From Angustibacter luteus (GTDB lineage: Bacteria > Actinomycetota > Actinomycetes > Actinomycetales > Angustibacteraceae), in NCBI RefSeq assembly GCF_039541115.1, contig NZ_BAABFP010000004.1, positions 174,005 through 238,004 on the forward strand: a stretch of DNA of 64,000 nt. The letters run 5' to 3'. Every line of letters begins with the position of its first letter. Within the stretch, counting starts at the first letter, position 1. Below the pieces are notes generated by a model, which did not search any database, was not told the DNA's origin, and worked only from the letters and a program-made list of their open reading frames with translations. Of this stretch, positions 1 through 64,000 are shown one piece after another. Made by a program: the position numbers and the translations under genes.

Positions 1-182
1 CCGGGGTGGCCGCGAGCCTCGCGGTGGACGACGTGGACGAGATGACGCAGGCCGCCGTCGCAGCCGGGGCGACGATGCTGGACGCGCCCGCCGACCAGCC
101 CTGGGGCGAGCGGCAGTCGGTGCTGCTCGACCCGGACGGCCACGTGCTCTGCCTCGTCTCGCCGCTGCCGCCCGCGGCCTGA
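1..182 (+). CDS. VOC-fold (glyoxalase/bleomycin-resistance type) protein, 3' end only
   Basis: Only the last 59 codons are in the window; the gene begins upstream. The reading frame starts at base 3 and stops with TGA at 180-182. The visible part has the usual last strand-helix-strand unit of the vicinal oxygen chelate fold: a DVDEM..AVAAGAT helix followed by WGERQSVLLDPDGHVLCLVS, where the phrase DPDGH is typical of the family. Members bind a metal and act as dioxygenases, isomerases or drug-binding proteins; which one cannot be told from this fragment. The family call is fairly safe, the function unknown. Confidence 0.75.
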   Translation, partial: GVAASLAVDDVDEMTQAAVAAGATMLDAPADQPWGERQSVLLDPDGHVLCLVSPLPPAA

Positions 183-185
183 CTC

Positions 186-791
186 CTACCCGGCCTCCAG
201 CGCGATCAGCAGCAGCTTGGCCGCCTCGCCGCCGCCGTACTGCCCGGGCGAGCCGTCGCTGCGCACCACCCGGTGGCAGGGCAGCACCAGCGGGAGCGGG
301 TTCTTGGCGCAGGCACTGCCCACCGCCCGTACCGCGCGCGGGTTGCCGACCGCCGCGGCCACGGTCGCGTAGCTGGCCGTGTGGCCGTAGCCGATATCGG
401 TCAGGTGCTCGATGACGGCCCGCCGGAACCCGTGCGCCAGCTGCAGGTCCAGCGGCAGGTCGAAGCGGGTCCGGCGTCCAGCGAAGTACTCGTCGAGCTC
501 GCGCGCCACGGGGTCGAGCCGGCTGGGGGCGTTGAGCACCCGCGGGCTGACGTCGTCCGCGAGCTGCTCGAGGACGTGCGCGTGCCCCTCGCGCTCGAAG
601 GACACCTTGACCAGTCCGCGCTCGGTCGCCGCGAGCAGCAGCGGCCCGACCGGGGAGTCGACCGTCCGGTAGGCGACGTCCAGCACGCCGTCGGCGGCGG
701 CGCGGGCGGCGAGCCGCTGGTGCAGCCGGGCGAGGACCGCGTCGTCCCGCTCGGGCAGTGACGCGAACAGGTCGCTGGTGCGCGTGCTCAT
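186..791 (-). CDS. ogt: Methylated-DNA--protein-cysteine methyltransferase
   Basis: 201-residue suicide repair protein that moves a methyl group from O6-methylguanine (or O4-methylthymine) in DNA to its own cysteine. The active-site motif PCHRV is present with the acceptor Cys at about residue 172. The helix-turn-helix region (FRRAVIEHLTDIGYGHTASYATVAAAVGNPRAVRAVGSACAKNP region, residues about 128-170) contains the GNPRAVRAVG recognition-helix and Arg-finger segment. Start ATG at 791 was chosen because its first bases overlap the stop of the ECF sigma gene (ATGA), indicating translational coupling. The open frame continues upstream through the sigma gene, but that part is not coding. Coupling to a sigma factor suggests the repair gene is made together with its transcriptional activator. 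Confidence 0.93.
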   Translation of the reverse strand: MSTRTSDLFASLPERDDAVLARLHQRLAARAAADGVLDVAYRTVDSPVGPLLLAATERGLVKVSFEREGHAHVLEQLADDVSPRVLNAPSRLDPVARELDEYFAGRRTRFDLPLDLQLAHGFRRAVIEHLTDIGYGHTASYATVAAAVGNPRAVRAVGSACAKNPLPLVLPCHRVVRSDGSPGQYGGGEAAKLLLIALEAG

Positions 792-1288
792 GCTCGAACC
801 TCCTGTGCGGCAACGGCGGTGCGCATCGCCTTGATGCCGTCCGCGGCCGCGCGACGGGCCGCGTCGGCCGTCCCGCCGACGATGGCGGCGACCTCGGCGT
901 ACGGCAGCCCGACGAGGTGGTGGTAGGCGACGCAGGCGCGCTGCTTGGGCGGCAGGTGCTGCAGGACCGGCCACACGTCCGACTCCCAGAGCGCAGCCGG
1001 GGCCTCGGTGACGCGCTCGGGCAGCGTGTCGGTCGGGCGCGGACGCCGGGCCGCCGCCCGGATCTGGTCGATCGCCTTGCGGTGCGCGATGGTGACCAGC
1101 CAGCCCTGGACGTCGCTGTCCGGACGCAGCCGGGGGTAGGCCTGCAGCGCGGACAGGAAGGTCTCGGACCAGGCGTCGTCCGCGGCGTCCGGGCCGACGA
1201 CGGCGCGGCACACCCGCAGCACCATCGGTCCGTACCGGGTGACCACCGTCTCGAAGGGTTCGAGGCTCACACCAGGTAAACGTGCCAC
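788..1288 (-). CDS. ECF-type RNA polymerase sigma factor
   Basis: 166-residue group IV sigma factor. Region 2 (residues about 10-75) contains the helix pattern AADDAWSETFLSALQAYPRL followed by the DNA-melting helix VQGWLVTIAHRKAIDQIRA. Region 4 (about 105-160) has LPPKQRACVAYHHLVGLPYAEVAAIVGGTADAARRAAADGIKAMR, the -35 reading helix-turn-helix. It has no C-terminal extension and there is no anti-sigma gene beside it. The 3' end overlaps ogt by four bases, so both are probably one transcript. Alkylation-linked control of ogt is an inference from that overlap only. The start is ATG at 1288, just after the hemerythrin gene stop. Confidence 0.88.
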   Translation of the reverse strand: MARLPGVSLEPFETVVTRYGPMVLRVCRAVVGPDAADDAWSETFLSALQAYPRLRPDSDVQGWLVTIAHRKAIDQIRAAARRPRPTDTLPERVTEAPAALWESDVWPVLQHLPPKQRACVAYHHLVGLPYAEVAAIVGGTADAARRAAADGIKAMRTAVAAQEVRA

Positions 1289-1318
1289 ACCCGCCGAACG
1301 TGAGGTGGCCCGACCCGA

Positions 1319-1831
1319 TCAGCTGTTGCGCTCGACGTACCCCTCGGGGTCCTTGTCCCGTGGGGTGATGCCCTCGGCCGCCTTCTGCGACTCGTAGCGC
1401 AGGAACTGCACCGCGATGTCGTGCCGCAGCTGCAGCGAGGCGTGCAACCGGAAGTCCGCGAGGTCCTGGCGCTCCTCCTCGCCCATGTGGTCGTCGTTCT
1501 CCAGGCGAGCCTTGGCGATCGCCTCCCACCAGGGGGCGCTGCCGGCCCGGTGCTCGGCCGCGTCGCGGACGCCGTCGCGGATCTTGTTGTGGTCCTTGAC
1601 CGCGTCCTCGACCTCCTCCTCGACGGAGTCCGCGTCCGCCTCGCCCGTCCCGAGCTTCAGCAGGTGCGGGTAGAAGTAGAGCTCCTCGGCCTCCGCGTGG
1701 ACCTCCAGCAAGATCGCGAGCCGCTGCCAGATCGCGGACGCCGTCTCGGTGTCGTCGCGCACCTCGTCGAGCATCGCGAACATCCGCCGCTGCTCCATGT
1801 GCTGGTGCAGGATCACCTCAGTGATGTCCAC
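1319..1831 (-). CDS. Hemerythrin HHE cation-binding domain protein
   Basis: 170-residue cytoplasmic protein built of the four-helix hemerythrin fold, which holds a di-iron centre. The expected ligands are present in order: H9 and H11 near the start (ILHQHMEQRR), VHAEAEELYFYPH, KDHNKIRD, and NDDHMGEEER. These proteins sense or store oxygen, nitric oxide or iron; this one has no fused domain to say which. It lies 30 bases upstream of the ECF sigma gene on the same strand and may share its transcript, which would make a small stress operon (hemerythrin, sigma, ogt). Confidence 0.88.
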   Translation of the reverse strand: MDITEVILHQHMEQRRMFAMLDEVRDDTETASAIWQRLAILLEVHAEAEELYFYPHLLKLGTGEADADSVEEEVEDAVKDHNKIRDGVRDAAEHRAGSAPWWEAIAKARLENDDHMGEEERQDLADFRLHASLQLRHDIAVQFLRYESQKAAEGITPRDKDPEGYVERNS

Positions 1832-1868
1832 GTCTCACTCCTCCGGTCGGCCACGGGGCCGCCCGGGG

Positions 1869-2642
1869 TCAGAGTCGGCGGCCGCTCAGCAGTCTGGTGG
1901 CCGCCGCGCGCCAGTGCGAGTTGGAGCACGACGTGTAGTGCGTCCAGGACGCGCCGAGCTGGATCGCCATGCAGTCGGCGGCCCGCTCGGCACCGGTCAT
2001 GCCCGACCCGCCGAAGACCCGGTTGGTCGCCGACATCATCGCGGGGTAGCTGCCGCCGTAGGCGCGGACCGACAGGATGTGCGACCACTCGTGGCGAACC
2101 ACGGCATCGAGCACGGACGACGGGACGCCGGGGTTGATGTAGACGTTGTTGCTCGCCAGATCCGTTGCGCCGTAGTGCCCGTAGCGCCCGGTCGAGATCC
2201 AGTTGGCCGGCCGGTGGGCGGCGTAGCCCGGGATGCGCGAGATCGCCTGCTGCAGGGACGAGCTGCCGCCGCCACCCGAGGGACGGGCCGCCGACGCCTT
2301 CGCCCGAGCGGCCTTCGCCTTCGCCTTCGCCTTCACCGCTGCCTCGTGCGTCGCCTTCGCCTTGGCCGCCTCGACCCGCGCCGACCGGCGCGCCGCAACG
2401 ACAGCGGCGTACAGCGGCACCGCCCGCCGGACGTGCGTGGGTGGCGCCGCTGCGTCGTCGACGGTCAGCACCAGCCTCGTCGTGAAGGCGTGCGGGGACA
2501 GCGAGAAGTCAGCCAGGCGGATGGTCGTGCCGGCCGCGCGCTCGTGTGTCGGCGCGGCCGCGGCGGTGGTCGTGGCACCGACGGGGAGGAGCACCAGCGC
2601 GGCGAGGACCGCCACCCGTCTCACTCCGCGCGATGCTGCCAT
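1869..2642 (-). CDS. Secreted protein with HEXXH metallopeptidase-like motif
   Basis: 257 residues. An N-terminal Sec signal peptide (RRVAVLAALVLLPVGATTTAAAA, cleavage near residue 30) is followed by a basic Ala/Lys-rich stretch (residues about 85-120, repeated AKAKAK) and a Gly/Ser linker. The C-terminal domain (about 125-257) contains VVRHEWSHIL with H184, E185 and H188 matching the zincin HEXXH pattern, and GAERAADCMA about 30 residues later, whose acidic residues could supply the third metal ligand. Four cysteines in the last part may form disulfides. The family is common in actinobacteria without a known substrate. Zinc protease activity is inferred from the motif only. Confidence 0.75.
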   Translation of the reverse strand: MAASRGVRRVAVLAALVLLPVGATTTAAAAPTHERAAGTTIRLADFSLSPHAFTTRLVLTVDDAAAPPTHVRRAVPLYAAVVAARRSARVEAAKAKATHEAAVKAKAKAKAARAKASAARPSGGGGSSSLQQAISRIPGYAAHRPANWISTGRYGHYGATDLASNNVYINPGVPSSVLDAVVRHEWSHILSVRAYGGSYPAMMSATNRVFGGSGMTGAERAADCMAIQLGASWTHYTSCSNSHWRAAATRLLSGRRL

Positions 2643-2864
2643 GCCAGACCACCCCTAGTCCCGTGGGCGCCACTCGATCGGTGGCACTACATCGGGCCTC
2701 GGCAGGTTCCGTCAGCATCTTGAACCATGACGGTCCACGCCGTGGATGGCGTCCGCGACCGATTCTGCACGGTTTGCCGAGCCAGGACCAGAGTCGATCT
2801 CAGAAAGTGAGAGACGCAAGTCCCTGTCATGTGCTATTGGCGCGTGCAGGACAGGGCGTGGGTC
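2643..2864. other. Intergenic spacer between secreted protein and LacI gene
   Basis: About 220 bases. The left end holds the upstream region of the secreted protein gene, which is read to the left; the right end is the 3' flank of the LacI gene, also read to the left. No coding pattern, strong hairpin or clear operator was seen here. Confidence 0.5.
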
Positions 2865-3908
2865 CTAGTCGTCGACGGCGCGGGTGGACTGCCGGACCAC
2901 CAGACGGGTCGGCAGCGGGATGTCCTCGGTGAGGGTGTCGGGTTCCTCGACCGCGATCAGCACCTTCTGCATGATGATCTCGCCGAGCGTCGCGAAGTCC
3001 TGCCGGATCGTCGTCAGCGGCGGGAAGAGGTACCCCGCCTCGGGCACGTCGTCGAAACCGACCACGCTGACGTCGCGCGGGACCTGCAGCCCCCGCTCGC
3101 GCAGCGCCGACAGCAGTCCGATGGTCATGTGGTCGTTGCCCACGAAGACCGCGACACCGGGCTCGATGTCCAGACCAGAGCCGAGGCGGTGCCCGCTCGC
3201 CGCCGACCAGTCGCCGAAGAGCGGCTCGGGGATCTCCAGGCGGTGCCCGGCCAGCTCGTCCCGCCAGCCCCGCACCCGCTCGACGGCGTCGAGCGCGGTC
3301 CTCGGGCCCGCGACGTGCAGGATCCGGGTGTGCCCCAGCTCGACGAGGTGCCGGACGGCGGTGCGCGCCCCGCGGTACTGGTCGATGGACACGATCATCG
3401 GGCTGCGGCGCGGCGCCGAGGCCGCTGCCACGACAGGGATCCGCAGGTCCAGGCTGCGCACCAGCTCGAGCACGGCGATGTCGACGACGACCAGGACGAT
3501 CGCGTCCACCCGCTGGCGCAGCAGCCCGTCCACGACGGCCCGGATCGCCTTGGGGTCCTCCGACGGTGCGCTCACCGTCTCCACGTTGTAGCGGGCCGCC
3601 CGCGCGGCGAAGTTGAAGTGCATCGCGATCGAGGTCGGCCCGTAGTCCGAGATGCCCGGCGTCACCAGGCCGATCGACCGAGTGCGCCGGGTCACCAGGG
3701 CGCGGGCGGCCGGAGAGGGGCTGTACTGCAGCTGCGCGATGGCCTGCTCGACCCTCGCCCGCGTCGACGGCCGCACGTTGGGCAGGTCGTTGATGACGCG
3801 CGAGACGGTCTGGTGGGACACCCCGGCCAGGCGAGCCACGTCGAAGATGTTGGCGGTGCGTCCCGGGCCGGGCTTGCCGTCGCCGCCCGCCCGCCGCGGC
3901 TCACTCAT
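2865..3908 (-). CDS. LacI-family transcriptional regulator closing the sugar transporter operon
   Basis: 347 residues. The N-terminal helix-turn-helix is complete: NIFDVARLAGVSHQTVSRVINDLPNVRPSTRARVEQAIAQL (residues about 20-60), with the hinge YSPSPAARALVTRRT. The rest is a periplasmic-binding-protein-like sensor domain (SIGLVTPGISDYGP through FDDVPEAGYLFPPLTTIRQD). Its start overlaps the end of the preceding ATPase gene by eight bases, so it is translated from the transporter mRNA. It resembles the regulator at 10359-11360 in the HTH, with VSxQTVSRV in both, so the two may read related operators. The ligand is not evident; a sugar handled by this locus is the reasonable guess. Confidence 0.92.
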   Translation of the reverse strand: MSEPRRAGGDGKPGPGRTANIFDVARLAGVSHQTVSRVINDLPNVRPSTRARVEQAIAQLQYSPSPAARALVTRRTRSIGLVTPGISDYGPTSIAMHFNFAARAARYNVETVSAPSEDPKAIRAVVDGLLRQRVDAIVLVVVDIAVLELVRSLDLRIPVVAAASAPRRSPMIVSIDQYRGARTAVRHLVELGHTRILHVAGPRTALDAVERVRGWRDELAGHRLEIPEPLFGDWSAASGHRLGSGLDIEPGVAVFVGNDHMTIGLLSALRERGLQVPRDVSVVGFDDVPEAGYLFPPLTTIRQDFATLGEIIMQKVLIAVEEPDTLTEDIPLPTRLVVRQSTRAVDD

Positions 3909-5415
3909 CGAACTCGTCCGGTCGTGCCACCAGCGCGGTCAGGGTGTCGGCGTTCAGCGAGTCGGACGGCACGACGTCCACGACGCGTCCGTCCATCAGG
4001 ATCGCGACGCGGTGCCCGACGCGCAGCACCTCCTCCAGCTCGGCGGAGATGAACATGACGGAGAGCCCGTTGCCCGCGAGCTCGCCCACCAGGTTCTGCA
4101 CCTCGACCTTGGCGCCGATGTCGATCCCGCGGGTCGGCTCGTCCAGCACCAGGACGCGCGGCGACAGCGCCAGCAGCCGGGCGAGGAGGACCTTCTGCTG
4201 GTTGCCGCCGGACAACGTGCCGGCGGGGCGGTCCGGGTCCGCGGGACGGATGTCCAGCGCGTCGATCCAGCTGAGCGCGAGCTCGCGCTGCCGGGACGAC
4301 CGGATCCGGCGCAGCATCCCGCGCTCGGCCTGCAGCGCGAGCGTGATGTTCTCCATGACGCTCAGCTCGCTGATGATGCCCTCGGCCCGCCGGTTCTCCG
4401 AGGAGTACACGACGCCGAGGGACATCGCCGACCGTGGTCCACCGAAGCTCTCCGCCTGACCCTGGATGTGGATGATCCCCCCATCCAGCTTGTCGATCCC
4501 CGTGATCGCGCGGGCGAGCTCGGTGCGACCGGAGCCGAGGAGCCCGGCCACCCCGAGCACCTCGCCCTCCATGAGGTCGACGTCCGCGCCGCTGATGCCG
4601 GCGCCGACGCTCACCCCGCGGGCGCTCAGGAACGGACGCCGGTCGTCCTCGACCACGTGCAGCCGCGGTTTGGCCCGCAGCGACTCCGCGCTGCGGCCGA
4701 GCATCGCCTGCACCAGGTCGATGCGCAGCAGCTCCTTGGTCAGGAACTCGCCCACCAGCTTGCCGTCGCGCAGGACGGTCACCCGGTCGCTGATCTCGTA
4801 GACCTGGTCGAGGAAGTGCGAGACGAACAGGATCGCCACGCCGCGCTGCTTGAGGTCACGGATCACCCGGAAGAGCTCCGCGCACTCGTCCAGGTCCAGG
4901 CTCGACGTCGGCTCGTCGAGCACCAGTACCCGGACGTCGGTCGAGATGGCGCGGGCGATGGCGACCAGCTGCTGCACCGCCAACGAGTGCCGGCCCAGCA
5001 GCGAGGCGGGATCGATGTCCAGGCCGAGGTCGCTCAGCACCTCCTGCGCCCGCCGCCGCATCTGCGCCCAGTCGATCATGGCGAACCGCCGCGGCTCGCG
5101 GCCGAGCGCGATGTTCTCCGCCACCGAGACGTTGGGCAGCAGGTCGATCTCCTGGTAGACCGAGCTGACCCCGGCCCGCTGCGCGTCGTGCGGCGTCCCG
5201 AAGGTCACGACCCCGTCACCGAGCCGCAGGACCCCGGCGGACAGCGGGAGCGCACCGGTGATCGCCTTGATCAGCGTCGACTTGCCGGCACCGTTCTCGC
5301 CCATGAGCGAGTGCACCTCACCGGGGAACATCCGGAAGTCGACCCCGTCGAGCGCCGCATCCACCCCGAAGTAGACGGTGGCTCCGGTGAGCTCCAGGAG
5401 GGGCCGCGCGTCCAT
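3901..5415 (-). CDS. Second sugar ABC transporter ATPase (double-domain, YtfR/AraG/RbsA type)
   Basis: 504 residues, the usual length for ATPases of the CUT2 carbohydrate family, with two fused nucleotide-binding domains. Domain 1 has Walker A GENGAGKST (about residue 38), a QEIDLLPN Q-loop, a divergent signature (SLAVQQLVAIARA), Walker B VLVLDEPTSSLD and the H-loop FVSHFLDQ. Domain 2 has the degenerate P-loop GLLGSGRTEL, a perfect LSGGNQQK signature and LDEPTRGID. It is the fifth gene of the operon, 29 bases after the YjfF-like permease, although the operon already encodes a complete ATPase (7507-9042). ATG 5415 gives the start expected from that paralogue. Both copies look functional. The extra copy may pair with one permease or serve another transporter. 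Confidence 0.92.
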   Translation of the reverse strand: MDARPLLELTGATVYFGVDAALDGVDFRMFPGEVHSLMGENGAGKSTLIKAITGALPLSAGVLRLGDGVVTFGTPHDAQRAGVSSVYQEIDLLPNVSVAENIALGREPRRFAMIDWAQMRRRAQEVLSDLGLDIDPASLLGRHSLAVQQLVAIARAISTDVRVLVLDEPTSSLDLDECAELFRVIRDLKQRGVAILFVSHFLDQVYEISDRVTVLRDGKLVGEFLTKELLRIDLVQAMLGRSAESLRAKPRLHVVEDDRRPFLSARGVSVGAGISGADVDLMEGEVLGVAGLLGSGRTELARAITGIDKLDGGIIHIQGQAESFGGPRSAMSLGVVYSSENRRAEGIISELSVMENITLALQAERGMLRRIRSSRQRELALSWIDALDIRPADPDRPAGTLSGGNQQKVLLARLLALSPRVLVLDEPTRGIDIGAKVEVQNLVGELAGNGLSVMFISAELEEVLRVGHRVAILMDGRVVDVVPSDSLNADTLTALVARPDEFDE

Positions 5416-5444
5416 CGGGCCATTATGGTCCGCGCGCGCGACCT

Positions 5445-6464
5445 CTATCGTCGACGCTCCGACCGCACGACGATCACCCGTTGGACGACGATGAAGAGCA
5501 GCAGCAGGAGGCCGATGATGATCCGGGTCCACGCCTGCTCGGCGCCCATGAAGGAGATCACCGTCTTGATGGTGCCGTAGACGAACACCCCGATCATCGA
5601 CCCGAGCACGTACCCGGTGCCGCCGGACAGCAGCGTGCCGCCGATGACCACCGCAGCGATCACGTCCAGCTCGGTGCCGATCCCGTTGCGGGGGTAGCCG
5701 GCCCCCGAGTACGCGGTCAGCACCAGCCCGGCCAGTCCGCCGCAGGCGCCGCTGATCACGTACACCAGCACCTTGGTCCGGGCCACCTCCAGACCCATCA
5801 GCCGCGCGGACTGCTCGTTGCCGCCGACCGCGTAGATGGTCCGCCCGAACCGGGTGGCGACCATGACGAAGGCGCCGACGAGGACGACCAGCAGCGCGAT
5901 GATCCCGGTCGGCGTGATGTACCACTGGCCGACGGCGAACCGCTTCGTCTCCAGCCACAGCACGCCGGAGTGCTCGACCCGGACCGACTTCAGGCTCACC
6001 ACGTAGGCGAGCCCACGCGCCAGGAACAGACCGGCCAGCGAGGCGATGAACGGCTGCACGTCGAAGAACTGCACGAGGACGCCGATGACCAGCCCGATGG
6101 CGGCGCCGACGAGGATGGTCAGCGGCACCACCAGGTACGGGCTGACGCCCGCGCTGAGCAGCTTCGCGCACAGGATCCCGGTCAGCGCCAGCACCGACCC
6201 CACGGACAGGTCGATGCCACCGGTGACGATGACGAACGTCATCCCCACCGCGAGGATGAGCAGGAAGGCGTTGTCCAGCAACAGCGCCGACATGTTCAAC
6301 GGCGTGACGAAGTTGCCGAAGTAGAGCTGGGCACCGACCAGCAGCAGCACGAAGATCGTGACCGCGGCGAACGTCGGCATCAGCGAGGAGCGGCGGCTCA
6401 GGAACGCGCGGAGCGCCGAGGGGAACCCCGCGAGGCGCCGGCCGTCAGCGGTGATGCTGCTCAT
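5445..6464 (-). CDS. yjfF: Sugar ABC transporter permease, YjfF-like
   Basis: 339-residue integral membrane subunit with about nine or ten hydrophobic helices. The CUT2 permease signature is clear: LLDNAFLLILAVGMTFVIVTGGIDLSVGSVLALTG (residues about 63-97) and the later IGGTLLSGGTGYVLGS coupling segment. It matches the YjfF member of the E. coli galactofuranose importer YtfQRT-YjfF, remembered from family knowledge. ATG 6464 overlaps the stop of the preceding YtfT-like gene (ATGA), so the two permeases are translationally coupled and probably form a heterodimeric channel. Some bacteria use the same four-gene type for L-arabinose, which fits the ara genes next door. Confidence 0.9.
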   Translation of the reverse strand: MSSITADGRRLAGFPSALRAFLSRRSSLMPTFAAVTIFVLLLVGAQLYFGNFVTPLNMSALLLDNAFLLILAVGMTFVIVTGGIDLSVGSVLALTGILCAKLLSAGVSPYLVVPLTILVGAAIGLVIGVLVQFFDVQPFIASLAGLFLARGLAYVVSLKSVRVEHSGVLWLETKRFAVGQWYITPTGIIALLVVLVGAFVMVATRFGRTIYAVGGNEQSARLMGLEVARTKVLVYVISGACGGLAGLVLTAYSGAGYPRNGIGTELDVIAAVVIGGTLLSGGTGYVLGSMIGVFVYGTIKTVISFMGAEQAWTRIIIGLLLLLFIVVQRVIVVRSERRR

Positions 6465-7510
6465 GCCGCGACCTTCGCCTTCTCGACCTGGGAGCCGGTT
6501 TCTCGGGCCCGACCTCGTCGCACGAGCGAGCCGGCCACCCGGTGCACGCGCGGCGCCTGGATCAGCACGACGAGGATCACCACGGCGGCGAAGAACACCG
6601 GCGCCTCCGCCGACGGGACGCCGAGGAAGAGGATCGTGGACTGCAGGGTCTGGATGATGAGCACCCCGATGACCGTGCCGGCGATGCTGAACTTCCCGCC
6701 CAGCAACGACGTCCCGCCCAGCACGACGGCCAGGATCGCGTACAGCTCGATCAGCTCGCCGGCGGCGTTGGCGTCCGCCGCCATGATGTTCGAGCTGTAG
6801 ATGATGCCGGCGACGCCGGCCAGGCCGGCGCTCGCGACGTACGCGGTGAAGATGATCCCGCGGGAGCGGACGCCGGCCAGCCGGCTCGCCTCGGGGTTGA
6901 TGCCCACCGCCTCGGTGAGCACTCCCAACGCGGTACGGCGTTCCACCAGGGCCACGACGACGATCGCGACCACCGCGATGATGAACGCGAACGGCACCCA
7001 GAACAGGTAGCCGCTCGCGAAGTACTTCAGCGGCGGGCTGACGACCGTGGTGATGAAGCCGCCGGTGATCAGCAGCGCCACGCCGCGGCCGGCCAGCATC
7101 AGCACCAGCGTCGCGATGATCGGCTGGATCTTCGCGACCGCCACCAGGAAGCCGTTCCACACCCCGAGCAGGAGCGAGAGGCCGACGCCGGCCGCCATCG
7201 CCATCAGGACCGTACCGAGACTGCCCGAGCTGCCCGACCCGTCGATGATGGTGAGGGTGACGGCGCCGGAGATCGCCATGACCGCGCCGACGGACAGGTC
7301 GATGCCCCGGGTGGCGATGACCAGGGTCATCCCCAGCGCGACCAGCATCAGCGGGGCGCTCTGCCGCAGGATGTCGATCGGGGCGCCGTACAGCTCGCCC
7401 TCGCGGAGCGTCACCTTGATGAACCTCGGGCGCACCGCCGTGTTCAGCGCGATCAGCGCGATCAGGCAGGCGACCGGCCAGAACAGGTGGTGCTTCGTCA
7501 CTCGCGTCAC
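6461..7510 (-). CDS. ytfT: Sugar ABC transporter permease, YtfT-like
   Basis: 349-residue integral membrane protein. It carries the YtfT-type phrase REGELYGAPIDILRQSAPLMLVALGMTLVIATRGIDLSVGAVMAISGA and the downstream AILAVVLGGTSLLGGKFS segment that contacts the ATPase. The start is GTG at 7510, overlapping the stop of the ATPase gene (GTGA); the end overlaps the YjfF-like gene. This chain of four-base overlaps (ATPase, YtfT, YjfF) points to fixed stoichiometric synthesis of the transporter. It acts in the cytoplasmic membrane as one half of the sugar channel. Confidence 0.9.
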   Translation of the reverse strand: MTRVTKHHLFWPVACLIALIALNTAVRPRFIKVTLREGELYGAPIDILRQSAPLMLVALGMTLVIATRGIDLSVGAVMAISGAVTLTIIDGSGSSGSLGTVLMAMAAGVGLSLLLGVWNGFLVAVAKIQPIIATLVLMLAGRGVALLITGGFITTVVSPPLKYFASGYLFWVPFAFIIAVVAIVVVALVERRTALGVLTEAVGINPEASRLAGVRSRGIIFTAYVASAGLAGVAGIIYSSNIMAADANAAGELIELYAILAVVLGGTSLLGGKFSIAGTVIGVLIIQTLQSTILFLGVPSAEAPVFFAAVVILVVLIQAPRVHRVAGSLVRRGRARETGSQVEKAKVAA

Positions 7511-9042
7511 GCCAGGCTCCCTTGGCTGTCGTTCGCCATCAGGTCGATGAGTCCGTCGAGGTCGATGGAGTGCGAGTCGCGCATCCCGATCTGGCGCCGG
7601 TCTCGCATCACCACGATGCGCTGGGCCAATCGAAGCACCTCCTCGAGCTCGGAGGAGATGAAGATGACGGCGAGCCCTTGCTCGGCGAGCTCGGCGACCT
7701 TGCGCTGGATGTCGGCCTTGGCGCCGACGTCGACGCCGCGGGTGGGTTCGTCGAGGATGAGCAGCCGGGGCGCGGTCGCGAGCCACCGCGCGAGGACGAC
7801 CTTCTGCTGGTTGCCGCCCGAGAGGTTGCCGGCGAGCATCGCCGGGTCGGCGGGTCGCACACCGAGCGAGGTCATGAGCTCGGAGACGACGGCGTCCTGC
7901 TCGCTGCGCCGGACGCGCCGCAGCCAGCCACGACGTGCCTGCAGGCCGAGCACGATGTTCTCCGCGACCGTGAGGTCCGCGACGATGCCCTCGGCGCGCC
8001 GGTCCTCGGACGAGAACGCGATGCGGTGCTCCATCGCCACCCGCGGCGAGGACAGCTTCACGGGGTCGCCGTTCAGCTCGACCACCCCCTGGTCGGCCCG
8101 GTCCGCGCCGCACAGCAGCCGGACCAGCTCGGTGCGCCCCGAACCCAGCAACCCGGCGATCCCGACGACCTCGCCCTCGTAGACGTCGAGGTCTGCCTCG
8201 CCGAGCACCCCCCGACGGGCGATGCCCGTCGCGCGCAGGACCGGTGCACCGCCGCGGTCGATGACGCGCTCGGCGGTGGCGGAGATGGCCTCGAGCTCGG
8301 CGATCTCACGACCCACCATCTGGGTCACGAGCTGGCCGCGGGGCAGGTCCTGCAGGCGGTGCTCGCCCACGAGCTGACCGTTGCGCAGCACGGTGATGCG
8401 GTCGGCGATCTCGTACACCTGGTCCAGGAAGTGGCTGACGAACAGGATCGCCACGCCCCTGTCCCGCAGGTCCCGGACCACCGCGAAGAGGCGCTCGACC
8501 TCGTCCCGGTCCAGGCTGGACGTCGGCTCGTCGAGGATCAGGACGCGGGCATCGAGGACCATGGCCCGGCTGATCGCGACGAGCTGCTGGACAGCGATGG
8601 AGTGGCTCGACAGCAAGAGGTGGGTGTCGAGCTCCAGGCCGAGGCTGGCGAGGTGGCGGGCCGCCTCGTCATGGAGGCGGCGCCAGCTGATGCGCCGGGC
8701 ACTTCGCGGCTCGTGCCCCAGCATGACGTTCTCGCCGATGGACAGGTTCGGGCAGAGGTTGACCTCTTGGTAGACCGTGGAGATGCCCGCGGCCTGCGCG
8801 TCCCCGGTGCTGCCGAAGACCCTCGGCTCACCGGCGATCGTGATGGTGCCGGCGTCGATCGGGTACACGCCCGTCAACGCCTTGATCAGGGTGGACTTGC
8901 CGGCACCGTTCTCGCCCATGAGGGCGTGCACCTCGCCGGGTCTGAGGGTGAAGTCGACGCCGTCGAGCGCCAGGACCCCCGGGAAGCGGATCGTGATGCC
9001 CCGCATCGCCACCACGGGCGCGGTCTCGCTGAGCACGGACAT
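7507..9042 (-). CDS. ytfR: Sugar ABC transporter ATPase, YtfR-like
   Basis: 511 residues with two nucleotide-binding domains. Domain 1: Walker A GENGAGKST, STVYQEVNLCPN, SIAVQQLVAISRA, Walker B LILDEPTSSLDRDE, FVSHFLDQVYEI. Domain 2: GLLGSGRTELVRLLCG, SSEDRRAEGIV, LSGGNQQKVVLARWLA, LDEPTRGVDVGAK. ATG 9042 was chosen over an upstream in-frame ATG at 9117 because AGAGGA lies about ten bases before it, and because the upstream extension would be encoded by a hairpin (9069-9112). It is the first cytoplasmic component after the binding protein and ends in an overlap with the YtfT-like permease. It powers import by ATP hydrolysis. Confidence 0.92.
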   Translation of the reverse strand: MSVLSETAPVVAMRGITIRFPGVLALDGVDFTLRPGEVHALMGENGAGKSTLIKALTGVYPIDAGTITIAGEPRVFGSTGDAQAAGISTVYQEVNLCPNLSIGENVMLGHEPRSARRISWRRLHDEAARHLASLGLELDTHLLLSSHSIAVQQLVAISRAMVLDARVLILDEPTSSLDRDEVERLFAVVRDLRDRGVAILFVSHFLDQVYEIADRITVLRNGQLVGEHRLQDLPRGQLVTQMVGREIAELEAISATAERVIDRGGAPVLRATGIARRGVLGEADLDVYEGEVVGIAGLLGSGRTELVRLLCGADRADQGVVELNGDPVKLSSPRVAMEHRIAFSSEDRRAEGIVADLTVAENIVLGLQARRGWLRRVRRSEQDAVVSELMTSLGVRPADPAMLAGNLSGGNQQKVVLARWLATAPRLLILDEPTRGVDVGAKADIQRKVAELAEQGLAVIFISSELEEVLRLAQRIVVMRDRRQIGMRDSHSIDLDGLIDLMANDSQGSLA

Positions 9043-9068
9043 GTCGTCGGCCGATCCTCTCGAGGTGG

Positions 9069-9112
9069 CGACTGCGCCGGAGCCGATCAGGTGTTCGGCT
9101 CCGGCGCAGTCG
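9069..9112 (-). promoter_or_regulatory. Perfect 18-bp hairpin between binding-protein and ATPase genes
   Basis: Arms 9069-9086 and 9095-9112 are exact complements (core GACTGCGCCGGAGCCGA and its reverse complement) around an eight-base loop. It lies just after the binding-protein stop codon (9136) and before the ATPase ribosome site. There is no T-run after it. Such structures in transporter operons usually protect the upstream mRNA from 3' decay or cause partial termination, so that the binding protein is made in excess over the membrane complex. Confidence 0.75.
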
Positions 9113-9135
9113 GTCATCAGGGTGCCGCGTGAGGA

Positions 9136-10119
9136 TCAGTACGCGCGGGTGGCGATGACGGCCTTCGCCTGCTCCTGGGTGAAGGCACCGTCGGTCGCGA
9201 AGTTCTTCTTCTCCACGGTCGTGCCGGCCAGCACCTTCTTCACCAGGTCGGCGGCCTGGTCACCGAGCAGCGGGTTGCACTCCACGATGTAGTTGATCTT
9301 GCCGTCGACCAGCGCCTGCATGCCGTCGTGGACGCCGTCGATCGAGACGATGTTGATGTCGGTGCCAGGCTTGCCGCCCGCCGCCTCGATCGCCTCGATG
9401 GCGCCGAGAGCCATGTCGTCGTTGTGTGCGAAGACGAGGTTGATGCCCTTGACGCCGTACTTCTGCAGGAACCCTTCCATGACCTTCTTGCCGCCGTCCC
9501 GGGTGAAGTCACCCGTCTGGGAGGCGATCGTCTTGATCTGGGTGCCCTTGACCGCGTCGCCGAAGCCGGCCGCCCGGTCGTTGGCCGGCGCGGAGCCGGT
9601 GGTCCCCTCGAGCACGACCATGTTGGTGGCCTTGCCCCCGTACTGCTCGGCGGCCCACTTGCCGGCCGTCTCGCCCTCCTTCTTGAAGTCGTCGCCGACC
9701 CAGCTGGCGTAGAGGTCGTCGGCCGAGGACGTCGTCCGGTCCTCCAGGACCACCGGGATCTTGGCGGTCTTGGCCTCGTTGAGGACGTCGTCCCAGCCGT
9801 CGCTGACGATCGGGGCGATCACGATGGCGTCGACGCCCTGGCTGATGAAGCTGCGCACGGCCGCGATCTGAGCGGCCGGGTCGTTGTCGGCCGCGTTGAA
9901 CACCAGGTCGAAGCCCTTGTCCTTGGTGAAGGCCTTCTTCATCGACTCCGTGTTCGCGCTGCGCCACCCCGACTCCGACCCGGTCTGCGCGAACCCGACC
10001 TTGATCGTCTTGTCTCCGCCGCCACCGCCAGCCGCGTCGTCGGAGGAGTTTCCACACCCCGTGGTGACCAGCGCAAGGGCACCGACCAGGGCTACACCGG
10101 CAAGGAACTTCTTCTTCAC
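9136..10119 (-). CDS. ytfQ: Sugar ABC transporter substrate-binding lipoprotein, YtfQ-like
   Basis: 327 residues. GTG 10119 is preceded by AGGAGG at six bases and gives a classical lipoprotein signal (VKKKFLAGVALVGALALVTTGCGNSS, lipid-carrying Cys about residue 22). The mature protein is a type I periplasmic-binding-protein fold with the YtfQ-type phrases VGFAQTGSESGWR, AAVRSFISQGVDAIVIAPIVSDGW, ASQTGDFTRDGGKKVMEGF and AHNDDMALGAIEAI. YtfQ binds galactofuranose, and related proteins bind arabinose. The neighbouring araBDA genes make L-arabinose (pyranose or furanose) the best guess. It is the first gene of the six-gene operon, read from the operator region 10120-10358. Confidence 0.92.
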   Translation of the reverse strand: MKKKFLAGVALVGALALVTTGCGNSSDDAAGGGGGDKTIKVGFAQTGSESGWRSANTESMKKAFTKDKGFDLVFNAADNDPAAQIAAVRSFISQGVDAIVIAPIVSDGWDDVLNEAKTAKIPVVLEDRTTSSADDLYASWVGDDFKKEGETAGKWAAEQYGGKATNMVVLEGTTGSAPANDRAAGFGDAVKGTQIKTIASQTGDFTRDGGKKVMEGFLQKYGVKGINLVFAHNDDMALGAIEAIEAAGGKPGTDINIVSIDGVHDGMQALVDGKINYIVECNPLLGDQAADLVKKVLAGTTVEKKNFATDGAFTQEQAKAVIATRAY

Positions 10120-10203
10120 GCCAGACCTCCTCGACTTGGGACCGGTCTCGCAAGACCGGCTCGGTGTGGGCGTCATTGCCCTACCGCTAGCCCACTGCGC
10201 CGG

Positions 10204-10219
10204 ATGTTAGCCCTAACAT
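10204..10219. promoter_or_regulatory. LacI-type operator O1 in the transporter promoter region
   Basis: ATGTTAGCCCTAACAT: two seven-base inverted halves (ATGTTAG / CTAACAT) around a two-base centre. It lies 85 bases upstream of the transporter operon start and 17 bases from the palindrome at 10236, with the same half site. Confidence 0.7.
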
Positions 10220-10235
10220 TTCCAGATTGGCCAGC

Positions 10236-10251
10236 ATGTTATCGATAACAT
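10236..10251. promoter_or_regulatory. LacI-type operator O2, perfect palindrome
   Basis: ATGTTATCGATAACAT is a 16-base perfect palindrome with the central CpG typical of LacI/GalR operators. It lies between the divergent transporter and araR-like genes and could serve both directions. Confidence 0.8.
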
Positions 10252-10314
10252 TCTGGTAACACGCCGCGCGTCTTCGTGACCTGTTCGGGCGTGGCTGCTG
10301 CAGCAAACCGCAGA

Positions 10315-10330
10315 TAGTTAGCGATCACAT
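10315..10330. promoter_or_regulatory. Degenerate LacI-type operator O3 at the araR-like promoter
   Basis: TAGTTAGCGATCACAT matches the O2 palindrome at 12 of 16 positions, including the central CG. It overlaps the place where a -35 element would lie for the -10-like TACCGT at 10345-10350, which suggests autorepression of the regulator gene at 10359. Confidence 0.5.
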
Positions 10331-10358
10331 CCAAACTGACCCCCTACCGTGAGCACCG

Positions 10359-11360
10359 ATGAGCGCTTCGGACACCTCCCCCCGGCGCGGCGGTCGGATC
10401 GGCGTCCGGGACGTCGCCCAGCTGGCCGGCGTCTCGACCCAGACGGTCTCGCGGGTACTCAACAACTCCCCGAACCTGCGCGAGGAGACTCGGGCGCGGG
10501 TCCTCGAGGCCATGGCCGAGCTGGACTACCGGCCCAACAACGCCGCCCGCGCCCTCGGCACCGCCACGACCCGGACGCTCGGCGTCGTGGCCACGGACGT
10601 CACGCTCCACGGCCCAGCGCTGGCGGTCGCGGCACTGGCCACGGCAGCCCGCGACGCCGGCCGGTGGATCGCCACCGCCTACGCGGACGCCACGGACGAG
10701 GCGTCCGTGGACTCCGCCCTGTCGCACGTGCTCGGGCAGGGGGTCGACGGCATCGTGCTGGTCGCCCCCCACGTGCGCACGCGGGACGCCTTGCTGAACC
10801 ACGCGTCCGGCACGCCCATGGTGGTCATGCACGGCGGCCCCGTGGACCGGCAGGCGGAGGGTACGGCGCTGGTCGTGGACCACCTGGTGAGCCTCGGGCA
10901 CCGTCGCATCGGCCGGGTGGGCGGTCCGGCGGACTGGCTGGAGGAGCGGTCCCGCCGGGCGGGCCACGACGCCGCACTGGCCACGCACGGGCTCGCGGCC
11001 GGGCCGAGCTGGGGGGGCGACTGGTCGGCGGCGGCGGGGCACCGGTTGAGTACTCAGGTCGCCGACGTGGTCCGCTCGCCGAACGGGCCCACCGCCGTCG
11101 TGGTCGCCAACGACCAGATGGCCCTGGGGCTGATGGCAGGCCTGCGCGCCGGCGGGGTCGACGTCCCCGGTCAGGTCAGCGTGGTGGGGTTCGACGACAA
11201 CCCCGATGCCGCGTACTACAGCCCCCCGCTGACCACCGTGCGCCTCGACGTCGGGGCCGAGGCGCGGCGTTGCGTGGCGCAGGTCTTCGGCGACGCACCG
11301 CCGGACGAGGGGACGGCGCCCCGGTTGGTCGCCAGGTCGTCAACCGCCGCGCCCGCCTGA
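10359..11360 (+). CDS. LacI-family regulator of the arabinose genes (AraR-like role)
   Basis: 333 residues. Helix-turn-helix GVRDVAQLAGVSTQTVSRVLNNSPNLREETRARVLEAMAEL (residues about 14-54), hinge YRPNNAARALGTATTRT, then a sugar-binding sensor domain ending in VSVVGFDDNPDAAYYSPPLTTVRLD. ATG 10359 lies eight bases after a -10-like TACCGT, so the mRNA may be leaderless. It diverges from the transporter operon and is followed 76 bases later by araB with an operator between, the usual position of a local repressor of arabinose use. This AraR is of the LacI type, unlike the GntR-LacI hybrid of Bacillus. The role is inferred from position and operators. Confidence 0.9.
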   Translation: MSASDTSPRRGGRIGVRDVAQLAGVSTQTVSRVLNNSPNLREETRARVLEAMAELDYRPNNAARALGTATTRTLGVVATDVTLHGPALAVAALATAARDAGRWIATAYADATDEASVDSALSHVLGQGVDGIVLVAPHVRTRDALLNHASGTPMVVMHGGPVDRQAEGTALVVDHLVSLGHRRIGRVGGPADWLEERSRRAGHDAALATHGLAAGPSWGGDWSAAAGHRLSTQVADVVRSPNGPTAVVVANDQMALGLMAGLRAGGVDVPGQVSVVGFDDNPDAAYYSPPLTTVRLDVGAEARRCVAQVFGDAPPDEGTAPRLVARSSTAAPA

Positions 11361-11384
11361 CCACCTCAGCCTGGCGGAGGGTGG

Positions 11385-11400
11385 ATGTTACCGGTAACGT
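11385..11400. promoter_or_regulatory. LacI-type operator O4 in front of araB
   Basis: ATGTTACCGGTAACGT holds the perfect 12-base palindrome GTTACCGGTAAC with central CG and the same half site as O1 and O2. It starts 52 bases before the araB GTG, where it could block a promoter for araBDA. Confidence 0.75.
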
Positions 11401-11436
11401 CCGCGTACACCGACCACCGTTGCGGAGGGATGTCCC

Positions 11437-13161
11437 GTGAGCGATCCAGCCGTGACGCCCGCGCCGGCACCTGACGCCGGCGAGCGGTTCACGATCGGCG
11501 TCGACTTCGGCACCCTGTCGGGGCGCGCGGTGGTGGTCCGGGTCAGCGACGGTGCCGAGCTCGGCTCCGCCGTCCACGAGTACCCGCACGCCGTGATGGA
11601 CGCCGCGCTCACCGCCGGTCCGTCGTCCAGGACCGAGCACCCGGTGGCGCTCCCCCCGGCCTGGGCCCTGCAGGTCCCGGCCGACTACGTCGAGGTGCTC
11701 CAGCACGCGGTCCCCGCCGCCGTCCGCGCCGCCGGCATCGACCCGGCCCAGGTCATCGGGCTCGGCACGGACTTCACCGCCTGCACGGTGCTGCCGGTGC
11801 TGGACGACGGCACGCCGCTGTGCGAGCTGCCCCAGTACGCCGACCGCCCGCACGCCTACGTCAAGCTCTGGCGGCACCACGCGGCCCAGCCGCACGCCGA
11901 CCGCATCAACGAGCTCGCGCACGCTCGGAGCGAGTCCTGGATCACCCGCTACGGCGGCCTGATCTCCAGCGAGTGGGAGTTCGCCAAGGGCCTCCAGCTG
12001 CTCGAGGAGGACGACGAGGTCTACCACCGCATGGACCACTGGGTGGAGGCCGCGGACTGGATCATCTGGCAGCTGACCGGCCGCTACGTCCGCAACGCCT
12101 GCACCGCCGGGTACAAGGGGATGCGCCAGGACGACCGGTACCCCGACCCAGACTTCCTGGCCGCACTGAACCCCGCCTTCGCCGGCTTCGTCGCGGACAA
12201 GCTCGACCACGAGATCGGCCAGCTGGGCAGCGCGGCCGGCACCCTCAGCGCACGCGCGGCCGCCTGGACCGGCCTGCCGGAGGGCGTCGTCGTCGCGGTG
12301 GGCAACGTCGACGCGCACGTGACCGCACCGGCGGCGCAGGCCACCAGCCCGGGCCAGATGGTGGCCATCATGGGCACCTCGACCTGTCACGTGATGAGCC
12401 ACGACGAGCTGGTCGAGGTCCCCGGGATGTGCGGCGTGGTGGACGGCGGCATCGTGTCCGGCCTGTTCGGCTACGAGGCCGGGCAGTCCGGAGTCGGCGA
12501 CATCTTCGCCTGGTACGTCAAGAACCAGCTGCCCGGCCGCTACGCCGAGGAGGCCGCCGCTGCCGGGGTCTCCGTGCACCAGTACGTGACCGACCTGGCC
12601 TACGCCGAGCCCGTCGGCGCGCACGGGCTCGTGGCGCTGGACTGGCACTCGGGAAACCGATCGGTGCTGGTCGACCACGACCTGTCCGGCGTCGTCGTCG
12701 GGCAGACGCTGGCGACCCGCCCCGAGCAGGGCTACCGGGCGCTGCTCGAGGCCACCGCGTTCGGCACCAGGGTCATCGTCGAGACGTTCGCCGCGGCCGG
12801 CGTCCCGGTCACCGAGTTCATCGTCGCGGGCGGGTTGCTGACGAACCGCCACCTGATGCAGACCTACGCCGACGTCCTCCGGCTCCCGATCTCCACCATC
12901 GCCAGCGAGCAGGGCCCGGCGCTGGGCTCGGCGATCCACGCTGCCGTCGCGGCCGGCGCCTACCCCGACGTGCGCGCCGCAGCCGCGGCCATGGGCGCGG
13001 TCAACCGGGCGGCGTACGTCCCGAACGAGGCCGACGCGGCGGCGTACGACCGGCTCTACGACGAGTACCGGCAGCTGCACGACTGGTTCGGGCGCAACGG
13101 GAACCAGGCGATGAAGCGGCTGCGCGCGCTGCGTCACGACGTCCTCGGGAGTGCGCCGTGA
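11437..13161 (+). CDS. araB: Ribulokinase
   Basis: 574 residues, normal for AraB. It phosphorylates L-ribulose to L-ribulose 5-phosphate with ATP, the second step of L-arabinose breakdown in the cytoplasm. The FGGY-kinase fold is shown by the N-terminal phosphate loop IGVDFGTLSGRAVVVRV (residues about 20-36), the AraB-typical FTACTVLPV, the catalytic-region VGNVDAHVTAPAAQA and MAIMGTSTCHVM-type segments, and the C-terminal ATP-binding VAGGLLTNRHLMQTYADVL. GTG 11437 follows GGAGGG at a good distance. The stop overlaps the araD start (GTGA), so araB, araD and araA form one operon. Confidence 0.96.
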   Translation: MSDPAVTPAPAPDAGERFTIGVDFGTLSGRAVVVRVSDGAELGSAVHEYPHAVMDAALTAGPSSRTEHPVALPPAWALQVPADYVEVLQHAVPAAVRAAGIDPAQVIGLGTDFTACTVLPVLDDGTPLCELPQYADRPHAYVKLWRHHAAQPHADRINELAHARSESWITRYGGLISSEWEFAKGLQLLEEDDEVYHRMDHWVEAADWIIWQLTGRYVRNACTAGYKGMRQDDRYPDPDFLAALNPAFAGFVADKLDHEIGQLGSAAGTLSARAAAWTGLPEGVVVAVGNVDAHVTAPAAQATSPGQMVAIMGTSTCHVMSHDELVEVPGMCGVVDGGIVSGLFGYEAGQSGVGDIFAWYVKNQLPGRYAEEAAAAGVSVHQYVTDLAYAEPVGAHGLVALDWHSGNRSVLVDHDLSGVVVGQTLATRPEQGYRALLEATAFGTRVIVETFAAAGVPVTEFIVAGGLLTNRHLMQTYADVLRLPISTIASEQGPALGSAIHAAVAAGAYPDVRAAAAAMGAVNRAAYVPNEADAAAYDRLYDEYRQLHDWFGRNGNQAMKRLRALRHDVLGSAP

Positions 13162-13883
13162 GTGGGTTCGGCGTCGAGGTGGACGCCGCGGTGGCGGCCG
13201 TCCGCGAGGACGTCGCGGGGCTGCACGCGGAGCTGGTCCGGTACGGGCTCGTGGTCTGGACGGCGGGGAACGTCTCGGGCCGCGTCCCCGGTGCCGACCT
13301 GTTCGTGATCAAACCCTCCGGCGTTCCGTACGACGAGCTGTCGGCGGACCGGATGATCGTGTGCGACCTGGACGGTGTCGTCGTCCCCGGCACCGCCGGC
13401 AGCGAGCGCTCACCGTCCAGCGACACCGCCGCCCACGCCTACGTCTACCGGAACCTGCCCGAGGTCGGCGGGGTCGTGCACACCCACTCCGCCTATGCGG
13501 TCGCCTGGGCCGCGCGCGGTGAGGCGATCCCGTGCGTGACCACCGGCATGGCGGACGAGTTCGGCGGGCCGATCCCGGTCGGCCCGTTCGCCGTGATCGG
13601 CGACGACTCCATCGGGCGCGGCATCGTCGAGACCCTGCGCGGGCACCGGTCCCGGGCCGTGCTCATGCGCAACCACGGGCCCTTCACCATCGGCGTCACC
13701 GCGCGGGACGCCGTCAAGGCGGCGGTGCTCACCGAGGACGTCGCCCGGACCGTGCACCTCGCCCGGCAGGGCGGTGAGCCGCTGCCGATCCCACCGGACG
13801 TGATCGACCGGCTCTACGAGCGCTACCAACACGTCTACGGCCAGGCCACCGACGACCGCCGGTCCGCCGAACGAGAGGGCTGA
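13158..13883 (+). CDS. araD: L-ribulose-5-phosphate 4-epimerase
   Basis: 241 residues, class II aldolase/epimerase fold. It converts L-ribulose 5-phosphate to D-xylulose 5-phosphate, which enters the pentose phosphate pathway. Family marks are [27 protein letters not shown] (phosphate binding, residues about 35-60), the metal-binding HTHSAYA around residue 105, and the C-terminal [11 protein letters not shown] with a further metal-ligand His. GTG 13158 overlaps the araB stop by four bases. No upstream alternative start keeps homology, since the frame continues through araB only as non-coding sequence. Confidence 0.95.
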
Positions 13884-13884
13884 C

Positions 13885-15396
13885 ATGCCAACTCCCGCCA
13901 TCGCACCCGGCCTCGACGGCTACGAGGTCTGGTTCGTCACCGGAAGCCAGACGCTGTACGGCGAGGAGACGCTGCGCCAGGTTGCCGCGCAGTCACAGCA
14001 GATCGCGCAGGGGCTGGACGGCCTGCCGGTGCGGGTGGTCTGGCAGCCGGTGCTCACCGACCCGGACGGCATGCGGCGACTCGCGCTCGAGGCGAACGCC
14101 CGCGACGAGGTCATCGGCCTGGTCGCCTGGATGCACACGTTCAGCCCAGCCAAGATGTGGATCGCGGGTCTCGACGCGCTGCGCAAACCGTTGCTGCACC
14201 TGCACACCCAGGCCAACGTCGAGCTGCCCTGGGACGAGATCGACTTCGACTTCATGAACCTCAACCAGGCCGCGCACGGGGACCGGGAGTTCGGCTACAT
14301 CCAGACCCGGCTCGGGGTCGCGCGCAAGACGGTCGTGGGGCACGTCTCCAGCGCGCGGGTGCTCGGGCAGGTCGCGGACTGGCAGCGGGCAGCGGCCGGC
14401 TGGGCCGCCGCGCACTCGCTCAAGCTGGCCCGCTTCGGCGACAACATGCGGTTCGTCGCCGTGACCGAGGGGGACAAGACCGAGGCCGAGCTGCGGTTCG
14501 GCGTCCAGGTGAACACCTGGGGGGTCAACGAGCTCGCGGACGCGGTGGCTGCGGCCACCGACGCGGACGTCGACGCGTTGGTCTCCGAGTACCTGGACAC
14601 CTACGAGGTCGCCGCCGAGCTGCTGCCGACCGGCGAGCGCCACCAGTCCTTGCGGGACGGCGCGGCGATCGAGCTCGGACTGCGGTCCTTCCTGGAGGCC
14701 GGCGGCTTCGGTGCGTTCACCACGAGCTTCGAGGACCTCGGCGCGCTGCGGCAGCTGCCCGGTCTCGCGGTGCAGCGGCTGATGGCCGAGGGCTACGGCT
14801 TCGGCGCGGAGGGCGACTGGAAGACCGCGATCCTGGTGCGGGTCGCGAACGTCATGGGGGCCGGGCTGCCGGGTGGCGCGAGCCTGATGGAGGACTACAC
14901 CTACGACCTGGTCGAGGGTCACGAGCGGGTGCTCGGCGCGCACATGCTCGAGGTGTCCCCGTCGCTGACCACCGCCAGGGCGCGGCTGGAGGTCCACCCG
15001 CTCGGCATCGGTGGGAAGGACGACCCGGTGCGGCTGGTGTTCACGGCGGACCCGGGGCCGGCCCTGGTTGTTGCGCTGTCCGACATGCGCGACCGCTTCC
15101 GGCTGGTCGCCAACGTGGTGCAGAACGTCGACGCCCCCGACCTACCTCGGCTTCCCGTGGGCCGCGCGGTCTGGACGCCGGCGCCGGACTTCCCCACCGC
15201 TGCGGCGTGCTGGCTCGCCGCGGGCGGGGCGCACCACACGGTCATGACCACCGCGGTCGGCATCGAGGTGTGGCGCGACTTCGCCGAGATCGCCCGCACG
15301 GAGCTGCTCGTGATCGACGACGCCACCACCGTGCACGGGTTCGCTCGCGAGCTGCGCTGGAACCAGGCCTACTACCGCCTAGCCGCCGGCATCTAG
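13885..15396 (+). CDS. araA: L-arabinose isomerase
   Basis: 503 residues, the usual length. It interconverts L-arabinose and L-ribulose in the cytoplasm with a divalent metal, the first step of the pathway. Diagnostic stretches are [24 protein letters not shown] near the N-terminus, [35 protein letters not shown], the metal-region [12 protein letters not shown] (here [12 protein letters not shown]) and EDYTYDL, and the C-terminal [21 protein letters not shown] 13885 starts two bases after the araD stop. It closes the araBDA operon; the repeat cluster after it may end transcription. Confidence 0.96.
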
Positions 15397-15413
15397 CCCC
15401 ACCCCCACCCCCG

Positions 15414-15566
15414 GTGATCATGCACGTTCGCCCCCATCCGTCGTGCCCCTCCCCCCACCCCCCCCCGTGATCATGCACGTTCGCCCCGGTCCGGCGTCCT
15501 CGCTCAGCCGGCCCGGAGGGCGAACGTGCATGATCACCGCGGGGTGGGGCGAACGTGCATGATCAC
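15414..15566. repeat. Four copies of a 21-bp intergenic repeat (two direct, two inverted)
   Basis: Copies start at 15414 and 15467 (plus orientation, GTGATCATGCACGTTCGC followed by CCC) and lie inverted at 15518-15537 (one end base changed) and 15546-15566. The second and third copies can form a 20-bp stem with a 30-base loop, so the cluster can act as a two-way terminator between convergent araA and the TetM-like gene. The last inverted copy overlaps the stop codon of the TetM-like gene. Spacers are C- or G-rich. It resembles a REP-type element. Confidence 0.85.
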
Positions 15567-17593
15567 CACGGGTTGCGGTTAGGGCGGGTTGGGGGCCAGG
15601 TGCGTCCCACCCGGCGGGCCGTCGTTCGCAGGTAGGCGTCCCGGTGGGTGGGGTCGTCGTCCGTCCGTGGCCGGGTGGGCGGTCGGCCCGCGATCGGCTG
15701 GTAGCAGTCGAAGGATGTGGTGAGGTTGCCCTCGCCGCGGGTCAGGTCCGGCACCTGCTGGTGCAGGTCGTGCACCTGCGCCGCTGGAATCGTGCCCTCG
15801 ATCAGCAGGCCCCCGTGGCGGCTCGTCGTCGCCAGCGGAACCGCGCGATGCGTCGGCAGGACGGCGAGCGCCACCTGCTGGGACTCGGTGGGCAGCTCCA
15901 GCTCGAACCGGTGCAGCGGCTCACAGACGACCGTGCCGGCTTGCTGCAGCGCGGTCATCAGGACGAGTCGGGAGAGGTAGCGGAAGTCCGCTGCGGTGCT
16001 GGAGATGCTCTTCGTGAAGGCAGCGTGCCCGAGGCTCTGCCGGGCCCAGTAGCCGCTGTGCGTCATGGTCACGACGCAGTCGAGGATCTGCCAGCCGTGC
16101 GGTCCCTGTTCCACCGTGGCCGCAACCGTGTCCTGGACCGCCGTGAAGAACGCGGCGGGCATCGACCCACGCTCGACCTCGAGGCCGAACCGGACGCCGG
16201 AGCCGACCGGCGCGGGGTCGACGCGCAGCCCCACTCCGGCCAGGAACGGGTTGGAGCGCCAGCCGAGCTGCTCGACGCAGTGACCGCTGCCGACCACCTG
16301 CTCGACGCACAGCGGCGTGGAGCGGCGGAACTCGACCCGGACGTCGTACTCGGACTCGAGCAGTCCGGCGAGCACCTCCTTCTGCACCTCGCCGTACAGC
16401 GAGACGGACAGCTCGCCGCGGGCGTCGTCCTGCCGCACGTCGATCAACGGGTCCTGCTCAGCCAGCTGCTGCAGGCCCTGGTACAGCCGGATCCGGTCGG
16501 CCTCGTCGATGGCGCTGATCACCGTCTCCAGGGACGGTCGGGCGAACTCGTGCCGGGGGCGGACGCCGGCCGGCGCCGGCCCGATCCGATCGCCGACTCG
16601 GGCCGACTCCAGCCCGCGCAACCGGCCGATCTGCCCGGCCCGCAGGCAGTCCGCCACGGCGTGCGTTCCGTCGGCGAACACCGTGATGGCGGTGACCTTC
16701 TCGGGGCGGCCGTGACCGAGGTCGAGGTGGTCCCGCGTGCGGATCGTGCCCCCGGCCAGGTGCACGTAGACGAGCTTCTCGGCGGCGCTGCCCCGCTCCA
16801 CCTTGAACACCACGCCCCGCGCCTCGCCACTGTCGTCCGTGTCGACGACGGGAAGGAAGCGGATGAGCGCGTCGAGAAGCTCATCCACCCCGGCGCCGGT
16901 GATGGCCGAGCCGAACAGCACCGGCGTCGCTGCGCCCTCCCGGAACTGCCGCACGAGCCGTGCCATCAGGTCGTCGTCCGTGATGCGTTGCGGCCCACCG
17001 GTTGCCGCGTCGAGCACCTCGTCGTCCCGGGCCGCGACGACCTCCTCGACCTCGTCGTGCCAGCGCGCCGCGTGTGGGTCGCGGGCCACCACGGTGGCTG
17101 CTCGGGTGCCGGCGCCGACGACGTCCTGCAGGGTGACGCTGGCGGGGGCCAGGCGGGCCCGCAGCTGCCCGACCACGTGGCTCGGGCGCGCGCCGCGACG
17201 GTCGATCTTGTTGACGAACACCACCGTGGGGATGCGAAGTCGTTGCAGCGCACGGAAGAGGACGACCGTCTGCGCCTGCACGCCCTCGACCGCCGAGACG
17301 ACCAAGACCGCCCCGTCGAGCACCGCCAGCGAGCGCTCCACCTCCGCGATGAAGTCGGAGTGCCCCGGGGTGTCGAGCAGGTTGACGGTCACGCCACGGG
17401 TCACGAAGGACGCGACGGCGGCGCGGATGGTGATGCCACGGCGGCGCTCGAGCACCATCGTGTCGGTCTGGGTGGTGCCGGCCAGGACACTGCCCGGCTC
17501 GTCGAGGACACCCACCTCGTAGAGCAGCCGCTCCGTCAGGCTGGTCTTGCCAGCGTCAACATGCGCGACGATCCCAAGATTCAACGTACGCAC
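15563..17593 (-). CDS. TetM/Otr(A)-type ribosomal protection GTPase (EF-G paralogue)
   Basis: 676 residues. G-domain motifs are intact: G1 AHVDAGKTSLTERLL (residue about 10), RGITI, DTPGHSDF, NKIDRRG. Domains II-V of the EF-G fold follow, with the ribosomal-protection-type segments RLRGLESARVGDRIG, ETVISAIDEADRIRLYQGLQQLAEQDPLIDVRQDD and DCVVTMTHSGYW. Such proteins expel tetracycline from the 30S subunit; in soil actinomycetes Otr(A)-like members are often intrinsic. The arginine-rich C-terminal tail of about 35 residues (TRPRTDDDPTHRD.. onward) extends beyond TetM. GTG 17593 is the start. No mobile element flanks it and base composition equals the surroundings, so recent transfer is not supported. 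Actual resistance is unproven. Confidence 0.88.
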   Translation of the reverse strand: MRTLNLGIVAHVDAGKTSLTERLLYEVGVLDEPGSVLAGTTQTDTMVLERRRGITIRAAVASFVTRGVTVNLLDTPGHSDFIAEVERSLAVLDGAVLVVSAVEGVQAQTVVLFRALQRLRIPTVVFVNKIDRRGARPSHVVGQLRARLAPASVTLQDVVGAGTRAATVVARDPHAARWHDEVEEVVAARDDEVLDAATGGPQRITDDDLMARLVRQFREGAATPVLFGSAITGAGVDELLDALIRFLPVVDTDDSGEARGVVFKVERGSAAEKLVYVHLAGGTIRTRDHLDLGHGRPEKVTAITVFADGTHAVADCLRAGQIGRLRGLESARVGDRIGPAPAGVRPRHEFARPSLETVISAIDEADRIRLYQGLQQLAEQDPLIDVRQDDARGELSVSLYGEVQKEVLAGLLESEYDVRVEFRRSTPLCVEQVVGSGHCVEQLGWRSNPFLAGVGLRVDPAPVGSGVRFGLEVERGSMPAAFFTAVQDTVAATVEQGPHGWQILDCVVTMTHSGYWARQSLGHAAFTKSISSTAADFRYLSRLVLMTALQQAGTVVCEPLHRFELELPTESQQVALAVLPTHRAVPLATTSRHGGLLIEGTIPAAQVHDLHQQVPDLTRGEGNLTTSFDCYQPIAGRPPTRPRTDDDPTHRDAYLRTTARRVGRTWPPTRPNRNPW

Positions 17594-17749
17594 GAGCCTT
17601 CACGTCCATCCCACTGGTGGTGACAACCGGTCGGGGCGTGAAAGCTGCTCGCATCGGAACTCCTGGCGCTCGGGGGTGATCGTCGTCCGCCACCGAGGGC
17701 ACCACAGCGAGGGTGGGCGGCGCCACTGGATTTCTGGCCGACCGTGGCC

Positions 17750-18250
17750 CTACCCGTCCAGGACGAGCCACTGCCGGCCGTCGACGAGCTCGCGCGCCGC
17801 GTCCAGGTGTCCTGCGTGGCAGGCGGTCTCGGTGATCACGTGCAGCAGGACCTCGTCACGGTCGGCCAACCTCCAGTCGCCCGGGCCTTGCGGCCACCAC
17901 CGCGGCGCGGCACCCGGCGACGTAGCGGCGATCACGTCGTCCGCGAGCGCGATCTCGGCCCGGTAGCGGTCCAGTACGGCGTGCGACGGCACCGCGGCGT
18001 CCACCTGCCAGGCGTCGTCGTCCCGCTCGATCGCAGCGACGACGTCCGGGTCGCCGGCAACAACCCCGCGGAACCAGAACCGCTCCACGTCGAGGGCGAG
18101 GTGCTGCACCAGGCCGAGGCAGGACCACCCCGACGGCAGGACGGGACGGCGCAACGCGTCGTCGTCCAGACCCTCGAGGATGCCCAGGACGTGCCGGCGC
18201 TGGCCCTCCAGCCAGCTCTGCAGGGTGTCGGTCTTCGTGGTGGCGCTCAT
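17750..18250 (-). CDS. DinB-fold protein, DUF664/mycothiol-dependent type
   Basis: 166 residues, four-helix DinB/YfiT-like fold. The metal-binding histidines appear in the expected places: VQHLALDVERFWF (residue about 50) and HVITETACHAGHLDAARELVDG near the C-terminus, where the H-x3-H type pair closes the site. Actinobacterial DUF664 proteins are thiol-dependent (mycothiol) transferases or detoxifiers; substrate here unknown. ATG 18250 follows GAGGAG. It diverges from the YCII gene, and both have the same TGTCGA-N17-CGACGTC element upstream, so they are likely switched on together by one ECF sigma factor. Confidence 0.85.
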   Translation of the reverse strand: MSATTKTDTLQSWLEGQRRHVLGILEGLDDDALRRPVLPSGWSCLGLVQHLALDVERFWFRGVVAGDPDVVAAIERDDDAWQVDAAVPSHAVLDRYRAEIALADDVIAATSPGAAPRWWPQGPGDWRLADRDEVLLHVITETACHAGHLDAARELVDGRQWLVLDG

Positions 18251-18288
18251 GACGCTCCTCGGTGGTCGCGGGGGATCGGATCACCTGG

Positions 18289-18318
18289 GACGTCGGAACC
18301 GTCGGCCCCTTCTCGACA
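18289..18318 (-). promoter_or_regulatory. ECF42-like promoter for the DinB gene
   Basis: Read on the minus strand: TGTCGA (18318-18313), 17-base spacer, CGACGTC (18295-18289), then the DinB start at 18250. This agrees with the -35 TGTCGA and CGA/TC -10 elements described for ECF42 sigma factors. Element and spacing are the same as for the promoter of the divergent YCII gene. Confidence 0.7.
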
Positions 18319-18334
18319 CCCGGATCTGATGGGA

Positions 18335-18364
18335 TGTCGAGAAGCTGGTGCCGGCTCCGACGTC
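18335..18364 (+). promoter_or_regulatory. ECF42-like promoter for the YCII gene
   Basis: TGTCGA at 18335-18340, 17-base spacer, CGACGTC at 18358-18364, about 38 bases before the YCII start. YCII/DGPF genes are the known genomic partners of ECF42 sigma factors, which fits. The two -35 elements and their GAAG flanks together form the inverted repeat CTTCTCGACA/TGTCGAGAAG (18309-18344). Confidence 0.75.
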
Positions 18365-18402
18365 CCCGGTGAACGATCCACATCGACCCAGGAGGTCTAG
18401 TC

Positions 18403-18795
18403 GTGAAGTACGTGATCCTGATCCACGCCAACCCCGAGCCGTGGGGGCACCCGACGTCCCTCTACACCGAGGAGGGCCGCGCCATCTCCGCCGAGCAGCA
18501 CGACGAGATGGACCGGCAGTTCGACGCGCTCCTCACGGAGATCTCCGGCTCCGGCGAGCTGGTCAGCGCCGAGGCGCTGGGCGACCCCGCGACGTCCCGG
18601 CTGTTCCGGTGGACGGCGACGGACCGGCTGGTGACCGACGGCCCCTATGCGGAGACGAAGGAACAGCTGGCCGGCTTCTTCATCATCGACGTCGAGTCCC
18701 GCGAGCGCGCCGACGAGATCGCCGTGCAGTTCGCCGGGCCTGGCAGCATGGTCGAGCTGCGGCCGGCCATGTGGTCCGGCGGCGACGACCAGTGA
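18403..18795 (+). CDS. YCII-related (DGPF domain) protein
   Basis: 130 residues, a single dimeric ferredoxin-like YCII domain. It opens with MKYVILIHANPE, contains the DGPYAETKEQLAGFFIIDVES core that gives the DGPF name (here DGPY), and ends with VELRPAMWS. GTG 18403 has a strong AGGAGG site. The biochemical role of such proteins is unknown; in actinobacteria they accompany ECF42 sigma genes and are expressed from TGTCGA-type promoters, as seen upstream. The matching sigma gene is not in this window. Confidence 0.9.
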   Translation: MKYVILIHANPEPWGHPTSLYTEEGRAISAEQHDEMDRQFDALLTEISGSGELVSAEALGDPATSRLFRWTATDRLVTDGPYAETKEQLAGFFIIDVESRERADEIAVQFAGPGSMVELRPAMWSGGDDQ

Positions 18796-18802
18796 GCCGC
18801 CG

Positions 18803-19027
18803 TCAGCGCCCGACGTCCCGGACGTCGTAGCCGGGCTTGAGCTCGCGGTTCACGAACGCGCCCTTGGACGTGCTCTGCAGCAACGCCTGGAACACCTCGG
18901 CCGGGACGTCGAGGTAGGCGTAGGTGGCCCCACCGACGAAGCGGACGTGCAGCTCGCGGCGCTCGGCGTCGAAGCCGACCGCCGCGATGCTGCTGGACAG
19001 CACGGAGATCATGTCGGGCCTCGGCAT
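18803..19027 (-). CDS. KTSC domain protein
   Basis: 74 residues, essentially one KTSC domain: SSSIAAVGFDAERRELHVRFVGGATYAYLDVPAEVFQALLQSTSKGAFVNRELKPGY. Strands 1-3 come first, then the helix with the conserved SKGxFxNxxL segment. KTSC domains are small folds found alone or next to nucleic-acid-related domains; function is not established. It ends 8 bases after the convergent YCII stop and starts 11 bases downstream of the M20 hydrolase stop, so it may be carried on the hydrolase mRNA. Confidence 0.85.
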   Translation of the reverse strand: MPRPDMISVLSSSIAAVGFDAERRELHVRFVGGATYAYLDVPAEVFQALLQSTSKGAFVNRELKPGYDVRDVGR

Positions 19028-19037
19028 CGACGGCTCC

Positions 19038-20237
19038 TCAGTCGCCGGGCCGGCGCGTCCGGCGCAGGGCGAGCTCGGCCAGCAGGGCCGCGCAGTCAGG
19101 CAGGACGCTGTCGTCGAAGTCGGCGAGCGGTGAGTGGTTGTCCGGCGCGGTCTCGTGGTCCGTGCCCGCGCGGACGGCGCTGACCATCAGGTACGCGCCG
19201 GGGACCTCCTGCAGCACAAAGGACATGTCCTCGCCGCCAGGGTCCGGGTTGGCCCACTCCCGGTAGCGGTCGGCACCGAACAGCGACGTCACCGTGTCGA
19301 CGGCGAACGCGTACTCAGCGGGCTCGTTGACGGTGGCGGGGTAGCCGGGCACGTACCTGACCTCGGCGGTCATGCCGTGCGCGGCGGCGATGCCCTCGGC
19401 CACGGTGCGGCTGGCGGTCTCAACCTTGACCCGGGCGGCCGCGGAGAACGTGCGGACCGTGGCGGCCAGGTCGGCCGTCGACGGGATGATGTTCTCCGCG
19501 GTCCCGCTGGTGATCTGCCCGACGGTGACGACGACCGGGTCGAAGATGTCGAACTGCCGGGTCACCATCAGCTGCAGGCCGAGGACGATCTCGGCGGCGA
19601 CCGGCACGGGGTCCTTGGCGCGGAACGGGGCTGAGCCGTGACCGCCCTCGCCCTGGACGCGGACGTGCAGCTCGTCGACGGCCGCGAAGAGCGCGCCGGG
19701 GCGCCCGACGAACAGTCCGATGGGATCGCCCGAGGAGTACACGTGCAACGCGTACGCCGCCTCGACCCGGCGTCCGGCGGCGTCCAGCAGCCCTTCCGCG
19801 ATCATCGGCTCGGCGCCACCCGGCCCCTCCTCGCCGGGCTGGAACATCAGCACGACGTCCCCGGCCAGCTCGTCACGCATCGCGTGCAGGATCCGCGCGG
19901 CACCGACGAGCGCGGCCATGTGCAGGTCGTGGCCGCAGGCGTGCATGAGGCCAGGGTGTTGCGAGACATAGGGAAGGTCGACCTGCTCGGCCACCGGCAG
20001 CGCGTCCATGTCGCCGCGCAGCAGCACTGGCGGCCCGTCACCGGTGCCCCGGATCACCGCCGTGATGGACGACAGACCCTGCCCGGTGGTCAGCTCGAGT
20101 TCAAGCGGGGTCAGCGCCTCGAGCAGCAGGGCCTGCGTCGTCGGCAGGTCCAGGCCCAGCTCGGGCACCTGGTGCAGCCGGCGACGCAGGTCCACCAGCT
20201 CGGTAGCCATCGCCTGGGCGTGTTCCGTCGTCCGCAT
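19038..20237 (-). CDS. M20-family amidohydrolase (hippurate/N-acyl amino acid hydrolase type)
   Basis: 399 residues, dinuclear metal hydrolase. Family features in order: LVDLRRRLHQVPELGLDLPTTQ at the start, LLRGDMDALPV (acidic metal ligand), SQHPGLMHACGHDLHMAALVGAARIL (the Cys/His metal ligands), MFQPGEEGPGGAEPMIAEGLLD (catalytic Glu), ALHVYS, the dimerisation domain in the middle, and the final GGEDMSFVLQEVPGAYLMV. It removes acyl groups from N-acyl amino acids or related amides in the cytoplasm; the substrate cannot be told. It has no close partner genes other than the KTSC gene behind it. Confidence 0.92.
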   Translation of the reverse strand: MRTTEHAQAMATELVDLRRRLHQVPELGLDLPTTQALLLEALTPLELELTTGQGLSSITAVIRGTGDGPPVLLRGDMDALPVAEQVDLPYVSQHPGLMHACGHDLHMAALVGAARILHAMRDELAGDVVLMFQPGEEGPGGAEPMIAEGLLDAAGRRVEAAYALHVYSSGDPIGLFVGRPGALFAAVDELHVRVQGEGGHGSAPFRAKDPVPVAAEIVLGLQLMVTRQFDIFDPVVVTVGQITSGTAENIIPSTADLAATVRTFSAAARVKVETASRTVAEGIAAAHGMTAEVRYVPGYPATVNEPAEYAFAVDTVTSLFGADRYREWANPDPGGEDMSFVLQEVPGAYLMVSAVRAGTDHETAPDNHSPLADFDDSVLPDCAALLAELALRRTRRPGD

Positions 20238-20356
20238 GTGCGCAACCTACGGGACCTTCGGCCCGGGCACGAGGAGGTGCCGTGCAGCACCGTGGGAGTG
20301 AGCCAGCAGCGCAGGTCGCGTCTGTCGGCAAGCGCACTGCTCTGAAGGAGAAACTC

Positions 20357-20944
20357 ATGAAGCGCAAGACCTTTGACGTGCTGGTCAGCGTCACCGGCCT
20401 CTTCCTCGCCCTCGTCCTCGTCGTGTCGGGATCGCTGCTCGCCTGGGCGAGCCACTTCGTCAGCGACCAGGTGACGACCCAGCTCTCCGCGCAGAAGATC
20501 TTCTTCCCGCCGGCGGGCAGTCCGGCCACCGAGGGAGCCGAGTTCGCCCAGATGCGGCAGTACTCCGGCCAGCAGCTCACGACCGGGGCGCAGGCTCAGG
20601 TCTACGCCAACGACTTCATCGCCGTGCACCTCGAGGAGGCCGGCGGCGGCAAGACGTACGCCGAGCTGAGCTCGGCCGCCCAGGCCGCCCCGGACGACGC
20701 CAAGCTGCAGGCCCAGGTCGCCACGATGTTCAAGGGCGAGACCCTGCGGGGACTGCTGCTGAACGCCTACGCCTTCGGCACCATGGGGATGATCGCCGGG
20801 ATCGCCGCCATCGCCGCCTTCATCGCGGCGGCCGTCATGCTGGCGCTCGGGGTCCTCGGGCTGGTGCACGCCCGCCGGGTGGACTCGGACGTCGAGCTGT
20901 TGCGTGAGCGCACCTCCAGCGACCCGGTCCCCTCGAACGCCTGA
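20357..20944 (+). CDS. Conserved actinobacterial membrane protein of unknown function
   Basis: 195 residues with an N-terminal transmembrane helix (VLVSVTGLFLALVLVVSGSLLAW, about 8-30), an extracytoplasmic middle part containing KIFFPPAGSP and YSGQQLTTGAQAQVYANDFIAVHL, and a second long hydrophobic segment (GTMGMIAGIAAIAAFIAAAVMLALGVLGLVH). ATG 20357 is preceded by GAAGGAG. An alternative GTG at 20282 in the same frame also has a GAGGAGG site and would add 25 residues, but family members known to me start at MKR(R/K)TFD. No enzyme motif is visible. Confidence 0.8.
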   Translation: MKRKTFDVLVSVTGLFLALVLVVSGSLLAWASHFVSDQVTTQLSAQKIFFPPAGSPATEGAEFAQMRQYSGQQLTTGAQAQVYANDFIAVHLEEAGGGKTYAELSSAAQAAPDDAKLQAQVATMFKGETLRGLLLNAYAFGTMGMIAGIAAIAAFIAAAVMLALGVLGLVHARRVDSDVELLRERTSSDPVPSNA

Positions 20945-21054
20945 CCGGTCCCGCAGCCCCGAACCCCGCACCGCGCACACAGCGCGCGGTGCGGGGTTCT
21001 CGCGTAGCGTCTCGGACCAAGGCACACCCTGGTTGGCCGGAGAGGACGTGGACC

Positions 21055-21450
21055 GTGCGGGTTCGGACGATGGCAGCAGCAGTGGCACTGGCGCTCGCCG
21101 CGCTCTGGCTGGGCGCGCCGGCGGCGCAGGCGGAAGGGCGCGACCTCTACATCACCACCACGGACGCCGGCCACCCCGCCGCCTTCGCCTGGTTCTACCC
21201 CCACGGCGAGCACTGGGGGGTCTGCGACGACCAGAAGGATGGCAAGCGCGCCATCGTGTACCTGAAGAACGTGCGGACCGGCACCGTGTACACCCTGTTC
21301 GATGACAACGGCTACAACAACACCTGCAGCCGGTCCCCGGTCAACTTCAACCTCGCCGAGGGGACGCCCGTCGCGCTGCGGGTGTGCCTGCGCGACGGTG
21401 CGCTCGGCCCGTTCTCCTCCTGCAGCGCGTGGACCCGCAGCACGGCGTGA
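21055..21450 (+). CDS. Small secreted protein, unknown function
   Basis: 131 residues. GTG 21055 follows GGAGAGGA; ATG 21070 is an alternative. The signal peptide (RTMAAAVALALAALWLGAPAAQA) would be cut near residue 26. The mature part of about 105 residues is rich in aromatic residues (YITTTDAGHPAAFAWFYPHGEHWGVCDDQKDGK) and contains four cysteines (WGVCDD, NNTCSR, RVCLR, SSCSAW) probably paired outside the cell. It looks like a beta-rich extracellular domain; no family is recognised. Confidence 0.75.
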   Translation: MRVRTMAAAVALALAALWLGAPAAQAEGRDLYITTTDAGHPAAFAWFYPHGEHWGVCDDQKDGKRAIVYLKNVRTGTVYTLFDDNGYNNTCSRSPVNFNLAEGTPVALRVCLRDGALGPFSSCSAWTRSTA

Positions 21451-21503
21451 CCCGGTAGGTCCTCGCGCGGGCCGAGGACTGCTCGGGCGAGTACGTTTCG
21501 GGC

Positions 21504-22280
21504 ATGGCTACCACTGCTGACAAGGCCCGCGAGCTCCTCCGCCTGCACACGGACCCCGAGCTCCTGCTCGTGGTCAACGTCTGGGACGTCATCACCGCAC
21601 GGGTGGTCGCCGACACTCCTGGGACGAAGGCGCTGGCCACGGCCAGCCACTCGATCGCCGCGGCGTACGGCTACCCGGACGGCGAGCAGATCCCGCGCGA
21701 CCTGATGATCGAGGCCGTGGGGCGGATCGCCGCCGCGGTGGACCTGCCGGTCTCGGCAGACCTCGAAGCCGGGTACGGCGACGCCGGCGAGACGGTCAGC
21801 CGGGCCATCGACGTCGGCATCGTGGGCGCGAACCTCGAGGACCAGGTCAAGCCGCTGCCCGACGCCGTCCGCGCCGTCGAGGCCGCCGTCGCCGCGGGCG
21901 AGCGCGCAGGGGTGCCCTTCGTGCTGAACGCCCGTACCGACGCCTTCCTCAAGGCCGGTGACCAGGACCCGGCGGCGGTGCTCGCCGACGCCGTCGAGCG
22001 TGGCCGGGCCTACCTCGACGCCGGGGCGTCCACCTTCTTCGCGCCCGGAAAGCTCGACGAGGCAACGGTCGGCGCGCTGGTCGAGGCGCTCGGCCCGCAG
22101 AAGGTCAACCTGATCGCCGTCCCCGGTTCCCTGAGCCTGGAGACGTTGCAGCGGCTGGGGGTCGCCCGCGTGTCGTACGGGCCGTGGAGCCAGAACGTCG
22201 CGCTCACTGCGTTGGCCAACCTCGCCGAGTCCGTCTACGCCGGTGGCGCGCTGCCGGACGGCACGCGCAAGCTCAACTGA
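21504..22280 (+). CDS. Isocitrate lyase/PEP mutase superfamily protein
   Basis: 258 residues, TIM-barrel of the PEP-mutase/ICL superfamily. The N-terminal LLVVNVWDVITARVVADTPGTKALATASHSIAAAYGYPDGEQ, the magnesium-binding VSADLEAGYGD (residues about 78-88), VGANLEDQV, FVLNARTDAFL and IAVPGSLSLETLQRLGVARVSYGPW are all family typical. The KKCGH active-site motif of true isocitrate lyases is absent, so it is not ICL. It may split or rearrange a small 2-oxo or carboxy compound. Its last eight bases overlap the convergent SRPBCC-PyrE gene. Confidence 0.88.
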   Translation: MATTADKARELLRLHTDPELLLVVNVWDVITARVVADTPGTKALATASHSIAAAYGYPDGEQIPRDLMIEAVGRIAAAVDLPVSADLEAGYGDAGETVSRAIDVGIVGANLEDQVKPLPDAVRAVEAAVAAGERAGVPFVLNARTDAFLKAGDQDPAAVLADAVERGRAYLDAGASTFFAPGKLDEATVGALVEALGPQKVNLIAVPGSLSLETLQRLGVARVSYGPWSQNVALTALANLAESVYAGGALPDGTRKLN

Positions 22281-23220
22281 GCCCTCCGTCTCGACTGCGA
22301 GCCAGGTCGGCCTTGGTCAGGACGGCTCGCGTGGCCAGGTCGACGTCTACCACCGGCCCGCCCTCCTGACCACTGCGATCGATGGCACAGACCACGACCT
22401 CGACGGTCGCGCCGAGCCCTCGGAGGGCGCAAGCAGCATCCCGAACCGCTCCGCCGGTCGTGAGGACGTCCTCGATCAGCGTCACCCGGCGGCCTTGCAC
22501 CTCGGCGCCTTCGGCCAGGCGACGGGTACCGTACTCCTTGGCTTGCTTCCGCACGAAGAGTGCCGGCAGCCCCGTCAGGGAGCTGACCATCGTGGCGATC
22601 GGGACCCCTCCCAGCTCGAGTCCGCCGAGGAGGTCAGTGTTCGCCGGCAGGAGCGGGACCATCCCCTCGGCGACGGCGCGGAGCAGGTCCGGCTGCGACT
22701 CGAAGAGGTACTTGTCGAAGTACTCGCTGGCGATCTGCCCGGACCGCAGGGTGAACGACCCCTGCAGGCGGCACGCAGCGTCGATCCTGCGAGCGAGGTG
22801 AAGGCGGTCCGTGCGCACAGCCTCGGTGCGTTCGAGCAGGGCCCTGAGGCGGTCGAGGTCGGCGCTGACCAGGGCGCCGTCCCGCTCGAACTCCTCGTCG
22901 GTCATGCCCGGGGCACGACGCAGCGTGAACACCACCTCGCACCCGTCGCCGTCCGCGATCGCACGCATCGGCACGTAGACCGTCTCGCCCGTTGGCGTGA
23001 GGACCTCGTGGTCGAGGACGCCGAACTCGTTGCGGGGCGCGAACGCGACAGACGCCTGTCCCTGCTCGGTCGCCACCAGCCACACGCCGTCAACCTGCTC
23101 CACCGAGCCGCCCAGGCCCTGTGCCCACTGCGGCAGGTTGGTCGGGTCGCAGGCGAAGCCGTAGACGGCTGACACCGACCGGTCGATGTGCACGCTCAGG
23201 TGGCGCGAGCCCGTCGTCAT
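22273..23220 (-). CDS. SRPBCC (START-like) domain fused to orotate phosphoribosyltransferase-like domain
   Basis: 315 residues in one uninterrupted frame. Residues about 1-132 are an SRPBCC/polyketide-cyclase-like domain (SVSAVYGFACDPTNLPQWAQGLGGSV.. strand-helix-strand opening, closing helix FERDGALVSADLDRLRALLE). Residues about 141-315 are a PyrE-type phosphoribosyltransferase: LARRIDAACRLQGSFTLRSGQIASEYFDKYLFES, LELGGVPIATMVSS, the loop VRKQAKEYGTRRLAEG, and the PRPP-binding motif VTLIEDVLTTGGAV (246-259). The catalytic motif is intact, so transfer of phosphoribose to orotate or a similar base is likely. The fusion is unusual. It is the last gene of a minus-strand set beginning at 25602. 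Confidence 0.88.
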   Translation of the reverse strand: MTTGSRHLSVHIDRSVSAVYGFACDPTNLPQWAQGLGGSVEQVDGVWLVATEQGQASVAFAPRNEFGVLDHEVLTPTGETVYVPMRAIADGDGCEVVFTLRRAPGMTDEEFERDGALVSADLDRLRALLERTEAVRTDRLHLARRIDAACRLQGSFTLRSGQIASEYFDKYLFESQPDLLRAVAEGMVPLLPANTDLLGGLELGGVPIATMVSSLTGLPALFVRKQAKEYGTRRLAEGAEVQGRRVTLIEDVLTTGGAVRDAACALRGLGATVEVVVCAIDRSGQEGGPVVDVDLATRAVLTKADLARSRDGGLS

Positions 23221-23257
23221 CCGGCCATCCTGGCACTCGGTCAGCGCCAGGGCGACG

Positions 23258-23740
23258 TCATCCGATCGCGCTCGTTCCAGCCGGGACGTCGTAGAGCAGG
23301 CGCCGCACGCCCGCCCGGGACGCCATCAGGGCCAGCACCAGCAGCGTCACCGGGATGAAGCCGCCCAGGCTGACCGCATCACCGAAGACGAGGTCCACCA
23401 GCTCGAGGACGACGAGCTTGCTACCGGCGGCGACCACCCACAGCGACACCGCGGCAACCACTTTCGCGCGTCGGGTCGTGGCGTCCTTGAGCCGCACCAG
23501 GATCCGGTTCTTCAGCAGGATCACCAGCTCGAGGGCGAGCTTGAGCAGGGCCGCCGTCAGGAGCGACAGGCTGAAGCTCTCGCTGATCACGGCGGGGACG
23601 TACTCGATCGCCAGGTTGAGGACCACGACGTAGACGAAAAGGTCGACGACGTGGCTCGGGCGCGCGCGCAGCCATCGGCGCGCCCCGCCCTGCCGTGGGC
23701 GGGGTTCGTCCGGCGAAGCCTGGCTCGGCGCGCTGCTCAC
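23258..23740 (-). CDS. Multi-pass membrane protein, unknown function
   Basis: 160 residues. After a charged N-terminus of about 30 residues there are four predicted membrane segments (SHVVDLFVYVVVLNLAIEYV; SLSLLTAALLKLALELVILL; VVAAVSLWVVAAGSKLVVLELVDLVF; GGFIPVTLLVLALMA). A basic loop KNRILVRLKDATTRRAK follows the second helix, reminiscent of PsiE-like proteins, but this is weak. GTG 23740 overlaps the stop of the GNAT gene (GTGA), so it is coupled to it. Confidence 0.75.
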   Translation of the reverse strand: MSSAPSQASPDEPRPRQGGARRWLRARPSHVVDLFVYVVVLNLAIEYVPAVISESFSLSLLTAALLKLALELVILLKNRILVRLKDATTRRAKVVAAVSLWVVAAGSKLVVLELVDLVFGDAVSLGGFIPVTLLVLALMASRAGVRRLLYDVPAGTSAIG

Positions 23741-24264
23741 AGCCCGACGGTCGCCGAGCGCAGGATCCCCATCAGCACGATGTCCTCGTAGGCACCTCGG
23801 ACCCACGCGTGCTCGCGCTGTCGTCCTTCGATGACGAAACCCGCCTTCTCGTACGCGCGGATCGCGGCAGCATTCGAGGCGATCGCCTGGAGGTGGACCC
23901 GCCGGAGGTTGCGCCGCACGAAGCCGAACTCGACGAGCTGGACGATCGCGGCCGTGCCGATGCCACGCCCCCGGGCATCCACGGCCAGGTTGATCCCGGC
24001 TTCGGCGTGGCGGGCGAACGAGTCGACGTTGAAGAGCGACGCTCCGCCGACGGCCACCCCGTCGACGTCGACCACGAAGGACACGGACTCATCGACGCTG
24101 TCGGCGGCGCGGGCCAGCCGAGCGTCGAACTGGGCGCGGGTCAGGGGACGCGGCGCTTCGGCATTCCGCTCCTCCCAGGTACCCAGGTCCCTGGCGATCT
24201 CGAACAGGACGTCGAGGTCGTCGTCCGTACGGGCTCGCAACGACACGTGGGGCGTCTCCGGCAT
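23737..24264 (-). CDS. GNAT-family N-acetyltransferase (RimJ/RimL-like)
   Basis: 175 residues. Typical acetyl-CoA-dependent transferase: HVSLRARTDDDLDVLFEIARD opening, central strands SFVVDVDGVAVGGASLFNVD, motif A AGINLAVDARGRGIGTAAIVQLVEFGFV (the RGRGIG pyrophosphate loop about residue 105), and motif B LQAIASNAAAIRAYEKAGFVIEGRQREHAWVRGAYEDIVLMGIL. It resembles ribosomal-protein or small-molecule acetylases; acceptor unknown. It starts 36 bases after the gene at 24301 and overlaps the following membrane-protein gene. Confidence 0.93.
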   Translation of the reverse strand: MPETPHVSLRARTDDDLDVLFEIARDLGTWEERNAEAPRPLTRAQFDARLARAADSVDESVSFVVDVDGVAVGGASLFNVDSFARHAEAGINLAVDARGRGIGTAAIVQLVEFGFVRRNLRRVHLQAIASNAAAIRAYEKAGFVIEGRQREHAWVRGAYEDIVLMGILRSATVGL

Positions 24265-24300
24265 TGCCCGACTCTAACGTCGAACGTGACGACGCGGCCG

Positions 24301-25602
24301 TCAGTCGGGGTCGGACGCCGGGGCCTTGCGACGGATGTCGTAGTGCAGCACCAGGAACGGGAACCCGAAGACCCAGAAGGCGTGCTCGGCCCGAAGGTGG
24401 CCGTCGCTGACGTAGACGTCGAGCTCCTCGCTGAACCCGGGCACGCTCAGCGTGGTCAGGTCGCGGGAGTCGGGGTCGATGTACGAGAGGTAGTGGCCCG
24501 CCTGCGGCACGTCGGTGCGGCTGGTCAGCACCAATCCGCCGCCGGGACGCTCGCGCGGGGCCAACGTGGCCGTGAAGCTCGCCTGCGGCAGCGGGAAGCC
24601 CACGCTGACGTACCCGCGATCGCCGCTGCGGTACGTCGTGTAGATGCCGACGTAGATGGGCTCGTCGTTGTCGGCGAAGGACCGGATCCAGCCACGGATG
24701 TCCAGGGGCTGCCCGTCCTCGCCCGCGGCCGACGTGATGGTGTCGATCCGGCTGCGCACCCCGCGCAGCGCCTCCCGCTGGTTCATCGGGATGCTGGCCT
24801 GCCCGAGTGGCTTGGCCAGGACTGAGCGATAGAGCAGGTAGCCCGGCCGCACCCACTGCCGCCACCGCGGCACGATGTCGAGGGTGAACCGGGTCGTGTG
24901 CTCGTAGAACTCGCGGACGAGCGGATCCACGCGACTCGGGTCGAACTCCGGGCCCGCCAAGGCATCGATCGAGGCCACGATGCCGACGTCGGGTGCGGAC
25001 GGCGTGTAGCTGCCGCCGAGCGTGGCGGCCAGGTCGCGCACGTAGCCCGTCCCGACGTAGCGGGTGCGCGACTCCAGCGGCACGACGAACGGCAGGTCCG
25101 CAGCGCTCGCCCGCTCGGCGAGCAGGTTCACCTGGGCGTCCCGGAAGAGCACCGCCGACAGGACCCGGAACATCAGCACCGTGGTGGCGGCGACGACGGC
25201 GCCTGAGGCTCCGCGTCGCCCCAGCGTCGCGCCGACGGCCGTCCCGACGACGGGGCCGAGCGCCACCTTCTGCGGGCGCAGACCCAGCGTGCCCGCCACC
25301 GCTCCCGAGGCCGTCCCGACCGCGAGAGGTCCCGCACCGGCGCGCTCGGCCAGCCAACCGGCCGGTGCGGCGATCGCCGCGCTCGCCGCGATCCGGCTCC
25401 ACAGCGCCGGGATCTCGTTCGGCCGCTGGCGGGAACGGGCGACGGCATCGACCGCTGCCAGACCGACCGCACCGAGAGCGCCGCCGGTGATCGCCCAGCG
25501 CTTGCCCCCGCGGGCGGCCAGGGTCAGCCCGGCCAGCCCGCCGAGGACGGCGGAGAACGCCACGCCACTGCGCCGATCGGCAGCGCCCTGCTGGCCAGCC
25601 AT
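24301..25602 (-). CDS. Conserved hypothetical membrane protein
   Basis: 433 residues. The first 165 are a string of short Gly/Ala-rich hydrophobic segments ([102 protein letters not shown]). The remaining 270 residues are soluble with mixed charge ([40 protein letters not shown] to [14 protein letters not shown]) and look like a globular lipid- or ligand-binding domain, but no known motif stands out. It heads the four-gene minus-strand set 22273-25602. Confidence 0.7.
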
Positions 25603-25661
25603 GCGCGGCAACCTACCTGAGGTCCGCGCCAGGATCTGCACTACCCGGTCATACTGAGTGC

Positions 25662-25931
25662 GTGAGTGCGGATGACCTTGAAGCCCTGTCCATGACGTAC
25701 GACCTGGCGGAGGCCGCCTTCCTCGAGGTCGTCCGGGCCGACGGAGCGCGGACGGCGGCCGCGGCGACCGCCCGGCGAGTGGCGAGCGCGGCAAGCGCGT
25801 TCAACGCAGCGGCCCATCGCAAGCTTCATGCCGGCGAGGACGACGCGTGGATGGCCCTGGATCTGCTCACCGAGCGGACCGAGCTGCTCAGCGAGCTGTG
25901 GGAGGGCATCGCGTCCGCCTACGACGCGTGA
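25662..25931 (+). CDS. Small helical protein, unknown function
   Basis: 89 residues, GTG start at 25662. A TATACT-like element (CATACTGAG) just before the GTG suggests a leaderless mRNA. Codon use is strongly GC-rich in third positions, as in neighbouring genes, which supports real coding. The sequence is almost entirely alpha-helical ([43 protein letters not shown]) and acidic; no family recognised. It diverges from the gene at 24301-25602. Confidence 0.55.
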
Positions 25932-25989
25932 CCCTGTGAGCGTGCCTGCTCGCCCCGTGCCCGCGTGCGCCGGCGAGTAGCAACAGCCC

Positions 25990-28611
25990 TCAGGACTGGG
26001 CCATGTCCACGAAGCGTGAGTAGTGACCCTGGAACGCGACGGTGATGGTGTCGGTCGGGCCGTTGCGGTGCTTGGCCACGATGAAGTCGGCCTCGCCGGC
26101 GCGCGGCGACTCCTTCTCGTAGGCGTCCTCGCGGTGCAGCAGGATCACCATGTCGGCATCCTGCTCGATGCTGCCCGATTCGCGAAGGTCACTCATCTGC
26201 GGACGCTTGTCGGTGCGCTGCTCAGGGCCACGGTTCAGCTGGCTGATCGCGATGACCGGGACCTCGAGCTCCTTGGCCAGCAGCTTCAGCGCACGGGAGA
26301 ACTCCGAGACCTCCTGCTGGCGGGACTCGACGCGCTTGCCGCTGGACATCAGCTGCAGGTAGTCGATGATCACGACCTTGAGGTCGTGTCGCTGCTTGAG
26401 CCGGCGACACTTGGCCCGGATCTCCATCAGCGACATGTTGGGGCTGTCGTCGATGAACAGCGGGGCATCGGACAGCTCGCCCATCGTGCGGGCCATCTTC
26501 GTCCAGTCGCTGTCCTCCAACCGGCCCTGGCGCAGCTTCTGCAGCGGGATGCGCGCCTCGGCGCTGAGCATGCGCATCGTGATCTCGGTGCGGCTCATCT
26601 CGAGCGAGAAGATCACCGAGGTCAGGCCGTTCTTGATGGACGCCGACCGGGCGATGTCGAGGCCCATCGTCGAGTTGTGCGTGGGGATCATCGACGCTCC
26701 GGCGAGGTACAGGTGATCCGCCGCCGCGACCTCGATACACCGGACCGGCACGGAGTCGATCGGCACGACGTCCGTGATGAACCGTGATCCGCGCCGGGTG
26801 AACTGTCGAACCCCACGCTCCTTGTGCAGCAGGCGCTTGCGCTCGAGCCAGAAGACCTCGTCGTCGGTGCTGAACGAGACGGTGAAAGCGGTCGATGAGT
26901 CGGGACGACGCCCACGCACCGCCTTGTGCGAGACACCACAGCGGTACCCGAGGCTCACGACGAGCTCCCGCACCCCCTCGGCCAGGCGCTCATTCGTGCT
27001 GGTGAACTGGACGAGGCCCGTCGGGGCCACGGTGCCGTCGGTGTCGAGGAGGCCGGCGAGCAGATCGCGACGCTGACGCTCACTGCCGCGCAGGTACTCA
27101 GCGGGAATGTGCTTGTTGCCGAGAACGCCGATGGTCCGCAGCCGACCCTGAACCGTGCCGAGCTTCCAGTGGCAAGCCTGGCACCGAACCAGACCAACAG
27201 TCTCGGTGCCGCAGTCCGGGCACCTCGGCTCGGGCATCGGAGGACTGACCAGCCGCGCCCGACCGCCGCAGCTGCGGCTACACGCCTTGACCTGAGACGT
27301 CTGGGGTGTGAACGACGCCCCGCAGACGACGCACAGCCGCTCGGGCACCTCCACCTCGGTCGGCAGTCGCAGCTGGTAGCGAAGGTGCGTAGCCGTGGCC
27401 GTCACGGCGAGGCCGTCCTGCTCCAGGCGCAGCACGATCTCGGGGTCGGCGCTGGTCAGCGTCGCCGCGAGCGTGGTGCCGTCGCCGAGCCAGGCGCCCA
27501 GCGTGTACGGCTCAAGCAGGAACACCTGCTCGGCCAGCTGCAGTGGCCGCGTGGTGCTCACGCTGTGGTTCAAGCGCCCGTCGGCGGTCTCGCAGCGAAG
27601 CGTGGCCCCGATGTCGGCAGTGGTCCGCACCCCCGGCAGCACGCGCTGCCGACCGTCCCGACGGTGCTTGGCCGCCTGCGCGCTCCGCCGCGACGCCCTT
27701 GTGTCGGTCAGCCACTGGTGCTGCTCGTCGGCGACCAGCATCGAACCGTCCGAGAAGTGCACCTCGTAGCAGGGCCGCCCCGTCATGACCTCGGTCGCGC
27801 CCACCACTCGGGTCGGCACACCGTCCGCGCCGATGACCTCGTCGCCGACCTCGACCTCACCCATCGTCGTCCAGCCGGACGGCGTCGCCAGCGGGGTGTC
27901 GAGCGCGAGCGCCTTGCCGATCGCCGGCCGGGCCGCCAGGACGATCATCTGACCCGGGTGCAGACCGTTCGTCAGCCGGTCGAGGTCGGAGAAGCCGGTC
28001 GGGACGCCGATCATGCCCTCGCCGCGGTGCCCAGCCGCCTCGATCTCGTCCACCGTCGGCTCGATGATCTGGCCGATCGGCAGGTAGTCCTCGCTGGTGC
28101 GCCGCTCGGTGACGGCGTACACCTCGGCCTGGGCGGCGTTGACGATGTCGTCGACGTCCCCGCCGGTCGTCGCGTAGCCGAGCTGGACGATCTTCGTCCC
28201 CGCGTCGACCAGCCGGCGCAGCACCGCCCGCTCACGCACGATCCGGGCGTAGAAGCCCGCGTTCGCCGCCGTCGGCACCGACGAGATGAGCGTGTGCAGG
28301 TACGGCGCGCCGCCGACCCGCGCGTGGTCGCCGCGCTTGTTCAGCTCGTCGGAGACCGTGACCGCATCAGCCGGCTCGCCGCGCCCGTACAGGTCCAGGA
28401 TCGCGTCGTAGATCAGCTCGTGCGCCGGACGGTAGAAGTCGTTCCCCCGGAGGACCTCGACGACGTCCGCGATCGCGTCCTTGCTCAGCATCATCCCGCC
28501 GAGCACGGACTGCTCCGCCGCGACATCCTGCGGAGGGGTGCGGTCGAACGACTCGCCAGGCCCGCTCGGCGGCCCGTAGCTCGACGGCGCGTCAACGTCC
28601 GTGATCGACAC
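25990..28611 (-). CDS. dnaB: Replicative DNA helicase DnaB, with intein
   Basis: 873 codons encode a 460-residue helicase after removal of a 413-residue intein. The extein N-domain (RTPPQDVAAEQSVLGGMMLSKDAIADV..) is the primase-binding domain. The RecA-type ATPase domain holds Walker A ARPAIGK//STMGLDIARS split by the intein, SLEMSRTEI, KVVIIDYLQLM (Walker B), VIAISQLNRGPEQR and the DLRESGSIEQDADMVILLHR arginine-finger region. It unwinds DNA at the replication fork as a hexamer. Start GTG 28611 follows GGGAGCAGG. It stands at the end of the rpsF-ssb-rpsR-rplI neighbourhood, separated by the oppositely oriented MATE gene, the common actinobacterial order. Function depends on intein self-removal. 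Confidence 0.96.
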   Translation of the reverse strand: MSITDVDAPSSYGPPSGPGESFDRTPPQDVAAEQSVLGGMMLSKDAIADVVEVLRGNDFYRPAHELIYDAILDLYGRGEPADAVTVSDELNKRGDHARVGGAPYLHTLISSVPTAANAGFYARIVRERAVLRRLVDAGTKIVQLGYATTGGDVDDIVNAAQAEVYAVTERRTSEDYLPIGQIIEPTVDEIEAAGHRGEGMIGVPTGFSDLDRLTNGLHPGQMIVLAARPAIGKALALDTPLATPSGWTTMGEVEVGDEVIGADGVPTRVVGATEVMTGRPCYEVHFSDGSMLVADEQHQWLTDTRASRRSAQAAKHRRDGRQRVLPGVRTTADIGATLRCETADGRLNHSVSTTRPLQLAEQVFLLEPYTLGAWLGDGTTLAATLTSADPEIVLRLEQDGLAVTATATHLRYQLRLPTEVEVPERLCVVCGASFTPQTSQVKACSRSCGGRARLVSPPMPEPRCPDCGTETVGLVRCQACHWKLGTVQGRLRTIGVLGNKHIPAEYLRGSERQRRDLLAGLLDTDGTVAPTGLVQFTSTNERLAEGVRELVVSLGYRCGVSHKAVRGRRPDSSTAFTVSFSTDDEVFWLERKRLLHKERGVRQFTRRGSRFITDVVPIDSVPVRCIEVAAADHLYLAGASMIPTHNSTMGLDIARSASIKNGLTSVIFSLEMSRTEITMRMLSAEARIPLQKLRQGRLEDSDWTKMARTMGELSDAPLFIDDSPNMSLMEIRAKCRRLKQRHDLKVVIIDYLQLMSSGKRVESRQQEVSEFSRALKLLAKELEVPVIAISQLNRGPEQRTDKRPQMSDLRESGSIEQDADMVILLHREDAYEKESPRAGEADFIVAKHRNGPTDTITVAFQGHYSRFVDMAQS
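26674..27912 (-). mobile_element. Class-3-type intein with homing endonuclease in DnaB Walker A
   Basis: Intein residues 234-646 of the precursor, inserted between Lys and Ser of the P-loop (DnaB-b site). The first residue is Ala (GK/ALALDTPLATPSGW), not Cys or Ser. The C-terminus is MIPTHN/S. The triplet that marks class 3 inteins is present: Trp300 (ADEQHQW), Cys625 (VPVRCIEV) and Thr644 (PTHN), so splicing would start by attack of Cys625 on the Lys-Ala peptide bond. A LAGLIDADG endonuclease lies inside (LGAWLGDGTT and LLAGLLDTDGTV). Between its two halves are two cysteine clusters, C427/C430/C444/C448 and C464/C467/C477/C480, that look like zinc ribbons. Confidence 0.9.
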
Positions 28612-28746
28612 CCTGCTCCCTCCCAGATCTGACCCGCCCGAACCCCGTCCGCGACCCGAGTAACAGTTGATCAGTAGGCACCGACAACGGCTGGTCTAGA
28701 GCTGGCGGGGACACGCTAGGGGTGTCCGGCCACCAGCTCAAACCCC

Positions 28747-28890
28747 GTTGTGCACAACCCCGATGAGAAGGTGTGGACGACCTGTTGACCGCTGCCCACA
28801 GGCTGTGTGGTTCGTTGTGGACGACGCGCCCGGCCAGCGGGGAGGCCGTGCTCATCACCAGCACCAACGTCGTGCACAGCCTGTGGACAA
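28747..28890. promoter_or_regulatory. Cluster of DnaA-box-like sites between dnaB and the MATE gene
   Basis: TGTGGACGA at 28772-28780 and 28816-28824 and TGTGGACAA at 28882-28890; the last is the exact complement of the actinobacterial box TTGTCCACA and the others differ by one base. A 12-base palindrome GTTGTGCACAAC lies at 28747-28758. The region 28612-28908 has no believable gene. Both dnaB (minus) and the MATE gene (plus) start from it. Confidence 0.6.
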
Positions 28891-28908
28891 AAGAAAGTTC
28901 GAGGGATT

Positions 28909-30258
28909 GTGGTCTTCCGCGCGTCACCTTCTCGCCATCCGGACGGCACCTCCCGTGAGGTCCTCCGCCTGGCGGTGCCCGCCTTCCTCGCACTGGTCGC
29001 CGAACCGCTGTTCCTGCTCGCCGACTCGGCCATCGTGGGCCGCCTCGGCACCGTCCAGCTCGCCGGCCTGGGTGTGGCGTCTGCAGCCCTGGCCACGACG
29101 GCCGGGGTCTTCGTCTTCCTCGCGTACGGCACGACCGCCTCGGTCTCCCGGCGGGCAGGCGCGGGTGACCTGCTCGGAGCGCTGCGGCTCGGCGTGGACG
29201 GCGTGTGGCTGGCCGTGCTCATCGGTCTCGCCGCCGCCACCACCCTGATCCTGCTCGCCCAGCCGATCGCCGACGCGTTCGGGGCCTCCGGCCCCGCCAC
29301 CGACCAGGCGGTCACCTACCTGCGGATCAGCGGGATCGGCGTCCCGGCCATGCTCGTCGTGATGGCCGCCACCGGCGTGCTGCGCGGCCTGCAGGACACC
29401 CGGACCCCGCTGGTCGTCGCCGTCGCCGGCTTCAGCCTGAACATCGTGCTCAACGTGGTGCTCGTCTACGGCCTCGACCTCGGCATCGGTGGTTCGGCGC
29501 TCGGCACGGTCATCGCGCAGACCGCCATGGCGCTCAGCCTGGTCGCCGTCATCGTGCACGCCCTGCACCGCCAGCACGGCAAGGCACTTGCCCTGGTACT
29601 GCGCCCGCACCCTGGCGGCGTGCTAGCCGCGGCCCGCGACGGCGTCCCGCTGCTCGTCCGGACCCTGGCGCTGCGCGCCGTCCTGCTGCTGACGACCTGG
29701 GTGGCGGCGTCCGGTGGGGACGTGACGCTGGCCGCCTACCAGGTGTCCGCCACGATCTGGACGTTCCTCGTGTTCGCCCTCGACGCGCTCGCGATCGCCG
29801 CGCAGGCGCTCACCGGCTACGCCCTCGGCGCCGGGGACGTCGAGCGGGCCCGCCGCCTCACCGCGCTGATGGTGCGCTGGGGCGTCGGGTGCGGCGTCGT
29901 CCTGGGCCTGGTCGTGCTCGCGCTGCACCAGGTGCTGCCCGTGCTGTTCACCGAGGACCCGCTGGTGCGGCGCGCGCTGGCCGCCGCGCTGGTGGTGGTG
30001 GCGGTGCAGCAGCCGCTGTCCGGGTTCGTGTTCGTGCTGGACGGCGTGCTGATCGGGGCCGGCGACGGGAGGTGGCTCGCCGTGGCCGCGATCGCCCAGC
30101 TCGTGCTCTACGTGCCGGTCGTGGTGCTGATGCAGGCGGCCGACGTGGCGACGTCCGGGCTGTGGTGGGGGTTCGGCGCGTTCATGCTGGCCCGCGGGCT
30201 GCTGCTCGGGTGGCGCGCCCGCGGCGATCGGTGGGCTGTCGCCGGCGCGACCCGCTGA
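28909..30258 (+). CDS. MATE-family efflux transporter (DinF-like)
   Basis: 449 residues, about twelve transmembrane helices in two homologous halves. The opening REVLRLAVPAFLALVAEPLFLLADSAIVGRLGTVQLAGLGVA is the usual MATE signature, repeated in weaker form at LLVRTLALRAVLLLTTWVAASGGDVTLAAYQV. GLQDTRTPL and YALGAGDVERAR are also family typical. It exports cationic or drug-like compounds using a sodium or proton gradient. GTG 28909 with GAGGGA just before it is the likeliest start; frames further upstream run into the DnaA-box region. It sits between dnaB and rplI on the opposite strand. Confidence 0.9.
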   Translation: MVFRASPSRHPDGTSREVLRLAVPAFLALVAEPLFLLADSAIVGRLGTVQLAGLGVASAALATTAGVFVFLAYGTTASVSRRAGAGDLLGALRLGVDGVWLAVLIGLAAATTLILLAQPIADAFGASGPATDQAVTYLRISGIGVPAMLVVMAATGVLRGLQDTRTPLVVAVAGFSLNIVLNVVLVYGLDLGIGGSALGTVIAQTAMALSLVAVIVHALHRQHGKALALVLRPHPGGVLAAARDGVPLLVRTLALRAVLLLTTWVAASGGDVTLAAYQVSATIWTFLVFALDALAIAAQALTGYALGAGDVERARRLTALMVRWGVGCGVVLGLVVLALHQVLPVLFTEDPLVRRALAAALVVVAVQQPLSGFVFVLDGVLIGAGDGRWLAVAAIAQLVLYVPVVVLMQAADVATSGLWWGFGAFMLARGLLLGWRARGDRWAVAGATR

Positions 30259-30260
30259 CC

Positions 30261-30316
30261 CTTTCCGCCACTCAGGCCGGTTCTGCGGGTCGAAAAGCGG
30301 ACTCAGTGGCGGAAAG
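30261..30316. repeat. Intergenic inverted repeat after the MATE gene
   Basis: CTTTCCGCCACT (30261-30272) and its exact complement AGTGGCGGAAAG (30305-30316) are separated by 32 bases, beginning two bases after the MATE stop. A third partial copy, GAGCGGCGGAAG, follows at about 30323. It may stop or stabilise the MATE transcript. Confidence 0.7.
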
Positions 30317-30354
30317 CGGACTGAGCGGCGGAAGCGTCGGGTGGGCAAACGGCG

Positions 30355-30390
30355 GAGGGGCCCGCACCCCGGGTGGGATGCGAGCCCCTT
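30355..30390 (-). terminator. Hairpin terminator after rplI
   Basis: Stem GGGGCCCGCA (30357-30366) with TGCGAGCCCC (30379-30388), ten pairs with one mismatch and a 12-base loop, 20 bases beyond the rplI stop. A T-run is lacking, as is common for actinobacterial terminators. Confidence 0.6.
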
Positions 30391-30409
30391 CGACGGGACC
30401 GGACGTCGG

Positions 30410-30856
30410 TCAGCCGGCGACGACCTCGAGGGCCACCTTGGCGGCGACCTCGGGGTGCAGACGCACGCTGACGTCGTGACGGCCGACAGCCTTGATCGGC
30501 TGGCCGAGCTCGATCTTGCGACGGTCGAGCTGCGGGCCACCGCCCGCGACGACGGCCTCAGCCACGTCACCGGTGGTGACGGCGCCGAACAGACGGCCAC
30601 TGGCGCCGGCGTGCGCGACCAGCTTGATCGTCTTGCCCTCGAGCTGCGCCTTCACGGACTGCGCCTGCTCGAGCGTGGCGATCTCGCGGGACGAGCGAGC
30701 CTTGCGGATCGCGTCGACCTGCTTCTGGCCACCCTTGGTCCAGGGCGTGCCCAGCGAGCGCGGGATCAGGAAGTTGCGGGCGTAGCCGTCCTTGACGTCG
30801 ACGACGTCGCCGGGCGCACCGAGGCCGGTGACCTCCTGGGTCAGGATGAGCTTCAT
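30410..30856 (-). CDS. rplI: 50S ribosomal protein L9
   Basis: 148 residues, normal length. [33 protein letters not shown] is the conserved N-terminal rRNA-binding domain, followed by a long connecting helix and the C-terminal domain ([16 protein letters not shown]). It binds the base of the L1 stalk on the large subunit. ATG 30856 starts 16 bases after the rpsR stop. It is the last gene of rpsF-ssb-rpsR-rplI. Confidence 0.97.
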
Positions 30857-30872
30857 GTGTCTCGTCCCCCGA

Positions 30873-31109
30873 TCAGCGAGCAGAGCTCGAGTAGGGGAGC
30901 AGCGCCATCTCGCGAGCGTTCTTGATCGCGCTGGCGAGCTGTCGCTGCTGCTGGACGGTGACACCAGTCACCCGGCGCGCGCGGATCTTGCCGCGGTCCG
31001 AGATGAACTTGCGCAGGAGCGCAGTGTCCTTGTAGTCGATGTACTCGACCTTCGCCGCCTTCAGCGGGTTGGCCTTCTTCTTCGGCTTGCGCACAACGGG
31101 CTTTGCCAT
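30873..31109 (-). CDS. rpsR: 30S ribosomal protein S18, cysteine-free form
   Basis: 78 residues. [54 protein letters not shown] is unmistakable S18. The N-terminal region [11 protein letters not shown] lacks the CxxC zinc-binding cysteines found in the zinc form, so this is the zinc-independent type. It binds as a dimer with S6 near 16S rRNA helix 22. ATG 31109 has a GGGGAGC-type ribosome site. It lies between ssb and rplI. Confidence 0.97.
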
Positions 31110-31225
31110 CGTGGAGCTCCCCTTTCGTGGAGCCCGGACCGCGTGCGATGTCGGTCCGGGATGGTCGGTTCGGATCTGTCAGGTACCCGGTCTGACCGGG
31201 CCAATCACGTGCTCGTCCTCGAGGA

Positions 31226-31840
31226 TCAGAACGGCGGGTCGTCGTTGAAGCCGCCGCCGGAGTTGCCGCCCCCACCGGAGCCACCACCCCAGCCACCCTG
31301 GCCACCGGCGGCAGCGCCACCGGAGGAGGAGCCACCGGACGGGCCGGTCGCCCACGGGTCGTCAGCCGGCTGGCCGCCACCCTGGCCGCCACCGGAGCCA
31401 CCGCTCCAGCCACCGCCGGAGCTGCCGCCCTGGCCGCCGCCACCCTGGTTGCCGCCGAACCCGCCACCGCCGCCGCGCTGGGCCTTGGTGACCTTGGCGG
31501 TTGCGCGACGCAGCGTCGGGCCGATCTCGTCCACCTGCATCTCGACCACGGTGCGCTTCTCGCCCTCCTTGGTCTCGTAGCTGCGGGACTGCAGCCGACC
31601 CTGGGCGATCACCGCGGTGCCGCGGGTGAGCGACTCGGCGACGTTCTCGGCCGCCTCACGCCACACGGAGCACCGCATGAACAGCGTCTCGCCGTCCTTC
31701 CACTCGTTCGACTGGCGGTCGAACGTGCGGGGCGTCGACGCGATCGTGAAGTTCGCGACGGCCGCACCGGAGGGGGTGAAGCGCAGCTCGGGATCGCCGG
31801 TGAGGTTCCCGACGATCGTGATGATGGTGTCGCCTGCCAT
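31226..31840 (-). CDS. ssb: Single-stranded DNA-binding protein
   Basis: 204 residues. OB-fold of about 115 residues ([80 protein letters not shown]), a long Gly/Ser-rich disordered linker, and the acidic tail DDPPF that recruits partner proteins. It coats single-stranded DNA in replication and repair. It is the second gene of the rpsF operon. The Gly-rich linker ([17 protein letters not shown]) is encoded by GGN-type repeats between 31255 and 31480. Confidence 0.96.
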
Positions 31841-31890
31841 GGCCTGCCCTTCGAAACTGCGGGGGTGGGGTGTGGTCCGTCAGGGACGGA

Positions 31891-32181
31891 TCAGCGGATC
31901 TCGGGACGGATGAGCTTGGTGCGCAGCACGGACTCGTTGAGCCCCAGCTGGCGGTCGAGCTCCTGCGCGAGGGCCGGCTCGGCGGTCATGTCGACCACCG
32001 CGTAGATGCCCTCGGACTTCTTGTTGATGTCGTACGCGAGGCGACGACGTCCCCAGACGTCGACGTTCTCGACGCTGCCGCCACCCTTGCGGATGACGTT
32101 GAGGAACTTGTCGAGGCTCGGCGCGATGGTGCGCTCCTCGAGATCGGGGTCGAGGATCACCATGAGCTCGTAGTGACGCAT
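31891..32181 (-). CDS. rpsF: 30S ribosomal protein S6
   Basis: 96 residues: [92 protein letters not shown], a complete S6 fold. S6 pairs with S18 on the small-subunit platform. ATG 32181 lies 11 bases after AGGAGG. It is the first gene of the operon and has a structured leader that may be the binding site of S6:S18 for autoregulation. Confidence 0.97.
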
Positions 32182-32192
32182 GCGTTAACCCA

Positions 32193-32236
32193 CCTCCTCT
32201 GGACTCAAGCGGTCACGGTCTCTCCGTGACAGGAGG
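32193..32236 (-). promoter_or_regulatory. Structured rpsF leader that can hide the ribosome site
   Basis: On the rpsF mRNA, CCTCCT (32236-32231) can pair with the Shine-Dalgarno AGGAGG (32198-32193). Inside is a seven-pair hairpin GTCACGG/CCGTGAC (32230-32224 with 32218-32212). A two-stem leader with a bulge just before rpsF fits the known S6:S18 autoregulatory RNA type, though I have not matched its full consensus. Confidence 0.5.
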
Positions 32237-32303
32237 GTTGATACGTCGTGCGTCGCGGCACCCGGCTGACCGGATCCACCGGCCTGGGCCCACGACGACG
32301 GGG

Positions 32304-33911
32304 TCAAGGATACCGGCTGGGTGGCGCGGCGAGCGAATCGTCGTCCACAGGGCTCGGGACGTCCGTTTCGTCAGCCTCGGCCTCGGCCCCGGGCTGCGCC
32401 TCGAAGTCGTCCTCGAAGTCGTCCTTGAGGTCGTCGCCGAGGTCGTCGGACTCGTCACCGAACCGGACGACGACCGCGTCGTCCGCACCGTCGAACGGAC
32501 CGCCCAGCGGATCGTCGTCCCCGAGCCGCCGGACGACGTCCAGCTCCGGACGACGGGCGTCCCGCACCACCATCGCGACCAGCCAGAGCAGGCCCGCGAC
32601 CCGGACGACGACGAGCAGCGAGTACCAGGACCCCGGTAGGCCCCGGTTCGCCGAGGTCTGGCTGGCCAGGTACAGCCAGACCCCCATGAAGTACGTCGCC
32701 TCGCAGCCTGCCCAGATCAGGTGGTCGCGCCAGCGCGGCCGGGCCAGTGCCGCCAGCGGCAGCAGCCACAGGGACGCCTGGACCGGCCAGGCCTTGCCGG
32801 TGATCACGACGACCGCCAGCACGACGAAGGCCACCTGGGCCACGCGTGGCCGGCGCTCGGCACCCAGGGTCATGAGGAACCCGACGGCGGCGGCCAGCAC
32901 GATGCCCAACAGGGCCAGCGTCGTCACGGTGCCCGGGTCCAGCCGGGTCGCGTCCAGGCCCAGCTTGGTGGTCCAGCGCGGTTTGGGGTCCGACGGCAGC
33001 GACAGCGGCAGCAGCCACAACGACCCGTAGCTCGCCCCGCTGTTCCACCAGGAGCGGTAGGCCACCTTCACGGCGTCCGCGTTGACCACCAGGAAGGGGA
33101 GGAACACGGCCACGACCGTGACCAGGGCAGCGACCGCGGTGGTCAGCCACTCCCGCCACCGACCGGCCCGGAGCGCGACCAGCGCGAGCGCCAGCAGCAG
33201 GACGACGGGGTAGCTGCGCGCCGTGATCGCCAGGCCGAGCAGCACCCCGGCGAGCAGGGGTCTCGAGCGCCCCCAGGCGAGCAGGGCGGCCGCGGCGAGC
33301 GTGATGCCGAGCAGGTCGAACGAGACGAGGGCGGACAGCGCCAGCAGTGGGCTGAGGGCGACGAGCGAGGCGTCCCAGGGTCTGCGTCGTCCGGTGCTGG
33401 CGACGGTGAGCAGCACCAACGAGATCAGGAGGACGGCGATCACGCCGGTGGACAGGTCGAAGTACCAGCGGTCGCGCTCGATCGCCGGCCCGTGCGGGGT
33501 GAGCGTGCCGACCGCCCAGGTCAGCAGGCCGGTCAGCGGCGGTTGGGCGAGGCCCGTCGCCCCCGGCGAGTGCCCGTAGGGCATGACGCCCTGGGCGATG
33601 CCGCTGGTCTCGTAGAGCAGGGGCAGGTCGCTGTAGCAGCCGTGGAAGAACTGGTCGGGCGTGGTCCAGCCCTGCTCGCGGCAGTGCTGCTTCTCGACGA
33701 CGCCGACGAACAGCACGAGCATGGCGAGCACGACCAGGACGCGGGCCGCCGTCCACCAGCCGCTCCGGCCGCCGCGCACGCGGTCGCCGGACGGGCCGCC
33801 GATCACCGGCGAGAAGCGCCGTACGGTCGGGTCCTCGCGGGACGGCGCGACGATCACGCCGACGTCGTCGGTCCCGGACGGCGCGGTGCTGGCCTCGAGG
33901 GCGGTGTCCAC
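32304..33911 (-). CDS. GT87-like integral membrane glycosyltransferase family protein
   Basis: 535 residues with about ten to twelve hydrophobic segments. The order of genes (inositol synthase, PadR, penicillin-binding protein, this gene, rpsF) is standard in actinobacteria, where this position is held by a polyprenol-phosphate-mannose-type transferase of the GT87/DUF2029 family. The first loop after helix one (GVVEKQHCREQGWTTPDQFFHGCYSDLPLLYET) has the Asp/Glu expected at the active site. The C-terminus is a long acidic tail (DESDDLGDDLKDDFEDDFE..) from repeated GTCGTCCTCGAA units. GTG 33911 is 20 bases downstream of the ponA-like stop. Acts on the outer membrane-leaflet side; acceptor unknown. 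Confidence 0.75.
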   Translation of the reverse strand: MDTALEASTAPSGTDDVGVIVAPSREDPTVRRFSPVIGGPSGDRVRGGRSGWWTAARVLVVLAMLVLFVGVVEKQHCREQGWTTPDQFFHGCYSDLPLLYETSGIAQGVMPYGHSPGATGLAQPPLTGLLTWAVGTLTPHGPAIERDRWYFDLSTGVIAVLLISLVLLTVASTGRRRPWDASLVALSPLLALSALVSFDLLGITLAAAALLAWGRSRPLLAGVLLGLAITARSYPVVLLLALALVALRAGRWREWLTTAVAALVTVVAVFLPFLVVNADAVKVAYRSWWNSGASYGSLWLLPLSLPSDPKPRWTTKLGLDATRLDPGTVTTLALLGIVLAAAVGFLMTLGAERRPRVAQVAFVVLAVVVITGKAWPVQASLWLLPLAALARPRWRDHLIWAGCEATYFMGVWLYLASQTSANRGLPGSWYSLLVVVRVAGLLWLVAMVVRDARRPELDVVRRLGDDDPLGGPFDGADDAVVVRFGDESDDLGDDLKDDFEDDFEAQPGAEAEADETDVPSPVDDDSLAAPPSRYP

Positions 33912-33930
33912 CGGGCGATCATGCCTTACC

Positions 33931-36078
33931 TCAGCCGCCGGAGCCGTTCTTTGCGTCCTGCCCGTTGCCGGTCGGGGTGGCGGTGCCGGTCGGCGTCGGC
34001 GGGGTCGTCGGCAGCGTCGGCAGGCTCGGGGTGTCCGAGGGCGTCGGGGTGCTGGGCGCGGTGACCGTGGGGGTCGGCTTCTGGGTTGCGGTCGCTGTCG
34101 GCGTGGAGGTCTGCGTCGGGGTGGCAGTCGCCGTCGCGGTGGGGGTGTTGCTCTTGCCGCCGTAGACCGGCTCCGGGAACTGCTCGACCTTCATGCCTTC
34201 GGTGGCGCCCTTCATGAACGCCGTCCAGATGTGCAGCGGGAAGGACGCACCTTGGACGTTGTTGTTGCCGCCCAGGCCGTTGAGCGAGAGCTGGACGACC
34301 CGGCCCTCCTTGTCCTTGCCGTTGCGGTAGAGACCGACAGCGGTGGCCAGCTGAGGCGTGTACCCGGCGAACCAGGCGGACTTGGCGTCCTGCGCGGTCC
34401 CGGTCTTGCCCGCCAGGGGACGGTCGATCTGGCTGGCCGCGAAGCTGCCCGTCCCGTGCTTGACCACGTTCTGGAGGGCGTAGGTGAGGTCGGCCATGGG
34501 GCCGCTCTCGAAGGCGCGGTTCGGCTTCACCTTCACCTTGTAGACCTGCTCGCCGGTGGCGAGGGTGACGCTCTTGACCATGTAGGACGTCGCGTGCATG
34601 CCCTGCGCGGCGAACGTGGCGTACGAGGTGGCCACGTCGATCACGCGCGGCGAGGCGGTACCCAGCACGTTGGCGAAGTTGGTACCGAGGTCGGTGGTGC
34701 CCTCCGGGTACCCGGCGGCGATGGCGGCGTCCCGGGACTTGTCGGGGCCGACCTGCTCGTTGAGCTGGGCGTAGATGGTGTTCACCGAGTGCTCGGTGGC
34801 GAAGATGAGGTCGTGCGTGCCGCCCTCGCCGGCGCTGAAGTTGCTCACCTTCCACGGCTTGCTCTCGCCGGGGATCTTGATCTCCTTCGGTGAGTCGCCG
34901 TTGAACGTCGACTTCAAGGAGACGCCGTCCTCCAGCGCTGCGGCCAGCGTGAACGGCTTGAACGTCGAGCCGGCCTGCATGGTGTCCTGGGTGGCCGCGT
35001 TGCGCTGCCGCTTGACCGCGTCCGCGCCGCCGTACATCGCCACCACCGCACCGTCACCGGGCTTCACGGCGACCAGCCCGACGCCGACGCCCTTGGTGCC
35101 GTTCTTGGGCATCTCGTCCCTGACGGCCTTGACCGCCTGGGCCTGGGCCTTGCGGTCGAACGTGCTCACGATCCGCAGGCCACCACCGTCGATGTCGGCG
35201 TCGGACAGCCCGCCCTTGCTGACCACCTCGCTGCGCACCGCGTTGAGCAGGTAGCCGTTGGTGCCGCCGAAGCGGTTGTCGGTCGAGCGCTTGGCGATCT
35301 TGGGGAACTTCACCGCGTCGGACTGGGCCTGGGTGGCCCAGCCCTCCTTGACCATCCCGCTGAGCACGTAGTCCATCCGCGCCTGGGCGTTGTCCTTGTG
35401 CGTCACCGGGTCGTACAGGCCCGGCGAGCGGACGATCGAGGCGAGCAGGGCGCTCTGGCTCAACGTCAGCTTGCTGACGTCGACGCCGAAGTAGGCGCGG
35501 CTGGCCGCCTGGACCCCGTAGGCGCCGCGGCCGAAGTAGATCGTGTTGAGGTAGTTCTCCAGGATCTTGTCCTTGGACTCGTTCTTCTCGATCTTCAGCG
35601 CGATGACCAGCTCTTTGGCCTTGCGGGTCGGCGAGCGGTCAGCGGTCAGGAAGTAGTTCTTGACGTACTGCTGGGTGATCGTCGAGCCACCCTGGGTGGA
35701 GCCACCACGGACCTTGACCCACACGGCGCGTCCGTAGCCCTTGGGCGAGAAGCCCTTGTTCTCGTAGAAGCTGCGGTCCTCGGCCGACAGCACGGCCTTC
35801 TGCAGTGACTCGGGCATCTGCGACAGCGGCACCGACTCGCGGTTCACCTCACCGAAGCGGCCGAGCTCGGTCTTGCCGTCCGACCAGTACACGACGGACG
35901 AGTTCTGCAGGACCTGCTTGTTCGGGTCCGGCACCGAGACCGAGTGGTAGAGGACCGCGAAGCCGATCACCAGCAGCAGGAAGCATGCAGCGCCCGTGCC
36001 GAGCACCAGCCGCCACGACGGGATGAACCGTCGCCAGCCGGACTTCAGGGCGCGGGGGTAGTCCACGATGCGTCGCAC
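33931..36078 (-). CDS. Class A penicillin-binding protein (transglycosylase/transpeptidase)
   Basis: 715 residues. Membrane anchor at about 23-46. The GT51 glycosyltransferase domain has the catalytic ED at 100-101 in SAEDRSFYENKGF, and GGSTITQQYVKN. The transpeptidase domain has the nucleophile S371 in STFKPF, SVN (431-433) and KTGTAQD (558-561). The C-terminal 80 residues are a Thr/Pro-rich low-complexity tail (TPTATATATPTQ.. TPTPSDTP) that probably spans the wall. It polymerises and cross-links peptidoglycan outside the membrane. GTG 36078 was taken as start. It is divergent from the padR-like gene and upstream of the GT87-like gene, 20 bases apart, so they share a transcript. Confidence 0.93.
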   Translation of the reverse strand: MRRIVDYPRALKSGWRRFIPSWRLVLGTGAACFLLLVIGFAVLYHSVSVPDPNKQVLQNSSVVYWSDGKTELGRFGEVNRESVPLSQMPESLQKAVLSAEDRSFYENKGFSPKGYGRAVWVKVRGGSTQGGSTITQQYVKNYFLTADRSPTRKAKELVIALKIEKNESKDKILENYLNTIYFGRGAYGVQAASRAYFGVDVSKLTLSQSALLASIVRSPGLYDPVTHKDNAQARMDYVLSGMVKEGWATQAQSDAVKFPKIAKRSTDNRFGGTNGYLLNAVRSEVVSKGGLSDADIDGGGLRIVSTFDRKAQAQAVKAVRDEMPKNGTKGVGVGLVAVKPGDGAVVAMYGGADAVKRQRNAATQDTMQAGSTFKPFTLAAALEDGVSLKSTFNGDSPKEIKIPGESKPWKVSNFSAGEGGTHDLIFATEHSVNTIYAQLNEQVGPDKSRDAAIAAGYPEGTTDLGTNFANVLGTASPRVIDVATSYATFAAQGMHATSYMVKSVTLATGEQVYKVKVKPNRAFESGPMADLTYALQNVVKHGTGSFAASQIDRPLAGKTGTAQDAKSAWFAGYTPQLATAVGLYRNGKDKEGRVVQLSLNGLGGNNNVQGASFPLHIWTAFMKGATEGMKVEQFPEPVYGGKSNTPTATATATPTQTSTPTATATQKPTPTVTAPSTPTPSDTPSLPTLPTTPPTPTGTATPTGNGQDAKNGSGG

Positions 36079-36373
36079 GAGGCGTCGTTCTCCAACCGGT
36101 CAGGGGCAGGCAGGCTCGGCGTCCGGTGTCCGGACACGATGTCCAGTATGGGTGGGACGACGCCTCGGATCCCAACCGAGAAGGCCGTCTTCACGGCGTC
36201 CTCACGAGATCCACGCGCGAACTGCCGGTGCGGTTGACCTGCGGTTCTTCTCGTGTGACCGGGCGCACACCAGCGGGCCGCACTTGCATCGTCCGGGGCC
36301 GTGACCTACAGTCCGACATATCGCAGCGATACATCGCGGCGTTGTGTCGAAACCGAGAACCGAGGGGTGCAGC
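36079..36373. promoter_or_regulatory. Divergent promoter region of the penicillin-binding protein and padR genes
   Basis: 295 bases without a gene. It holds a perfect palindrome GTGTCCGGACAC (36126-36137) near the penicillin-binding protein start and an inverted repeat TATCG-CAG-CGATA (36319-36331) about 43 bases before the padR start, with a further CGATACATCG overlap. The latter is a reasonable operator for the PadR protein itself. Confidence 0.5.
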
Positions 36374-36928
36374 GTGGCCAAGCGTGCCGACGTCCTCGAT
36401 CTCGCCGTGCTCGGTCTCCTGCACGACAGCCCCCTGCACGGGTACGAGCTGCGCAAGCGGCTCGCCACCGTACTGGGTCCGTTCCGGGTGCTCAGCTACG
36501 GCACGTTGTACCCCTGTCTCAAACACCTGTCCGAGCAGGGCTGGATCACCAGCTCGGACGTCGCCCCCGGAGCGGGACGGCGCGCGCGCATCGTCTACGA
36601 GCTCACCGCGGCGGGCAAGGAGCACTTCGACGCCCTGGTCGACGAGTCCGGCCCCGCGAGCTGGGAGGACGAGAGCTTCGGCGTCCGGTTCGCCTTCTTC
36701 GCCCGCACGCCCACCGAGGTGCGGCTGCGGATCCTCGAAGGCCGGCGCAGCCGCCTCGAGGAGCGCCTCGACTCGATCTCGACCTCGGTCGCCCGCAGCC
36801 GCGAGCGCGCCGACCAGTACACGCTCGAGCTGCAGCGGCACGGGCTCGAGTCGGTCCAGCGCGAGGTGCGCTGGCTGAACGAGCTCATCTCCCACGAGCG
36901 GGGCGAGACCCCGCCGCGGGACACCTGA
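36374..36928 (+). CDS. PadR-family transcriptional regulator
   Basis: 184 residues. The PadR winged helix is complete: [52 protein letters not shown] (residues about 5-58), then the wing with [17 protein letters not shown], and a C-terminal dimerisation coiled coil ([48 protein letters not shown]). GTG 36374 was preferred to GTG 36344 because GAGGGG lies seven bases upstream. It lies directly upstream of ino1, a pairing seen across actinobacteria, and may control ino1, itself, or the divergent cell-wall gene. Confidence 0.93.
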
Positions 36929-37002
36929 ACCGCACCACCCGCACGAACCCAGCACCATCACCTGTCAGAGCACCACCGATCAACCACATGAAGGAGCACC
37001 GA

Positions 37003-38082
37003 ATGGCATCCGTTCGCGTAGCCATCGTCGGCGCCGGCAACTGCGCCGCGTCGCTCGTCCAGGGCGTGCACTACTACCGGGACGCCGACGCCAGTGGCAG
37101 CGTGCCGGGCCTGATGCACGTCATGTTCGGCGACTACCACGTCCGCGACATCGAGTTCGTCGCCGCGTTCGACGTCGACGCCAAGAAGGTCGGCTTCGAC
37201 CTGTCCGAGGCGCTCGTGTCCAGCGAGAACAACACGATCAAGTTCTGCGACGTCCCGCCGCTCGGTGTGTCCGTGCAGCGTGGCCCGACCATGGACGGCC
37301 TCGGCAAGTACTACCTCGAGACCATCGAGCAGTCGGACGCCGAGCCCGTCGACGTCGTCCAGGCCCTCAAGGACTCCGGCGCCGACGTGCTGGTCTCCTA
37401 CCTGCCGGTCGGCTCCGAGCTGGCCGACAAGTTCTACGCGCAGTGCGCGATCGACGCGGGCGTCGCCTTCGTCAACGCCCTGCCCGTCTTCATCGCCTCC
37501 GACCCCGAGTGGGCGAAGAAGTTCGAGGACGCCGGCGTCCCGATCATCGGTGACGACATCAAGTCCCAGGTCGGCGCGACGATCACCCACCGCGTCATGG
37601 CCAAGCTGTTCCAGGACCGCGGCGTCGTGCTGGACCGCACGTACCAGCTGAACGTCGGCGGCAACATGGACTTCAAGAACATGCTGGAGCGCGACCGCCT
37701 CGAGTCCAAGAAGATCTCGAAGACCCAGGCCGTGACGTCGAACATCGACCACGACCTCGGTGCGAAGAACGTGCACATCGGCCCGTCGGACTACGTCCAG
37801 TGGCTGGACGACCGCAAGTGGGCGTACGTGCGCCTCGAGGGCCGCGCGTTCGGCGACGTCCCGCTGAACCTCGAGTACAAGCTCGAGGTCTGGGACTCCC
37901 CGAACTCGGCCGGCATCATCATCGACGCCATCCGTGCGGCGAAGATCGCCAAGGACCGCGGCATCGGCGGCGCGCTGCTGTCGGCGTCGTCGTACCTGAT
38001 GAAGTCCCCGCCCGTGCAGCGCCCGGACGACGAGGGCCGCGCGAGCGTCGAGGCCTTCATCCGCGGCGAGGTCGAGCGCTGA
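37003..38082 (+). CDS. ino1: myo-Inositol-1-phosphate synthase
   Basis: 359 residues, the short prokaryotic form. It turns glucose 6-phosphate into inositol 3-phosphate with NAD, feeding phosphatidylinositol lipids and mycothiol. The Rossmann NAD-binding motif is [17 protein letters not shown] (residues about 6-22). [66 protein letters not shown] and [31 protein letters not shown] contain the conserved active-site Lys and Asp residues. ATG 37003 is preceded by AAGGAG. Confidence 0.97.
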
Positions 38083-38113
38083 CCTTCGGTTGACGCGACT
38101 GGTTCGCTGACAC

Positions 38114-38159
38114 CAGAGAAGTGGGGCACCCGAGATGGTTCGGGTGCCCCACTTCTCTG
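38114..38159. terminator. Strong hairpin terminator after ino1
   Basis: A perfect 20-bp stem (38114-38133 with 38140-38159, containing GTGGGGCACCCGA) closes on a six-base loop, 31 bases after the ino1 stop. No U-run follows, but the stem is strong enough to work in either direction. Confidence 0.85.
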
Positions 38160-38181
38160 CTCTCGCCTATACGGTCACGAC

Positions 38182-38985
38182 ATGCGCCGCCACGTCACCG
38201 CCGAGCTCGACCTCGAGGTCGCTGCACTCGCCACCCTCGAGCTCCAGGTCGCCGTGGCCACCCGCCCCGACCTCACCCTCGACGAGCAGCTGAGCATCAC
38301 CCTCGACGGCGAGCCGCTGCCGGTGCGTGAGGTCGAGACCCAGCACGGCTCGCGGGTGCACCTGCTGGAGTCCGGGGCGGGTGCCGTCCAGGTGCGCTAC
38401 CGCGCGACGATCGACGGCCGGGCACCCGCCGACCCGGCGAGCGACGTCGACGTCGTGACCGCTCGCCGTCCCAGCCGGTACGCGCACTCCGACGCGCTGC
38501 TCGGCTTCGCGCTCAAGGAGTTCGGCCCCCGCCCGGACGTCGCGACGCTGCTGCCGCACGTCGCCTCCTGGGTCGGCACCCACCTGGACTACATCCCCGG
38601 CAGCAGCCGAGGCACGGACGGCGCGACCCAGACGCTGCTCGCCGGCGCCGGCGTCTGCCGCGACTACGCGCACCTGGTGATCGCGCTGCTGCGCGCGCTC
38701 GACGTCCCGGCCCGGCTGGCCGCCGTCTACGCGCCCGGGCTGGCGCCCATGGACTTCCACGCCGTCGCCGAGGCCGTGGTGGACGGGCGCTGGCGGGTCG
38801 TCGACGCCACCTGCCTCGCCCCCCGCTCGACCCTGCTGCGAATCAGCACCGGCCGGGACGCCGCGGACACCGCCTTCCTCACCACCTACGGCGGGGACGT
38901 CCTGCTGAGCAGGGTCGAGGTCAGTGCGGTGGTCGACGGCGAGCTGCCGACGGACGACGTCCGGGCCCTGGTCTCCCTGGGCTGA
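38182..38985 (+). CDS. Transglutaminase-like cysteine protease family protein
   Basis: 267 residues. N-terminal beta-rich domain (about 1-100), then the transglutaminase core with the catalytic Cys in LLAGAGVCRDYAHLVIALLRAL, His in MDFHAVAEAVVDGRW and Asp in RVVDATCLAPR. Bacterial members cleave or cross-link peptide bonds; substrates are mostly unknown. A TATACG -10-like element ten bases before ATG 38182 suggests a leaderless mRNA. It has no signal peptide, so it is cytoplasmic. Confidence 0.9.
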   Translation: MRRHVTAELDLEVAALATLELQVAVATRPDLTLDEQLSITLDGEPLPVREVETQHGSRVHLLESGAGAVQVRYRATIDGRAPADPASDVDVVTARRPSRYAHSDALLGFALKEFGPRPDVATLLPHVASWVGTHLDYIPGSSRGTDGATQTLLAGAGVCRDYAHLVIALLRALDVPARLAAVYAPGLAPMDFHAVAEAVVDGRWRVVDATCLAPRSTLLRISTGRDAADTAFLTTYGGDVLLSRVEVSAVVDGELPTDDVRALVSLG

Positions 38986-39016
38986 GGCCGCGTCGGCGCC
39001 GACATACAGTGAGGGC

Positions 39017-40297
39017 GTGCCCTTCGTCGCGGACCTGCGCACCGTCCTGCGCGGCCGGGACTTCCGCCGGCTGTTCGCGGTGCGGCTCAGCTCCCAGGCC
39101 ACGGACGGCATCTTCCAGGTGGCGCTGGCGAGCCTGGTCTTCTTCTCCCCCGAACGGTCCGCCACCCCGCGCGCAGCCGCGGGCGTGTTCGCCGTCACCG
39201 TGCTGCCGTACACGCTGGTCGGACCGTTCGCCGGCGTCCTGCTCGACCGGTGGCGGCGGCGCCAGGTGCTGCTGTTCGCCAACGTCATCCGGGCGGCGAT
39301 GGTGCTCGGTGTCGCGGGGATCCTGCTCGCGTACTCGGTCGGGCCGGCGCTGTACGTCGCGGTGCTGGCCTGCCTGTCGGTCAACCGCTTCTTCCTGACC
39401 GGGCTCGGCGCGAGCCTGCCGCACGTCGTCCCGCGGCACGAGCTCGTGATGGCCAACGCGGTGTCGCCCACCTGCGGCACCCTGGCCGTGCTCGCCGGTG
39501 GCGGGCTCGCGTACGGCGTGCGGCGACTGTTCCCGGACGGCGACCCCGGCGACGCGGCGCTGCTCGTCGTCGCCGCGCTCGGCTACCTCGCCGCCGCCGC
39601 GCTGGTCACCCGGCTCGCCGTCGACAAGCTAGGGCCGGACGCAGACGAGGCAGTCGACGTCCAGGCTCCGACCCCCGGGTGGCACGCAGTGGCCGAGGGG
39701 GCGGCGCACGTGCGGCAGCGACCGAAGGTGTTCCACGCGCTCGTCGTGGTGGGGATCAGCCGGTTCGGCTACGGCCTGACCACCATCGCGACGATCCTGT
39801 TGTGCCGCAACCACTTCAACGACCCGGCGGACGTCGACGCCGGGCTCGAGCTGCTGGCGTCGGTCTTCGCGGCATCGGCCGTCGGTTTCGCGCTCGCCGC
39901 GGTCGCGACGCCGCTGGCCAGCGAGCGCTGGGGCACGAGCGGCTGGATCTGGCGGTGCCTGCTGCTGGGCGCCGTCGCCGAGCTGCTGGTGCTGGCCCGG
40001 CTCACCGTCCCGGTCGCCCTCGTGGCCGCGGCGCTGCTGGGGTTCGCGGTGCAGGGCCTGAAGATCTGCGTCGACGCCACCGTGCAGCGCGACGTGCACG
40101 ACGAGTTCCGGGGCCGGGTCTTCGCGGTCTACGACGTGGTGTTCAACGTGGCGTTCGTGGTGGCCGCCAGCTGCGCGGCGCTCGTCGTCCCGCAGGACGG
40201 GTTCGCGCCGTCCCTCTGGCTGTTCATCGCCGTGCTGTTCACCGTGTCGGCCGCCGGGTACGGGCACGCCAGCCGCCGGCTCGCCCCCACCACCTGA
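39017..40297 (+). CDS. Major facilitator superfamily transporter
   Basis: 426 residues, about twelve membrane helices. The beginning (ADLRTVLRGRDFRRLFAVRLSSQATDGIFQVALASLVFF) and loop 2-3 (FAGVLLDRWRRRQVLLFANVIRAAM) fit the MFS drug-exporter type, as does the second-half FRGRVFAVYDVVFNVAFV. Substrate unknown. GTG 39017 is seven bases after a TACAGT -10-like element, again suggesting a leaderless transcript. It converges on cca. Confidence 0.88.
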   Translation: MPFVADLRTVLRGRDFRRLFAVRLSSQATDGIFQVALASLVFFSPERSATPRAAAGVFAVTVLPYTLVGPFAGVLLDRWRRRQVLLFANVIRAAMVLGVAGILLAYSVGPALYVAVLACLSVNRFFLTGLGASLPHVVPRHELVMANAVSPTCGTLAVLAGGGLAYGVRRLFPDGDPGDAALLVVAALGYLAAAALVTRLAVDKLGPDADEAVDVQAPTPGWHAVAEGAAHVRQRPKVFHALVVVGISRFGYGLTTIATILLCRNHFNDPADVDAGLELLASVFAASAVGFALAAVATPLASERWGTSGWIWRCLLLGAVAELLVLARLTVPVALVAAALLGFAVQGLKICVDATVQRDVHDEFRGRVFAVYDVVFNVAFVVAASCAALVVPQDGFAPSLWLFIAVLFTVSAAGYGHASRRLAPTT

Positions 40298-40318
40298 GCG
40301 GGTCGAGGGTTACTGCCA

Positions 40319-40346
40319 CTTCTCGAGGGTCGTTCGCCTCGAGAAG
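40319..40346. terminator. Bidirectional hairpin between the MFS gene and cca
   Basis: CTTCTCGAGG (40319-40328) and its exact complement CCTCGAGAAG (40337-40346) around an eight-base loop, in the 106-base gap between convergent genes. Confidence 0.7.
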
Positions 40347-40403
40347 CGGGTCCACGCCCACTGAACGTGATCAACGGCGGGCCGGTCAGGGAGGGCGGGG
40401 CGG

Positions 40404-41807
40404 TCAGGGCGCGGACTCGGGCTGCTCGGCCCACCAGCGCCGGAGCTCGGCGTGGGCGGCGTCCTCGCTCAGCGGTCCCTGGTCCATCCGGACCGCCAGC
40501 AGGTGCTTGTACGCGCGCCCCACGACCGGGCCGGGGCGCAGGTCGAGCGCGGCCATGATCTGCTCGCCGTCCAGGTCGGGACGGATCGAGGCCAGCTCCT
40601 CCTGCTCCTCGAGCCGTGCGATCCGCTCCTCGAGGTCGTCGTAGGTCCGGGACAGCAGGGCGGCGCGGCGGGCGTTGCGGGTCGTCGAGTCCGAGCGGGT
40701 GAGCCGGTGCAGCCTCTGCAGCAGCGGGCCGGCGTCGTGCACGTACCGGCGCACCGCCGAGTCCGTCCACTCGCCGCCCCCGTAGCCGTGGAAGCGCAGG
40801 TGCAGCTCGACCAGCCGGGACACCTGCTTCACGGTGCTCGAGTCGAACCGCAGCGCCTTGAGCCGCTTCGCGGTGAGCTTCGCCCCGACCACCTCGTGGT
40901 GGTGGAACGACACCCCGCCGCCGGACTCGAACCGTCGGGTCGCCGGCTTGCCGATGTCGTGCAGCAGCGCCGCGAGCCGCAGCACCAGGTCCGGCCCGGG
41001 CACCACGTCGTCCTCCAGCGCGATGGCCTGGTCGAGCACGGTCAGCGAGTGCTCGTAGACGTCCTTGTGCCGGTGGTGCTCGTCGATCTCGAGCTGGAGC
41101 GCCGGCAGCTCGGGCAGGAACACGTCGGCGAGCCCGGTGTCCACCAGCAGCCGCAGGCCCACCCGCGGGTTCGGCGAGAGCAGCAGCTTGGTCAGCTCGT
41201 CGCGCACCCGCTCCGCCGACACGATCGACAGCCGGTCCGCCATCGCCGCCATCGCGGTCCGCACCTGCGGGGCGACCTCGAAGCCGAGCTGTGCGGCGAA
41301 CCGGGCCGCGCGCATCATCCGCAGCGGGTCGTCGGTGAACGAGGACTCCGGCGTCCCCGGCGTGCGGAGCAGTCCCTGCGCCAGGTCGGTCAGCCCGCCG
41401 TGCGGGTCCACGAACTCCCCGGAGGGCAGGGCCAGAGCCATCGCGTTGACCGTGAAGTCCCGGCGCACCAGGTCGTCGTCCAGGCTCGTGCCGTACGCGA
41501 CGGCCGGCTTGCGGGAGTCGGCCTCGTACGCCTCGGCCCGGTACGTCGTCACCTCGACGACGTCGCCGCCGTGCCGGGCGCCGATGGTGCCGAAGGCGCG
41601 ACCGACGTCCCAGGTGGCGTCCGCCCAGCCGGCCAGGACCCGCTCGGTCTGCTCCGGCGTCGCGTCGGTCGTGAAGTCCAGGTCGTTCACCCGCCGCTTC
41701 AGGATCAGGTCGCGCACCGACCCACCGACCAGGGCGAGGTCGAAGCCCGCGGCGGCGAAGCGCTCGCCGAGCGACTGGGCCACGAGGGGGATCTGGGGGC
41801 TGGACAC
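40404..41807 (-). CDS. cca: CCA-adding tRNA nucleotidyltransferase
   Basis: 467 residues. Head domain LALVGGSVRDLILKRRVNDLDFTTDATPEQTERVL with the catalytic DLD, then RRDFTVNAMAL, DPHGGLTDL, FTDDPLRMMRAARFAAQLGF; an HD domain with LAALLHDIGKPATR and HHHEVVGA follows, so it belongs to the actinobacterial class II type with HD phosphohydrolase. It completes and repairs the tRNA 3' CCA end. GTG 41807 was chosen because a TAGGCT -10-like element lies eight bases before it (leaderless); a TTG at 41816 is the other possibility. Divergent from the Nudix gene with about 60 bases between. Confidence 0.95.
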   Translation of the reverse strand: MSSPQIPLVAQSLGERFAAAGFDLALVGGSVRDLILKRRVNDLDFTTDATPEQTERVLAGWADATWDVGRAFGTIGARHGGDVVEVTTYRAEAYEADSRKPAVAYGTSLDDDLVRRDFTVNAMALALPSGEFVDPHGGLTDLAQGLLRTPGTPESSFTDDPLRMMRAARFAAQLGFEVAPQVRTAMAAMADRLSIVSAERVRDELTKLLLSPNPRVGLRLLVDTGLADVFLPELPALQLEIDEHHRHKDVYEHSLTVLDQAIALEDDVVPGPDLVLRLAALLHDIGKPATRRFESGGGVSFHHHEVVGAKLTAKRLKALRFDSSTVKQVSRLVELHLRFHGYGGGEWTDSAVRRYVHDAGPLLQRLHRLTRSDSTTRNARRAALLSRTYDDLEERIARLEEQEELASIRPDLDGEQIMAALDLRPGPVVGRAYKHLLAVRMDQGPLSEDAAHAELRRWWAEQPESAP

Positions 41808-41867
41808 GTTGGCCAAGCCTAGGCCAGGCGGATCGGTCCGCCGTGCTCCGCTCGTTAGAGTGACGAC

Positions 41868-42344
41868 GTGCCCCATCCCGAGCCGCGCCCTCATCGACGC
41901 CTGCCGTCGGTCGAGGAGACATCGGCGGGCGGGCTGGTCGTGGACCAGACCGGCGAGGGCCCCAAGGCGGCGTTGATCGCCCGGCGCAACCGGGCCGGCC
42001 GCGTCGAGTGGTGCCTGCCCAAGGGCCACCTCGAAGGCGACGAGACGCTCGAGCAGGCCGCGGTCCGCGAGGTCGCCGAGGAGACGGGCATCCGGGGCCG
42101 GGTCGTCGCCCCGTTGGGCACCATCGACTACTGGTTCTCGGTCCCGGACAAGCGGATCCACAAGGTCGTCCACCACTACCTCATGGAGCGGGTCGGCGGC
42201 CGGCTGACCATCGAGGACGATCCCGACGCGGAGGCCATCGACGTCGCGTGGGTTCCGGTCGACGAGCTCGAGGCGCGGCTGACCTTCCCGAACGAGAGGC
42301 GGATCGCCGACGCGGCCGCCCGCCGGCTCGCCGGTCGTCCATGA
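41868..42344 (+). CDS. Nudix hydrolase
   Basis: 158 residues. The Nudix box is complete: [23 protein letters not shown] (residues about 51-73), set in WCLPK...[16 protein letters not shown]. It hydrolyses a nucleoside diphosphate linked to another group; the short form next to cca and murJ is conserved in actinobacteria. GTG 41868 lies just after a TTAGAGT element, again leaderless-like. Its stop overlaps the next start (ATGA), making it the head of the Nudix-DUF6049-murJ chain. Confidence 0.92.
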
Positions 42345-44557
42345 GCGCGCGTCGACTCCTGGCCGTCACGGCCGCCGGGCTCGTCACGGGCCTGGTCAGC
42401 ACGCTCACCTCCCTGGTGACCGCGCCGGGCGCACTCGTGGCGCACGCCGAGACGCTGCCCGCCCGCATCGTCGTCACCTCGGTGTCGCCCGCGCTGGTGC
42501 AGCAGGGCGACACCGTGCACGTGACCGGCCGGATCACCAACCAGGGCAAGACCGCGATCGAGCAGGTGTCCGTCCGGATGCGCGCCGTCGGTGGGCGGCT
42601 CGGCACCCGGGACGACGTCGACAGCTGGCTGGACGGTCGGGACCCCCGCGAGGGCGTCCCGGTGAACCCGACCGCCGAGCTGCCCGCCCCGCTGGCGGCC
42701 GGGAAGAGCGCGACGTTCACCCTCGACGTCCCGGCCCAGGCGCTCGGTCTGCGCGGCGGAGCCTTCGGCGCCTACCCCATCGCGCTCGACGCCCGCGCCA
42801 CCGACAGCGACGGCGCCCGCGACCAGGTCGCGCTCCTGCGCAGCACCCTGCAGTGGCAGCCCCCGGCCCGTGAGTACGTCAAGCAGCAGATCGGCTGGCT
42901 GGTCCCGTTCACCGGCCTGCCCGCGGCGACCGCCAACGTCGTGCCCACGATGGAACAGGTGCAGGCGGCCCTCGCGCCCGGACGCCGGTTGGCGCGACTG
43001 CTCGACGCGGCCTCGTCCCCCGGGGTGGCCTGGGCCGTCGACCCCGCGCTGCTCGCCACCCTGCAGGCGGCCGCCGAGGGCACGCTGCCCAGCACGAACA
43101 CGTCCACCAGTACCCCGACGGGCACCCCGACCGGCACCACCAGCCCGACGACGATCACGTCAGCCACCCCCTCGTCCACCCCCTCGTCCACCCCGTCGTC
43201 CACCCCGTCATCCACCGCGGCGTCCCACCCGGCCCGCGCGGCCGCCGCGGACTTCTTGGCCCGGATGCGCGCGGCCGCCGCGGGCCGCGAGATCATCGAG
43301 CTGCCCTACGCCGACCCGGACCTCCAGGTCATCAGCAACGCGAGCGCCATGACGCTCGTCACGGCCGCTCGGGCGGCGGGGGCCGGAACGATCAGCGAGC
43401 TGCTCGGCGTCACGCCGCGGGTCGACCTCGGCCTGCCGACGGACGGGTACGCCGACGACCGGCTGATCGGTGACCTGGCGGGGCAGGACGTGACGCGACT
43501 GGTGCTGGACGAGCGGAGCCGACCCCTGGTCGATGCGCTCTCGTACACCCCGGACGCGATGACCCAGAGCCTGCCCGCGGGGGCCACCGCGGTGCTGTGG
43601 GACGCGCAGCTGTCCCGCCTGGCGACCACCGCCTCCAGCCGGGACGCCGCCTCGACCGACCGCTTCCTGGCCGAGACCGCGGCCATGACCAGCGAGCGCC
43701 CGGGGCTGGCCCGACGGATGCTGGTCACGGTGCCGCCCACGGCCGTGCTGGACGTCGCCGCCTTCAAGGCCCTCGTCGGCACGGTGTCCACCGCGCCATG
43801 GCTCACGGTGATCTCCGTCGGGTCGATGTTCGACCCTCCACCGGAGCGAGCGGACGCCTCGCAGCTGCCCCGCCACCAGGTCGACGCCCCGACGACCCCC
43901 GCGAACGAGGGCATCACCACGTTGGACGTCGGCACCGCGCTCGGGCTGCGATCGCAGCTGGCGGCGCTCGGCGAGGTCGTGGCCGAGCCGGCCGAGCTGA
44001 CCGCGGACCTGCAGCGCTCGACGCTCGACCTGGTCTCCTCGGTGTGGCGTGGCCACCGCAAGCCGCTCGCCGTCCACCAGGCGACGTCGACCCAGGCGGT
44101 GCACGCGGTGACCTCGAAGGTCAGCGTGCTCAAGACGACGATCACGTTCCTGCGCAGCTCCGGCGAGCTCCAGCTGACCATCCGGAACGACCTGCGGCTC
44201 AAGGTGACGAACCTGCGGCTGCGGGTGGTCGCACCGAGCCCGCGGCTCGTCGTGTCGCAGGAGATCTCGGACCCCATCGACGTCGCCCCCGGCACCCGGA
44301 CGAGCATCCGGGTGCCCGTGCGCGCGCTGGCCAGCGGGCAGGTCGAGCTGCAGGCGCAGCTCATCTCGCCGAGCGGTGGGGCGGTGGGAGACCCGGTGGC
44401 GGTGCAGGTGCGCGTGCGTCCCACGGACAGCTGGGTGCTCAGCGTGTTCGCGGTGATCGTCGGGCTCGTCGTCCTGGTGGGGCTGGTCCGGGCGCTGCGC
44501 CGACCGCGCCGCCGGGCCCGCACCATCGACGTCCCGGACGAGGGTGAGGCGTCGTGA
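42341..44557 (+). CDS. DUF6049-like secreted/membrane-anchored protein
   Basis: 738 residues. Signal peptide 1 to about 32 ([31 protein letters not shown]), a first Ig-like domain ([40 protein letters not shown]), a large central domain, a Thr/Ser/Pro linker, an Ig-like domain near the C-terminus ([34 protein letters not shown]) and one closing transmembrane helix ([19 protein letters not shown]) with a basic cytoplasmic tail. This architecture immediately upstream of murJ is typical of actinobacteria. Overlaps with both neighbours (ATGA, GTGA) suggest a joint role in cell-wall assembly outside the membrane; function unproven. Confidence 0.85.
43166..43217 (+). repeat. Four 12-bp tandem repeats inside the DUF6049-like gene
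   Basis: Units of CCCTCGTCCACC with small changes (CCGTCGTCCACC, CCGTCATCCACC) encode the linker [17 protein letters not shown]. Copy number may vary between strains. Confidence 0.75.
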
Positions 44558-46191
44558 GCGACTCCAGCCTGATGCGGGCGACCACGGTGATGGCGTCCGG
44601 CACGTTCGTCTCGCGCCTGCTGGGGCTCGTCCGGGTCCAGCTCCTGACGGGTCTGCTCGGGGTCAGCGGCGCCCTGGCCGCAGACGGCTTCGCCACGGCC
44701 AACACGGTGCCCAACCAGCTGTACAACCTGATCGCGGGCGGCCTGCTCAACGCCGTCCTGGTCCCGCAGATCGTCCAAGCGACCAAGCACAGCGACGGTG
44801 GTCAGGCGTTCCTCGACCGGTTGCTGACCATCTCGCTGCTGGGCATGGCCGTCGTCACGCTGGTGGCCACCCTGCTGTCGCCGCTGGTGCCGCTCGTCTT
44901 CGGGCCCTCGACCGGTCCCGGCTGGGACGCGTCGACCATCGCCCTGGTCGTCGCCTTCGCCTACTGGTGCCTGCCGCAGGTGTTCTTCTACGGCGTCTAC
45001 ACCGTGCTCGGCCAGGTGCTGAACGCCCGCGGCCGGTTCGGTGCCTACATGTGGGCCCCGGTCGCCAACAACGTGGTCGCGATCGCCGGCCTGGTCGTGA
45101 TGTTCGTGTGGATCGGCGGCTTCAACAAGATCACCAACCCGCATCCCCCGTCGACGTGGACGGCCGGCCAGATCGCGGTGCTCGCCGGGTCCGCGACCCT
45201 CGGCGTCGTCGTCCAGGCCCTGGTCGTGATGGTGCCGCTGCGCCGGATGGGGTTCCGCTACCGCCCTCGCTTCGGCTTCCGCGGGGTGGGCCTCGGTGGG
45301 GCCGGCCGGGTCGCCGCGTGGACCTTCGCGGGCGCCCTGATGGGCCAGCTCGGGTTCATCGTGACCTCGCGGGCGGTCAACGCGGGCGGGTCGCTCGGGG
45401 GTCCGGGCCAGAACGCGTACGGCAGCGCGTTCCTGCTGTTCATGCTGCCGCACTCGCTGATCACGGTCTCGCTGGTGACGGCCCTGTTCACGCGGATGAG
45501 CCACGCGGCGCACGAGCGCGACACCCGCGCGGTCCGGCGGGACCTGTCCGTGGGACTGCGGCTCACCGGCGTGGCCTCGGTGCTCGCGCTGGTCGGCATG
45601 CTGGCGGTCGGCGACGAGCTGACCCGGGTGCTGTTCTTCAAGAACTCGGCCGCGGAGACGTTCGCGATCGCGGCCGCGACCACCGCGATGATGCTCGGCC
45701 TGGTGTCGTTCAGCGCGCAGTACCTCTTCCAGCGCGCGTTCTACGCCTACCAGGACGCCCGGACGCCGTTCCTGATCCAGATCCCGGTCGTCCTGGTGAT
45801 CGCGGCGACCAGCTTCGCGTCGGCTCGCGAGCTCGACCCGGACCGCGTCGTGGTGGGCATCGGGGTGGGCATGGCGGCCGGGTACACCGTCGGCGCCGTC
45901 CAGTCGGCGGTGGTCCTGCGCCGGCGACTGGGCGGGCTGGACGGCGCGCGCGTCCTGCGCACGTACGTGCGGTTGGTCTGCGCCGGGCTCCCGGCCGTCG
46001 CCGTCGGCCAGGGCGTGTCCGCGGTGGTGCACGTGCTGCTCGGCCACAGCGTCGGCGCGTCCTTGGTGGCCCTGGTGCTAGGGGGGTCCCTGGTGCTGGT
46101 GGTGTACGTCGGCGTGCTCCGCCTGCTGCGCGTCGACGAGCTCGACGAGCTGGCCGAGCCGCTGCTGCGTCGGCTGCCCGGACGTCACTGA
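44554..46191 (+). CDS. murJ: Lipid II flippase MurJ (MviN)
   Basis: 545 residues, 14 expected membrane helices. SLMRATTVMASGTFVSRLLGLVRVQLLTGLLGVSGALADGF-type opening (here ALAADGFATANTVPNQLYNLIAGGLLNAVLVPQIV) is the conserved MviN core; AFYAYQDARTPFLIQIPVVL is also typical. It moves lipid-linked peptidoglycan precursor across the membrane. Unlike the mycobacterial protein, no kinase-like domain is fused; a separate pseudokinase gene lies further down (47935). GTG 44554 overlaps the previous stop. Confidence 0.95.
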   Translation: MSDSSLMRATTVMASGTFVSRLLGLVRVQLLTGLLGVSGALAADGFATANTVPNQLYNLIAGGLLNAVLVPQIVQATKHSDGGQAFLDRLLTISLLGMAVVTLVATLLSPLVPLVFGPSTGPGWDASTIALVVAFAYWCLPQVFFYGVYTVLGQVLNARGRFGAYMWAPVANNVVAIAGLVVMFVWIGGFNKITNPHPPSTWTAGQIAVLAGSATLGVVVQALVVMVPLRRMGFRYRPRFGFRGVGLGGAGRVAAWTFAGALMGQLGFIVTSRAVNAGGSLGGPGQNAYGSAFLLFMLPHSLITVSLVTALFTRMSHAAHERDTRAVRRDLSVGLRLTGVASVLALVGMLAVGDELTRVLFFKNSAAETFAIAAATTAMMLGLVSFSAQYLFQRAFYAYQDARTPFLIQIPVVLVIAATSFASARELDPDRVVVGIGVGMAAGYTVGAVQSAVVLRRRLGGLDGARVLRTYVRLVCAGLPAVAVGQGVSAVVHVLLGHSVGASLVALVLGGSLVLVVYVGVLRLLRVDELDELAEPLLRRLPGRH

Positions 46192-46237
46192 GGCCGATCG
46201 GCTCAAGTCGGGCACCGCGGCACCCGAAGTCGTGAAC

Positions 46238-46651
46238 ATGGCAAGGACCTTCTGGAGCGGCACCCCCCGTGACGAGGGCGGCATCGTCCTGGGCTGGCTC
46301 ACCAAGGTCGCGGTCGTCCTCGCGATCGTCGGCGTCATCGCGTTCGACGTGATCTCCGTGGTGACCGCCCGGCTGTCCGTCGAGGACGCCGGCCAGCAGG
46401 CCGCCCTCACCGCGAGCGACGTCTGGTCCCGCACGCACGACGTGCAGGCCACGCTCAAGGCGGCCGAGGACTCGGCCACCGAGTCGAACCCCCTCAACGT
46501 CGTGGACACCGCGACGTTCCGGGTGGACGCCGACGGCACCGTGCACCTGCGCGTGACGCGCGACGCCCCGACCCTGGTGGCGCACTACGTGAAGCCGCTG
46601 CGCGAGATGTCCGAGGTGCACGCCGACAGCTACGGCCGGTCCGGCGCGTGA
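46238..46651 (+). CDS. Small single-pass membrane protein, unknown function
   Basis: 137 residues from ATG 46238 (GTG 46232 is an alternative). One N-terminal membrane helix (GGIVLGWLTKVAVVLAIVGVIAFDVISVVTARLSV) is followed by an extracytoplasmic part of about 85 residues (EDAGQQAALTASDVWSRTHDVQATLKAAEDSA..). Shape is that of a pilin-like or TadE-like accessory protein, but no prepilin cleavage motif is certain. Its stop overlaps the start of the NlpC/P60 gene (GTGA). Confidence 0.75.
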   Translation: MARTFWSGTPRDEGGIVLGWLTKVAVVLAIVGVIAFDVISVVTARLSVEDAGQQAALTASDVWSRTHDVQATLKAAEDSATESNPLNVVDTATFRVDADGTVHLRVTRDAPTLVAHYVKPLREMSEVHADSYGRSGA

Positions 46652-47823
46652 ACCGCGGCCGCGCCTGCGAGCCCGGCCCGCGCAGCACGCGGATCGCCGG
46701 ACTCGCAGTCGTCGGCACCGTGACGGCCCTGGTCGCCGCGCTCGCCCTGCCCGTCGCCCCGGCGTCCGCCCAACCGAACCTCGCCCAGCTTCGGGCGCAG
46801 GCGAAGTCCCTGCAGAAGCAGCTGGACCGGCTGACCATCCAGCAGAGCCTCGCCGTCGAGCGGTACGACGCCGCCCAGGACGCCCTGCTGCAGGCCACCA
46901 CCGGTGAGATCGACGCCGGCATCCAGGTGGACGACGGCCAGAAGGTCGCCCAGGAGAGCGCGGACGACGCCGCCCGGCGGATCCGCGCGATCTACCAGAG
47001 CGGCGGGCCCGTCGGCCTGACCGCCACCATGCTCGGCAGCAGCTCGCTCAGCGACGTGCTGATCCGCTGGCACGCCATCGAGGGCATCGTTCGCTCGGAC
47101 ACCGAGCGCACCGACGTCCAGCAGGTCGCGGTCGCCCGGCAGCGTCAGGTCGCCGCAGCGGCCAGCCGCAACCGGGTCCGCACCGCCGTCCGGCAGGAGG
47201 TCGCCGACCAGGCGGCCGCCGCCGTCACCGACGCCATCACCCGCCAGCGCGAGCTGCTGGCCCGCACGGACGCCCGCGTCGTCGAGCTGGCCGAGCAGGA
47301 GGAGCAGCGGCGCGAGGCCGAGGCGCTCGCCAACGCGGCCCGGGCCGCGATGGAGGCCGGCCTCGGTGGCGTCAGCGACGCGGCCGGGCACGGGCTGGAG
47401 GGTGGCACGGCCGGCAGTCAGACCCTGCCGGACGTCCCCGCCCCGAACCCGGTCGCGGCCGCCGCCATCGCCGCCGCGGCGACCCGGCTCGGCCTGCCCT
47501 ACGTGTGGGGCGCGACCGGGCCGAGCAGCTTCGACTGCTCCGGGCTGATGCAGTGGGCCTACGCCCAGGCGGGCGTCCCGCTACCGCGCACCTCGCGCGC
47601 CCAGTACGCGGCCTTGCCGCACGTCCCGCTGTCCCAGCTCGCGCCGGGCGACCTCGTCTTCTACGCCACGAACGTCAACAACCCGGCGTCCATCCACCAC
47701 GTCGGGATGTACGTCGGCAACGGCCTGTCGCTCTACGCACCCGAGACGGGCAGCGTGGTGAAGATCGGCCCGGTCGCCTACGGCACCATCATCGGCGCCG
47801 CCCGGCCCACCCTGGGACGCTGA
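46648..47823 (+). CDS. NlpC/P60 peptidoglycan endopeptidase with coiled-coil domain
   Basis: 391 residues, RipA/CwlT-like layout. Signal peptide 1 to about 41, then a long coiled coil (about 42-240: LAQLRAQAKSLQKQLDRLTIQQSLAVERYDAAQ ... AEQEEQRREAEALANAARAAMEAG), a linker, and the C-terminal NlpC/P60 domain (about 268-391) with catalytic C297 in GPSSFDCSGLMQWAY, H351 in IHHVGMYVGNG and PGDLVFYATN. It cuts peptide stems of peptidoglycan outside the cell; the coiled coil usually restrains the enzyme or binds an activator. GTG 46648 overlaps the preceding gene. Confidence 0.93.
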   Translation: MNRGRACEPGPRSTRIAGLAVVGTVTALVAALALPVAPASAQPNLAQLRAQAKSLQKQLDRLTIQQSLAVERYDAAQDALLQATTGEIDAGIQVDDGQKVAQESADDAARRIRAIYQSGGPVGLTATMLGSSSLSDVLIRWHAIEGIVRSDTERTDVQQVAVARQRQVAAAASRNRVRTAVRQEVADQAAAAVTDAITRQRELLARTDARVVELAEQEEQRREAEALANAARAAMEAGLGGVSDAAGHGLEGGTAGSQTLPDVPAPNPVAAAAIAAAATRLGLPYVWGATGPSSFDCSGLMQWAYAQAGVPLPRTSRAQYAALPHVPLSQLAPGDLVFYATNVNNPASIHHVGMYVGNGLSLYAPETGSVVKIGPVAYGTIIGAARPTLGR

Positions 47824-47934
47824 CCGACACCGTCCCGAGTTGGGTGCCCCAGCACGGGCGCACCCGTACCATGTGCAGGCAGCGGCCACCGGGTCGCCTC
47901 GCGGTCAGCGCCGCGACGAGCGGGGAGGTCGACG

Positions 47935-49641
47935 CTGGACAAGGTCGGACCAGGCAGCGTTCTCGGCGGACGCTACGTGCTCAAGCGACGGCTCGACGAC
48001 GCAGCGCAGACGTCCACCTGGCAGGCGCACGACGAGACCCTCGAGCGTTCCGTGCACCTGCGCGCCATCGCCGCGGACCACCCCAACGTCGAGGCCGTGC
48101 TGGACGCCGCCCGGCGGGCCGCCGCGGTGGAGGACGCCCGCCTGGTCCGGATCCTGGACGTCGGGGTGGACGACGAGGCGACCTTCGTGGTGAGCGAGTG
48201 GCTGACCGCGCCGTCCCTGGAGGAGCAGCTCGCCGAGGGCGGTCCACTGGCACCCGGCCCGGCCCGGGTGGTCGTCGGCGAGTCCGCGCTGGCCCTGGAG
48301 GCGGCTCGGCACCGCGGTCTGCACCACCTGAGGCTGACGCCTGGGCGGGTGCACCTGCTGGACGACGGCACCGTCAAGGTCACCGAGCTCGCGACCGCGG
48401 CGGCCCTGGACGGCGCCGAGGTCGCCGAGACCGACTCGGGCGGCGAGGACGCCACCCGCCAGGACGCCCACGACCTGATCGCCCTCGCGTACGCCGTGCT
48501 CACCGCGCACTGGCCGCTCACCGAGGGCAGTGACCTGCCTCCCGCGCCCCAGGTGGCCGGCAAGCCGGTCGCGCCCGGGCAGATCGTCACCGGCGTCCCG
48601 GCGGACCTCGACACCCTGTGCGCACAGACCTTCGCGGGAGCCGGCGCGCCCGACTCCCCCAGCGACCTCGCCGGCCAGATCGCCCCCTGGGGCCGGCAGC
48701 GCACCGAGGACCGGTCCGGCGGCGCGTTCCCGCACGCGCTGGCCCCGGTGCCCCGCTCCGGGCTGCCCACCGCACCGCCACCCGCCGCACCTCGGACGAC
48801 GGCGCCGCAGCCCGTGGTGGCCCCGGTGGTTCCGCCGGCCGCACCGCCCGCACCGCCCGCACCGCCCGCACCGCCCGCACCGCCCGCACCCCAGCCCGCA
48901 CCCCAGCCCGTCCCCGCCGCCGCCACGAGCGAGCCGGCCGTGCTGGGCGGCTTCGGCCTCGCCTACGCGGACGACGAGCCGCCGACCGCACCCCGCCCCG
49001 AGGGCGCCCGGTCCGAGCGCCACCCGGCCGTGGTGCTGGCGCTGGTCGGTGGCTTCATCGTGATCTTCCTGCTGCTCGCCTACTGCGGCCTGCGCGGGCT
49101 GGGCGACAACGCCTTCGTGCCGAACGCGAAGCCCTCCACGACGGCCACGACGCCCGCCACGACGCCCCCGACCGAGACGACGACGCCGGACGAGACGAGC
49201 ACCCCCACGGCGACCGGCGGCCCGATCACGGTGACCGGGACCAGCGGCTTCGACCCGCAGGGCGACGGGAACGAGAAGGACTCCATCGCCGGCAAGGCGA
49301 CGGATGGGAACGCCTCGACGTCCTGGACGTCGGACACGTACAAGTCGGCGGAGTTCGGTGGCCTCAAGAAGGGGGTCGGACTGCTCCTCGACCTCGGGGG
49401 CGAGCACCAGGTCACGTCCGTCCAAGTCAAGCTGGGCGCCGACGGCGGGGCCGTGGAGTTGCGCGACGTCAACGGCGAGAAGCTGGGCCAGAAGCTCGCC
49501 CAGGCCGACGACGCGAGCGGCACCATCACCCTCGAGCCCACCCAGCCGGTGACGGCGTCCCAGCTCGTCCTCTGGTTCACCTCGCTCCCGCAGGCCGACG
49601 GCGGCTACCGCGCCGTCGTCGACGAGGTGACGGTGAAGTGA
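47935..49641 (+). CDS. Membrane pseudokinase with C-terminal discoidin-like domain, probable CTG start
   Basis: 568 residues. The kinase-like N-domain (about 1-240) begins GPGSVLGGRYVLKRRL but lacks the catalytic residues: the beta-3 Lys is absent (SVHLRAIA), the HRD loop reads HHLRLTPGRV and DFG reads TEL, so it cannot be an ordinary kinase. Then come a Pro/Ala linker, one transmembrane helix (about 364-388), a Thr/Pro stretch and an external beta domain (about 430-568) like F5/8 type C. This corresponds to the pseudokinase part of mycobacterial MviN. GTG 47977 would cut the glycine loop; CTG 47935 has GGGGAGG six bases before it and no other start codon fits in frame. Confidence 0.85.
   Translation: MDKVGPGSVLGGRYVLKRRLDDAAQTSTWQAHDETLERSVHLRAIAADHPNVEAVLDAARRAAAVEDARLVRILDVGVDDEATFVVSEWLTAPSLEEQLAEGGPLAPGPARVVVGESALALEAARHRGLHHLRLTPGRVHLLDDGTVKVTELATAAALDGAEVAETDSGGEDATRQDAHDLIALAYAVLTAHWPLTEGSDLPPAPQVAGKPVAPGQIVTGVPADLDTLCAQTFAGAGAPDSPSDLAGQIAPWGRQRTEDRSGGAFPHALAPVPRSGLPTAPPPAAPRTTAPQPVVAPVVPPAAPPAPPAPPAPPAPPAPQPAPQPVPAAATSEPAVLGGFGLAYADDEPPTAPRPEGARSERHPAVVLALVGGFIVIFLLLAYCGLRGLGDNAFVPNAKPSTTATTPATTPPTETTTPDETSTPTATGGPITVTGTSGFDPQGDGNEKDSIAGKATDGNASTSWTSDTYKSAEFGGLKKGVGLLLDLGGEHQVTSVQVKLGADGGAVELRDVNGEKLGQKLAQADDASGTITLEPTQPVTASQLVLWFTSLPQADGGYRAVVDEVTVK
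48839..48892 (+). repeat. 9-bp tandem repeat encoding a Pro/Ala linker
   Basis: About six copies of CCGCCCGCA-type units encode PPAPPAPPAPPAPP in the cytoplasmic linker of the pseudokinase. A likely site of length change. Confidence 0.8.
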
Positions 49642-50255
49642 GCGAGCGCTCCGACGCCGACCTGCTGGCCGCGCACGTCGCGGGCGACGCCGATGCCTTC
49701 GGTGAGCTCGTCCACCGGCACCAGAGCCGGCTGTGGGCGGTCGCGGTCCGCACGCTCGGCGACCGTGAGGAGGCGGCCGACGCCCTGCAGGACGCGCTGG
49801 TCTCCGCCTTCCGCCGGGCGGGGAGCTACCGCGGTGAGGCCGCGGTCACCACCTGGCTGCACCGGATCGTCGTCAACGCGTGCCTGGACCGGGTGCGGCG
49901 GCGCGCGGCTCGACCCGCCGTCCCGCTCCCCGAGCAGGAGCCCGCCGACCACCGCGACGCCCACGCGAGCACCGAGACCGCGCTCGACGTGCGCGCGGCC
50001 CTCGCGACGCTGCCCGAGCACCAGCGGATGGCCCTGGTGCTCGTCGACATGCACGGCCTCCCGGTCAGCGAGGCCGCCGCCGTGCTGGGCGTCGCCGAGG
50101 GGACCGTCAAGTCCCGCTGCGCCCGCGGCCGCGCCGCCCTGCTGCCCCTGCTGGCCCCTGGTGGGAACCGATCGGCCGGTTCCGACGTCCCAGGAATGGA
50201 CCCCCCTGCTGAGACGAAGGAAGCTGCTGTGCCGACCGAAGGAGAGCGTGCGTGA
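49638..50255 (+). CDS. sigM: ECF sigma factor SigM
   Basis: 205 residues. Region 2: DADAFGELVHRHQSRLWAVAVRTLGDREEAADALQDALVSAFRRAGSYRGEAAVTTWLHRIVVNACLDRVRR. Region 4: LPEHQRMALVLVDMHGLPVSEAAAVLGVAEGTVKSRCARGRAALLPLL. Position between the MviN-linked pseudokinase and trxB, with its anti-sigma gene overlapping behind, is that of SigM in mycobacteria and Streptomyces. Start GTG 49638 overlaps the pseudokinase stop. A C-terminal tail of about 35 residues follows region 4. Confidence 0.92.
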   Translation: MSERSDADLLAAHVAGDADAFGELVHRHQSRLWAVAVRTLGDREEAADALQDALVSAFRRAGSYRGEAAVTTWLHRIVVNACLDRVRRRAARPAVPLPEQEPADHRDAHASTETALDVRAALATLPEHQRMALVLVDMHGLPVSEAAAVLGVAEGTVKSRCARGRAALLPLLAPGGNRSAGSDVPGMDPPAETKEAAVPTEGERA

Positions 50256-51073
50256 GCCACCCCGCACTCGACGCCTTCGGTGACCTCGCTGAGGCCGCCC
50301 GCGACCCGCACGTCGCCGGCTGCGCACAGTGCCAGACCGAGCTCGCCACCCAGCAGCAGATCCACGACCTGCTCACCTCGCTGCCGGACCCGGGGCCGAT
50401 CCCGCCCGACGTCGTCCACCGCATCGAATCCACCCTGCGCGAGCTCGCCAGCGGTGACCAGAGCCCGGAGTCCAGCAGCGTGACCCACCTCGCCACCCCC
50501 GCCGACGAGACCGCCGCCGACCTGGACGCGAGCGAGGCGAGCACCTCGGCCGCGACGGTCGTCCCGCTGCAGTCCGCGCCGTCCGCGCGCCGTCGTCGGC
50601 CTTTCCTGGTGGCCGCCGCGGCCGCGCTGGTCCTGGTCGGCGGGGGCGCGCTGGTCAGCCAGCTCGTCCCGAACAGCGCCGACAACGCCACCAGCTCGGC
50701 CGGCGCCGCGATGCAGGACAAGGGCAGCAGCGACTCCTCCGGCGAGGCGACGGTGCGAGCGCTCGCCTCCGGCACCGCGTACACCCGGGCGAAGCTCGCC
50801 CAGCAGGTGCAGGAGCAGCTGGGGGCGGCTCCGGCGAGCTCGGCGGTCGCTCCCCAGGGGCTGCTCGCGACCCCGCAGGGCGTGGCCGGCTGCCTGTCCG
50901 CCCTGGGCGCGCCGAACGTGACCCCGCTGCTGGTCGACGTCGCCACCTTCGAGGGCAAGCCGGCCGCCGTCCTGGTGCTGCCCGGTGACGGCGGCGGCCG
51001 CGAGATCTGGGTCGTGTCGACGACCTGCCGTCCCGACCAGGACGGCATGAAGTACTTCACCACCACTCGCTGA
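50252..51073 (+). CDS. Zinc-binding anti-sigma factor of SigM, membrane-bound
   Basis: 273 residues. The N-terminal anti-sigma domain has the ZAS motif H-x3-C-x2-C ([14 protein letters not shown], residues about 19-28), which holds zinc and can react to thiol oxidation. A helical part follows, then a basic stop (ARRRRPF) and one transmembrane helix ([21 protein letters not shown]), and an external domain of about 110 residues with a final [10 protein letters not shown]. It would hold SigM at the membrane. GTG 50252 overlaps the sigM stop (GTGA). The trxB-trxA genes behind it fit a thiol-redox response. Confidence 0.9.
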
Positions 51074-51162
51074 CCGCGCCGTTCCCGTCGGGGAACAACC
51101 CGGCCGTACGATGGCTTGAATCAGGTGCACCACGCACCCGCACCACCATTGGAAGGCGTTAC

Positions 51163-52140
51163 GTGAGCGACGACGTCCGCGACGTGATCATCATCGGCTC
51201 CGGGCCCGCCGGCTACACCGCAGCGGTGTACGCAGCACGGGCGAACCTCAACCCGCTGGTCTTCGAAGGGTCCGTCACGTTCGGTGGCGCCCTGATGAAC
51301 ACCACCGAGGTCGAGAACTACCCCGGCTTCCGCGACGGCATCCTGGGCCCCGAGCTCATGGAGAGCATGCGCGCGCAGGCCGAGCGCTTCGGCGCCGAGC
51401 TCGTCACGGACGACGTCGTCGAGGCGCACCTGGACGGTCCGGTGAAGACCGTGGTGACCGGCCGCGGCACCACGCACCAGGCCCGCGCCGTCATCCTGGC
51501 CACCGGCTCCGCCTACCGCGAGATCGGCCTGGAGAACGAGAAGCGGCTGTCCGGCCGCGGGGTCTCCTGGTGCGCGACGTGCGACGGCTTCTTCTTCCGC
51601 GACCAGGACATCGTGGTCGTCGGTGGCGGCGACTCGGCGATGGAGGAGGCGACGTTCCTGACCAAGTTCGCCAAGTCCGTCACTGTCGTGCACCGCCGCG
51701 ACGAGCTGCGCGCCTCGAAGGTCATGCAGGACCGTGCGGTCGCCAACGACAAGATCAGCTTCCGCTGGAACAGCGAGGTCACGGACGTGCTCGGCGACGC
51801 CAAGGTGTCGGCGCTGCAGGTGCGTGACACGGTGACCGGCGACGAGGACCAGCTGGACGTGACCGGCCTGTTCGTGGCCATCGGTCACGACCCGCGCACC
51901 GAGCTGTTCGCCGACCAGATCGACCTGACCCCCGAAGGGTTCGTCTCCGTCGACGGGCGCAGCTCGCGCACCTCGCTGCCCGGCGTCTTCGCCTGCGGTG
52001 ACGTGGTGGACCACGAGTACATGCAGGCGGTCACGGCCGCCGGGTCGGGTTGTGTCGCGGCGCTGGACGCCGAGCGCTACCTGGCCGACCTCGCCGACCA
52101 CGCGGTTCCCGAGCGCGAGGAAGTTTCCGCCGGCGTCTGA
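51163..52140 (+). CDS. trxB: Thioredoxin reductase
   Basis: 325 residues, low-molecular-weight type. FAD-binding [18 protein letters not shown] near the N-terminus, redox pair C137-A-T-C140 in [15 protein letters not shown]-binding [18 protein letters not shown] and the C-terminal [32 protein letters not shown]. It passes electrons from NADPH to thioredoxin in the cytoplasm. GTG 51163 follows GGAAGG. It lies 89 bases after the anti-sigma gene and 81 bases before trxA. Confidence 0.97.
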
Positions 52141-52221
52141 CTGTCGGCCCCACCACCTATCGTCGTTCCCCAGCCAGCCCAGCCCAGCACTACGAGCAGC
52201 ACCGACCGAGAGGAATCCGCC

Positions 52222-52545
52222 ATGGCGGCCCGCGAGACCACCGACGCGACCTTCGACCAGGACGTCCTGGCCAACGACAAGCCCGTGCTGGTCGACTTCT
52301 GGGCTCCCTGGTGCGGCCCGTGCCGTGCGGTGTCCCCGATCCTGGACGAGATCGCTGGCGAGCACGCCGACCGCATCGACATCGTCAAGATCAACACGGA
52401 CGAGAACCCGCAGGTCGCGGCCCGGTACGGCGTCACCGGCCTGCCGACGATGAACGTCTACGTCAAGGGCGAGCTGGTGAAGTCGATCACCGGCGCCAAG
52501 CCCAAGCCGATGATCGTGCGTGAGCTCGCCGACTTCATCGGCTGA
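52222..52545 (+). CDS. trxA: Thioredoxin
   Basis: 107 residues. Active site WAPWCGPCR with C31 and C34, followed by SPILDEIAGEHADRIDIVKINTDENPQVAARYGVTGLPTMNVYVKGE with the cis-proline. It reduces protein disulfides in the cytoplasm. ATG 52222 has a GAGAGGA site. It forms a redox pair with trxB. Confidence 0.97.
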   Translation: MAARETTDATFDQDVLANDKPVLVDFWAPWCGPCRAVSPILDEIAGEHADRIDIVKINTDENPQVAARYGVTGLPTMNVYVKGELVKSITGAKPKPMIVRELADFIG

Positions 52546-52617
52546 GCCATCCCCGCGTCGCCCGGCTACCATCGGGCGAATGCTGTGCGCGACCTACGAG
52601 CGAGCAGGGGGTTGACG

Positions 52618-53766
52618 ATGGCGCTGCCCTCGATGCGCGTCGGCGACGTGGGGCCGCAGGTCACGGCGGTTCGCGAGCGCCTGGTGGCGACCGGTGACCT
52701 CCCCGGCTCGGCCGCCACCGCGGACACCTTCGACACCGAGGTGGAGCGTGCGGTCCGCGCCTTCCAGCAGCGTCGAGGCATGCTGGTGGACGGCGTGGTT
52801 GGCTCGCAGACCTACCGCGCGCTGGACGGCGCGCGCTGGCTGCTCGGCGACCGCATCCTCATGCACACGCCCGGTCACCTGATGGCCGGCGACGACGTGG
52901 GAGCGCTCCAGGAGCGCCTGCTCGGTCTCGGGTACCCGTGCGGGCGGGTCGACGGGGTCTTCGGGTCGAGCACGGACGCCGCGCTGCGCGACTTCCAGCG
53001 CGGGGTGGGGCTGCGCCCGGACGGGTTGGCCGGTCCGCACACGCTGCGGGGGCTCAACCAGCTGTCCCGGGCGGTCACCGGTGGCGCACCGCACGCGCTG
53101 CGCGAGGCGGACCGCGTCCGTTCCGCGGGCACGAACCTGCGCGGGCGCGTCGTCGTCCTCGACCCCGGGCACTCCTCGCTCGACCCCGGGGGCGTCGCCG
53201 GCGACCTGCGCGAGGCCGACATCACGCTCGACCTGGCCCGTCGGGTCGAGGGTCGGCTGGCCGCCGTGGGAGTGCACGTCGTGCTCACCCGCGGGCTGAC
53301 CGGCGACCCCAGCCAGCTCGAGCGGGCTGATCTGGCCAACTCGCTGAACGCCGACCTCGTGCTGTCCCTGCACTGCGAGTCGCTGCAGAACGCCCCGCAG
53401 GCGCACGGGGTGGCCACCTACTTCTACGGCAGCCCGAACCAGGGCGGTGCCTGGTCGGCGACCGGCGAGCAGCTCGCGTCCCTGGTGCAGCGCGAGATCG
53501 TGGCCCGTACCGACCTCCTCGACTGCCGCACCCACCCGCGCACCTGGGACATCCTGCGGCACACCGTGATGCCCGCCGTCCGGGTCGAGGTCGGTCACCT
53601 GAGCCATCCCGGTGACGCCGCGCGCCTCGGTGACCCGGCCTTCCGGGACACCGTCGCCGAAGCCGTGGTCGTGTCCGTCCAGCGGGTGTACCTCGGTGAG
53701 ACGGACGACAGCACCACCGGCACGCTGAACGTCGCCGACGTGATGGCGCGCGCCCACCAGTTCTGA
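52618..53766 (+). CDS. cwlM: N-acetylmuramoyl-L-alanine amidase with two peptidoglycan-binding domains
   Basis: 382 residues. Two PG_binding_1 domains (about 1-70: VGDVGPQVTAVRERLVATGDLP..; about 85-150: GDDVGALQERLLGLGYPCGRVDGVFGSSTDAALRDFQRGVGL) then an amidase_3 domain (VVVLDPGHSSLDPGGVAGDLREADITLDLARRVEGRL, ADLVLSLHCESLQN, VRVEVGHLSHPGDAARL). Zinc ligands H (DPGH), E (READI) and H (LHCES) are present. There is no signal peptide, as in cytoplasmic mycobacterial CwlM, which works as a regulator of peptidoglycan synthesis next to trxA; the same gene order supports that name. ATG 52618 follows AGGGGG; GTG 52585 is an alternative. Confidence 0.88.
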   Translation: MALPSMRVGDVGPQVTAVRERLVATGDLPGSAATADTFDTEVERAVRAFQQRRGMLVDGVVGSQTYRALDGARWLLGDRILMHTPGHLMAGDDVGALQERLLGLGYPCGRVDGVFGSSTDAALRDFQRGVGLRPDGLAGPHTLRGLNQLSRAVTGGAPHALREADRVRSAGTNLRGRVVVLDPGHSSLDPGGVAGDLREADITLDLARRVEGRLAAVGVHVVLTRGLTGDPSQLERADLANSLNADLVLSLHCESLQNAPQAHGVATYFYGSPNQGGAWSATGEQLASLVQREIVARTDLLDCRTHPRTWDILRHTVMPAVRVEVGHLSHPGDAARLGDPAFRDTVAEAVVVSVQRVYLGETDDSTTGTLNVADVMARAHQF

Positions 53767-53813
53767 GTCCTGTTCACGCGCCAGAGTCGTTGTGCCGCAA
53801 CGGTTTCGGGCGG

Positions 53814-54458
53814 TCAGGTGCCGGTGAGTGCCGGCTGCCGAACGCTGCCGAGTAGCCGCTCGATGGCCTGCTCGACGTCCTCCCGCCAGGACAGCGTGGT
53901 CCGCAGGTCGAGGCGCAGGCGCGGGTGCCGGTAGTGCGGCCGCACGGTCTTGAAGCCGACGCTGCGCAGGAAGTCCGCGGGGAGCAGGCAGCCCGGCGCA
54001 GCCGCGTACCGCTCCCCCTCGGGCGGGTCCCCGTGCTCCAGCCCGAACGCCTCGATCGCACGGACTCCCCGCCGGGTCAGGTCCTTCGCGACGCCCTGGA
54101 CCAGCATGCGGCCGATGCCGCCCCCGGTGAACTCGTCGACGACCCGCCCGGTCATCAGCAGCACCGCGTCACCACTGACCGGCGCGGTCGGGAAGGCCAC
54201 CGCTCGGGGCACGAGGTGGGCCGGTGCGTAGAGCAGGTAGCCCGCCGGCTGGTCGTCCACGTAGGCGATCCGCCCGACCGAGCCCCACTCCAGCAGGGCG
54301 GCGGACAGCCACGCCTCCTTCTCGAACGCCGTGTCGCCGGCTCGCTCGGCCTGCCCAGCCGCGACCGGTGAGAGCTCCCAGAAGACGCAGGACCGGCACG
54401 GTGTCGGCAGGTCCGACAACGAGTCCAGGGTGAGCGGTTCGAGGCGGCGTCCGCTCAC
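53814..54458 (-). CDS. GNAT-family acetyltransferase near parB
   Basis: 214 residues. LPTPCRSCVFWELSP is an N-terminal mark of a GNAT subfamily that stands beside parAB in many actinobacteria; acetyl-CoA motif A is DEFTGGGIGRMLVQGVAKDLTRRGVRAIEAFG, with GGGIGR as the pyrophosphate loop (about residue 118). The substrate is unknown. GTG 54458 is the start. It ends convergent with the amidase gene and follows a small membrane-protein gene by 24 bases. Confidence 0.88.
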   Translation of the reverse strand: MSGRRLEPLTLDSLSDLPTPCRSCVFWELSPVAAGQAERAGDTAFEKEAWLSAALLEWGSVGRIAYVDDQPAGYLLYAPAHLVPRAVAFPTAPVSGDAVLLMTGRVVDEFTGGGIGRMLVQGVAKDLTRRGVRAIEAFGLEHGDPPEGERYAAAPGCLLPADFLRSVGFKTVRPHYRHPRLRLDLRTTLSWREDVEQAIERLLGSVRQPALTGT

Positions 54459-54482
54459 TCGTGCACCCGCCTCACGTGCGGG

Positions 54483-54752
54483 TCACCCCACGCCTTCCGG
54501 CAGTGCGCTGCGCAGGTCCGGCGACGACCTGCGCTGTCGCCCGGGGACGCCCACCAGCGTCAGGTCGACGTCCGAGGGCAGATCGATGCGCTGCGGCACC
54601 GGCGCCTCATAGGTTCCTTCGTGGGCCGGCCGCCGGCGGGGGGTGACCCAGGCGGCGACGTACCCCAGCAGCAGTCCCAGCATCAGCCCTCCGGCAGCCT
54701 TCCTCAGGAGGGCGGCCGGAGTCCGATCCGGCTGAGGGCCTTCCGCGCGCAT
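54483..54752 (-). CDS. Small single-pass membrane protein
   Basis: 89 residues from ATG 54752, chosen because GGGAGG lies just upstream; ATG 54785 is an alternative. One hydrophobic segment (AAGGLMLGLLLGYVAAWVTP) with a basic stretch RRR after it, then a polar tail (APVPQRIDLPSDVDLTLVGVPGRQRRSSPDL). No family recognised. It shares a direction with the GNAT gene and parB. Confidence 0.6.
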   Translation of the reverse strand: MRAEGPQPDRTPAALLRKAAGGLMLGLLLGYVAAWVTPRRRPAHEGTYEAPVPQRIDLPSDVDLTLVGVPGRQRRSSPDLRSALPEGVG

Positions 54753-54854
54753 GCGACCTCCCGATGGCTGCGGCGTCTCAGGCATCGTACGGCGCGGGCT
54801 CGCCGGGCCGGAAGGCCCAGGAGGATGGCGTCCGTGCCGCGGTCGGCGACCGGC

Positions 54855-55937
54855 CTAGTCTCGGGGCCGGTCCCCCGCGACGAAGGCGGCGTCACCAGGC
54901 GCGAGCAGGGCGACGATTCGGTTCAGGTCCTCGACACTCGCGAACTCGACGCTGAGCCGGCCCTTGCGGCGTCCGAGCGAGATCTGCACCCGGGTGTCGA
55001 ACCGGTCGGAGAGCCGGTCGGCGAGCTCGTCCAGCTCGCCGTGCCGGGCGCCGGCGCGTGGCCGCTTCGGCCGGGCCTGCGGTTCGTCGTCCCCACCGAG
55101 GGCGACGATCTCCTCCACCGAACGGACCGACAGCCCCTCAGCCACGATCCGCTGGGCGAGGCGCTCCATCGCTGCCCCGTCGGGCAGGCCGAGCAGAGCC
55201 CGAGCGTGGCCGGCCGAGAGCACCCCGGCGGCGACGCGACGCTGCACCAGCGGCGGCAGCTTCAGCAGGCGCAGCGTGTTGGAGATCTGCGGGCGGGAAC
55301 GGCCGATCCGGGTGGCCAGCTCGTCGTGGGTGCAGCCGAAGTCCTCCAGGAGTTGGCTGTAGGCCGCGGCCTCCTCGAGCGGGTTCAGCTGGCTGCGGTG
55401 CAGGTTCTCCAGCAGCGCATCCCGCAGCAGGTCGTTGTCCGCGGTCTCCCGGATGATCGCCGGCACTGTCTCCAGGCCGGCTGCCTGGCTGGCCCGCCAG
55501 CGCCGCTCGCCCATGATCAGCTCGTAGCGGTCCTGCTCCCCCTCGAGGGGGCGGACCACGACCGGCTGCAGGACGCCGATCTCCCGCACGGAGTGCACGA
55601 GCTCGGCCATGTCCTCCTCATCGAAGACCGAGCGAGGCTGCTTGGGGTTGGGCTGGATCGAGGTGACGGGCACCTCGGCGAACCTGGCTCCGGGTACGGG
55701 GAGCAGCTCCGCCCCAGATGTTTCACGGGAAACATCGACCTCAGGAGCCTCCGGGGTGACGTCGCTGCGCTCGGCGTCGGGCTCCTGCTCGCCGCCGGTC
55801 TCCGCTGTCTCGGCAGCCGGGGCCGCCTCGCGACCCGGGAAGAACACGTCGACCGGACGGTCGTTGCCCGTGGCGGCCGGGCTGGAGGGGATCAGGGCGC
55901 CCAGGCCGCGACCCAGACCCCGTCGCTTCTCACTCAC
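54855..55937 (-). CDS. parB: Chromosome partitioning protein ParB
   Basis: 360 residues. Start [16 protein letters not shown] (ParA-stimulating), a disordered part of about 75 residues, the CTP-binding domain ([88 protein letters not shown]), the parS-binding HTH ([28 protein letters not shown]) and the C-terminal dimer domain. It loads at parS and slides as a CTP clamp. ATG 55937 overlaps the parA stop. Residues 68-74 (DVSRETS) are encoded by a parS-like site. Confidence 0.97.
55719..55734. promoter_or_regulatory. parS-like site inside parB
   Basis: TGTTTCACGGGAAACA, one base different from the consensus TGTTTCACGTGAAACA. Translated in the parB frame it gives part of DVSRETS. Confidence 0.85.
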
Positions 55938-57118
55938 GCGTCAGTTCCCTTTCGTCGTCCCCGGTCGGCGAGCTCCTTGGCCGCCTCGAGGTAGGTCAGC
56001 GCCCCACTGGAACCGGGATCGTAGGTCATCACCGTCTGGCCGTGGCTCGGCGCCTCGGAGATCCGCACCGAACGGGGGATGCTCGTGCGCAGGACGACCT
56101 CGGGGAAGTGCTCGCGCACCTGCTCGGCGACCTCGGCCGACAGCCGGGTCCGCGCGTCGTACATGGTGAGCAGGATCGTGGAGACGTGCAGGTCCGGGTT
56201 GAGGTGCGCCTTGATCAGCTCGATGTTGCGGAGGAGCTGGGACAGCCCTTCCAGTGCGTAGTACTCGCACTGGATGGGGATGAAGACCTCTCGGGCGGCG
56301 ACAAAGGCGTTGACGGTGAGCAGGCCCAGGGACGGCGGGCAGTCCACGAGGACGTAGTCGATGCGCTCCTCGCCTGCGTCGACCCGCGCCTGCAGGTAGG
56401 TGTTCAGGGCGCGCAGGAGGCGGGACTCGCGGGCGACCAGCGAGACGAGCTCGATCTCCGCGCCGGCGAGGTCGATGGTCGCGGGCGCGCACCACAGGTT
56501 GGGGACGTCCGGGCACTCCTGCACCGCGTCGGCCAGGGCCATGCCATCCACCAGCACGTCGTAGATGCTGTTGACCTCACTGTGGTGTGGGATGCCCAGC
56601 GCGGTGGACGCATTGCCCTGCGGGTCGATGTCGATGACCAGGACGCGCAAGCCTGACATCGCCAACGCGGCCGCCAGGTTCACCGTGGTCGTCGTCTTGC
56701 CGACGCCACCCTTCTGGTTCGCGACCGTCAGGACCCGCGTGTGGTCCGGCACCGGCAGCTTCTGCCCGTGCAGCACGAGCCGACGACGCGCGTCGTGAGC
56801 GACTTCCTGCGCCAGCGGAGTGTCGTCATCCGGCGTGGGCAGCGAGCTGGCGAGCTCGTCAGCGATCAGGCCCGCAGCCGCCTGGGCCGCCCGCTCGGCG
56901 TCCTCGGTCGCCAGCTCGGCGGTCAGGTCATCGTGGGCGTTGACCCCTGGGTCGGCAGGCAGCTGGGCGGATGTTTCCCGTGAAACATCGGGCCAGCCCA
57001 GCGACGACGTGCGCACGTCCACCGGGAGGTCGGAGGCCGAGGGGACGGCGGACTGGTCAGCTGGCCAGCCAAGTCCTGAGGTCGACGGCGGGGTCGCCGT
57101 CGTCGGCTCGGTGGTCAC
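55934..57118 (-). CDS. parA: Chromosome partitioning ATPase ParA
   Basis: 394 residues. The first 125 residues are a low-complexity acidic extension; the ATPase starts at [27 protein letters not shown] with the deviant Walker A (about 134-143), then [58 protein letters not shown] and [21 protein letters not shown]. It forms dimers on the nucleoid and draws ParB-parS complexes apart. Start GTG or ATG at 57118. The N-terminal extension holds another parS-encoded DVSRETS (44-50). Confidence 0.97.
56972..56987. promoter_or_regulatory. parS-like site inside parA
   Basis: TGTTTCCCGTGAAACA, one base from the parS consensus, in the coding part of the disordered ParA N-terminus. Confidence 0.85.
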
Positions 57119-57214
57119 GCGGGGCCTCCACGAGGTTGGGGTCGAGGTTCAGTGTCCCCCATGAGGAGGACGGCTGGGTCGCGGGGCGGGAGCCGTCATG
57201 CCCGACCGCTGTGC

Positions 57215-57934
57215 CTACCGGCGGGGACGCGCTCGCCGGGCCTTCTTGGGCGTGGACGATGCTGGGCTCAGTCCCGTCAGCTCCCCCGGTCCGCGGTCGA
57301 GCCGGACGACGACCGTGGGCTCGACGAGGAGACCTTCACCGACGGTGATGACACTGGCGGCACACCCGGCGCGGGTCAGGAGGGCTGCCGCCGCGTCCAC
57401 CTCGTCCTGAGCCGAGCTGCCCTTGATGGCCACCATCGACCCGCCCGGCTCCAGCAGTGGGAGGCCCCAGCGGGCAAGGCGTTCCAGCGGGGCGACGGCC
57501 CGAGCCGTGACGAAGGCCGCGGTCAGCTCCCCGGCCACCTCTTCGGCCCTCGCCCGACGGACGACCACCCGGTCCAGGCCCATGGCCTCGAGAACGCTCG
57601 TCAGCCACGTGACTCGCCGCAGCAGCGGTTCCACCAGGGTGACCTGCAGGTCCGGGCGGCGAATCGCCAGGCACACCCCCGGCAGGCCCGCGCCCGAGCC
57701 GATGTCGATGACGGCCGCCCCTGCCGGGAGCAGGTCCGAGATCACCGCACAGTTGAGGACATGTCGCTCCCACAGCCGCGGGACCTCGCGAGGGCCGATC
57801 AGACCGTGCCTGACCCCCGTCGTCGCCAGGTGGCCGACGAACTCCTCCGCGAGGGGGAGCTGGTCGGCGAACACCGTGCCGGCGACGGCGGGAGTCGGGG
57901 GCAGATCGACCGGAGACGCATCCTCAGGTTTCAC
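57215..57934 (-). CDS. rsmG: 16S rRNA (guanine527-N7)-methyltransferase RsmG
   Basis: 239 residues. LWERHVLNCAVISDLLPAGAAVIDIGSGAGLPGVCLAIRRPDLQVTLVEPLLRRVTWL is the S-adenosylmethionine-binding core, and VTARAVAPLERLARWGLPLLEPGGSMVAIKG the second half. It methylates 16S rRNA in the decoding region; loss gives low-level streptomycin resistance in many bacteria. GTG 57934 lies within a parS-like site. Stop 97 bases before the parA start. The tail KKARRARPRR is basic. Confidence 0.96.
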   Translation of the reverse strand: MKPEDASPVDLPPTPAVAGTVFADQLPLAEEFVGHLATTGVRHGLIGPREVPRLWERHVLNCAVISDLLPAGAAVIDIGSGAGLPGVCLAIRRPDLQVTLVEPLLRRVTWLTSVLEAMGLDRVVVRRARAEEVAGELTAAFVTARAVAPLERLARWGLPLLEPGGSMVAIKGSSAQDEVDAAAALLTRAGCAASVITVGEGLLVEPTVVVRLDRGPGELTGLSPASSTPKKARRARPRR

Positions 57935-57942
57935 GTGGAACG
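57927..57942. promoter_or_regulatory. Degenerate parS-like site over the rsmG start codon
   Basis: GGTTTCACGTGGAACG keeps the TTTCACGTG core; the rsmG GTG start (57934-57932) is part of it. Confidence 0.6.
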
Positions 57943-57943
57943 C

Positions 57944-57959
57944 GGTTTCACGTGAAACG
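57944..57959. promoter_or_regulatory. parS site between jag and rsmG
   Basis: GGTTTCACGTGAAACG contains the perfect 14-base palindrome GTTTCACGTGAAAC, the best match to parS in the window, one base from the preceding site. Confidence 0.88.
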
Positions 57960-57961
57960 GG

Positions 57962-58618
57962 TCAGGAGGGCAGGACGACGACGTGGCGGTTCGGCTCGAC
58001 GCCCTCCGACTCGGTCTGCAGGCCGAGGGCTGCCACCGCGTCATGGACCACCTTGCGCTCAAACGGGCTCATCGGCTCCAGCGCCAGCGGCTCGGCCGAG
58101 GTGCGGACCTGCTCGACGGCCTCACCGGCACGCGCGACGAGGGCCTCGCGGCGGGCAGCGCGGTGACCCGCGACGTCCAACATCAGGCGGCTGCGCTCGC
58201 CGGTCTGAGCCAGCACGGCCAGACGCGTCAGCTCCTGCAGGGCCTCCAGGACCTCACCATCGCGGCCCACCAGCCGCCGCGGCACCCGACCCTCTTCGGA
58301 GTCGACGATCGCCACCGCCGCACGGTCGCCGTCGATGTCGACGTCGATGTCGCCGTCCAGGTCGGCGACGTCCAGCAGCTTCTCGAGGTAGTCGGCCGCG
58401 ACGTCGCCCTCACGCTCCAGACGGTCTGCCGCGTCAGTCGATGTTTCACGGGAAACATCGGACTCCCGGCTCTCCGCGTCAGAGACCTGCGATGAGGCCG
58501 CAATGGGGTCCACGTCGGCGTCCGCGGCCAGCGTCTCGGTGTCGATGGACGGCACGGAATCAAGGGGCGCCGTGTCAACGGGAGCGGTCTCGACGGGAGC
58601 GGTGTCGTGCTCGGTCAT
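57962..58618 (-). CDS. jag: Jag/KhpB family RNA-binding protein (KH and R3H domains)
   Basis: 218 residues. The N-terminal 70 residues are acidic and disordered. Then a KH domain (ADRLEREGDVAADYLEKLLDVADLDGDIDVDIDGDRAAVAIVDSEEGRVPRRLVGRDGEVLEALQELTRLAV) and an R3H domain (AREALVARAGEAVEQVRTSAEPLALEPMSPFERKVVHDAVAAL, written here with small gaps). It binds RNA together with KhpA and lies behind yidC in most Gram-positive bacteria. ATG 58618 has a GAGGAGA site. Residues 54-60 (DVSRETS) come from a parS-like site. Confidence 0.93.
   Translation of the reverse strand: MTEHDTAPVETAPVDTAPLDSVPSIDTETLAADADVDPIAASSQVSDAESRESDVSRETSTDAADRLEREGDVAADYLEKLLDVADLDGDIDVDIDGDRAAVAIVDSEEGRVPRRLVGRDGEVLEALQELTRLAVLAQTGERSRLMLDVAGHRAARREALVARAGEAVEQVRTSAEPLALEPMSPFERKVVHDAVAALGLQTESEGVEPNRHVVVLPS
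58442..58457. promoter_or_regulatory. parS-like site inside jag
   Basis: TGTTTCACGGGAAACA, the same sequence as the site in parB, in the disordered N-terminal coding region. Confidence 0.85.
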
Positions 58619-58703
58619 GGGGTTCTCCTCTGGGAATCGGTCAGTGACCGTGCCGCGTGGGTGCGGCGGGGATGGTGAGGGACTTGCGGACGTCCGCGGG
58701 GCC

Positions 58704-59822
58704 TCAGCCCTTGGACTTGGGCTTCTTGCGGGCCGGGGTCTTCGCGGTGCCGTTCAGGCCTGGCTTCGCCTCGGGCGTGCCAGGCGACGGTGCCTCGGTC
58801 GGCGGCGTCGCTGCGACGTCCGCGTCTGTGGCCGAGGTCGACGGGTCGGCCGTCGTCTCCGCAGCGGAGGCCTGCGCGCCGTCCGCCGTCGTCGCCTTCG
58901 TCGTCCGCTTGTTGCGCGGCTGCCGCTTGGGCTGCACCCGCTGACCGATCGGCGCAGCAGGAGCCTCAGGCTCGGCGGTGGCCACGTCCGAGTCGCCGTG
59001 GTGGTGCTTGCGCTTGCGCTCGAGCATCGCCTTCTCGGCGAGCGAGCCCGGGGCAGGCATCCGCCGGATCACGTAGAACTGCTGACCCATCGACCAGAGG
59101 TTCGTGGTCAGCCAGTAGATGAGGACACCGATCGGGAAGTTGACGCCTGACACCGCGAACACCAGCGGCAGGACGTACATCAGCATCTTCTGCTGCTTGG
59201 CAAACGGGTTGTCCAGCGCGGCGGCCGGCATGTTCTTCATCATCAGCTGACGCTGCGTGGTGAACGTGGTGGCCGACATCGCGATGATCAGGATGACCGT
59301 GACGATCTTGACGCTCATGTTGCCGTCGGCGTTCAGGAACGTCGCCGACAGCGGCGCGCCGAAGATCGTGGAGTTGTCCGCCTGGGTCGCGAGCTCCTTC
59401 GTCAGCGGACCGATCGGCTCGGAGTTGCGGACGTACTGGTTGAGCACCCGGAACAGGGCGAAGAAGATCGGCGCCTGCAAGATGATCGGCAGGCACGAGG
59501 CGAACGGGTTGGTCCCCGACTCCTTGTACAGCGCCATCGTCTCGGAGGTCATCGCCTGCCGGGACTCCGGATCCGTCTTCCCCTTGTACTTCTTCTGGAT
59601 CGCCTGCATCTGCGGCTGGATCAGCTGCATGCCGCGTGATGCCTTGATCTGCTTCACGAACAGCGGGATCAGGATGATCCGGATCACGATGACGAGACCG
59701 ACGATGGAGAACGCCCACGTCCACCCGGAGGCCGGGTCCATACCGATGCCGGACAGCAGGCTGTGCCAGCCCACCATGATCCAGGCCACGGCGTACTCGA
59801 GCGGATAGAGGATTTTGCCCAT
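58704..59822 (-). CDS. yidC: Membrane protein insertase YidC
   Basis: 372 residues. Membrane segments at about 5-24 and 30-56 (WTWAFSIVGLVIVIRIILIPLFVKQIKASRGMQLIQPQMQAIQKKYKGK, with the conserved Arg in the groove), LPIILQAPIFFALFRVLNQYV, KIVTVILIIAMSATTFTTQRQLM and the last YVLPLVFAVSGVNFPIGVLIYWLTTNLWSMGQQFYVIRRMP. The C-terminal 100 residues are a basic and Ala/Thr-rich tail ending in KKPKSKG that probably touches the ribosome. It inserts and folds inner-membrane proteins. ATG 59822, 21 bases after the yidD stop. Confidence 0.96.
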   Translation of the reverse strand: MGKILYPLEYAVAWIMVGWHSLLSGIGMDPASGWTWAFSIVGLVIVIRIILIPLFVKQIKASRGMQLIQPQMQAIQKKYKGKTDPESRQAMTSETMALYKESGTNPFASCLPIILQAPIFFALFRVLNQYVRNSEPIGPLTKELATQADNSTIFGAPLSATFLNADGNMSVKIVTVILIIAMSATTFTTQRQLMMKNMPAAALDNPFAKQQKMLMYVLPLVFAVSGVNFPIGVLIYWLTTNLWSMGQQFYVIRRMPAPGSLAEKAMLERKRKHHHGDSDVATAEPEAPAAPIGQRVQPKRQPRNKRTTKATTADGAQASAAETTADPSTSATDADVAATPPTEAPSPGTPEAKPGLNGTAKTPARKKPKSKG

Positions 59823-59843
59823 GCGGTGAGGTCCTCGTAAGGG

Positions 59844-60200
59844 TCAGGCGGCGGTCTGGTGACCGTCGAGGTGGTGGCATCCCTCGGCTGGTGCCGGGGA
59901 TCCCTTCGCTGGAACGTGGTCGACGCCGCCCGGGTTCCACGGGTGGCAGCGAAGCAGGCGCCTGGCAGCGAGCCAGGTGCCCTTGATGGCGCCGTGCCGA
60001 CGCAGCGCGGTGACCGCGTACGCCGAGCACGAAGGATAGAAGCGGCAGCGGGGCCCGAACCACGGCGAGACGACCAGCTGGTAGCCGCGCACGAGCTGGG
60101 TGAGCAGCCAGGCAGCCGGGCCGGGACGCTCAGGCGGCGCCTCGGTGCTCAAGTCGGTGCTCATATCGGTGCCCACATCGGTGCTCATATCGCTGCTCAT
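59844..60200 (-). CDS. yidD: Membrane protein insertion efficiency factor YidD
   Basis: 118 residues at most. The core [62 protein letters not shown] is a full YidD domain with its three cysteines. The first 20 residues come from five 12-base repeats, each starting with a possible start codon (ATG, ATG, GTG, ATG, TTG), so the true start is uncertain; ATG 60200 overlaps the rnpA stop by four bases and is taken here. It supports YidC-dependent insertion at the membrane. Confidence 0.93.
60138..60200 (-). repeat. Five 12-bp tandem repeats at the yidD start
   Basis: On the minus strand: ATGAGCAGCGAT, ATGAGCACCGAT, GTGGGCACCGAT, ATGAGCACCGAC, TTGAGCACCGAG. Each unit opens with a possible start codon in frame. 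Confidence 0.8.
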
Positions 60201-60610
60201 GAGGGCACGGACGATGTCCGGAGCAGGCGACCCAGCACGTGGTCCACCGACTCGGCCAGGTCCGCTGACGTCGCACCGGCGGCCGGCGGCAGCGCCCGCA
60301 CCACCAGCAGCGAGCCGTTCGGCAGCCGATCCAGCCGGCTGGCCAGCACGGCCCGCAGGCGACGCTTGACCTGGCCGCGCACGACAGAGTTACCCACGGC
60401 CTTGGACACGACGAAGCCGACGCGCACCGGGGTGTGCGTCGGCGAGGTTCGTTGGCTGGTCATGTCCCGGCCACGCAGGTCCTGACTCGGCGAGTGCTCG
60501 GAACCCGGCAGCAGGTGCGCCACCAGGTGGCTGCTGCCCGCTCGACGCCCGCGCCGGACGGCGAGGGTGAAGTCCTCGCGCCGACGCATGCGGTGCGCTG
60601 CGGGCAGCAT
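60197..60610 (-). CDS. rnpA: Ribonuclease P protein component
   Basis: 137 residues from ATG 60610 ([23 protein letters not shown]), 10 bases after the rpmH stop. It has [48 protein letters not shown], the RNR-type helix that grips RNase P RNA. A loop of about 20 extra residues ([22 protein letters not shown]) before the helix is longer than in many homologues. It helps the RNA mature tRNA 5' ends. Confidence 0.93.
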
Positions 60611-60620
60611 GCCCGCGGCC

Positions 60621-60758
60621 TCAGGCCGAGAGCTCGCTGCGGCCCTTGCGGCGACGCGCGGCGAGGATCGAGCGACCCGCACGCGTGCGCATGCGCAGGC
60701 GGAAGCCGTGGGTCTTGGCCCGACGACGGTTGTTCGGCTGGAACGTACGCTTGCTCAC
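60621..60758 (-). CDS. rpmH: 50S ribosomal protein L34
   Basis: 45 residues: [44 protein letters not shown] is a complete L34. GTG 60758 is preceded by GTAGGAGAG. It is the first gene of the minus-strand block and faces away from dnaA. Confidence 0.97.
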
Positions 60759-61171
60759 GGTCTCTCCTACAGTCCCTGGTGCGTCTCCCCGGGAAGCGTG
60801 GGATCGGCCACCATCGGACACCAGCGCGGGTCGACGTCAGGAACGACGAGGACACGGTGCGCGGGCATGCGACAGCGGCCGCCACGAGGGGGACCCCTCC
60901 AAGGTACGGGCAGGGCGGTGAGAGGGTCAAACCGCCGCCACGCCACCCGGGGGTGGCCAACCCGTCAGTATCGCCCCGGCTCGAAGAAGAGACCCTTCGA
61001 CACGCCGAATATGCCACCACGACCTGACTGCTCGTGTACCGTTCCCGCTCAGGCTCCGGGGACTTCCGTACCGCCATTCTTTGTCCACAACCTGTGGATG
61101 AACGTGTGGACCGTACGCGTAGAGTGGGCGGCTTACGACCACGACGGTGCTGTATTGAGAGGGGCCTCAGG
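60759..61171. promoter_or_regulatory. Divergent rpmH/dnaA promoter region with DnaA boxes
   Basis: 413 bases with no gene. A perfect DnaA box TTGTCCACA lies at 61081-61089, followed by near matches TGTGGATGA (61093-61101, one mismatch) and TGTGGACCG (61105-61113, two). A -10-like TAGAGT at 61120-61125 would give a dnaA transcript with a leader of about 40 bases, so DnaA could repress its own gene. The left half is the upstream region of rpmH and shows no clear motif. Confidence 0.7.
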
Positions 61172-62656
61172 GTGCAGGTGACCGAGCCGGACTTGGCCCG
61201 CATCTGGCAGAGCACGGTGGCAGCGCTGGGGGACGCCGGGCTCAACGCCCAGCAGCGAGCATTCCTGCGGCTGGCCAAGCTCGTGGGGCTCATCGACGCG
61301 ACCGCCCTGGTGGCCGTGCCCAACGAGTACACCAAAGAGGTCCTGGAGCAGCGCCTGCGCGCCCAGGTGATCGACGCCCTCGGTGCCCAGCTCGAGCGCG
61401 AGGTCCTGCTCGCGGTGACCGTGGATCCCTCGCTCGCCACCGACCAGCCGCGTCCGGAGCTCACGCTCGAGGACGCCGGCGCCTCGGATCCCGAGCACGT
61501 GGAGCACCCGGCCGCGAGCGATCACTCCGTCGTCCCGGACCTCTCGGTCACGCTGGACGACGAGCCCGCGCCCACGCCGTCCACGGCCGAGCTGCGCCCC
61601 CGCCCGCGCACCGACCCGGTCGAGGCGGCGCACCTGAACCCGAAGTACGTCTTCGAGACGTTCGTCATCGGCTCGAGCAACCGGTTCGCGCACGCCGCCG
61701 CGGTCGCAGTGGCCGAGGCGCCGGCGAAGGCCTACAACCCCTTGTTCGTCTACGGCGAGTCCGGGCTGGGCAAGACTCACCTGCTGCACGCGATCGGCCA
61801 CTACGCGCGCAACCTCTACCCCGGCATCCGGGTGCGCTACGTGAACTCCGAGGAGTTCACCAACGACTTCATCAACTCGATCCGCGACGACAAGGCGCAG
61901 GCGTTCCAGCGCCGGCACCGCGACGTCGACATCCTGCTGATCGACGACATCCAGTTCCTGCAGGGCAAGGTGCAGACGCAGGAGGAGTTCTTCCACACCT
62001 TCAACACGCTGCACAACGCGAACAAGCAGGTCGTGATCACCTCGGACCTGCCGCCCAAGCAGCTGTCCGGCTTCGAGGAGCGGATGCGAAGCCGGTTCGA
62101 GTGGGGCCTGATCACCGACGTCCAGCCCCCCGACCTCGAGACCCGGATCGCGATCCTGCGCAAGAAGGCGATCCTCGAGCGGATGACCGCCCCGGACGAC
62201 GTGATGGAGTACATCGCGAGCCGGATCTCGACGAACATCCGCGAGCTCGAGGGCGCGCTGATCCGGGTCACGGCGTTCGCCAGTCTGAACCGGCAGGCAG
62301 TCGACCTGTCGCTGGCCGAGATCGTGCTGAAGGACCTGATCCCCAGCGACGGCAGCCCGGAGATCACCTCCGCCGTGATCATCGGGCAGACCGCGTCGTA
62401 CTTCGGTCTGACGATCGACGACCTGCAGGGCTCGTCCCGCTCGCGGGTGCTCGTCAACGCCCGCCAGATCGCCATGTACCTGTGCCGCGAGCTCACGGAC
62501 CTGTCGCTGCCCAAGATCGGGCAGCAGTTCGGCAACCGGGACCACACCACCGTCATGCACGCGGAGCGCAAGATCCGTCAGCTGATGGCCGAGCGCCGCA
62601 GCATCTTCAACCAGGTCACCGAGCTGACCAACCGGATCAAGCAGCAGAGCCGCTGA
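61172..62656 (+). CDS. dnaA: Chromosomal replication initiator DnaA
   Basis: 494 residues. Domain I about 1-85 ([56 protein letters not shown]), a short acidic domain II (about 86-150), the AAA+ domain III from [41 protein letters not shown] with Walker [10 protein letters not shown] and Walker [12 protein letters not shown], and the DNA-binding domain IV with [30 protein letters not shown] 61172 has AGGGG seven bases ahead. It melts oriC and loads DnaB. Confidence 0.98.
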
Positions 62657-63212
62657 ACTGCTCTCTCGTCACAGGGCAAATATCACGCTCTGTAGGGGTT
62701 TGCCCCGTTGTTGCTCCGTTCGAGTGGAGCACCAGGTGTCCGTTTCTTCCCGAATTGGTGGCCCTCCCTCCACAGGATGTGGGTAACTCTGTGGATCTGT
62801 GGACATCGTGTGACGGGCGTCACAATCGGGGCAGGACGACGTGCGCCGCCGTCGTGGACGCAGCCGTGGATATCCACGGGACAACCTGTGGACGACGTGA
62901 CGTCGGCCGTGGGCAACGAGAAGTTGTCCACGGACGTCCACGGGACCCGGCGCCGCGTTCCACACCTCGTCAACAGGCTGAAAAGTGGGCTGACCTGCAA
63001 GAAGGGCCGTCTTCCACAGGATCCACAAGTGCTAAGACTATGAAGAGAGATACCTACTGGAGAGATCCTCCACGAACGACCACTGAGGGCCGATTCTGGG
63101 GACAACTCCACCGGAGCAGCCCTCGTGGTGTCGCGTGTCGGCTCTGCCGGATAGGGTCAGGCCACTCGTCGGTCGAGGTGACCGCAGCTGGGCAGGAGAG
63201 GGACGGTGGCCG
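62657..63212. other. oriC: Chromosomal replication origin oriC
   Basis: 556 non-coding bases between dnaA and dnaN. DnaA-box-like 9-mers: TGTGGACAT 62798-62806, TGTGGACGA 62887-62895 and TTGTCCACG 62924-62932 (one mismatch to TTGTCCACA each), and weaker ones TGTGGATCT 62790-62798, ATATCCACG 62870-62878, TCTTCCACA 63010-63018 and GGATCCACA 63019-63027. An A/T-richer stretch at about 63028-63060 follows the last boxes and is a candidate unwinding element. Location and box cluster are those of actinobacterial origins. Confidence 0.9.
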
Positions 63213-64000
63213 GTGAAGTTCCGCGTGGAGCGTGACGTTCTCGCCGAGGCAGTGACGTGGGCGGCGCGTGGGCTGCCGACCCGCCCGCCCGTGCCGGTCC
63301 TGGCCGGGGTGCTGCTCGAGGCCAAGGACGACGGGACCCTGACGCTCTCGGCGTTCGACTACGAGGTCAGCGCACGGGTCACCGTGGCGGCCGAGGTCAG
63401 CGAGTCCGGGACGGTGCTGGTCTCCGGCCGGCTGCTCGCGGACATCTCGCGCAACCTGCCGGCCCGCCCGGTCGACGTCGTGACCCAGGACTCCAAGGTC
63501 TCGGTGACCTGTGGGTCGTCGCGGTTCACGCTGCTGACGATGCCCGTCGAGGACTACCCGACGCTGCCGAGCATGCCGCAGTCCGCCGGCACCGTGGCGG
63601 GCGACGTCTTCACCACCGCGGTCAGCCAGGTCACCACCGCGGCCGGCCGCGACGACACCCTGCCGATCCTGACCGGCGTCCGGGTCGAGATCGAGGGCTC
63701 GCGGATCACGATGCTGGCCACCGACCGGTACCGGCTGGCCATGCGCACGCTGGACTGGGCGCCGGAGGGAACCGACGCGTCCACCGTCGCTCTCGTGCCC
63801 GCCCGCACGCTGGCGGACACGGCCCGGGCGCTCGGTGCCAGTGGCACGGTCGAGCTCGCGCTCGGCCGCACCGGATCGGGCGACGGTCTGATCGGGTTCG
63901 AGGCTGGGGCCCGCCGGACGACGTCCCGGCTGCTCGACGGCGAGTACCCGAAGGTCGCGTCGATCTTCCCGACCACCAGCGACGCCCGCGTGGTGATCGA
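63213..64000 (+). CDS. dnaN: DNA polymerase III beta sliding clamp, 5' part
   Basis: The first 262 or so codons; the gene runs past the window. MKFRVERDVLAEAVTWAARGLPTRPPVPVLAGVLLEAKDDGTLTLSAFDYEVSARVTV is the first clamp domain and TLPILTGVRVEIEGSRITMLATDRYRLAMRTL the second. GTG 63213 follows GGAGAGGG. The protein forms the ring that tethers the replicative polymerase. It starts directly after oriC. Confidence 0.97.
   Translation, partial: MKFRVERDVLAEAVTWAARGLPTRPPVPVLAGVLLEAKDDGTLTLSAFDYEVSARVTVAAEVSESGTVLVSGRLLADISRNLPARPVDVVTQDSKVSVTCGSSRFTLLTMPVEDYPTLPSMPQSAGTVAGDVFTTAVSQVTTAAGRDDTLPILTGVRVEIEGSRITMLATDRYRLAMRTLDWAPEGTDASTVALVPARTLADTARALGASGTVELALGRTGSGDGLIGFEAGARRTTSRLLDGEYPKVASIFPTTSDARVVI

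Follow-up and report, generated by a model that had tools for sequence, protein, structure and literature searches.

Mirror-image ECF42-type promoters at a YCII locus of Angustibacter luteus that lacks its sigma gene, and their probable reading in trans by a resident paralog

The ECF42 promoter motif of Streptomyces venezuelae is TGTCGA followed by CGA/TC, and Liu in 2018 reportedly described ECF42 target promoters with a TGTCGA -35 box and a -10 box of the CG(A/T)C type. PMC8999054 and PMC6180224 describe the ECF42 group as sigma factors with YCII as a conserved neighbour, without an anti-sigma factor and with a long C-terminal extension on which activity depends, and they indicate that the YCII protein may join in the regulation. 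According to PMC6180224, the promoters of RpoE10 from Sinorhizobium meliloti read TGTCG...CGTC, its remote targets include the glyoxalase-like SMb20475-SMb20474, and the YCII gene SMc01151 still adjoins the gene for RpoE10. ECF42 sigma factors, their YCII neighbours and promoters of the TGTCG type are therefore already known. The locus of Angustibacter luteus described in this study is similar to the known members of the group (Sven_0747, Sven_4377 and Sven_7131 of S. venezuelae, RpoE10, and ECF-10 of Pseudomonas putida) in its YCII gene and promoter type, but it differs from them in that no sigma gene adjoins YCII and in that a mirror-image copy of the promoter precedes a divergent gene of the mycothiol-S-transferase (MST, DinB/DUF664) family. 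RpoE10 is like the case proposed here in that an ECF42 factor acts on genes for small enzymes that lie outside its own locus; its remote targets, however, belong to another family, and it has retained its YCII neighbour. The literature searched, outside which the main ECF42 papers lay, held no account of MST/DUF664 genes in ECF42 regulons, for which an earlier description is possible, nor of orphan ECF42 targets that switch their -10 class, and the accessible parts of PMC8103513 and PMC9205884 mention neither YCII nor DinB.

The window, i.e., the whole stretch of DNA that was analysed, comprises 64 kb (C4:174005-238004 of the host genome), and the spacer between the two divergent genes occupies its positions 18251-18402. 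The MST gene (17750-18250, minus strand) encodes a protein of 166 aa, which matches PF04978 (E 4.5e-35, 121.7 bits against a cut-off of 27) and DinB_2 (E 2.4e-11) and contains H50, H145 and H148, which we take to be metal ligands. The YCII (DGPF-like) gene (18403-18795, plus strand) starts with GTG and encodes a protein of 130 aa matching PF03795 (E 4.7e-11, 43.4 bits against a cut-off of 24). Judging from the sequence, AGGAG at 18255-18259 on the minus strand and AGGAGG at 18390-18395 on the plus strand are the probable ribosome-binding sites of the MST and YCII genes, respectively. Both genes are preceded by TGTCGA-N17-CGACGTC with zero mismatches, exactly where the first-pass annotation had placed these sites. 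The site of the MST gene lies at 18289-18318 on the minus strand (-35 box TGTCGA at 18318-18313, 17-bp spacer, -10 box CGACGTC at 18295-18289) and that of the YCII gene at 18335-18364 on the plus strand (-35 box at 18335-18340, 17-bp spacer, -10 box at 18358-18364). The pair points outward, the facing -35 boxes are separated by a gap of 16 bp (18319-18334), 24 of the 30 positions are identical between the two sites, and in both genes the start codon is found 38 bp past the end of the -10 box. No other exact copy occurs in the window. Both strands thus carry the TGTCGA -35 box and the CG(A/T)C-type -10 box, as TGTCGA-N17-CGAC, of an ECF42 target promoter, and similar loci elsewhere suggest that the sites function as such. 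The MST gene is adjoined, on the minus strand at 15563-17593, by a gene for an EF-G-like GTPase, which presumably resembles ribosomal-protection proteins.

We regard the footprint upstream of orthologous YCII genes as the strongest evidence that the window sites did not arise by chance. A search of relatives (E<=1.1e-38) detected orthologs of the window YCII gene in 12 of 118 other genomes, and a genome collection contained at least 568 YCII relatives; we retained the best 80, and half of them (40) were at least 53% identical. Both searches were pooled into a set of 50 loci, the window included and three shared genomes counted once, in which the orthologs are 53-70% identical to the window protein. 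The 160 bp upstream were scanned for TGTCGA (at least 5/6) - N17 - CG(A/T), with 100 dinucleotide shuffles as the control. The element was present at N17 upstream of 46 of the 50 pooled orthologs (shuffles: mean 3.1, maximum 10), and with an exact TGTCGA upstream of 38 (mean 0.2, maximum 2). Other spacings from 12 to 22 gave at most 6 of 50, except spacing 20 (35 of 50), a secondary peak that is expected because CGACGT contains CGT three bases on. An ECF42 gene is located directly downstream of YCII in 34 of the 50 pooled loci (40 of the 50 came from the best 80 of at least 568 relatives), two of which, L157 and L165, have it in broken frames. The other 16 loci, the window included, are orphans, among them L159 with an ECF42 gene 3.3 kb away. 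In many Actinomycetes this element is also found ahead of YCII-ECF42 operons, which bears out the ECF42-like character that the annotation had given to the sites. In the motif that it had proposed, the -35 box and the spacing of 17 stood, but the closing TC of the -10 box is not general across loci; the functional -10 element seems to be a CGWC/CGTN tetramer at spacing 17, followed by bases that vary by sigma subtype. By its gene order and orthology the window locus is the orphan form of a YCII-ECF42 operon, that is, an ortholog without its sigma gene. The orphan state required 8 changes on the best YCII tree (sigma-linked label, bootstrap range 7-9), and the supported branches force at least 3; a class scan found a window-type YCII gene in 17 of 394 genomes, host included. 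In three Nocardioides loci (L161, L162 and L163) another ECF42 gene lies on the opposite strand, about 2.5 kb upstream of the window-type YCII-ECF42 operon. At L170 (Leekyejoonella antrihumi) a near-palindrome at about 5935-5964 can be read as TGTCGA-N17-CGAC on either strand, so that one element could serve both directions there.

The genome-wide searches that the first-pass annotation had suggested, for the promoter and for an ECF42-type sigma gene, were both productive. TGTCGA-N17-CGACGTC occurs three times in the 4.16 Mb host genome, the window pair included, and the third copy (C5:250106-250135) sits within a long ORF of coding-like base composition. The relaxed pattern TGTCGA-N17-CGWC has 26 sites, whereas its reversed form has 2. 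Ten of the 26 lie outside coding-like ORFs when judged by a rough test of base composition. L082 and L083 are the window pair, L080 and L096 are promoters of YCII genes in two ECF42 operons, and the other six (L078, L081, L085, L088, L091 and L092) are possible extra ECF42 targets. Seven sigma genes of the DUF6596 (ECF42) type, L015-L021, are present in the genome, and none of the seven matches falls within C4:174005-238004; accordingly, no ECF42 sigma gene adjoins the YCII gene of the window. The annotation was right that the window holds no such gene and that the pair is a remote member of a regulon, but the sigma factor cannot be called absent, as it had been, because seven paralogs exist and one of them lies 51.6 kb past the right edge of the window. 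This paralog, L018 (C4:289607-290860), is the only host ECF42 gene without a YCII neighbour in its locus of 3.3 kb, and none of the nine YCII matches in the host genome is near C4:290 kb; the other six, L015, L016, L017, L019, L020 and L021, have a YCII match just upstream. The cis promoters of the host operons read, after TGTCGA-N17, CGTTCT (L015), CGTGTA (L016), CGTCAT (L020) and CGCTCA (L021), and that of L017 is TGTCGA-N17-CGACGTAC. No cis ECF42-type promoter was found for L019, whose operon includes the YCII gene L022 without a site, and no TGTCGA-N17-CG site was found upstream of the YCII genes L027, L028 and L030 or within 500 bp ahead of the matched domain in the 11 other host MST genes.

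In each of the four trees constructed, a single branch set off the sigma factors encoded beside window-type YCII genes, and no host sigma fell among them. Support for this branch was 92 SH-aLRT in the first tree (34 window-linked rows), 85 in the second (32 rows) and 100/97 in the fourth (6 representatives), and only 45, which is not firm, in the 132-row tree (28 rows). It follows that the host either lost its ortholog or never had one. That the orthologous sigma gene had instead moved to another place in the host genome was also considered and is unsupported, as none of the seven host sigmas falls in the window-linked group. Matches scoring <=400 are in none of the trees (among them L157, L165, L171 and L180), and L162_1727 was dropped from the first. 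The second was built without L162_1727, L206, L205, L159_8632 (the L211 sigma), the L122 sigma, L102 and L103 (same genomes as L131 and L143) and L222 (same genome as L221), and the 132-row tree further without ten Streptomyces rows, one Nocardioides row, four window-linked rows (L099, L141, L147 and L154) and the fragments L306 and L307.

Among the host paralogs, L018 is nearest to the missing type in sigma2-4 (mean identity 58%, maximum 66%, against 10 representatives), followed by L015 (54/60), as compared to means of 41% and 39% for L017 and L020. In the 132-row tree (88) and in the fourth tree (84/88), L018 falls together with Terrabacter, Terracoccus and Humibacillus sigmas, and L207-L209 of this group have their own YCII operons behind TGTCGA-N17-CGACGTC. 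The sigma-linked Streptomyces operons examined in the wider L018 clade also read CGACGTC; the clade is not uniform, and CGACCG (L167), CGACAC (L170), CGACAT (L172) and CGACCA (the G219 sigma) are found in it as well. The -10 preference of L018 is taken from these relatives because it has no YCII operon of its own. The protein consists of 417 aa with sigma70 region 2 (PF04542, 1.4e-07), region 4 (PF08281, 1e-11) and DUF6596 (PF20239, 1.8e-35), and a C-terminal extension is present; in ECF42 factors this part is TPR-rich and spans about 200 residues, but no Pfam TPR family matched L018 at E<=0.001. The gene (L018:949-2199) begins 11 bp downstream of one whose AAA_16 match is weak (32.0 bits, cut-off 32.6), and the 500 bp before it hold no ECF42 site, so L018 is probably not self-activated. 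Region 2.2 of L018 reads QLAG where nearly all other sigmas shown read QEAL or similar, which makes its activity uncertain. The genome G001, of the same genus as the host, has no window-type YCII gene at E<=1e-10 and no L018-like sigma (best L018 match 47%), and no ECF42 site accompanies its MST relative (61%); this one comparison agrees with the idea that L018 and the window pair may be kept or lost together. L015 (C7) had been considered as the cognate sigma, being the best of five paralogs queried by tblastn (about 50-53% to the linked sigmas; L018 and L021 were not among the five), and it was dropped because L018 was then included and the L015 type sits behind CGTTCT/CGTCCT-like promoters.

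Mirrored promoters of MST and YCII genes were also found in Actinopolymorpha rutila (L128), an actinomycete MAG (L130) and Kocuria coralli (L150). These operons are similar to the window in the mirrored promoters and in both gene families, but differ in having a sigma gene after YCII and -35 boxes that are further apart. Together with L118, L122 and L123, six non-window MST genes carry ECF42-type sites. The view of the first-pass annotation that a DinB/DUF664 gene belongs to the regulon gains from these six genes and from the element in the window; mycothiol use by the window protein is putative, its basis being the name of the PF04978 family. The L118 site has CGTCGA as its -35 box and lies 1.7 kb from a YCII-ECF42 operon. 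The L122 (G062) and L123 (G015) sites read TGTCGA-N17-CGACCTA; a convergent ECF42 gene adjoins the L122 MST gene, and there is no ECF42 match within the 1.5 kb flanks of L123. An ECF42-type site was detected in 4 of 16 MST matches, the window's own counted among the 16 (L111, L118, L122 and L123), and L116 and L119, which are cut at contig ends, showed none in the available 317 and 47 bp upstream and were left out of the final MST tree. The six site-bearing MSTs form a supported group (95/93), and the window MST is placed just outside, beside siteless relatives, its nearest ones (57-67% identical) having no ECF42 site; its own site was therefore gained separately, or such sites were lost in several relatives.

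The relation between orphan promoters and resident sigma factors was examined in the 15 orphan genomes besides the host and in G001, using ECF42-type matches at E<=1e-30, of which 55 were added to give the 132-row tree; it takes in neither the G123 duplicates of G099 nor seven matches whose identity was 32-36%. None of the resident sigmas placed in this tree groups with the window-linked type. All eight genomes whose orphan, the window's included, has the -10 element CGACGT possess a sigma of the wider CGACGTC-reading clade (outside the L015/L021 branch), as against none of the six whose orphan reads CGTCAT or CGTCAG (L133, L166, L104, L108, L109 and L160, the last with a degenerate -35 box only). 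All six of the latter have another sigma subtype (seven-row clade, 99), in which six of seven promoters read TGTCGA-N17-CGTCA(T/C), four as CGTCAT and two as CGTCAC. In this subtype L310 has its site upstream of the sigma gene with no YCII detected, and L309 showed no promoter in the scanned stretch. Two or three YCII matches stand before the sigma gene at L308, L309 and L311-L314 (G019, G107, G059, G130, G128 and G001). Two of the 16 orphans fit neither class, L137 having no site and L148/L105 reading CGATGT. Fisher's test of 8/8 against 0/6 gave p=3.3e-4, computed on related genomes, and the independent contrasts, 2 pairs on supported branches (3 on all), went in the expected direction and are too few for significance. 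Two orphans from the class scan had not been used in forming the idea. In G216 the orphan promoter has CGACGTCT where the operon of the resident sigma has CGACGTCC; in G219 the -10 element is CGACCACG and that of the resident sigma operon CGACCAGG. The latter approximately agrees with the advance prediction of CGACCAC. The other half of this prediction, that the G219 sigma would be of the L215/L216 type, failed, and this sigma groups weakly with two Kribbella sigmas. Because it belongs to the wider CGACGTC-reading clade, the clade alone does not predict the -10 element, but the promoter of the resident operon does. In Streptomyces, eight loci (L174, L176, L177, L179, L181, L184, L194 and L204) encode a YCII protein of another type, 34-38% identical to that of the window, behind a TGTCGA-N17-CGACT(G/C)T site and with no ECF42 gene in the stretch examined; CGACT(G/C)T matched none of the sigma-linked subtype promoters examined. 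These orphans and the mixed -10 elements in the wider clade weigh against a simple rule linking -10 element and sigma, and also against the readings proposed below.

Our favoured reading, to which we assign a probability of about two in three, is that the window contains two real ECF42-type promoters that co-activate the MST and YCII genes, that the orthologous sigma is gone, and that L018 is the likeliest reader in trans. An ECF42 holoenzyme, most likely with L018, would start both genes together, and the promoters would have been kept because another ECF42 paralog reads them from a distance. The window YCII protein could then be the partner of the YCII-less L018, giving a split signalling pair, and the response would perhaps remove a reactive compound with mycothiol after a signal has been sensed via the C-terminal part of the sigma factor.

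Chance is scarcely conceivable as the origin of the pair, even in GC-rich DNA where loose matches are common. The window has 11 sites with <=2 mismatches against 7.6 expected, which is not significant since 17 of 100 shuffles reach 11, but the exact matches number 2 against about 0.02 at most (0-0.02 per 64 kb, both strands, from 3 Mb of simulated Markov sequence at each of orders 1, 2 and 3, with 1, 0 and 1 exact sites, respectively), and they combine the same distance to both start codons with the footprint in 46 of 50 orthologs. It is very improbable that the sites are relics, decaying after the loss of the sigma gene while a housekeeping promoter runs the genes: the lack of an adjacent sigma gene, the siteless L137 and the degenerate -35 box of L160 would fit such decay, but both window sites are perfect, and eight orphans in several genera, the window included, keep CGACGT at N17.

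Two further explanations accept the promoters as active and differ in the reader. That several ECF42 paralogs read the pair, which would make it a shared output and not the target of one sigma, is unlikely in our judgement; seven paralogs coexist, and the host ECF42-linked sites found share TGTCGA and spacing 17, but the -10 elements vary from one sigma subtype to another and a resident subtype is matched by most orphan promoters, which suggests insulation. Quite unlikely, too, is reading in trans by another single paralog such as L017 or L020. The L017 cis promoter also reads CGACGT, with GTT before it, the L020 promoter starts TGTCGAGAAGGG like the minus-strand site of the window, and TGTCGAGAAG is present in 3 of the 26 host TGTCGA-N17-CGWC sites, i.e., the window pair and the L020 operon. 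Against this, L020 has CGTCAT as its -10 element, G019, G107 and G130 have close L017-type sigmas and yet orphan YCII promoters with CGTCAT/CGTCAG, and both paralogs are less like the missing sigma than L018 is.

Beyond the window, we tentatively propose, at odds that fall just short of even, that orphaned ECF42 targets have repeatedly been adopted by a different resident paralog. The -35 box and the spacing would be kept, and the -10 element would be CGACGTC where a CGACGTC-reading paralog is present and otherwise become CGTCA(T/G) or CGACCA like the resident promoter; the subtypes would be insulated channels told apart mainly by the -10 element, and the window pair would have been handed to a sigma without YCII. 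ECF42 is a widespread sigma group, and its paralogs are often many, with seven in the host and 16 matches in one Kribbella genome. The question addressed is how so many similar ECF42 sigmas stay separate. Orphan loci are natural experiments on it, in which an orthologous target meets differing sets of resident sigmas and the -10 element mostly goes with the sigma set. The window would also tie an MST/DUF664 enzyme to the ECF42 response, which offers a possible biochemical setting for the YCII protein.
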